DNA from: Flavobacteriales bacterium
GTDB lineage: Bacteria > Bacteroidota > Bacteroidia > UBA10329
Length of the DNA: 35,132 bases
Assembly: GCA_018402015.1 (NCBI GenBank)
Contig: JAGYJL010000026.1
Coordinates: forward strand, 1 to 35,132
Reading direction: 5' to 3'
Position numbers and translations under genes: made by a program. The notes under the pieces were generated by a model. The model saw nothing but the letters and a program-made list of their open reading frames with translations. It did not search any database and was not told the origin of the DNA. Positions 1 to 35,132 of the stretch are shown piece by piece; position 1 is the first letter of the stretch; every line of letters starts with the position of its first letter.

Positions 1-1755
1 GAAACCAACTGGAGATTGGCAGATAACTATAATGTTACTCGTCTTGGTTTCGTAAACAAGATGGACCGTTCAGGTGCTGATTTCTTGAAAGTTGTTGGAC
101 AAGTGCGCGAAATGTTGGGCGGTAACGCAGTTCCATTGCAATTGCCTATCGGTGCAGAAGAGACCTTTAAAGGAGTGGTTGACCTTGTTTACTACCGTGC
201 AATGGTATGGAACGAGGATGATCATGGAATGACTTTCAAGGAGGTGGAGATTCCTGCCGACATGAAGGATGAGGTAGATGAGTGGAGAGAGAAATTGTTG
301 GAGTCAGTTGCTGATTTCGATGATACCTTGATGGAAAAATACTTCGAAGATCCTGCGTCTATCACTGAAGCTGAGGTTATTGCCGCGTTGCGCAAGGCCT
401 GTGTTGCCAATAAGGTTATTCCAATGTTGTGTGGTTCTGCCTTTAAGAACAAAGGTGTTCAAACCATGCTTGATTATGTGATGGAATTGATGCCAAGTCC
501 GCTTGACATGGAGAATATCACTGGTACAGACCCTGATACAGAAGAGCCTATTTCAAGAAAGCCATCTGCAACAGAACCATTTGCTGCTCTTGCGTTTAAG
601 ATTGCTACCGATCCATTTGTTGGTCGTTTGGCCTTCTTCCGAGCTTATTCAGGTAGGTTAGAAGCTGGTTCTTATGTGTTCAATGCACGTACGCAGAAGA
701 AAGAGCGTATCTCACGTATCTTTCAAATGCATGCGAATAAGCAGAATTCTATTCCGTTTATTGAAGCTGGAGATATCGGTGCTGCTGTTGGTTTCAAGGA
801 CATCAAGACAGGAGACACTCTGTGCGATGAAAAGCATCAGATTGTTCTAGAATCAATGAAATTTCCGGAACCCGTTATCGGTTTGGCAATTGAGCCTAAA
901 ACTCAGGCCGACATGGATAAACTAGGAGTTGCTCTTGGTAAATTGGCTGAAGAAGATCCAACGTTCCAAGTGCACACTGATCAGGATTCTGGTCAAACAG
1001 TTATTTCGGGTATGGGTGAGCTTCACTTGGAGATTATCCTTGATCGTTTGAAGCGTGAGTTTAAAGTTGAGTGTAATCAAGGAGCTCCGCAGGTTACTTA
1101 TAAAGAAGCAATTACAACTAAGGTTGCTCACCGTGAGGTTTATAAGAAGCAGTCTGGTGGTCGTGGTAAGTTCGCTGACATTCAATTTGAACTTGGTCCG
1201 GTTGACGATGATTTTGTTGGCGAAGGACTTCAATTTGAGAATAAGATCAGTGGTGGTAATATTCCTCGCGAATTCATTCCTTCTGTAGAGAAAGGATTCA
1301 AGATGGCCATGAACAATGGTGTGCTTGCAGGATTCAAGATGGATACGCTGAAGGTAACATTGAATGATGGTTCGTTCCACGCGGTTGACTCGGATGCACT
1401 TTCGTTTGAAATTTGTGCGCAGATAGGATACAAGGAAGCAGCGCGTAAAGCAAGTCCTGTTCTTTTAGAGCCTATCATGAAAGTTGAGGTGGTTACACCA
1501 GAAGAGAACATGGGAGATGTGATGGGTGACCTCAACAGAAGACGTGGGCAGATGCAGGGTATGGATAGCAGAGGTGCGTCTCAAGTTGTAAAGTGTCTTG
1601 TGCCACTGTCTGAAATGTTCGGTTATGTAACGCAGTTAAGAACCATTACTTCTGGTAGAGCAACATCTACAATGGAATTCGATCACTTCGAGCCATGTCC
1701 TCGAAATATTTCTGAGGAAGTAATTGCACGAATTAAAGGAGAAAAAGTAAGCTAA
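1..1755 (+). CDS. fusA: Elongation factor G, 5'-truncated by window edge
   Basis: Translational GTPase that moves tRNA and mRNA through the ribosome. The frame is open from base 1 (first residues [10 protein letters not shown]), so the gene enters from outside the window; a TTG at 16 is internal, not a start. The 584 visible residues include the G4 motif NKMD (visible residues 19-22) and the G5-like GSAFKNKG (about 145-152), followed by domains II to V. Roughly 120 N-terminal residues with the P-loop and switch regions are missing compared with the usual length of about 700. It ends 18 bases before rpsJ, as expected for the str operon joined to the S10 operon; rpsL and rpsG should lie just outside the window. 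Reads without frame breaks. Confidence 0.97.
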
Positions 1756-1773
1756 TAGTCTTATAGGATAATC

Positions 1774-2079
1774 ATGTCACAGAGAATAAGAATCAAGCTC
1801 AAATCTTACGACCATAACTTGGTTGACAAGAGTGCTGAAAAAATCGTGAAAACGGTAAAGTCTACTGGTGCAATTGTAAGTGGTCCGATTCCATTGCCAA
1901 CACACAAGAAAATCTACACAGTACTTCGTTCAACACACGTTAATAAGAAGTCGAGAGAGCAGTTCCAATTCAGTTCTTACAAGAGACTATTGGACATCTA
2001 CAGCAGCACAGCTAAAACGGTTGATTCATTGATGAAACTGGAATTGCCAAGCGGAGTTGAAGTAGAGATTAAAGTATAA
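1774..2079 (+). CDS. rpsJ: 30S ribosomal protein S10
   Basis: Small-subunit protein of the 30S head; in other bacteria it is also the NusE antitermination partner of NusB. The 101 residues match the full family length, with the family-typical core [10 protein letters not shown] (about 36-45) and the C-terminal VEVEIKV end. The ATG lies 18 bases after the fusA stop, and rplC follows after 30 bases, so this is the classic first gene of the S10 block. No frame problems. Confidence 0.97.
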
Positions 2080-2109
2080 CTAGTTAGTAGAACCAATAAT
2101 AAGTAGGTC

Positions 2110-2748
2110 ATGTCTGGACTTATAGGAAAGAAAATAGGAATGACGAGCCTGTACAACGAGGCTGGTAAGAACATTCCGTGTACAGTTCTCGAAATCGAGC
2201 CTTGTACCGTCACTCAGGTTAAAACCGTTGAGAATGATGGATACACAGCAGTTCAAGTAGGAACAGGTTACCGTAAGGATAAACGTACTACTGCAGCATT
2301 GAAAGGTCATTTCAAGAAGGCGAAGTGTGAGTCTAAGCAAAAGCTTGTTGAGTTCAGAACTACTCATGGTTATACTCAGTTTGGAGATAACGCCACCTTA
2401 GGCGCAAACTTAGGAGTTGCAGATATTTTCAGTGAAGGAGAATATGTTGACGTGGTGGCAAACTCGAAAGGAAAGGGTTTCCAAGGTGTTGTTAAGAGAC
2501 ATAACTTCGCAGGGGTAGGTCAAGCAACACACGGACAGCACAACAGAGCAAGACATCCTGGAGCAATTGGTGCTTGTTCATATCCTGCTCGTGTATTCAA
2601 AGGATTGCGAATGGCCGGTCAGACCGGAGATAAGAGAGTAAAAGTTCAGAACCTACAGGTATTGGCTGTTGATGCAGAGAAGAATCTTCTTGTATTAAGC
2701 GGAGCCGTTCCAGGAGCAAAAGGTTCATACATCATTGTAGAAAAGTGA
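2110..2748 (+). CDS. rplC: 50S ribosomal protein L3
   Basis: Early-assembly large-subunit protein that contacts the peptidyl transferase region. The 212-residue product starts with the canonical [10 protein letters not shown] and has the family signature segment around VKRHNFAG[19 protein letters not shown] (about 135-160), which includes the glutamine that PrmB methylates in other bacteria. Full length, ATG start, located between rpsJ and rplD in the conserved order. Confidence 0.97.
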
Positions 2749-2767
2749 TCTGAAACAGATATTGATC

Positions 2768-3394
2768 ATGGAATTAGCAGTATTAGATAGAACAGGTAAA
2801 GCAACTTCGAAGAAGGTGCAATTGAGCGATGACGTTTTCGGTGTAGAGCCGAACGAGCATGCTGTTTACCTAGATGTAAAGCAGTACTTAGCCAATCAGC
2901 GCCAAGGAACTCACAGTGCTAGAGAACGAGGAGAAGTCCGAGGAAGTACTCGCAAAATCAGAAAACAAAAAGGTTCTGGTGGTGCTCGTTTCGGAGATAT
3001 CAAGAGCCCATTGCTTAGAGGTGGAGGCCGTGTTTTTGGTCCACGTCCTAAGGTATATGGTTTCAAGCTTAACAAGAAATTGAAGCAAGTTGCTCGTAAG
3101 TCTGCTCTTTCGATGATGGCAAATGACAAAGCCATTACTGTAATCGAAGACTTGAAATTCGATGCTGTGAAAACCAAAGATTACGTTCAGTTTTTGGATA
3201 ATCTGAAGCTTTCAGATAAAAAAACATTGCTAGTTCTGAATGAGCAAGATAAAAACGTATATTTGTCCTCCCGAAATTTGAAGGGCGCAAAAGTCGTAAC
3301 TGTCTCAGAATTAAACACTTACGGAATTTTAAACGCAAATAACCTTCTTCTTTCAGAAAGTTCAATTGCAACAATTGAGAAAAGTTTAAGCTAA
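2768..3394 (+). CDS. rplD: 50S ribosomal protein L4
   Basis: Large-subunit protein lining the exit tunnel. I chose the ATG at 2768 ([11 protein letters not shown]) over the in-frame TTG at 2762, because family members begin with this short strand. This gives 208 residues. The extended tunnel loop is visible as the basic glycine-rich stretch [20 protein letters not shown] with [11 protein letters not shown] after it. In E. coli L4 represses the S10 operon; whether that occurs here is not visible. Gap to rplW is 6 bases. Confidence 0.96.
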
Positions 3395-3400
3395 TAAGTG

Positions 3401-3691
3401 ATGGAAGTTCTTGTGAAACCATTGATAACCGAAAAAATGACAGAGCTCAGCGAAAAGCGAGGTCAGTATGGTTTTGTTGTCAATAGAAAGGCGAATAAAC
3501 TCGAGGTTAAGCAAGCCATTGAGAAGATGTATGGTGTAACTGTAGATTCAGTGAATACCATGATCATCCCAGGCAAGAAGCGAAGCCGAAATACTAAAAC
3601 GAAATTTATCGTTGGTAGAACTTCAGCGGTTAAGAAAGCCATAGTTACGTTGGCAGAGGGAGATACAATTGATTTTTATAGCAACATCTGA
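3401..3691 (+). CDS. rplW: 50S ribosomal protein L23
   Basis: Protein at the tunnel exit, the docking site for trigger factor and SRP in bacteria. Starting at the ATG at 3401 (MEVLVKPLITEKM) gives 96 residues, the normal size; a GTG directly upstream at 3398 is less likely. The family core is clear (LITEKM, YGFVV, ANKLEVKQAIEKMYGV). Six-base gaps on both sides imply tight translational coupling with rplD and rplB. Confidence 0.96.
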   Translation: MEVLVKPLITEKMTELSEKRGQYGFVVNRKANKLEVKQAIEKMYGVTVDSVNTMIIPGKKRSRNTKTKFIVGRTSAVKKAIVTLAEGDTIDFYSNI

Positions 3692-3697
3692 TAGACC

Positions 3698-4522
3698 ATG
3701 GCTGTAAGGAAATTAAAACCAACTACTCCAGGGCAACGACATAAAGTTGCTAGTACGTTTGAGACAATTACTGCCTCAACGCCAGAGAAATCGTTGGTAA
3801 AAGGACAGAGTAAGTCCGGTGGTAGAAATAACACTGGGAAGATGACCATGCGTTACATTGGTGGTGGTCACAAAAGGAAGTATCGTCAGATTGATTTCAA
3901 GCGAAATAAAGATGGTATTCCAGCAACTGTTAAGTCGGTTGAGTATGACCCGAACAGAAACGCACGCATTGCGCTGCTTTATTATGCAGATGGAGAAAAG
4001 CGTTATATCATTGCCCCAAAGGGTATTGAAGTAGGGCAGACGGTTCTTTCAGGTAAAGAAGCTACACCAGATGTAGGTAACACACTACTATTAAGTGATG
4101 TTCCAATGGGTACTGTTCTTCATTGTATTGAAATGCGTCCTGGACAAGGTGCTTTGATTGCTAGAAGCGCAGGTTCTTATGCGCAATTGGTTGCTAGAGA
4201 AGGTCGTTATGCGACTTTGAAGATGCCATCTGGTGAGGTTAGAATGGTTCTGGTTACTTGTAAAGCAACTGTTGGTGTTGTTTCAAATAGCGATTACAGC
4301 TTGGAAGTTTCAGGAAAAGCTGGCCGAAGCAGATGGTTGGGTAGAAGACCAAGAACTCGTCCGGTAGTGATGAACCCTGTCGATCACCCAATGGGTGGTG
4401 GTGAAGGAAAATCATCAGGAGGTCATCCACGTTCAAGAAAAGGTATACCTGCGAAAGGATTCAAGACTCGTTATAAGAAGAAGGATTCAAGCAAGTACAT
4501 AATTGAAAAAAGAAAGAAGTAA
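3698..4522 (+). CDS. rplB: 50S ribosomal protein L2
   Basis: Core large-subunit protein needed for subunit association and peptidyl transfer. Its 274 residues are full length. Visible signatures are the N-terminal RNA-binding domain with [24 protein letters not shown] and the C-terminal [30 protein letters not shown] region, which contains the conserved histidine implicated in peptidyl transfer. Intact, ATG start, tightly packed with its neighbours. Confidence 0.98.
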
Positions 4523-4529
4523 TTAGGTA

Positions 4530-4796
4530 ATGGCTAGATCGCTAAAAAAAGGGCCTTTTGTTGACTATAAACTCGAGCAAAGAGTTGTAGATGCCCAAGA
4601 GAATAGAAAGAAGACTGTGATCAAAACTTGGTCTAGAAGATCAATGATCACTCCTGATTTTGTGGGTCTAACTGTTGCCGTACACAACGGAAATAAGTTT
4701 ATTCCTGTGTATGTAACTGAGAACATGGTAGGTCATAAGTTGGGAGAGTTTTCTCCTACTAGAACGTATCGTGGTCATGGAAAAGGAAAGAAGTAA
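4530..4796 (+). CDS. rpsS: 30S ribosomal protein S19
   Basis: Protein of the 30S head that binds 16S rRNA with S13. The 88-residue product has the family start [12 protein letters not shown] and the signature segment [23 protein letters not shown] followed by [13 protein letters not shown]. Normal length for this family; it begins 7 bases after rplB. Confidence 0.97.
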
Positions 4797-4822
4797 AAAG
4801 CTGAATCTCCAAGCTTAAAGCA

Positions 4823-5221
4823 ATGGGAAAGAGAAAAAGATTAATGGCGGAAAAAATGAAGGAAGAGCGTAAGACGCAATACTTCGCTTCATTAAAGAAT
4901 GTTCCTACTTCACCTCGTAAAATGAGACTGGTTGCGGATATGGTTAGAGGTATGGATGTAGACAAGGCACTGTATGCGTTGAAACTTCATCCTAAAGAAG
5001 CTTCAGGTAGAATTGAGAAGCTTTTGCTTTCTGCTCTGTCTAACTGGGAACAGAAAACCTCTGGAAATAGTGCTGATACTGCTAATCTATACGTTAAAGA
5101 GATTCAAGTAGATAGCGCACGTTCTTTGAAGAGATTGCAAACTGCACCTCAGGGAAGAGCGCACAGAATTAGAAAAAGATCAAACCACGTAACACTTGTT
5201 ATAGATAGCAAGAACGATTAA
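4823..5221 (+). CDS. rplV: 50S ribosomal protein L22
   Basis: Large-subunit protein whose beta hairpin reaches the exit tunnel. 132 residues from the ATG at 4823; a second in-frame ATG at 4844 (MAEKMKEER) would shorten the basic N-terminal tail by seven residues and cannot be excluded. Core motifs: [18 protein letters not shown] and the tunnel hairpin [28 protein letters not shown]. rpsC starts 3 bases after the stop. Confidence 0.95.
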
Positions 5222-5224
5222 CGA

Positions 5225-5926
5225 ATGGGACAGAAGACGAATCCAATAGGCAATAGATTAGGTATCATCAAAGGTTGGGACTCCAACTGGTATGGTGGAA
5301 AAGATACCGCTGCAAATATTGAAGGCGATTACAAGATCCGCGAGTATTTGCGTGCGCGTTTGGCTAAAGCGAGTATCTCCAAGATTATTGTAGAACGTAC
5401 TCTTAAGTTGATTACAGTTACAGTTAATACTGCTCGTCCAGGTATCATTATTGGTAAAGGCGGTCAGGAGGTTGACAAGCTAAAAGAAGAGTTGAAGAAA
5501 ATCACCGGTAAGGAGGTTCAAATCAACATATTTGAAATAAAGAGACCAGAACTTGATGCTCGGTTGGTAGGTGAAAGCGTTGCCCGACAATTGGAAGGAC
5601 GTATTTCCTTCAGAAGAGCGGTGAAAATGGCTGTTGCTTCAACCATGAGAATGGGAGCTGAAGGGATAAAGGTTCAAGTGAGCGGACGTTTAGGTGGAGC
5701 TGAAATGGCACGATCCGAAATGTACAAGGACGGTCGAATTCCGTTGCACACTTTTAGAGCTGATATCGATTACGCACACGTTGAAGCGCATACGACTTAC
5801 GGACGCATTGGTGTGAAGGTGTGGGTTATGCTTGGAGAGGTTTACGGTAAAAGAGATCTTGCTCCTAACGCAAACTTGCAGAGCAACAAGCCTGCAAGGT
5901 TGGCCAAAAGAGACAGAAAGAAGTAA
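5225..5926 (+). CDS. rpsC: 30S ribosomal protein S3
   Basis: 30S protein at the mRNA entry site. 233 residues. The KH-type domain with its GxxG loop is visible at [18 protein letters not shown] (about 70-87); the C-terminal domain carries [13 protein letters not shown] and the typical [22 protein letters not shown]. It starts [13 protein letters not shown] like the rest of the family. Intact; this is the last clean gene before the first error patch. Confidence 0.97.
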
Positions 5927-5955
5927 TTAGTTAGAACAGGAAGAACAGCAACGTT

Positions 5956-6380
5956 ATGCTACAGCCAAAAAGGACGAAGTTCCGCAAAATGCACAAAATG
6001 AAGATGAAGGGCCTTGCCAATCGTGGCAGTCAATTGGCCTATGGTTCATTCGGCATTAAAGCAATGGAAGGAGCTTGGATCACAGCCCGACAGATTGAGG
6101 CTGCTCGTATCGCGGTTACCCGATACATGAAAAGAGAAGGACAAGTTTGGATCAAGATTTTCCAGACAAGCTCATCACCAAGAAACCCTGCAGAGGTTCG
6201 GCATGGGGTAAGGGTAAAGGTTCCTCCAGAATATTGGGTAGCTGTTGTAAAAACCAAAGGGCTATTATGTTCGAGATTGAAGGAGTTGATTCCACTGTTG
6301 CTTAAGGAAGCGTTGAGACTTGCAGGTCAAAACTCATCAACAACCAAGTTTGTGGTGAGAAGGTCTTACACTGGAGCTAA
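5956..6380 (+). CDS. rplP: 50S ribosomal protein L16 (frame-broken, probably by sequence errors)
   Basis: L16 organises the aminoacyl-tRNA site. The N-terminal half is clean (MLQPKRTKFRKMHKMK ... ITARQIEAARIAVTRYMKREGQVWIKIF). Near 6163 the frame slips, and the family sequence continues in other frames as P-D-K-L-I-T-K-K, then PAEVR, then a shifted glycine-lysine-rich loop, before returning as KEALRLAGQ and KFVVRRSYTGA. The literal reading frame runs on to 6477 and fuses L16 with L29 into a 173-residue hybrid. Allowing for a net one-base loss, the native stop is probably the TAA at 6378-6380, giving about 141 residues, a normal L16 length. Because L16 is essential, I take the breaks as consensus errors. 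Confidence 0.9.
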
Positions 6381-6392
6381 GAATTTAAGACA

Positions 6393-6592
6393 ATGGAAAA
6401 ACGCAGTTATCAGAGAATTGTCAAGCGAAGAGCTAGAAGAAAGACTAGCAGAGGAGCGCTTGAAACTGCCAAGATGAAAATGAACCACGCGGTATCACCT
6501 ATTGAGAATCCGGCAAGAGTTGAACACGCCAGAAGTTGTCGATCGCCAGGTTGATGACCGAACGAACTTCAAGAAGCAAAGTAGCAAGCTGA
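6393..6592 (+). CDS. rpmC: 50S ribosomal protein L29 (frame-broken)
   Basis: Small helical protein next to the tunnel exit. Reading across frames from an ATG at 6393 gives [24 protein letters not shown], then after a slip near 6474 [16 protein letters not shown], then K-V-V-x-R-L-M-T-E. This is the two-helix L29 pattern with an expected length of about 66 residues. At least three one-base errors are needed: after the start codon, near 6474 and near 6535. End is approximate (a TGA at 6590-6592). Position between rplP and rpsQ is exactly as expected. Confidence 0.85.
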
Positions 6593-6593
6593 A

Positions 6594-6852
6594 ATGGAGA
6601 ATACAGCAAGAAATCTTAGAAAAGAGAGAATCGGGGTTGTCGTTAGCGACAAAATGGATAAGACCATTACCGTTAGTGTTGAGCAAAGTGAAGCACCCGA
6701 TGTATGGAAAGTTCGTTAAGATGACGAAGAAGTTCCATGCTCATGATGAAAAATGATTGCGAACTGGTGATACCGTTAGAATCATGGAAACTCGTCCATT
6801 GAGCAAGTCAAAGAACTGGAGATTGGTAGAAATCATTGAAAGAGCCAAGTAA
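6594..6852 (+). CDS. rpsQ: 30S ribosomal protein S17 (frame-broken)
   Basis: 16S rRNA-binding OB-fold protein. From the ATG at 6594 the frame reads [20 protein letters not shown], then [10 protein letters not shown]; it breaks near 6684, resumes as [20 protein letters not shown], breaks again near 6752, and ends [20 protein letters not shown] plus EIIERAK at TAA 6850-6852. The pieces together make about 85 residues, a full S17 with the signature KHPMYGKF. Two or three small indels are required. rplN starts 3 bases later and is clean. Confidence 0.88.
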
Positions 6853-6855
6853 GCC

Positions 6856-7224
6856 ATGATACAAACAGAATCAAGACTTAAGGTCGCAGACAACAGCGGT
6901 GCTAAAGAAGTTCTTTGCATCAGGGTTCTTGGAGGAACTAGAAAGCGTTATGCTCGTATTGGAGATACAATCGTTGTAACTGTGAAGGACGCAGTTCCAT
7001 CTGGTAACGCAAAGAAAGGTTCGGTTTCAAAGGCAGTGGTTGTTAGGACCAAAAAGGAGACCAGAAGACAAGATGGATCATACATCCGTTTTGACGACAA
7101 CGCGGTTGTATTGTTGAATGCAGCTGGCGAGATGAGAGGAACAAGGATTTTCGGACCTGTTGCTCGTGAGTTGAGAGAGAAACAATACATGAAGATCGTT
7201 TCATTGGCACCTGAGGTGCTTTGA
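6856..7224 (+). CDS. rplN: 50S ribosomal protein L14
   Basis: Large-subunit protein at the subunit interface. 122 residues, the exact family length, beginning [20 protein letters not shown] and carrying the signature around [36 protein letters not shown] start, no frame problem, and its integrity marks the right edge of the first error patch. Confidence 0.98.
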
Positions 7225-7241
7225 TACAAAGAAGCAAAGCA

Positions 7242-7559
7242 ATGGCAAAGTTTCATATAAAGAAAGACGATACAGTTAAGGTAATGGCTGGTGAGTCTAA
7301 AGGCGCAGAAGGAAAGGTTTTAGAGGTTTATCCTTCTAAAAATAAAGCGTTGGTAGAAGGTGTGAATATCGTTAAGAGACACACCAAACCAAATGCCGCT
7401 CATCCAAACGGAGGTATTGTAGAGCAGGAAGCTGCTATACACATCTCTAATCTTATGTTGGTGGATCCTAAATCGGGAGAAACTACAAAAGTTGGAAGAA
7501 AGATGGTAGACGGTAAGATTGCCAGATATTCAAAGAAAACAGGAGAAGTAATTAAGTGA
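7242..7559 (+). CDS. rplX: 50S ribosomal protein L24
   Basis: Assembly-initiating large-subunit protein with a KOW motif ([20 protein letters not shown], residues about 8-27). I start at the ATG at 7242 ([10 protein letters not shown], 105 residues) because the upstream TTG at 7221 would overlap rplN and add a non-homologous leader. The TGA stop overlaps the ATG of rplE by one base (sequence GTGATGAG), a sign of translational coupling. Confidence 0.95.
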
Positions 7560-8107
7560 TGAGCACAACACCTACACTTAAAAAGAAGTACCAAGAGGAA
7601 ATTGTACCTGCACTTCAAGCGAAGTTTAAGTACAAGAGTATCATGCAGGTACCTAAATTGGAGAAAATCTGCTTGAACCAAGGTTTAGGACAAGCGGTAT
7701 CTGACAAGAAGATTCTTGAGGCGGCATTGGTAGACATGACCACTATAGCTGGACAAAAAGCTGTTGCCGCTAAGTCGAAGAAGGATATCTCAAACTTCAA
7801 GTTGCGTAAAGGAATGCCTATTGGTGCCCGTGTAACGCTTCGTGGAGATAAGATGTACGAATTCTTGGAAAGACTTGTTGCTGTAGCGCTTCCACGTGTA
7901 AGAGACTTTAGAGGAATAAGCCCAAAAGGTTTTGACGGAAGAGGAAATTACAACTTGGGTATTACTGAGCAGATAATCTTCCCAGAGATCGACATCGATA
8001 AAGTGAACAAAATTCTTGGTATGGATATCACATTTGTGACCACCGCTGAGACTAACGAGGAAGGACTCGCTCTATTGACTGAGTTCGGAATGCCATTTAA
8101 AAAGTAA
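7559..8107 (+). CDS. rplE: 50S ribosomal protein L5
   Basis: 5S rRNA-binding protein of the central protuberance. From the ATG at 7559, overlapping the rplX stop, it gives 182 residues. Family features: [20 protein letters not shown] near the N-terminus, [20 protein letters not shown], and [20 protein letters not shown] with [12 protein letters not shown]. Intact. Confidence 0.97.
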
Positions 8108-8113
8108 GCTGAC

Positions 8114-8383
8114 ATGGCTAAAGAATCAATGAAAGCAAGAGAGCGTAAACGTGCTGCCATGGTGGCTCGTTATGCTGAGAAAAGAGCTAGACTTAAGGAG
8201 GAAGGCGATTACCAAGCTTTGGCAAGAATGCCGAAGAACAGTGCCGCTATCAGAATGCACAATAGATGTAGCATCACTGGTCGTCCAAAAGGATACATGA
8301 GAGATTTCGGTCTCAGTAGAATACAGTTCAGAGAAATGGCCAATTCAGGTCTGATCCCTGGGGTTAAAAAAGCAAGTTGGTAA
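8114..8383 (+). CDS. rpsN: 30S ribosomal protein S14, zinc-independent type
   Basis: Protein of the 30S head. The 89-residue length and absence of a CxxC...CxxC zinc knuckle place it in the long zinc-free class, unlike the 61-residue zinc form. The C-terminal signature [20 protein letters not shown] and [20 protein letters not shown] is complete. It starts 6 bases after rplE. Confidence 0.96.
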
Positions 8384-8402
8384 TCGATTTATTCGGAAAA
8401 CG

Positions 8403-8798
8403 ATGACAGATCCAGTAGCAGATTTTCTAACTAGAGTTAGAAACGCAATTCAGGCAAATCACAAGGTGGTTGACATTCCAGCTTCAAATTTGAAGAAGGC
8501 AATTACCAAGATCCTATTTGAAAAAGGATACATTCTTAACTACAAGTTTGAGGATGAAGGTGTACAAGGCAATATCAAAATTGCTTTGAAGTATAACCCA
8601 CAAACAAAGGTTAACGCTATCCAAGGTTTGGTGCGTGCAAGCAAGCCAGGTTTGAGGAAATACTCAGGAGCCACAGAGATTCCACGTGTAAAGAATGGCT
8701 TGGGAGTTGCGGTTGTATCTACATCCAAAGGGGTGATGACAGATAAAGAAGCAAGAGTTCAGAATGTAGGAGGAGAGGTTCTCTGCTACGTTTACTAA
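8403..8798 (+). CDS. rpsH: 30S ribosomal protein S8
   Basis: Central-domain 16S rRNA-binding protein. 131 residues, typical length. Begins [16 protein letters not shown] and contains [40 protein letters not shown] and a C-terminal GGEVLCYVY, all family landmarks. In E. coli it represses the spc operon; no such site is asserted here. Confidence 0.97.
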
Positions 8799-8818
8799 GA
8801 ATTGAAAGAAACAGAACA

Positions 8819-9376
8819 ATGTCAAGGATAGGATTAGCACCGATTGAAGTACCTCAGGGAGTTGAGATAACCGTTGGTGATGAAAACACCGTAACGGTTA
8901 AAGGAACACTCGGAACGTTGACTCAAAAAGTTAACGGGGCGATTAAAATCGAGCAGAAGGACGGTACACTTGAGCTAGTTCGTGAGAACGAACAAAAGCA
9001 AACAAAAGCGTACCATGGTCTGTATCGGTCACTCCTGAACAATATGATTACAGGTGTTTCTAAGGGATGGGAAAAGAAACTTGAACTAGTTGGAGTTGGT
9101 TATAGAGCTAGCAACAATGGCCAAGAACTGGAATTGTCTTTGGGATTCTCGCACAATGTGGTTTTCCTTCTTCCTGAAGAAATTAAGATAGAAACGGTTA
9201 CTGAGAGAGGTAAGAATCCGCTAGTAACATTGAAATCTTATGATAAGCAATTGATAGGACAAGTAGCGGCTAAGATTCGCTCGCTTAGAAAGCCTGAGCC
9301 TTACAAAGGAAAAGGTATCCGATTCGTTGGAGAACAAATTAGAAGAAAAGCTGGTAAATCGGCTGCTAAAAAATAA
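8819..9376 (+). CDS. rplF: 50S ribosomal protein L6
   Basis: Large-subunit protein near the GTPase centre, built from two similar alpha/beta domains. 185 residues from MSRIGLAPIEVP. The C-terminal domain has the signature KPEPYKGKGIRFVGEQIRRK followed by AGKSAAKK. Intact, with 20 bases after rpsH and 10 before rplR. Confidence 0.97.
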   Translation: MSRIGLAPIEVPQGVEITVGDENTVTVKGTLGTLTQKVNGAIKIEQKDGTLELVRENEQKQTKAYHGLYRSLLNNMITGVSKGWEKKLELVGVGYRASNNGQELELSLGFSHNVVFLLPEEIKIETVTERGKNPLVTLKSYDKQLIGQVAAKIRSLRKPEPYKGKGIRFVGEQIRRKAGKSAAKK

Positions 9377-9386
9377 GTAGGAAGAA

Positions 9387-9737
9387 ATGGCTACTAAGAA
9401 TAAAAGACTGAAGATCAAGAAGAGAATCCGTAGCACGGTTTCTGGATCTGCTGAGAGACCAAGAATGAGTGTATTCCGCAGTAACAAGGAGATTTATGTT
9501 CAACTTGTTGATGACTTGGAAGGTAAAACGGTTCTTGCTGCATCGTCTGCTGACAAAGGCTTGGCTGATGATAAAGGAAACAAGACCGAGATTGCTAACA
9601 AGGTTGGGAAGCTTATTGCAGAAAGAGCTAAAGAAGCTGGAATCGAAAAAGTTGTTTTTGATCGTAATGGCTATTTGTATCACGGTAGAGTGAAGGCCTT
9701 GGCTGAAGGAGCTCGTGAAGAAGGATTGAAGTTCTAA
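9387..9737 (+). CDS. rplR: 50S ribosomal protein L18
   Basis: 5S rRNA-binding protein of the central protuberance. 116 residues, normal length, with a basic N-terminus ([20 protein letters not shown]), [20 protein letters not shown] and the C-terminal [20 protein letters not shown]. Intact and in the expected slot before rpsE. Confidence 0.97.
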
Positions 9738-9756
9738 TTGCTTTCAATAGAAAAAG

Positions 9757-10260
9757 ATGAAAAGAGTAAAATCAACTGATATTGAACTGAAGGACCGAGT
9801 AGTAGGTATTCAGCGTGTAACCAAGGTTACCAAGGGTGGTAGAACATTCAGTTTTTCAGCAATAGTTGTTGTTGGAGATGAGAACGGAGTTGTTGGTCAT
9901 GGACTTGGAAAGGCTAAAGAAGTAACTGAAGCTATCGCTAAGGGCATTGACGATGCTAAGAAGAACCTTATCCGTGTTCCAATCATTAACGAAACAGTTC
10001 CTCACGAGCAAGAAGTAAAGTACTGTGGCGCCCGCGTTTTCATGAAACCAGCATCACGAGGTACTGGTGTAATCGCAGGAGGTGCCATGCGTGCCGTTCT
10101 TGAAGCAGCAGGTGTGAAAAACGTTCTCGGAAAATCTAAAGGATCTTCCAACCCACATAACGTGGTAAAGGCAACGTTCCTAGCACTGAGCGAAATGAGA
10201 GACGCTATTGCAGTATCAAATCAGCGTGGAGTTAAACTTGATGTTGTATTCAACGGGTAA
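9757..10260 (+). CDS. rpsE: 30S ribosomal protein S5
   Basis: 30S protein important for decoding fidelity. 167 residues. The N-terminal double-stranded RNA-binding fold shows [20 protein letters not shown] and [19 protein letters not shown]; the C-terminal domain shows [20 protein letters not shown] and [16 protein letters not shown]. Complete and clean. Confidence 0.97.
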
Positions 10261-10281
10261 TTCCGAATAAGAAGAGAACAA

Positions 10282-10461
10282 ATGGCTAAGATCACAGTAA
10301 AGCAAGTCAAGAGCGCAATCAACCGTCCAGCGAGACAGAAGAAGACACTGCAAGCGCTAGGTTTGAGAAAAATGAACCAAGAAGTTGAACATGAGGCTAA
10401 CCCGCAGATCATGGGTATGGTAGCCAAAGTTCGCCACATGGTTGAAGTAACAGAAAAGTAA
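10282..10461 (+). CDS. rpmD: 50S ribosomal protein L30
   Basis: Small large-subunit protein absent from some bacterial lineages but present here. The ATG at 10282 to TAA 10459-10461 encodes 59 residues beginning MAKITVKQVKSAINRPARQK, followed by KTLQALGLRKMNQEVEHEAN and ending MVAKVRHMVEVTEK, the complete L30 fold. Located between rpsE and rplO as in the standard spc operon; gaps of 21 and 19 bases. Confidence 0.96.
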   Translation: MAKITVKQVKSAINRPARQKKTLQALGLRKMNQEVEHEANPQIMGMVAKVRHMVEVTEK

Positions 10462-10480
10462 TTGATAAGGATTTAGAACG

Positions 10481-10927
10481 ATGGGTCTAAGTAATCTAAC
10501 ACCAGCAGCAGGTTCTACTAAAAGTAGAAAGCGTATCGGACGTGGAGAAGGTAGCGGAAAAGGCGGTACTTCTACACGAGGACACAAAGGTCAGAAGTCG
10601 CGTTCTGGTTATAGCAAGAAAATAGGTTTCGAAGGCGGTCAGATGCCGCTTCAGAGACGTGTTCCTAAGTTCGGATTCAAGAATCCTTTCAGAGTGGAAT
10701 ACCATGGAATCAATCTTGATGCTCTTCAGAAGTTAGCTGATGAAAAGAAATTGACTGCTATCACACCTGAGGTTTTGGTTGAGAATGGTCTTGCAAGCAA
10801 GAAGGATCTGGTTAAAGTATTGGGAAGAGGTGAGCTGAAAGCAAAGTTAGAAGTAACGGCACACGGATTCTCTAAGACAGCAGTAAGTGCAATCGAGGCA
10901 GCTGGAGGAACAGTTGTTACCCTATAA
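10481..10927 (+). CDS. rplO: 50S ribosomal protein L15
   Basis: Late-assembly large-subunit protein. 148 residues, beginning MGLSNLTPAAGSTKSRKRIG; the glycine-arginine-rich extension (RGEGSGKGGTSTRGHKGQKS) that threads into rRNA is evident, and the C-terminal domain ends with the typical SAIEAAGGTVVTL. Six bases separate it from secY. Confidence 0.97.
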   Translation: MGLSNLTPAAGSTKSRKRIGRGEGSGKGGTSTRGHKGQKSRSGYSKKIGFEGGQMPLQRRVPKFGFKNPFRVEYHGINLDALQKLADEKKLTAITPEVLVENGLASKKDLVKVLGRGELKAKLEVTAHGFSKTAVSAIEAAGGTVVTL

Positions 10928-10933
10928 GAGTAA

Positions 10934-12280
10934 ATGAAGAATTTTTTAAATACACTTCAGAACATCTGGAAGATTGAAGACCTGAGAACGAGGATTCTCA
11001 ACACTTTGGGCTTCATTCTTATTTACAGACTAGGTTCGTTTGTGGTGTTGCCAGGTTTGGACCCGTCTAAATTGGGTGCCCTGCAAGCGCAAACTTCAGA
11101 CGGAATTCTTGGTCTGTTAAATATGTTCTCTGGAGGAGCATTCTCAAATGCATCCATTTTTGCGTTGGGCATCATGCCTTACATCTCTGCGTCTATCGTG
11201 CTACAACTCGCTGGAATGGCAGTTCCTGCTTTGCAGAAGTTACAGAAGGAAGGTGAAAGTGGAAGAAAGAAAATCAATCAGTACACTCGTTACCTGACCA
11301 TTCTTATTACCGCTGGTCAGGCTCCTGGTTACATTGCTAACCTACAGTCACAACTGCCAACAGATGCATTTTTGACATCTCCTAGTCTTTTCTGGTTTAC
11401 TGCATGGTTGATACTGATCACCGGTACCGTGTTCGTTATGTGGTTAGGCGAAAGGATTACCGACAAAGGAATTGGGAATGGTATTTCTCTACTTATCATG
11501 GTTGGTATTATTGCTAGACTTCCATTCTCCTTCATGGCAGAGTTTTTCTCTAAGCTAGAGCAAAGTGGAGGCGGACTAGTTATATTCTTGATTGAGATGG
11601 TACTGCTACTTTTAGTGATTGTATTCTCAATCCTACTGGTTCAAGGTACAAGAAGGATACCTGTACAAGTTGCGAGAGCTGCTATTTCAGGTCGTCAAGC
11701 CCTGCCACAAGGAGGAACGCGTCAGTACATTCCGTTAAAAGTTAACGCTGCGGGTGTAATGCCGATCATCTTTGCTCAAGCCATTATGTTTGTGCCAATT
11801 ACATTGGGTGGTTTTGCTGGTGAGAATGGTTCTTGGTTTGTAACTGCGTTCTCTGACTTTACAGGGTTCACATACAACTTTACCTTCTTCATGCTCATTA
11901 TAATCTTCACGTATTTCTATACTGCGATTACCATCAATCCTAATCAGATGGCTGAGGACATGAAAAGAAACGGTGGATTTATCCCAGGTGTTAAACCAGG
12001 TCGTAAAACTGCAGAGTACATTGATGATATCATGTCAAGAATCACCTTGCCAGGATCTATATTCCTTGGCATTGTAGCAATACTACCATCAATTGCCATG
12101 TTGTTCGGGGTGAATGCGCAATTTGCTCAGTTCTACGGTGGAACATCATTGTTGATCATGGTAGGTGTGGTATTGGACACACTACAGCAGATAGAAAGTC
12201 ATTTGTTGATGCGTCATTATGACGGGTTAATGAAGTCGGGAAGGATTAAAGGACGCTCATCAATGAGTATGTCTGCATAA
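10934..12280 (+). CDS. secY: Protein translocase subunit SecY
   Basis: Central channel of the Sec translocon in the inner membrane, working with SecE, SecG and SecA. 448 residues with about ten hydrophobic segments. Family motifs visible: the N-terminal [40 protein letters not shown] and [14 protein letters not shown] around the plug and TM2, [16 protein letters not shown], the cytoplasmic loop with [10 protein letters not shown] and [19 protein letters not shown], and [22 protein letters not shown]. Clean. Its position after rplO is conserved across bacteria; neither adk nor map follows, and infA is next. Confidence 0.98.
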
Positions 12281-12287
12281 GAGAGGA

Positions 12288-12506
12288 ATGGCGAAACAAG
12301 CATCCATAAGCCAAGATGGGACAGTGGTTGAAGCACTGTCAAATGCGATGTTCCGTGTGGAGTTGGAAAACGGGCATGTTATAACTGCCCACATTTCTGG
12401 AAAGATGAGGATGCACTACATCAAAATCTTACCAGGAGATAAAGTAAAAGTAGAAATGAGTCCTTACGATTTAACGAAAGGCCGAATTACATACCGATAT
12501 AAATAA
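12288..12506 (+). CDS. infA: Translation initiation factor IF-1
   Basis: OB-fold factor that binds the 30S A site during initiation. 72 residues, the standard length, with the landmarks [39 protein letters not shown] and the C-terminal [13 protein letters not shown]. It starts 7 bases after secY and precedes rpmJ by 7. Confidence 0.98.
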
Positions 12507-12513
12507 TTGCAAG

Positions 12514-12630
12514 ATGAAAGTCAGGGCATCAGTAAAGAAGAGAAGTGCAGATTGCAAGATCGTCAAGAGAAAAGGACGTGTCTACGTAATTAACAAAAAG
12601 AACCCAAGGTTTAAGCAAAGACAAGGTTAA
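12514..12630 (+). CDS. rpmJ: 50S ribosomal protein L36, zinc-free type
   Basis: A 38-residue protein beginning [20 protein letters not shown] and ending [16 protein letters not shown]. The zinc-binding form has three Cys and one His; here only one Cys is left and His is absent, so this is a zinc-independent version. ATG at 12514, TAA at 12628-12630. Lies between infA and rpsM as expected. Confidence 0.95.
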
Positions 12631-12663
12631 TAACCGTCTTACTAATAGTATAGAAAGAATACA

Positions 12664-13038
12664 ATGGCAAGAATTGCAGGAATAGATCTTCCAAAGAACA
12701 AGAGAGGCGAAATAGGCCTTACATACATCTACGGTATAGGTAGGGTAACAGCTGGGCATATCCTTGACGGAGCTAAAATTAGCCGCGACAAAAAGGTGCA
12801 AGAGTGGTCAGATGATGAGCAAGCGGCTATCCGTGAAGCAATCGGATTGATTAAAACAGAAGGAGAACTTCGTTCAGAGACTCAGATGAACATCAAACGA
12901 TTGATGGACATAGGTTGCTACAGAGGAATTCGTCATCGTTCTGGATTGCCACTTCGAGGTCAACGTACCAAGAATAACTCTAGAACGCGAAAAGGAAAGA
13001 GAAAGACTGTTGCCAACAAGAAGAAGGTAACTAAGTAA
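12664..13038 (+). CDS. rpsM: 30S ribosomal protein S13
   Basis: Protein of the 30S head that contacts tRNA and S19. 124 residues starting [20 protein letters not shown], with the helix-two-turn-helix region [14 protein letters not shown] and the C-terminal signature [20 protein letters not shown] followed by a basic tail. Intact. Confidence 0.97.
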
Positions 13039-13066
13039 TAAATAGATACTTCGATAATTCGAGGAT

Positions 13067-13456
13067 ATGGCAAAGACATCAAAAACTACCAGAAAAAGAA
13101 CCGTTAAGGTCGATGCGGTTGGAGAGGCGCACATCAATGCAACTTTCAACAACATCATTATTTCGCTTACAAACACCAAAGGAGAAGTTATTTCTTGGTC
13201 GTCTGCAGGTAAGCAAGGCTTTAGAGGTTCTAAGAAGAACACTCCTTACGCTGCTCAAACGGCTGCTGCAGATTGCGCCAAGGTTGCATTCGATGCAGGT
13301 CTGAGAAAAGTTAAGGTATTTGTGAAAGGACCCGGAGGCGGTCGCGAATCGGCCATCAGAAATCTACATTCCAATGGAATTGAAGTTACTGAGATCGTTG
13401 ATGTGACTCCAATGCCACATAACGGATGTCGTCCACCGAAGAAAAGAAGAGTTTAA
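13067..13456 (+). CDS. rpsK: 30S ribosomal protein S11
   Basis: Platform protein near the Shine-Dalgarno binding site. 129 residues. The core [20 protein letters not shown] is followed by [20 protein letters not shown]; the C-terminal signature [17 protein letters not shown] is complete. Preceded by 28 bases and followed by 21 bases to rpsD. Confidence 0.98.
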
Positions 13457-13477
13457 GCAAAGCATTATTTAAGCGAA

Positions 13478-14083
13478 ATGGCCAGATATACAGGACCAAA
13501 GTCAAAAATTGCACGAAAGTTCGGAGAAGCTATCTACGGACCGGATAAGTACTTGGAAAAGAAGAACTATCCTCCAGGTGCACACGGAAATAACAGACGA
13601 AGAAAGAAGCTGTCTGATTACGGTGTGCAGTTGATGGAAAAGCAAAAGGCAAAGTACACCTACGGAATGCTTGAGCGTCAGTTCGAGAACCTATTCAAAA
13701 AAGCATCCAGCAAGTCTGGTATTACAGGTGAGCTCTTGCTTCAATTCTGTGAGGCCCGTTTGGATAACGTTATTTACCGTTTGGGCGTAGCCAATTCAAG
13801 ATCAGCGGCTCGTCAACTTGTTTCTCACAGACATGTGGTAGTTAATGGTGAGGTTTGTAACATCCCTTCACGTTCTATTAAACCAGGTGATGTTGTGGGA
13901 GTTCGCGAAAAGTCAAAATCTTTGGAAGTGATCAGCGAATCATTAGCTGCGAACTCATGCGATAGTGCATGGCTAAGTTGGAATCGCGATAAGATGGAAG
14001 GTGAATTCATGCACTACCCAACTCGTGATGAGATTCCAGAAAATATCAACGAACAGCTTATCGTTGAATTGTATTCTAAGTAA
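13478..14083 (+). CDS. rpsD: 30S ribosomal protein S4
   Basis: Primary 16S rRNA-binding protein, which represses the alpha operon in E. coli. 201 residues from [20 protein letters not shown]. The N-terminal domain lacks a Cys-rich zinc knuckle. The S4 RNA-binding domain (about 92-155) shows [29 protein letters not shown] and [18 protein letters not shown]. Clean gene, 26 bases before rpoA. Confidence 0.97.
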
Positions 14084-14109
14084 TAACTGCTAAAAGGCAA
14101 CAAATAATC

Positions 14110-15095
14110 ATGGCAATACTTGATTTTCAAAAACCTGATAAAGTAATCATGCTCAATTCAGATGAGCGTGTAGGAGAATTCGAATTCCGCCCACTTGAGC
14201 CAGGTTACGGTATCACAATAGGTAACTCACTCAGAAGAATACTTCTTAATTCATTGGAAGGATTCGCTGTAACATCTTTGAGAATCGATGGTGTTGATCA
14301 CGAATTCTCTACTGTTAATGGTGTTGTTGAAGATGTGACCGAGATAATCTTGAACATGAAGCAGGTTCGCTTTAAAAGACAGATTGACACCCAGGAAAGC
14401 GAAAGAGTTTCTGTAAGTGTATCTGGTCAGGATAAGTTCACTGCTGGTGACATTGGTAATTCCTTACAGTTCCAAGTATTGAATCCTGAATTGGTTATCT
14501 GCCACATGGAGAAATCTGTGAAGCTGAACATGGAGTTGACAATCGACAAAGGTCATTGGTTTACGTGCCAGCAGAAGAGAACAAGCCGGCAAGTGCTCAG
14601 TTGGAACTATTGCAATCGATGCCATCTTCACTCCAATAAAAAATGTGAAATACTCTATCGATAACTTCCGTGTTGAGCAGAAGGCCGATTATAAGAAGCT
14701 GATGATGGAAATAACAACTGATAGTTCAATACATCCAAAAGATGCGTTGAAGGAAATGCAAGATTCTGATGCATCATTTCATGTTGTTCTCTGATGAAAG
14801 ATAGCTCTTGAAACGGAGATCGAGAAACCTACTGAGAATTCGATGAGAATGCATTGCACATGCGTCAACTGTTGAAGACCAAATTGGTCGATATGGATGC
14901 TCAGTAAGAGCATTGAATTTAGCAGAAGCAGCAGACGTTGAAACTGCTGGGTGATGTTTAGCATCTTTTTAGCAAGAACGACCTGTTGAAGTTCAGAAAC
15001 TTTGATCTCTTACCGAGCTTGACAAATACTTGTTCATGCAAAGAACTTGACCTTTGGGATGAACATATCCAAATACAGATTAGACAGAAAAGTAA
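14110..15095 (+). CDS. rpoA: RNA polymerase alpha subunit (3' half frame-broken)
   Basis: Alpha subunit, assembly platform of RNA polymerase. The N-terminal domain is intact for about 150 residues ([59 protein letters not shown]). After about 14555 the frame shifts repeatedly, but homology continues: [48 protein letters not shown], then ETEIEKPTE and [13 protein letters not shown], and finally the alpha-CTD helix-hairpin-helix traces [10 protein letters not shown] and [11 protein letters not shown]. The literal frame stops early at 14664 (184 residues). About 330 residues are expected. Because RpoA is essential, the breaks are almost surely sequence errors. End approximate. Confidence 0.92.
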
Positions 15096-15134
15096 TTGAA
15101 TGTCAGGGCTTCTGGCCTCTCAACAATTTGAGGA

Positions 15135-15678
15135 ATGAGACATAAGAAAGGTTTTAACCATTTAGGTAGAAAAAGAGAAAGAGGCACAGGAGAGCAATGC
15201 TGGCCAACATGGCAAGTTCGCTTATCAGGCATAAACGAATAACCACCACATTAGCCAAAGCAAAAGCTTTGAGGTCTTATGTGGAGCCATTGATGCAACC
15301 CAGAATCTAAAGATGATGCTACGCACTCAAGAGTTGTGTTCAGCTATCTTAATGATAAGGAAGCAACAGCTGAGTTGTTCAGAGAAGTATCTCCCTAAAG
15401 TGGGAGGCGTCCAGGTGGATACACACACGTATTATCAAGTTAGCAACAAGAGTTGGTGACAGTGCTGACAACAATATGATTGAATTGGTAGATTTTCAAC
15501 GAACTCTTAGTTAAAAGCTAAGCCTAAGAAGGCAAGGAAAGTAGAAGAGGTGGCAGTAGTTCTGCTGCTGCTCTCCGAACTGCTCCTGCTGCTGAGGTAG
15601 TTGAAACCTCCAGCTGTCAAGCTTCTGCAAGTGATGATGACTCCAAAGGAAGAAAGGTGGAGAAGGAAGAAAACATAA
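15135..15678 (+). CDS. rplQ: 50S ribosomal protein L17 (frame-broken), with Ala/Ser/Glu-rich tail
   Basis: L17 lies near the tunnel exit. The ATG at 15135 opens [13 protein letters not shown]; the sequence then continues in shifting frames as [73 protein letters not shown] and NMIELVDF, the full L17 core. After this, readable frames give lysine-rich [12 protein letters not shown], then Ala/Pro-, Glu- and Ser/Asp-rich segments, an extended C-terminal tail of the kind found on many Bacteroidota L17 proteins. End approximate (TAA at 15676-15678); many indels. Followed by a strong terminator. Confidence 0.88.
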
Positions 15679-15703
15679 TAGTTGAAACGTGTTTAAAAGT
15701 TTG

Positions 15704-15737
15704 AAAAGGACGAACCGATTCCAGGTTCGTCCTTTTT
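15704..15737 (+). terminator. Intrinsic terminator of the ribosomal block
   Basis: A perfect 13-bp stem (AAAAGGACGAACC pairing with GGTTCGTCCTTTT) with a 7-base loop GATTCCA and a T-tract overlapping the 3' arm. It sits about 25 bases after rplQ and 24 bases before the carA start, so carA probably needs either read-through or a separate promoter not recognised here. Confidence 0.9.
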
Positions 15738-15760
15738 AATTTACTTAAACCCAAAAGACA

Positions 15761-16874
15761 ATGAAATACCAAATTAGAGCAGACGCCATTCTCTTGCCAG
15801 AAGATGGAACCATTTTTAGAGGACAAGGCAGCTGGTAAGATTGGCACCACCACGGGTGAGATGCGCTAATACTGGTATGACCAGGTTACCAAAGAGATTT
15901 TTACCGACCCATCTTACTTCGGCCAGATAATGGCCAACAAGCAAGTGTTCATATAGGTAATTACAGTGTAAGTCCACAGAGATGTGGAATCAGGAAGGAA
16001 TGAAGATCGAGTGGTTTGGTGTGCAAATACTTCTCTCGAACTATAGTCGTCAAGCGCAATTGGGAATATTCAAAATTATTTCGAAGAAAATCAAGGTTGT
16101 CGGAATTTCAGATGTGGATACACGTGCCATCGTACAACACATTCGCGATAAAGGGGCAATGAATGCCATTATCTCATCCGAGGAACTGGATGTGGAAATT
16201 CTCAAGAAAAATTGGCTGAGGTACCTTCAATGGAAGGTTTAGAGTTATCGTCTAAAGTGTGCACTAAAGAATCTTACTTCTTTGGAGATGAGAATGCAGA
16301 TTTTAGAGTTGCTGTGCTCGACATTGGAGTAAAGAAAAACATCCTTCGCTGTCTTTCAGACCGTGGATGTTATTTGAAAGTGTTTCCGATGGATACACCT
16401 TTCGATGAAATCAAAAGTTGGAATCCAGATGGATTTATGATATCGAATGGACCAGGCGACCCTGCAGCCATGCCAAAAGTGAGCGAGACGGTCACCCAAA
16501 TGATAGGTTCGGGTATTCCTGTATTTGGAATTTGTCTCGGACATCAGGTTATGGCTATAAGTCAAGGAATTCCTACGTACAAGATGCACAACGGTCATCG
16601 AGGGATCAACCATCCCATTAAGAATATGGTAACTGGGAAATGTGAGGTTACGTCACAGAATCACGGATTTGTGGTAGATAGAGAAGCATGTGAGAAACAC
16701 GCTGATATGGAGATTACACATGTGCATTTGAACGACAACACGGTGGCTGGTCTGAGACTGAAAGATCGTCCAGTGTTCAGTGTGCAGTACCATCCAGAAT
16801 CTTCACCAGGACCGAACGATAGCCGCTACCTTTTCGATCAGTTCGTTGAGAACATGAAAATGGTTTCGGCCTGA
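15761..16874 (+). CDS. carA: Carbamoyl-phosphate synthase small subunit (5' third frame-broken)
   Basis: Glutaminase subunit that passes ammonia to CarB for carbamoyl phosphate (pyrimidine and arginine synthesis). From the ATG at 15761 the start reads [17 protein letters not shown], then homology continues through several frames ([42 protein letters not shown]). One missing A near 16210 joins EILKKK to LAEVPSMEG. From 16212 on it is clean: the class I glutamine amidotransferase domain has [10 protein letters not shown], the nucleophile Cys in GICLGHQ (codon 16533-16535), and the His/Glu pair in [10 protein letters not shown]. Total about 370 residues, a normal length. carB is not in the window. 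Confidence 0.94.
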
Positions 16875-16914
16875 TCTTATTAATTCAGAAATTTCAATCA
16901 CTAATAAGCTATAG

Positions 16915-19654
<2,740 letters not shown>

Positions 19655-19701
19655 CGAGCGAATTTAAACAACTCGCCAAGCTTGTGGTTATTTTAGCGCA
19701 G

Positions 19702-21516
19702 ATGGGATATAGCTCGTTAGAACAGTGTGTCAGGGACCTTGAAAAACACGGTCATTTGATTCGAATTACCGAAGAGGTAGATCCGAATTTGGAGATGGCT
19801 GCTATTCACTTTCGAGTATTTGAGAACGATGGTCCGGCACTTCTTTTTGAAAATGTTAAGGGCTCAAAGTTTCGAGCTGTTTCCAATCTATTCGGTTCCG
19901 TAGAGCGTAGTCGGTTCATCTTTCGCGACTCGTTGGAAAGGGTTAAGAGATTGGTTCAACTGAAAGGTGATCCATCGTTGCTAACGAAAAACCCTAGTTG
20001 GTTTGTTTCAGCATTGCGAGGAGGAGTTCATGCGCTTCCATTGAAATGGAAAACCGATTTTGAGGAAGTTTCGGTATCGGCACTTCCGCAGATAAAATGC
20101 TGGCCCAATGATGGTGGCCCATTTGTTACGCTTCCGCAGGTTTATTCTGAAGATATTGATAAGCCAGGCGTCTTGAATTCCAACGTAGGGATGTATCGTG
20201 TGCAGTTGGGAGGAAACGAGTATCTCCAAGACAAAGAAATTGGTTTGCATTATCAATTGCATCGAGGAATCGGTGTGCATCAGACAAAAAGCAATAAAGC
20301 TGGTCAGCCCTTGAAAGTTGCCGTATTTGTTGGCGGCCCTCCTTCGCATTCCTTTGCGGCTGTTATGCCGTTACCCGAAGGATTACCTGAAGTGGCTTTT
20401 GCCGGAGCTTTAGGTGGTAGGAATTTCCGGTATTTCAAAGAAGATGGATTCACAGTTTCGTCAGATGCTGACTTTGTGATTCTCGGAGAGGTTCATCCGA
20501 TGGAGAACAAGCCAGAAGGTCCTTTCGGGGATCATTTAGGCTATTACAGTCTTAAACACGATTTTCCGGTGATGCGTGTTAAGAAAGTTCTCGCTAAAAA
20601 GAATGGTATTTGGGCGTTTACCGTTGTTGGTCGTCCTCCACAAGAAGACACTAGTTTCGGAGCGCTGATTCATGAAATTACTGGGTCAATCATACCACAG
20701 ACCATTCCTGGATTGCACGAAGTAAATGCAGTAGATGCAGCGGGTGTTCATCCACTTTTGTTGGCAGTAGGTAGCGAACGTTACACGCCTTATTTGGAAG
20801 TTGAGCGACCACAGGAATTGCTTACTACCGCAAACGCTATCCTTGGCTTCAATCAAATGTCATTGGCTAAATTTCTATTCATCATTGCCAAACAGGATGA
20901 TGGAACGCCAAGAGCCAAGGATGAAGAGGCATTTTTCAAGTATTTGCTCGAGCGTATTGACCTTACCCGAGACCTGCATTTTCAAACGAAAACAACCATT
21001 GATACACTTGACTACAGTGGCTCTGACCTCAACAGCGGGTCTAAACTTATTGCCGCGGCCGTTGGAGGAAAGAAAAGGGATCTTGCCACAGAAATACCTG
21101 ATATCACTTTACCTGAAGGTTTCCGAAACCCTCGGGTGGCATTCAGTGGTGTTCTGATTATTGAAGCGGCTGCTTATACTGATGGAAAGGATATTCAAAA
21201 ATTGACTTCAGTTCTGGATGGTCAAAAGAATAGTCTAAAAGGGTTTCCCATGATTGCTGTTGTGGACGATAGCGAGTTTGTAGCTCGCACACTGAATAAT
21301 TTTCTGTGGGTCACCTTCACTCGAAGCAATCCTTCGCACGATATTCATGGAGTAGGAGAGTTTATTGAAAACAAACATTGGGGCTGCAACGGCCCAGTAG
21401 TGTTCGATGCTCGAATCAAGTCTCACCATGCGCCTCCACTTATCAAAAGTCCTGAAGTTGAAGCCCGGATAAGTAGGCTAGGAGTTAAGGGCGCTTCTTT
21501 ACACGGAATCATATAG
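19702..21516 (+). CDS. UbiD-family (prenylated-FMN dependent) decarboxylase
   Basis: Reversible aromatic or alpha,beta-unsaturated acid decarboxylase using prenyl-FMN made by UbiX-type enzymes. I start at the ATG at 19702 (MGYSSLEQCVRDLEKHGHLI), where family homology begins, not at 19648, which would overlap the divergent gene. That gives 604 residues, longer than the roughly 500 of E. coli UbiD and closer to the 'menaquinone biosynthesis decarboxylase' branch common in Bacteroidota. Cofactor-pocket motif NSNVGMYRVQ (N161, R166) and the catalytic-acid region PEGPFGDHLGYY (E272) are present. No ubiX, men or mqn neighbour is visible, so the substrate is uncertain: quinone pathway is a guess. 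Confidence 0.88.
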   Translation: MGYSSLEQCVRDLEKHGHLIRITEEVDPNLEMAAIHFRVFENDGPALLFENVKGSKFRAVSNLFGSVERSRFIFRDSLERVKRLVQLKGDPSLLTKNPSWFVSALRGGVHALPLKWKTDFEEVSVSALPQIKCWPNDGGPFVTLPQVYSEDIDKPGVLNSNVGMYRVQLGGNEYLQDKEIGLHYQLHRGIGVHQTKSNKAGQPLKVAVFVGGPPSHSFAAVMPLPEGLPEVAFAGALGGRNFRYFKEDGFTVSSDADFVILGEVHPMENKPEGPFGDHLGYYSLKHDFPVMRVKKVLAKKNGIWAFTVVGRPPQEDTSFGALIHEITGSIIPQTIPGLHEVNAVDAAGVHPLLLAVGSERYTPYLEVERPQELLTTANAILGFNQMSLAKFLFIIAKQDDGTPRAKDEEAFFKYLLERIDLTRDLHFQTKTTIDTLDYSGSDLNSGSKLIAAAVGGKKRDLATEIPDITLPEGFRNPRVAFSGVLIIEAAAYTDGKDIQKLTSVLDGQKNSLKGFPMIAVVDDSEFVARTLNNFLWVTFTRSNPSHDIHGVGEFIENKHWGCNGPVVFDARIKSHHAPPLIKSPEVEARISRLGVKGASLHGII

Positions 21517-21568
21517 TTACGAATTGCAAACAAGACGCTACGTGAAATACGTAGTAATATACTTGCGA

Positions 21569-21601
21569 TTTGGAAAATATGCAGATTCTTTACTGAATTT
21601 G
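21569..21601 (+). promoter_or_regulatory. Candidate promoter for the FIST-phosphatase pair
   Basis: TTTG at 21569-21572, 21 bases, then TGAATTTG at 21594-21601, one mismatch from the Bacteroidota -7 element TAnnTTTG at the usual spacing. It ends 63 bases before the FIST start. A small perfect inverted repeat (CTACGT, GAAAT, ACGTAG; 21538-21554) lies just upstream and could be an operator or a weak 3' hairpin of the ubiD-family transcript; it has no T-tract. Confidence 0.4.
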
Positions 21602-21664
21602 GTAACCACTTGTAACCTTGCAACTTGTTAGGCGTTGGTACCGTAACTTATTGATCAACAAACC

Positions 21665-22804
21665 ATGAGAACGGAACAAAAACAGTGGACTGCCGAAGGC
21701 GGTTGGCAAGAAATCAAAGAAGCAGGCATCGGAAATTCTGCGGATTTGGTATTCGTATTCGGATCACGCACGCTGCTAGAAGATGCATCAAAATACGATG
21801 AGATAAAGTCGTTCTATCCATCAGCGCACATTATCATGGGCAGCACTTCTGGCGAGATCATGGAGGATCTTGTTTATGATGACTCCTTGGCTGTTACAGC
21901 AGTGGAATTTGAAAAGACGAAACTTGAGGTTGCATCCATGAATATCAATGATGCAAAAGATAGTTTCGATGCAGGTGTTCAAATTGCCAAGAAGTTAGGA
22001 GGCGCAGGCCTTGCTCATGTTTTTCTTCTTTCAGATGGACTTCATGTAAACGGTAGCGAAATTGTTAAAGGTATTAACGCCACGTTAGAAGACCACGTGC
22101 CATGCACAGGTGGCTTGGCCGGAGATGCGGCCAACTTCGAGAAAACACTTGTGGGCTTAAACGCAGCACCAAGCGAAAATCAGATTGTAGCGGTTGGATT
22201 CTACGGTAGCAGTTTAGAAATAGGTTATGGTTCCGTTGGGGGCTGGGATAATTTCGGTGCCGAGAGATTAGTAACGCGTTCTGAAGGAAACGTGCTGTAC
22301 GAGTTGGATGGACAGTCGGCATTGGACCTGTATAAAATGTATTTAGGAGACAAGGCTTCCGAATTGCCAGGATCAGCACTTCTCTTCCCTCTTGGTCTCA
22401 AATTCGATGAGGATTCGGATACCATTGTTCGTACAGTTTTGGCTGTAGATGAAGAAAAGAACAGTATGACCTTTGCTGGAGATATTCCAGAAGGCTGCTA
22501 CGTGAGATTGATGAAGGCTAACTTCGACAAATTGATTGAAGGAGCTAATCTAGCAGCTGAACACACCTCGCATAAAGGTGGAAATTCCAGCGATAAATTG
22601 GCCATTTTGATAAGTTGTGTAGGTAGGAAATTGATTCTTGGTCAGCGAATTGACGAGGAAGTTGAGGCTGTGCAGGAAGTGCTTGGAACGGGAGCTACAT
22701 TAACAGGATTCTATTCTTATGGCGAGATTTCGCCCGTGGTGGAGTCCGCACGTTGTGAGCTGCACAATCAAACCATGACCATAACCACGTTCGCGGAGGC
22801 ATAA
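21665..22804 (+). CDS. FIST domain sensor protein
   Basis: Cytoplasmic FIST_N plus FIST_C protein, a family predicted to sense small ligands (amino acids have been proposed) and usually linked to signalling outputs. 379 residues with no signal peptide or membrane segment. FIST_N (about 25-220) contains LVFVFGSRTLLED, IIMGSTSGEIMEDLVYDDSL and PCTGGLAGDAANFEKTLVG with a cysteine at 147. FIST_C (about 225-370) contains LYELDGQSALDLYKMYLG, ILISCVGRKLILGQR and GFYSYGEISPV. The stop is one base before the GTG of the phosphatase gene, so the two are surely co-translated and likely partners. Confidence 0.92.
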   Translation: MRTEQKQWTAEGGWQEIKEAGIGNSADLVFVFGSRTLLEDASKYDEIKSFYPSAHIIMGSTSGEIMEDLVYDDSLAVTAVEFEKTKLEVASMNINDAKDSFDAGVQIAKKLGGAGLAHVFLLSDGLHVNGSEIVKGINATLEDHVPCTGGLAGDAANFEKTLVGLNAAPSENQIVAVGFYGSSLEIGYGSVGGWDNFGAERLVTRSEGNVLYELDGQSALDLYKMYLGDKASELPGSALLFPLGLKFDEDSDTIVRTVLAVDEEKNSMTFAGDIPEGCYVRLMKANFDKLIEGANLAAEHTSHKGGNSSDKLAILISCVGRKLILGQRIDEEVEAVQEVLGTGATLTGFYSYGEISPVVESARCELHNQTMTITTFAEA

Positions 22805-22805
22805 A

Positions 22806-23792
22806 GTGTATAGCAAGCTTCTTAATAGGCAGATACGAAAGTACCTGAGAGGTGCCCCCATCCCTAAAGAGATGGAGGGCCTTTTAGGTATTATCAGTGA
22901 TGCGTATGAGCATTATGAAGAGAATTTGGAATTGATGCAGCGTGCTATTGAATTGAGTTCAATAGAGTTGAATCAAGCCAAGAACAAGGTTACGTCTGCG
23001 CTTTCTCAGTTGAACGAAAAGAATGAAGATCTTCTGAGCAGTATTCATTATGCAAGACTGATCCAAGAAGCCATTCTTCCATCAGAGGAGAGGTTCCGAA
23101 GTTGTATTCCAGAATCGTTTGTTTTTCACCAGCCTAGAGATATTGTAAGTGGAGATTTCTATTGGCTTCAGGAGTATAACGACAAGATCCTGGTAGCGGC
23201 AGTTGACTGCACTGGCCATGGTGTGCCAGGAGCATTCATGTCTATTATTGGTAATAATGCGCTGAATGCTGCCGTGCGGGAAGAAGGTCTCACAACGCCA
23301 TCGCTTATACTTGACAGCCTGAATAGAGGAGTTAGTTCCACGCTTCGAAGTCAGTCTAGCGCAGACAGCGGTGCCGGAATAAAGGATGGAATGGATATAG
23401 CGATCATCAGTATCGATTATAAGAACAAGCAGATACAATACTCAGGCGCGTACAATCCCCTGTACATAATACGGGACGGACACTTGTTGGAAACAAAAGG
23501 AGACAAGTTCCCAATTGGATTGGCGCAAGATGACGACCTTAGGTTGTTCACCAATCATACATTCGACCTACAAGAAGGCGATATGGTTTACATTTTCTCT
23601 GATGGATATCCAGATCAATTCGGTGGGCCGTTAGGTAAGAAATTCAAATACGATAACTTCAGGTCGCTACTTTTCAAGATTCACGAGTTAAGCCCTCGAA
23701 AGCAGCTTAAGATGGTTCAGCAGGCTTTTGTGGATTGGAAACGGGATCTACCGCAGCTTGATGATGTTCTTTTGATCGGAATGCGCCTTTAG
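22806..23792 (+). CDS. SpoIIE-type PP2C serine/threonine phosphatase with FIST-partner N-terminal module
   Basis: Predicted metal-dependent phosphatase, a likely output for the FIST protein upstream. GTG start at 22806, one base after the upstream stop; 328 residues. Residues 1-60 (MYSKLLNRQIRKYLRGAPIP; then AYEHYEENLELMQRAIELSS) form a helical segment resembling one I know from the start of FIST-linked histidine kinases, followed by a probable coiled coil (about 50-80). The PP2C domain (95-328) has the metal-binding aspartates in SGDFYW (D117) and DCTGHGVPGAFMS (D134), MDIAIISID, and FSDGYPDQFGG. Targets are probably anti-anti-sigma-like proteins by family analogy, but none is encoded nearby. 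Overlaps the convergent gene by 3 bases. Confidence 0.9.
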   Translation: MYSKLLNRQIRKYLRGAPIPKEMEGLLGIISDAYEHYEENLELMQRAIELSSIELNQAKNKVTSALSQLNEKNEDLLSSIHYARLIQEAILPSEERFRSCIPESFVFHQPRDIVSGDFYWLQEYNDKILVAAVDCTGHGVPGAFMSIIGNNALNAAVREEGLTTPSLILDSLNRGVSSTLRSQSSADSGAGIKDGMDIAIISIDYKNKQIQYSGAYNPLYIIRDGHLLETKGDKFPIGLAQDDDLRLFTNHTFDLQEGDMVYIFSDGYPDQFGGPLGKKFKYDNFRSLLFKIHELSPRKQLKMVQQAFVDWKRDLPQLDDVLLIGMRL

Positions 23793-25619
23793 AGCAGCCG
23801 CACCTCCATTTCTGTTATCGTCAGTCGTTCTCCTTTTGGAGACCATGGAAAGATTTTTAGTGTTCCAGCTTCTCCTTCAACGCTCTTCAGTTCGTAGTGA
23901 AAAACGCCCCAACTTGGCGAATTGGCGTTGAATTGTATGCCGAAGGGATCCGATTCCCAGCTGTACTTTTCATCCGTGTTCTCTTGCTCGTAAACCAGCT
24001 GTATTTCGCTTGAATCTGCAATAGAAGAACAGTTTAGGAACACAGTAAGTTCAGAGAAGCCCGCATCACGCAGCGAGTCAACATCAACGGAAAAAGTAGG
24101 GCCGTAAGGGCTTTCAATATCCATTAGGTATTTGTTGTCTCCAGCAGTATCAATTCGGATCTTTGCTGGGTCGAAGTTCCAAGTGCTGTTCTTTTCGAAT
24201 CGAAATGGAATTATCGTCCAGTTCGGGTTTCCTCTTCGGAACATCATAACCTCCGAATTGAAGTACGATTTCCGCTTTACTTCAACAGGAAACCTCTCTT
24301 TTATTACAGCTTCTATTTCTGGAACTTGATTTACCGTAGACCACGCGTAGATCAGAAATTCATTTGTTGAAGTATCGACCATCGTTTTCAACTCAGCTAG
24401 ACCATTTTCGTCTGTAGTACGATATAGATCGAGTTTAGTAGATCCTTGTTTTTCGATATAATAATCGATGTAGAACGGAAAGTTGAAATCGCCAATGAGC
24501 AAAGCATCATTCTTTACTTCATCATTCCATTCAACGATAAATTCTGCCAATTCTTTGAAAACGCCAAAATGATTCGTCTGATAGAACTGTTTTCCAACAA
24601 CGGTACTCACAAGCGTAATACCCAATAGAACGTTGACAGCTGCTTTGGAGAGTTTTGTTTTTCCATCGTCCCAGTAAGAAAACACGAACACAAGCAGGAA
24701 TGGAAATGAGAACAGAAGTGTGCTGTTCTGCAACACAGGATTCACGTTTCTCGAATAGAAGAATCCGACTAAAAAAGGAGTGAGAAAAGTAATAGCGGCA
24801 GCACGTGATTCACGAACGATATCTTCAGTTTTGAATACGAAAAATCCCGTTGAACCAATAAGTACTGTACCTAAAGAGAACGGCAAACGATTCGTTGAAA
24901 CGTAATATATATATGCTTCACAGCAATCGTTTCTGGAGGCCCAGGCACTGACCAACGCCTCCTAAGCTCAGTTGATGAAGGGAAAATCGGAAGTAAGGAA
25001 GATAAAGGACAAAGCCCCAACCAGTGCAAGTAGATAGAACCTCAGGCTTTTCCCTTTAACACGAAGATTCCAGTCACAACGAGAATGGCAGCAACCAATG
25101 CAGCGAAATAGTGCGAATAGGCACAATGCCAAACTGATTGCCAGCCAAATGAAATGCTAGGTTTCTCACGTTGTCTTTACAATCCATTCAAAATGTTGCC
25201 GCCATTAACGTGAACAACATTCCCAATGCATATGGTCGTGCAATTCGGCTGTAAAGAATCGGAAACTCAGTGGCAAACGCAACGGCGAAGCAATCCAGCC
25301 GAAGTGCTGATCAAATTCTTTTCCCAACCGGAACATGAAATAGGTGAAACAATTCCGGCCACAACGAACGATAATCTCGCCACAAAAGCGCATTCCCAGA
25401 AACATTGGGTCGCCTTGCCAAAGAACAACTTGAGCAGCAGCTGGATGGCGTCAATCGAACTCCGTTCATGATCGAATCGGAGAATGAATCAGAATTCAAA
25501 CGAGCTAAGGCACTTAACTCGTCATTAGAGAAGTGAGAAGTCCCAGAAATTGTAAACACGGAGAATTGCCCCGATAAAAGGATAAGCGCAAGTATGACCT
25601 TTTCGGTCTTACCCAACAT
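23789..25619 (-). CDS. Second membrane GT-C type glycosyltransferase (5' third frame-broken)
   Basis: The clean part (24950 to 23789) has several membrane helices, then a 250-residue soluble domain with beta-rich C-terminus. Upstream of 24950 the same gene continues in broken frames to an ATG at 25619: MLGKTEKVILALILLSG, SNDELSALARLNSDSFSD, MNGVRL, then RPNVSGNA/FWECAFV-like and FRLGKEFDQHFGWI fragments, and YSRIARPY-like and MDCKDNVRNLAF pieces. The DELSAL and MNGVRLD region is the periplasmic loop of ArnT/PMT-like transferases. Reconstructed length about 610 residues. The start overlaps the rlmB stop by about 11 bases. Not closely similar to the gene at 18.2-19.65 kb. Confidence 0.78.
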
Positions 25620-26353
25620 GCGCAGCTTGTCTCAATCTTTCAAACAGGATGTTGGTGGCGACAGATACGTTCAACGAACCTGTATTTCCGGCCATTGGAA
25701 TGTTCACATGTTCTTTTTGCACTTCAAAGGCCTCGCCAATACCATCTTCTTCCGAACCCCTTAATGATTGCCATGGGCCCAGAAGAGATCACTTTGTAGA
25801 TATCGTCTTCCACCTTTTTACAGACATGCTACAACACGTCAGCTCGGCTTCTTGCAGGTTTCACTTCAAGAGAGAATACTGACCTGTTCTGCAAATTGGA
25901 ATGTTGAAAATGGCATAGCAGAACTTTACAACATACAGGTGTCATTGCGCTTCCTTTAATTGGTATAAGTATGGCGTGAACTCCAGCACACTCGGCCGAT
26001 GGAGCAGATCGCCCGAGCTTTCCTACATCAGAAACGATCGAGTACAAGGACCAACGGGATTCGCCACTTTCAATTACTCGATCTCCACCCTTTCTTCAAA
26101 ATCCTGATATTCGATAGGAGAGAGGAGTGCAATTACACCTTGATGGTTCTTGCTGGCCAAGCCGAGCTTCTCTTGTGGCACTTCTGAAACGGAATACGTT
26201 TGCCTTTCAGCGTTCGTTTTTATATCGGTAATGGCGGGTTGGTGGTCCCCTTTTCCAAGAAAACCTTTTCTATCACAACACCAGCTTCCAATCGCCTCCA
26301 TAACGGGATGAATGCCAAAGACAATGTTCTGTTCCAGTTTCGTTTTCTCACAT
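25609..26353 (-). CDS. rlmB: TrmH/SpoU-family 23S rRNA 2'-O-methyltransferase, RlmB-like (frame-broken)
   Basis: SAM-dependent knotted methyltransferase; RlmB methylates G2251 of 23S rRNA. Reading across frames gives the N-terminal substrate-binding domain start ENIVFGIHPVMEAI, then VIEKVFLEKG, SEVPQEKLGLASKNHQGVIA, then SECAGVHAILIPIKGSA, and the SAM-knot motifs GPMAII, SEEDGIGEAFEVQKEHVNIP, MAGNTGSLNVSVATNILFER and LRQAA. This order and spacing match RlmB of about 245 residues. Probable start ATG at 26351-26353; stop TAA at 25609-25611 in CATGTTGGGTAAG, which also contains the ATG of the downstream glycosyltransferase. Many indels. Confidence 0.85.
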
Positions 26354-26366
26354 AGCTAGTTTTAAT

Positions 26367-27049
26367 TGATGGCGAAGATACTTTGCTCAAATCGCGGTAG
26401 CAAGTATTGAAGCTTGGAACGCTGTTAACCAGTTCATCAAGGTGTTCGAAGGCCGCGTTGGACTGAAGGTTCCTTAATTGATGTCCTGAAATCTTCCGCC
26501 TGGAATTGATGTAATAATCGATCGAGCCTGTTGCATTTCTTCTATAACGTGCTCACGAAAATTAAGTCAATAATCCACCGTCTTCAATTTCATCAAACCA
26601 TTCGGCATAATATTCCTCGTCGAATAATGGAAATTGAGCACGTTTTTCACCGATAAGAATGAATTTATTGATTCCCTCATAGGTCATGGCTCAATGATAT
26701 CACGCTTCAGGATGCGCTGATATCGTTATACAGTAGGTCGTTCCATTTCGCCAATGAATTCGATAATGGTGAAACCCTGTTTCGTAATCGGCATAAAAGC
26801 ACTTTTAGGAAAAGCGTGGGAGAGTCAATGCTGTCCCACACTGTGGATGAAGTGCAAAATCGTAAATGTGATCCGTGAATTCGAACTCGCTATGCTCACG
26901 TCCATAGAATGGAGAAAGCATGTCTTCCTCTACAATGTAGTAATCGCGCCAGCGGTAATATGGTTCGATGGAATGCATTTCAATGAGCGAATATGCAAAT
27001 GATGGAATAAGCGAATTGTACACCGGTTTCATTGCACTAATTACTTTCA

Positions 27050-27050
<1 letters not shown>
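26367..27050 (-). CDS. Conserved protein of unknown function (frame-broken)
   Basis: Starts with ATG at 27050, overlapping the murQ stop in a TAATG junction. The first 80 residues are readable (MKVISAMKPVYNSLIPSFAY; SLIEMHSIEPYYRWRDYYIV; EEDMLSPFYGREHSEFEFTD; HIYDFALHPQ), then the sequence continues in other frames as FTIIEFIGEWNDLLYNDI, MTYEGINKFILIGE, DEEYYAEWFDEIEDG and FREHVIEEMQQA to about 26370. It is rich in Tyr, Trp, Phe and acidic residues, soluble, about 220 residues. It resembles conserved hypothetical proteins I recall from Flavobacteriales, but I know no function. Ends approximate. Confidence 0.6.
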
Positions 27051-27834
<784 letters not shown>

Positions 27835-27836
<2 letters not shown>

Positions 27837-30248
27837 ACGCGCTTTCCGTACGAAAATGTTCGGAAACTTGGCCGGATGAAACTTACTCATTATGGCATAT
27901 GCGGCTTCAACCATGTCTTCAACGCTTGGCTTGCTAAGAGTAATCACCATCCGTTCGTAGGCCGTTCGATGCGCTTGAGCTGTCAAGGTTTTTGGTTCGC
28001 TGTCAAAGAGTAGAAATAGCCTTTCTGTTCCTCCACTATCTTTTGCAGGATGTAAGCTTAGAAGCTCCGCCTGGCACGTCTTCATCAATCACCAACAGGC
28101 GATTGGTCTTTCAACGACTCAACAATTTGCGTGATTGGTGTCGAATGGAAGCAAGGTCTGCACATCAATTAGTTCGGCAGAAATTCCCGCTTCCGCCAAT
28201 TCTTACAAACCTTCAAAGCGGGAGTTCACACAAGATCAAGCGTGACAATAGTGAGGTCTTTCGCTTCTTTCAGTACTTCTGGAATTCTAATGGCGTTTGA
28301 ATTCGCCCAAATTCGATGGAAGTTTTCCTTGGTTCTGTACCCGTTCAAGGGGTTCAATGAGCAAATCCTGGATGCATCTGAAGCAAGAAGCGTGTTGTAG
28401 AAACCAGCTGCTTGTGTCATGTTTCTAGGAACGCAAACATGAATGCCGCGCAATGCGTTGATGATCATGCCCGCAGGCGAACCTGCGTACCGAATTCCTT
28501 CCAAGCGGTGACCGCGTGTTGGATGATCAGTGGACATTTCTGGCCGCCTTTCGTTCATATTGTAGCGAAGCAAGATCATCGCTAAGCGGTTGTAGACCGT
28601 AAAGCAAATAGTCAAGTACTGAATTTCTGGTGGGCGAGGCCACGAAGTGCCATCCCGATTCTTGTCCCATGATGCTCGCCTCGCGAATTCCCACATCAAA
28701 AATGCGATGATCGCCATGCTTTTTCTGCAAGCCTTCAAATCCTTGATTTACTCCACCAATTCCTCCAAGATTCATCACACCAAAAGCAACCACATCGTCT
28801 CGATGAAAGATGCTTGCTATCAAGTTGTTGAGCAGCACTTCGCGGCCGTCAATCAGCTTTGCATCGCTATCATATTCTGGAGCAACGGCTGCAATTTTCG
28901 GTGCGCTGTTCGGGGGTCTGACTTTCCAAAAACGAGTTGTAACGCTCAGCGTTGATCGACTGCTGGTTTTCAGCCATTCAGCCAATTTTGCCGTGTTCGC
29001 ATCTTCTCTTCTTCCTAATTTCAACAGAGCTCTTCGGGCTGTGCCGATCACTTCTTTTCTACTCGGAGCAAAACCCGTATTCAAACCTTTCGCAAGGTCT
29101 TCCAGACCAGCCGTTTGCAGCATTGGAATGAGCGCATCTCGTTCGGCTTCAATCTCAGAAATGAAGTTTTTCCAAGCAGCATTCTTTTGCTCTTGAACTG
29201 ATTTTTTGGCTTCCGTCTCAATTGCATCGCAATCTTCGGCTGTGGCAATTCCTTTGCTAATTATGAATTCGCGCAGCTTCTTAACGCAGTCAAATTCATC
29301 TTCCCAAGTCAAACGCTCTTTGCTCTTGTAGCGTTCGTGCGAACCCGAAGTGGAATGACCCTGTGGTTGCGTTACTTCCTCTACGTGGATCAATACTGGA
29401 ACGTGCTCTGCTCTGCAGAATGCTATTGCTTCTTCGTAGGTCTTTACCAAATGAGGGTAATCCCAACCTTTGGTCTTGAAAATGCGGATTCCGGTTTTAT
29501 CGGTGCTTCCTTTCTCAAATCCACTCAGGGCTTCGGAAATACTCGCTTTTACAGTTTGAAATTCCTTAGGAACGGAAATCCCGTAACCATCATCCCAAAT
29601 GGAAATAGCCAATGGAACTTGCGTGACCGCAGCGGCATTCATGGTTTCCCAAAAGTGGCCTTCCGATGTGCTGGCATCGCCAATTGTTCCGAAAGCAACC
29701 TCATTTCCCTTGTTGGAGAATTGCGTAAAGCCATGCAACGCCTTGTTCTCTCTGTAGAGTTTAGAGGCGTGCGCCAAGCCAAGCAAACGAGGCATTTGAC
29801 CTGCAGTAGGAGAGAGGTCGGATGCACTGTTTTTCTGTTCCATCAGGTTTCTCCAAGAACCATATTCGTTGATGGAACGCGTAGAAAAATGGCCGTTCAT
29901 GCTTCTGCCAGCAGATGAAGGATCTGCTTCCAAGCTTGGATGTGCGTAAAGCTGCGCGAAGAATTCCTGAACAGTTAAGAGACCGCAGGCCATCATGAAT
30001 GTTTGATCGCGATAGTAACCAGAACGGAAATCGCCATTCTGGAAGACTTTAGCCATGGCAATCTGCGCAAGTTCTTTGCCATCTCCGAAGATTCCGAACT
30101 TGGCTTTGCCCGTAAGTACTTCCTTTCTTCCTATCAAACTCGCCTGACGACTTTCGTTCGCCAAACGGAAATCCTTTAGAACTTCCTGCTTGAACTCTTC
30201 TTTGCTCAGGGCTTTATCTGTGCCAGTTTTCACGTCTTCTTCTGTCAT
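27835..30248 (-). CDS. Fused alpha/beta 2-oxoacid dehydrogenase E1 component (3' part frame-broken)
   Basis: Thiamine-diphosphate E1, probably of branched-chain 2-oxoacid dehydrogenase type; exact substrate unproven. I start at the ATG at 30248 (MTEEDVKTGTDKALSKEEFK) because the upstream extension to 30326 would cross a terminator hairpin. The alpha part is clean: YYRDQTFMMACGL, HFSTRSI, and the ThDP site GDASTSEGHFWE (190-201) to WDDGYGIS (D219, D220). The beta part begins near DGREVLLNNLIASIFHRDDV, GGVNQGFEGLQ and DVGIREASIMGQ, then breaks after about 28740 and continues as LDYLLYGLQPLSDDLASLQY, RGHRLEGI, CVPRNMTQAAGFYNTLLASD, LNGYRTKE, SEPKTLTAQAHRTAY and KPSVEDMVEAAYAIMSKF to about 27835. 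About 800 residues. Confidence 0.88.
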
Positions 30249-30282
30249 GTTCCGCAGCCTTTTTTGGGCTTGCGAATATACG

Positions 30283-30315
30283 AAAAAGGCCGCCTCACCT
30301 TTGGTGGGCGGCCTT
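30283..30315 (-). terminator. Intrinsic terminator of the PadR-PspC operon
   Basis: On the minus strand the sequence forms AAGGCCGCC-CACC, loop AAA, GGTG-(A)-GGCGGCCTT, a 13-bp GC-rich stem with one bulged base, followed by T residues (30287-30283). It lies 24 bases after the pspC-like stop and 34 bases before the E1 start codon. Confidence 0.9.
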
Positions 30316-30338
30316 CTCCAGAGCAAAGAATGAAACAG

Positions 30339-32237
30339 TTATCCAGGATACGATATCTGAACAGTGCGGTGCAAGGATGGCGTAACCATGTAGCTTGCAT
30401 TGATCACGCGTCTCAGTAGTATTTCGTGCGGAGAAGATGATGACGCTTCCTCTGTATTCTCCACATCTTCGCGCTCCTTTTCAAGCTGTTTTTGAATTCT
30501 TTCCAACTCTCGCTTACGTTCTTCCATTTCCTGTTCCAACTTTCGTTGTTCCATTTCCAATGCCCGCTGCTTTTCTTCCAGTTCTTGCTCATCAGGATCC
30601 TTACTAGTAGTTGATGTTGGCTTAATGAGTCCATTACAATCAACGCATGCAAGACCATCTGGAGTCATGATCCATCTTCGGCCAACCATATCTCGGTCAT
30701 AAGTGTTCGTAACGTTATCGATGTCGTAAATGATTCTGCTTAGATCATCAGAAAGGAAAACCGTGTAGCCTACTGGCAGCAGAAGTTCCAACTCAACCTC
30801 TTGCGTTCTCCACAGTTCGTCTTCTGGTATTTCAAAGAAGCCATTGAATAGCAGCGAAGTATCGTTGGCAGCAAAACCATAGTTTATCTTGCTTGCACGC
30901 TCAACAGCTTCTGGCTTTTTCTTAGCTCGTGCCAAACGTTTGATCACCAATTTCGGGCCTCCTGTTTTGGCCATGTTAATGTCCAATTGAGGTTTTCCAT
31001 ACAACTTGGTGGAGTTGCCAGCTGTTACAAGGTTCAGGTTGAAGATCTCTGCTTCGGTAGTGGGCTCATCTTCTCCAAGATCATGGTTCAGGTCCAAGTG
31101 AATGGTTCTGGTTGGATCGGCATTCAGTGTCAACTCAACCGTTTCTGTATCGCTGCCTTCGCTTGAGAAATCACTGATGACCACCATGGAAACTACAAAA
31201 GACATTACAACACCAAGTATCCATAGAAGAACAAGCGAAACGCCTATGCCTTTAACTCTAGTTCTGAACCCGAACAATAAACGGGTTCCTAAATAGGCCA
31301 AAGCCAAAAGTGGAACTCCCCAGACCAACATGCCGGTTATGTAGATCCACCACATCATTCCCGTTCCTCCAACCAAATTGTGGAGAATATCCTGTACCTC
31401 GAATGAACTGACAACACCTTCGTTCCCAAGACTGATCATCGTTGGAAGACCGAATGGAATAGACAGCATAGAAAGGAATCCGATACCTCCAGCAACTAGA
31501 AACGCAAAGCCGAAGATCTTAGCGATGAATTTTAGAAAACCAGTAAGTAAGCTGATGACCAAGGTGAAAAGGCGATGGAAAAGGTTTCCAACCTTTCGTC
31601 CAGGTCCGGAATTTCCGTGCAGTTCGTTCCACTTGTTTTTAACCGTCTCCAACTCCTCATTCACACGCTTTTCAATGTTGGAAACGGTTACAGACTCCCC
31701 CCGCATTTGCAGTTTATCTGTTGTGGTTGTAGCCTCAGGAATGATCAGGTACAGAATGATGTAAACGATCAGGGCAGTGCCGAACGATAGGAACAGGGCA
31801 AGAACAAGGGCCAAACGCAGCCAGATCGGGTCGCTAAGACCTAAGTAATGCGATATACCTGAACAGATGCCAGCGGCAACTCGGTTATCCGGATCGCGGA
31901 AAAGCCTCCTTGGACCAGCGCCTGCTTCAGCATTTGAACTTCGCTGCTCTGACCAATCTGCTGTATCAGGGTCATCTTCCAGGAAAGCCTCTGGTTGCCC
32001 CATAATGGAGATCACATGGTTCACATCTTGCATGGTAATGACCTGCTTCTGATCGGCCATACGTTCTTGAAGCATCTCGGCCAAACGCGCTTCTATATCT
32101 GCAATGATCTCATCGCGTCCTTGCGAATCTTTAAAGTAGCTTCTGATGGTATTCAGGTACGCATCAAGCTTTTCGTATGCGTTTTCATCAATATGGAAAA
32201 CGTAGCCCGCAATATTGCTAGTTATCGTCTTATTCAT
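30339..32237 (-). CDS. Large PspC-domain membrane protein with C-terminal coiled coil
   Basis: Probable inner-membrane envelope-stress or toxin-antagonising regulator of the PspC family; precise role unknown. 632 residues. A soluble N-terminal domain (1-85, HIDENAYEKLDAYLNTIRSY; ARLAEMLQERM) precedes the PspC domain (110-169: RRLFRDPDNRVAAGICSGIS, HYLGLSDPIWLRLALVLALF, LYLIIPEA). Further hydrophobic segments lie at about 222-270, 295-325 and 332-355. Then comes a roughly 180-residue beta-rich region, a CVDC pair (531-534), and a charged coiled coil at about 550-596 (QRALEMEQRKLEQEMEERKR). The start codon overlaps the padR stop (ATGA), and expression is probably controlled by that repressor. 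Confidence 0.88.
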   Translation of the reverse strand: MNKTITSNIAGYVFHIDENAYEKLDAYLNTIRSYFKDSQGRDEIIADIEARLAEMLQERMADQKQVITMQDVNHVISIMGQPEAFLEDDPDTADWSEQRSSNAEAGAGPRRLFRDPDNRVAAGICSGISHYLGLSDPIWLRLALVLALFLSFGTALIVYIILYLIIPEATTTTDKLQMRGESVTVSNIEKRVNEELETVKNKWNELHGNSGPGRKVGNLFHRLFTLVISLLTGFLKFIAKIFGFAFLVAGGIGFLSMLSIPFGLPTMISLGNEGVVSSFEVQDILHNLVGGTGMMWWIYITGMLVWGVPLLALAYLGTRLLFGFRTRVKGIGVSLVLLWILGVVMSFVVSMVVISDFSSEGSDTETVELTLNADPTRTIHLDLNHDLGEDEPTTEAEIFNLNLVTAGNSTKLYGKPQLDINMAKTGGPKLVIKRLARAKKKPEAVERASKINYGFAANDTSLLFNGFFEIPEDELWRTQEVELELLLPVGYTVFLSDDLSRIIYDIDNVTNTYDRDMVGRRWIMTPDGLACVDCNGLIKPTSTTSKDPDEQELEEKQRALEMEQRKLEQEMEERKRELERIQKQLEKEREDVENTEEASSSSPHEILLRRVINASYMVTPSLHRTVQISYPG

Positions 32238-32572
32238 TGGTTCTTGGTTTTAGAGGTGGTATGGTTTACTGATGCCACCAGTTCTTCCCAGGTTGCATCC
32301 ATTTCTTGAAGGAATTTCTGACCCATTTCAGTCAGTCCGTAATACTTGCGCGGAGGTCCGCTAGTGCTTTCTTCCCATCGGTAGTTTAGCAGCCCATCGT
32401 TTTTGAGCCGCGTTAGAAGAGGGTAGAGCGTGCCTTCCACCACTATCAGTTTTGCATCCTTGAGTGTTTGCAAAATGTCTGAGGCGTATACCTCATCCTT
32501 ACTGATAATGGAGAGAATGCAGTACTCGAGAACTCCCTTTCTCATCTGCGATTTTACTCTCTCAATATTCAT
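32234..32572 (-). CDS. PadR-family transcriptional regulator
   Basis: Winged helix-turn-helix repressor, 112 residues. The wHTH spans about 12-83: KGVLEYCILSIIS, YASDILQTL, the recognition segment VVEGTLYPLLTRLKNDGLLN and the wing PPRKYYGLTEMGQKFL. A short C-terminal helix probably dimerises. It overlaps the downstream pspC-like gene by 4 bases, a typical PadR-PspC pairing in Bacteroidota, and likely regulates its own operon through the dyads at 32944-33014. Confidence 0.93.
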   Translation of the reverse strand: MNIERVKSQMRKGVLEYCILSIISKDEVYASDILQTLKDAKLIVVEGTLYPLLTRLKNDGLLNYRWEESTSGPPRKYYGLTEMGQKFLQEMDATWEELVASVNHTTSKTKNQ

Positions 32573-32596
32573 TTCGTCTTTCTTTGGGTGCTGTTA

Positions 32597-32920
32597 TCAA
32601 TGCTTTTCAAAGCGGAATTCGTAAAAGAAAACTTCGTTTGCCGCTTCCTTGTCCACCTTGATCAAAGCCAACTGTTTGATTAAAAAGCTATTCAATTCTG
32701 GGTGCGAATAATTTGCATCCAGGATCTGAATCTTTCCATTTTCGTCAACTTTCAATTGTACTCTTACCAAGCCCTTTTCGTTAGTTTCCAATGGCAGGCT
32801 GAATTGAGGGTTGCTCACCGACCTTTCAATGGCCTGTTTCACTTCCGAAGTAACTGTTGCGCTTTCATTGTGTAAAAACATGGAAGCCGTTAGTAGTGTA
32901 GTGATGATGAATGTGTTCAT
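32597..32920 (-). CDS. Small exported protein, TonB C-terminal-like fold (tentative)
   Basis: 107 residues. The N-terminus MNTFIITTLLTASMFLHNES looks like a signal peptide with cleavage possible near ESA-T. The remainder has the pattern GLVRVQLKVDENGKIQILDA followed by PELNSFLIKQLALIKV and FFYEFRFE, which resembles the short periplasmic TonB-C-like domains of Bacteroidota; the assignment is by pattern only. First gene of the operon with padR (24 bases downstream) and pspC, so it may be an envelope-stress effector or sensor. Confidence 0.65.
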   Translation of the reverse strand: MNTFIITTLLTASMFLHNESATVTSEVKQAIERSVSNPQFSLPLETNEKGLVRVQLKVDENGKIQILDANYSHPELNSFLIKQLALIKVDKEAANEVFFYEFRFEKH

Positions 32921-32943
32921 GTTATCTGTTTTTTAATTTAAGA

Positions 32944-32962
32944 TACCTTGTATTACAAAGTA
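32944..32962. promoter_or_regulatory. Inverted repeat, candidate PadR operator 1
   Basis: TACCTTGTATTACAAAGTA: arms of 9 bases around a central T, 8 of 9 positions symmetrical. It lies just downstream of the -7 element, between promoter and start codon, where bound repressor would block transcription initiation. Assignment to PadR is inference from position and autoregulation in this family. Confidence 0.6.
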
Positions 32963-32968
32963 CTGGGA

Positions 32969-33001
32969 CAAATGTATGTGATAAATATGGTACTATGCAA
33001 A
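32969..33001 (-). promoter_or_regulatory. Promoter of the exported protein-padR-pspC operon
   Basis: On the minus strand: TTTG (33001-32998), 21 bases, then TACATTTG (32976-32969), an exact match to the Bacteroidota consensus TTTG-N19-21-TAnnTTTG. It lies 48 bases upstream of the ATG at 32920. Two inverted repeats flank and overlap it. Confidence 0.75.
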
Positions 33002-33014
33002 ACCAAGTACCATA
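32986..33014. promoter_or_regulatory. Inverted repeat, candidate operator 2
   Basis: Perfect 9-base arms TATGGTACT and AGTACCATA separated by 11 bases. The -33 TTTG element lies inside the spacer. It shares the AGTAC core with sequence next to operator 1. It could be a second repressor site or the site of another regulator for the divergent DinB-type gene. Confidence 0.5.
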
Positions 33015-33106
33015 ATTATTTGTAAGTTGCTGATTATCAGTAATAAAAAATTTTCATCGCCTTTTGATGGATACAGATTTTAGCGAAATAATATACATTT
33101 AGCATC

Positions 33107-33634
33107 ATGTATTACGACAAGAAAGAGATCATCAAACAGCTAGAAAAGCAGTCGAAAGCACTGCGCAGCTGGTATATTGATAAGCCGGTAGAGAAGATGG
33201 AGTTTGCTCCAGAAGGAGCATGGACCGCTGGCCAGCATCTGCTACATCTCATTAAAAGCACCAAACCTTTAGGGAAGGGTATGGGTTATCCGCGTTTGCT
33301 GTTGTTGTGGAAGTTTGGGCGTGTAAAAAGACCAAGCAGGAGTTATGAAGAGGTTGTGCGAGCTTACCAAGAAGCGCTGAAACAGGGTGGAAAAGCGCCT
33401 GAGCCCTTTGTTCCTCGCGAAGTGAAAAAAGCAGAACGTGAAGTTTTGGTCGAACGATACAAAGAAGAAATGAGCATTCTCATTAATCAGGTACATCAAT
33501 GGTCGGAATCTAACTTGGATAAGACCGCAGTTCCGCATCCACTGTTAGGCAAACTTACTCTTAGAGAGATGCTCTACTTCACCATTTACCACATGGAGCA
33601 TCATCTTAAGGTATTGGATGAACGTTACTCGTAG
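33107..33634 (+). CDS. DinB-superfamily four-helix-bundle protein
   Basis: 175-residue protein of the DinB/YfiT-like fold, often metal-binding enzymes or thiol-dependent transferases; the function here is unknown. Histidines in the expected places: TAGQHLLHLIKS (about 46) and the C-terminal YHMEHHLKVL (about 163-168). Between them is MGYPRLLLLWKFGR and PHPLLGKLTLREMLYFTIYH, typical of the family. Divergent from the PadR operon across a 186-base intergenic region. Intact, ATG start. Confidence 0.85.
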   Translation: MYYDKKEIIKQLEKQSKALRSWYIDKPVEKMEFAPEGAWTAGQHLLHLIKSTKPLGKGMGYPRLLLLWKFGRVKRPSRSYEEVVRAYQEALKQGGKAPEPFVPREVKKAEREVLVERYKEEMSILINQVHQWSESNLDKTAVPHPLLGKLTLREMLYFTIYHMEHHLKVLDERYS

Positions 33635-33758
33635 GTGTTGCTCGTCTATTTGCCGTAACTACCTCATTATCGGTCTAATAGTACGGTTGTTGAGCGAGAA
33701 TATGTTGTCTTTACCTAGTGGCTGAGGTAATTTAAATCCTCTTTTTTAAGGGGATATC

Positions 33759-34250
33759 GTGCAACTCAGCAAGCGCAAAATATTGGAGACCTTGAATGAT
33801 GAGGTAACCTTGTTCTCCGACCGATTGGTAGGAACAAGTGCAGGTACAATTATTGGCGGAATACACCTTATCTATTTACAAGAGAACATTTCAGGTCTGT
33901 CTAAACTAATGGGGTATCCGAAGGTGCTATTGAAATTACTTCACGGTTGTTACAACCATGGAAGTAAAAGCTTTGAAGATGTAGATCGTGAGTATGGTAA
34001 GTTGCTTGAAACCGTAGCAGTTGACGAAAAAAGAACCGACATTGGGCTGGTGGAAAAAGAGCAAACAGAGAAGTTCTTACAAGATCTGGAGCGTTCGAAA
34101 GCGCGATTGATCGAGAATACAGAGAAGTGGGGAAGAGGTATGCTGGATCATTACCGACTACCGCATCCGCTGTTGGGAAAAATAACAGCCAGAGAAACAC
34201 TTTATGTCACTATTTTGGAGGTCCAATATCGGAGAAGACTACTGATGTAG
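33759..34250 (+). CDS. Second DinB-superfamily protein, metal-site residues altered
   Basis: 163 residues from a GTG at 33759; an in-frame TAA 15 bases upstream rules out an earlier start. It is clearly a diverged paralogue of its neighbour: MGYPKVLLKLL, SFEDVDREYGKLL and YRLPHPLLGKITARETLYVT align with the corresponding segments. The N-terminal histidine region reads GGIHLIYLQ, and the C-terminal His cluster is replaced by ILEVQYRRRLL. This may be true loss of the metal site, or small sequence errors near 34218. Function unknown. Confidence 0.75.
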   Translation: MQLSKRKILETLNDEVTLFSDRLVGTSAGTIIGGIHLIYLQENISGLSKLMGYPKVLLKLLHGCYNHGSKSFEDVDREYGKLLETVAVDEKRTDIGLVEKEQTEKFLQDLERSKARLIENTEKWGRGMLDHYRLPHPLLGKITARETLYVTILEVQYRRRLLM

Positions 34251-34268
34251 ATTTGCTTGAGCTGCAGT

Positions 34269-35132
34269 TTGAAACCCACCGTTTATTTCGTAATCACCAT
34301 TCTGTTCCTGTTGTCGTTTACAGGCTGTGCGCTTATGCGCGGAGTATTTCTCGGCTTTCCAGATCATAAGGATATTCATCGTTTTCCTTCTTCAGAAATT
34401 ACTGCTGGCGATGCATGTTTTGAGTTCAAAACTGATGTGAATGCCGTAGTTCAAAGCTTGAAAGTCACAGATTGGAGCAGTGGCAGTCCGTATTTCGTAA
34501 CGTTGGATCAATTGAACACAACGCGGCCGGTCCGCAGCATGCTTATTATTCGGAACGATACGCTGCTATATGATTTCTACGGTCAGAAAACTTCGGCAAC
34601 GGACGTGAATCCGTCTTATTCTGTAGCTAAATCCTTTACATCAGCAATGATTGGTATTGCCATCCAAGAAGGCAAGATCAAGAGTGTACACGATAAGGTT
34701 ATCGATTACATTCCAGAGATGAAGGACATTCCAATGTCGGATAAATTGGAAGTGGAACACTTGCTGAATATGACCTCTGGTTTCAAGTTGAAGGTGATAA
34801 CCGATGCGGAATTGTATTACGGAAATGATGTGACCAAAGCTCTCAAGCATATTGAGTTTGCTCGCGAACCCGGAACCTATCAAGAATACATCAATCTAGA
34901 TGTTCAGTTACTGGGATTGATCCTGCACCGCGCCACAGGAATGAAACCTTCGGAATACCTGAGTGAGAAAATTTGGAAACCGATTGATATGTGCTCCGAT
35001 GCCATTTGGACCACAGACAACAAAGGCGAGGACAAGACCTTTTGCTGCATGGGCGCCACAGCGCTTGACTACGCCAAATTCGGAAGGCTTTATCTCAACA
35101 ATGGAAATTGGAATGGAAGGCAGATCGTTCCG
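34269..35132 (+). CDS. Beta-lactamase-family serine hydrolase, lipoprotein, 3'-truncated by window edge
   Basis: Class C beta-lactamase/penicillin-binding fold hydrolase. The frame is open from a TTG at 34269 (another TTG at 34257 is possible; a TAG at 34248 bounds it) to the last base, 288 residues. Lipoprotein signal KPTVYFVITILFLLSFTGC with acylated Cys at about 20. Active-site motif S118-V-A-K121 in PSYSVAKSFTS, EHLLNMTSGF (164-172), and Y207-I-N209 in EYINLDVQLLGLIL, in place of the usual YxN. The KTG-type third motif would lie beyond the window. Substrate unknown; an esterase or peptidase role is as likely as antibiotic hydrolysis. It follows the second DinB gene by 18 bases. Confidence 0.88.
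   Translation, partial: MKPTVYFVITILFLLSFTGCALMRGVFLGFPDHKDIHRFPSSEITAGDACFEFKTDVNAVVQSLKVTDWSSGSPYFVTLDQLNTTRPVRSMLIIRNDTLLYDFYGQKTSATDVNPSYSVAKSFTSAMIGIAIQEGKIKSVHDKVIDYIPEMKDIPMSDKLEVEHLLNMTSGFKLKVITDAELYYGNDVTKALKHIEFAREPGTYQEYINLDVQLLGLILHRATGMKPSEYLSEKIWKPIDMCSDAIWTTDNKGEDKTFCCMGATALDYAKFGRLYLNNGNWNGRQIVP

Follow-up and report, generated by a model that had tools for sequence, protein, structure and literature searches.

A FIST protein encoded beside a SpoIIE-type phosphatase whose N-terminal helical leader recurs on the enzyme partners of one FIST clade

Stand-alone FIST genes beside a cytosolic signalling enzyme without a sensor of its own, as in the locus described here, are known from NosP and its kinases NahK and NosK (PMC12570481, PMC8846402). 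NosP binds its kinase in two-hybrid assays and alters autophosphorylation (PMC12570481, PMC8846402); the adjacent kinase NosK is inhibited, more so with NO, and about 130 of its N-terminal residues contain no recognised domain (PMC12570481). In Bacillus subtilis, RsbT activates RsbU via the RsbU linker. As proposed for our locus, control of a SpoIIE-type phosphatase is exerted by a partner in trans, by way of a helical N-terminal domain and a coiled-coil linker, and kinases and GGDEF enzymes can carry this input too (PMC12143880). In the SiaABCD system of Pseudomonas aeruginosa, the phosphatase SiaA (PDB 6k4e) dephosphorylates SiaC, the fold of which resembles that of anti-sigma-factor antagonists (PMC7647112).

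We analysed a stretch of 35,132 nucleotides (the window), which is a whole contig, C128, of a Flavobacteriales draft genome (3.08 Mb, 83% complete). According to the open reading frames and the Pfam domains, a FIST_N/FIST_C gene and a PP2C gene with a GTG start lie one base apart, just as the first-pass annotation had read them, Table 1. The position of a GGAGG inside the end of the FIST gene, 6 nt ahead of the GTG, suggests that the two genes are translationally coupled. The pair is also present in the genus relatives carrying this FIST, with gaps of 2-3 bp in five of them, and it recurs in other families too; this is a genuine locus, intact and conserved. A UbiD-family decarboxylase gene (19648-21516) lies immediately 5' of FIST, and genus relatives and one genome of another family have such a gene directly upstream of FIST as well (L008, L009, L011, L019, L020, L025). 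Two other parts of the window, 14110-16212 and 24955-28300, contain repeatedly broken reading frames: an rpoA ending at 184 aa, pieces resembling ribosomal proteins and a glutamine amidotransferase, and frame-shifted fragments of several enzymes and a glycosyltransferase. These look like assembly indels, and the FIST and phosphatase genes are unaffected by them.

Table 1. Features of the FIST-phosphatase pair, in window coordinates.
Feature	Position	Strand	Basis
FIST protein, 379 aa	21665-22804	+	ORF call; C-terminal signature SCVGRK ... CELHNQTMTIT
FIST N domain	21743-22315	+	Pfam PF08495, 168.5 bits (gathering score 23.2)
FIST C domain	22319-22735	+	Pfam PF10442, 136.2 bits (gathering score 28.5), residues 219-357
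C318, invariant	22616-22618	+	Conservation in alignments A2 and A4
C364, nearly invariant, and H367, invariant	22754-22765, 3' of FIST C domain	+	Alignments A2 and A4
GGAGG, Shine-Dalgarno-like	22795-22799	+	Read from sequence; inside last FIST codons, 6 nt 5' of GTG
SpoIIE/PPM phosphatase, 328 aa, GTG start	22806-23792	+	ORF call
Helical leader LLNRQIRKYL...AYEHYEENLELMQRAIELSSIEL, putative FIST-partner domain	22806-22991	+	Leader profile and 42-row cross-phylum alignment A6
Coiled-coil linker (LNEKNEDLLSSIHYARLIQEAILPSEE)	22992-23105	+	NF038263 from residue 29; 6k4e from residue 60
SpoIIE/PPM (PP2C) domain	23181-23786	+	Pfam PF07228, residues 126-327, 70.3 bits (cut-off 25)

Both domains of the first protein exceed their Pfam gathering scores, which makes it a FIST protein. 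The NosP equivalog model NF041558 has a cut-off of 450 and gives it 55.9 bits, which places it in a different FIST subfamily. The model of a relative's FIST matches the FIST domain of human FBXO22 (PDB 8ua3, 8s7e; Foldseek E 7e-11, TM 0.63 by target length), which has the same fold. This match supports the domain assignment only: FBXO22 is a ubiquitin-ligase substrate receptor, has about 9% identity and is without a leader partner. C318, C364 and H367, which are conserved in the whole clade, may be candidates for ligand or redox sensing. We placed FISTs scoring under 300 with the clade profile outside the clade of the window protein; their partners differ. Solo FISTs of the clade were seen on plasmids. 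One (46.9% identity; L059, 4476-5642), on a conjugative Legionella anisa plasmid, has efflux genes adjacent and no leader gene downstream, and others are on plasmids of Legionella longbeachae and L. sainthelensi. In another FIST subfamily, a single protein of 727 aa is a fusion of FIST to a histidine-kinase-like C-terminus (L055, 1517-3697, in G324).

The second protein has the metal-site motifs SGDFY, DCTGHG, SDGYPDQFGG and LDDV, which align with the SiaA structure 6k4e, so that it belongs to the SpoIIE-type PPM phosphatases; SGDFY sits just 5' of the edge of the Pfam match or within it. As the acidic metal-site motifs are intact compared with 6k4e, the phosphatase is probably active. The same structure is its best sequence match in the PDB, and SiaA is its best NCBIfam match, linker included (NF038263), although the 178.6 bits obtained are far from the equivalog cut-off of 700. 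Residues 29-328 align to model positions 367-657, leaving the first ~366 positions of SiaA unmatched, and the SiaA model enters the leader only from residue 29. Unlike in SiaABCD, siaC is absent beside the window phosphatase, while the genome does hold SiaC-family genes. The linker is common to SiaA-like and other SpoIIE proteins, and paralogues align from residue 21-69 on.

The leader consists of about 62 residues (1-62). No Pfam or NCBIfam model describes it; sets of 18 and 42 leaders were compared with Pfam, and RsbU_N was not among the matches of either. A 64-position leader profile matches 22809-22991 with an E-value of 3.6e-25, the window locus being in its training set (A1). This is the single match in the genome, and the other SpoIIE proteins found there are without a leader. 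We define the leader family by a profile match at the N-terminus of a gene beside a clade FIST, and the window phosphatase falls within it. The consensus is HxLLxRQIKKxxG...P.E...FL..V...Y..xDxDRxLLERSLELSSxEL. Among 42 sequences from many phyla (A6), Q6 and E51 are invariant, and L3, R5, Y31, D37 and S49 nearly so. AlphaFold models were obtained for naturally adjacent FIST-leader pairs of two relatives (L067, L086), joined by reading through the stop codon. Phosphatase-only rows became misaligned in the structure alignment and were left out of it. In the tethered chains, with pLDDT of 91.6 and 90.7, the leader is predicted to be a short first helix followed by a helix of ~66-70 residues that continues into the linker. 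The profile match and these models are consistent with the earlier description of about 60 helical residues opening the phosphatase.

FIST is present in 103 of 395 Bacteroidia genomes, in which 85 leader matches (E below about 1e-6) were taken forward. Most of them, 69, begin 476-574 bp after a FIST domain on the same strand. Among the remaining 16, two are contig-split pairs with the end of the FIST cut on the same contig (L039, L048), and two begin at contig ends (L042, L046). FIST was not found in the genomes of leader matches L052 (G002), L047 (G201), L054 (G249) and L050 (G349). Three genomes (G346, G129, G179) have an unlinked leader kinase together with an unlinked clade FIST that lacks an adjoining leader gene. 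By genome, 74 have both leader and FIST, 5 only the leader, 29 only FIST and 287 neither (Fisher p 1.7e-49), and one of the five leader-only genomes, G300, is a contig-edge case. Starting from the sensor instead, 29 out of the 30 top Bacteroidia FISTs are linked to a leader gene (28 out of 29 when the window locus is excluded), and the same leader opens these neighbours, those that continue as a phosphatase as well as those that continue as a PAS/kinase protein.

Since 18 Bacteroidia loci of this survey had served to train profile A1, an independent profile, A6, with no Pseudomonadota sequences in its training, was run on 299 Pseudomonadota genomes. Here 49 of 56 matches lie 483-667 bp downstream of a FIST. 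Some matches are partial (model positions ~20-64), their first helix being followed by a longer loop; that these are generic signalling helices was rejected, as they lie 609-667 bp downstream of FIST. We also took the 80 best FIST relatives from all bacteria, picked regardless of their partners. A leader gene is found directly downstream in 77 of these and directly upstream in one (L125), in a set that overlaps the Bacteroidia one (L062, L063, L066 and L091 match G067, G223, G167 and G086), so that the counts are not independent. For L100 and L124 the leader is absent from the whole genome; together with G046, G016 and G310 they are the clade members without any leader. The leader-FIST pairs carry labels, mostly from MAGs, of Bacteroidota, Ignavibacteria, Planctomycetota, Nitrospirae, Nitrospinae, Proteobacteria, Elusimicrobia, Omnitrophota, Acidobacteria, Cyanobacteria, Patescibacteria and Syntrophomonas. 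A leader profile that finds proteins without any FIST association, which the first-pass annotation had considered, is not what we obtain, most matches being FIST-linked in both groups. Judged by sequence, the leader marks enzymes that are paired with one FIST clade in many phyla, and is therefore probably the plug by which FIST controls different enzymes.

The enzymes behind the leader were classified by local sequence comparison and motifs, not by a curated domain scan of each partner. So classified, they are histidine kinases in most Bacteroidia cases, and 64 kinases, 4 SpoIIE, 1 EAL, 1 GGDEF, 1 GGDEF+HD-GYP, 3 cut and 3 unclassified in the all-bacteria set. A SpoIIE output follows the leader in 19 Bacteroidia genomes from four families (f1, f4, f23, f42); FIST and PP2C are thus not rarely adjacent in related genomes, and the Ser/Thr phosphatase output proposed earlier is real and recurrent. 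The output is a phosphatase in all 7 genus members carrying this FIST clade, while the only FIST of an eighth, G091, is weak and dissimilar. Mapped onto a tree of 127 FISTs, the phosphatase output requires two changes, of which well-supported branches force one, and the c-di-GMP enzymes require three; the phosphatase is confined to Bacteroidota in the sampled FISTs. According to this distribution of sequences, the output domain is exchanged behind a constant sensor-leader pair.

FISTs of other subfamilies come with other segments. In Pseudomonadota, the kinases that follow NosP-type FISTs have the segment LxKIxxALMxRVER...YxLFQxAVxLEExVRxRT (A7); a third leader type (A8) stands behind some Bacteroidia FISTs. 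Homology of our leader to either is not supported, the hhalign probabilities against A6 being 1-2% (about 1% for the NosP-type segment). As NosP-type partners carry a different leader, ours is not a universal dock for FIST. The statement in the first-pass annotation of a similar leader on FIST partners holds for this clade, in the all-bacteria and Pseudomonadota sets alike, and fails for the NosP-type and other FISTs, whose leaders cannot be aligned with it. In L219 and L215, a partner with a third helical leader type (ADKEITILEFKLDRTEKVKRTT...) follows three FIST genes in tandem, which belong to another subfamily.

The precedents of NosP-NosK and RsbT-RsbU favour a direct control of the partner by FIST. 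The locus differs from the first in its FIST subfamily and in its output, a Ser/Thr phosphatase, and from the second in that FIST is unrelated to RsbT; with FIST as the neighbour gene and no RsbU_N on the 18 and 42 leaders, it is not an RsbT-RsbU module. The activation of RsbU by RsbT through its coiled-coil linker is the closest known mechanism. We propose that the cytosolic FIST protein is the trans-acting sensor of a two-gene signalling module and would bind its partner at the N-terminal helical leader, the partner in this locus being a dimeric SpoIIE-type Ser/Thr phosphatase. The ligand state of FIST would alter the coiled-coil linker behind the leader, and this change would set the switch helices of the phosphatase on or off. 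FIST would thus play the role of RsbT and the leader that of the RsbU N-terminus, without homology to either. Elsewhere the same FIST-leader input would have been spliced onto histidine kinases, GGDEF, EAL and HD-GYP enzymes, the leader being an exchangeable, FIST-specific input domain. We consider it quite probable that the two genes form such a module, with FIST controlling the SpoIIE phosphatase through leader and linker. The contact between FIST and leader, the gating by a ligand, the direction of control, the ligand, the substrate and the steps from contact to activity are what we infer within it. We also lean, somewhat more cautiously, towards the leader as an undescribed, phylum-spanning docking domain by which clade FISTs plug into kinases, c-di-GMP enzymes and, in Bacteroidota, phosphatases, which would make this locus a FIST-gated phosphoprotein switch.

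Several properties of the leader would also fit a dimerisation or coiled-coil segment that is co-inherited with the FIST operon, FIST acting at another site, for example the linker or the phosphatase domain, or without contact. The leader is predicted to be helical and to run into one long helix, hydrophobic residues occupy many of its conserved positions, the partners with which NosP-type FISTs work carry an unrelated leader, and the covariation between FIST and leader is weak (mean-field DCA of 159 pairs, 130 effective; top-25 inter-protein score 0.93 vs 0.78-0.85 for within-clade shuffles). However, the invariant or nearly invariant polar residues R5, Q6, D37, S49 and E51 are more than a coiled coil would require, the association of leader and FIST persists in the three genomes where the two are unlinked, and the other SpoIIE proteins of the genome manage without it. 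We therefore regard a mere co-inherited segment as unlikely.

SpoIIE-family phosphatases are known for dephosphorylating STAS anti-anti-sigma proteins, and a classical sigma-factor partner switch would give the phosphatase such a substrate. The genome has two small STAS proteins; as stated earlier, no STAS or anti-sigma gene adjoins the pair. Against such a switch, the one protein with HATPase_c_2 above the family cut-off is encoded next to a response regulator and, at 333 residues, is not of RsbW size, and SiaA is the nearest NCBIfam model to the phosphatase. The genome further contains five SiaC-family genes (E down to 3.5e-45), one on C152 in a SiaB-SiaC-phosphatase operon and one on C113 in a SiaB-SiaC pair that has no phosphatase beside it, SiaB being assigned from position and length, not from a family search. 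A sigma-factor switch here thus seems improbable, and the STAS or anti-sigma target presumed in the first-pass annotation is less likely than a SiaC-type one. Our best, if tentative, guess for the substrate would be a phosphoprotein of the SiaC type, encoded at another place in the genome; no SiaC gene was found beside a FIST-phosphatase pair among the pairs seen. The only FIST-leader locus seen with an adjoining SiaC is L048 (G302:C8), a run of a FIST cut by the contig end, a leader kinase, a receiver protein, and a SiaC-family gene (4e-24) preceded by a gene that is SiaB-like by position. That FIST and phosphatase merely share an operon, without functional contact, is very improbable, since FIST and leader remain paired across phyla with changing outputs, so that the pairing of FIST is with the leader and not with the phosphatase.

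As a probable FIST-controlled phosphatase module, the pair is of a known general kind, its output is new, and its input domain is absent from Pfam and NCBIfam. No paper on a pairing of FIST or NosP with SpoIIE or PP2C, and no report of a phosphatase output for FIST, was found in the literature searched; as this covers subscription papers thinly, the negative result speaks only weakly for novelty. For the RsbT-RsbU and PAS systems, the still open question has been raised of how sensors of one kind can drive kinases, phosphatases and c-di-GMP enzymes alike (PMC12143880). In the FIST-leader family, one sensor and one short input domain come with at least four output types, a natural series in which the outputs have been exchanged several times along the FIST tree, and the leader family gives a concrete idea of what the unassigned N-termini of FIST-controlled enzymes could be.
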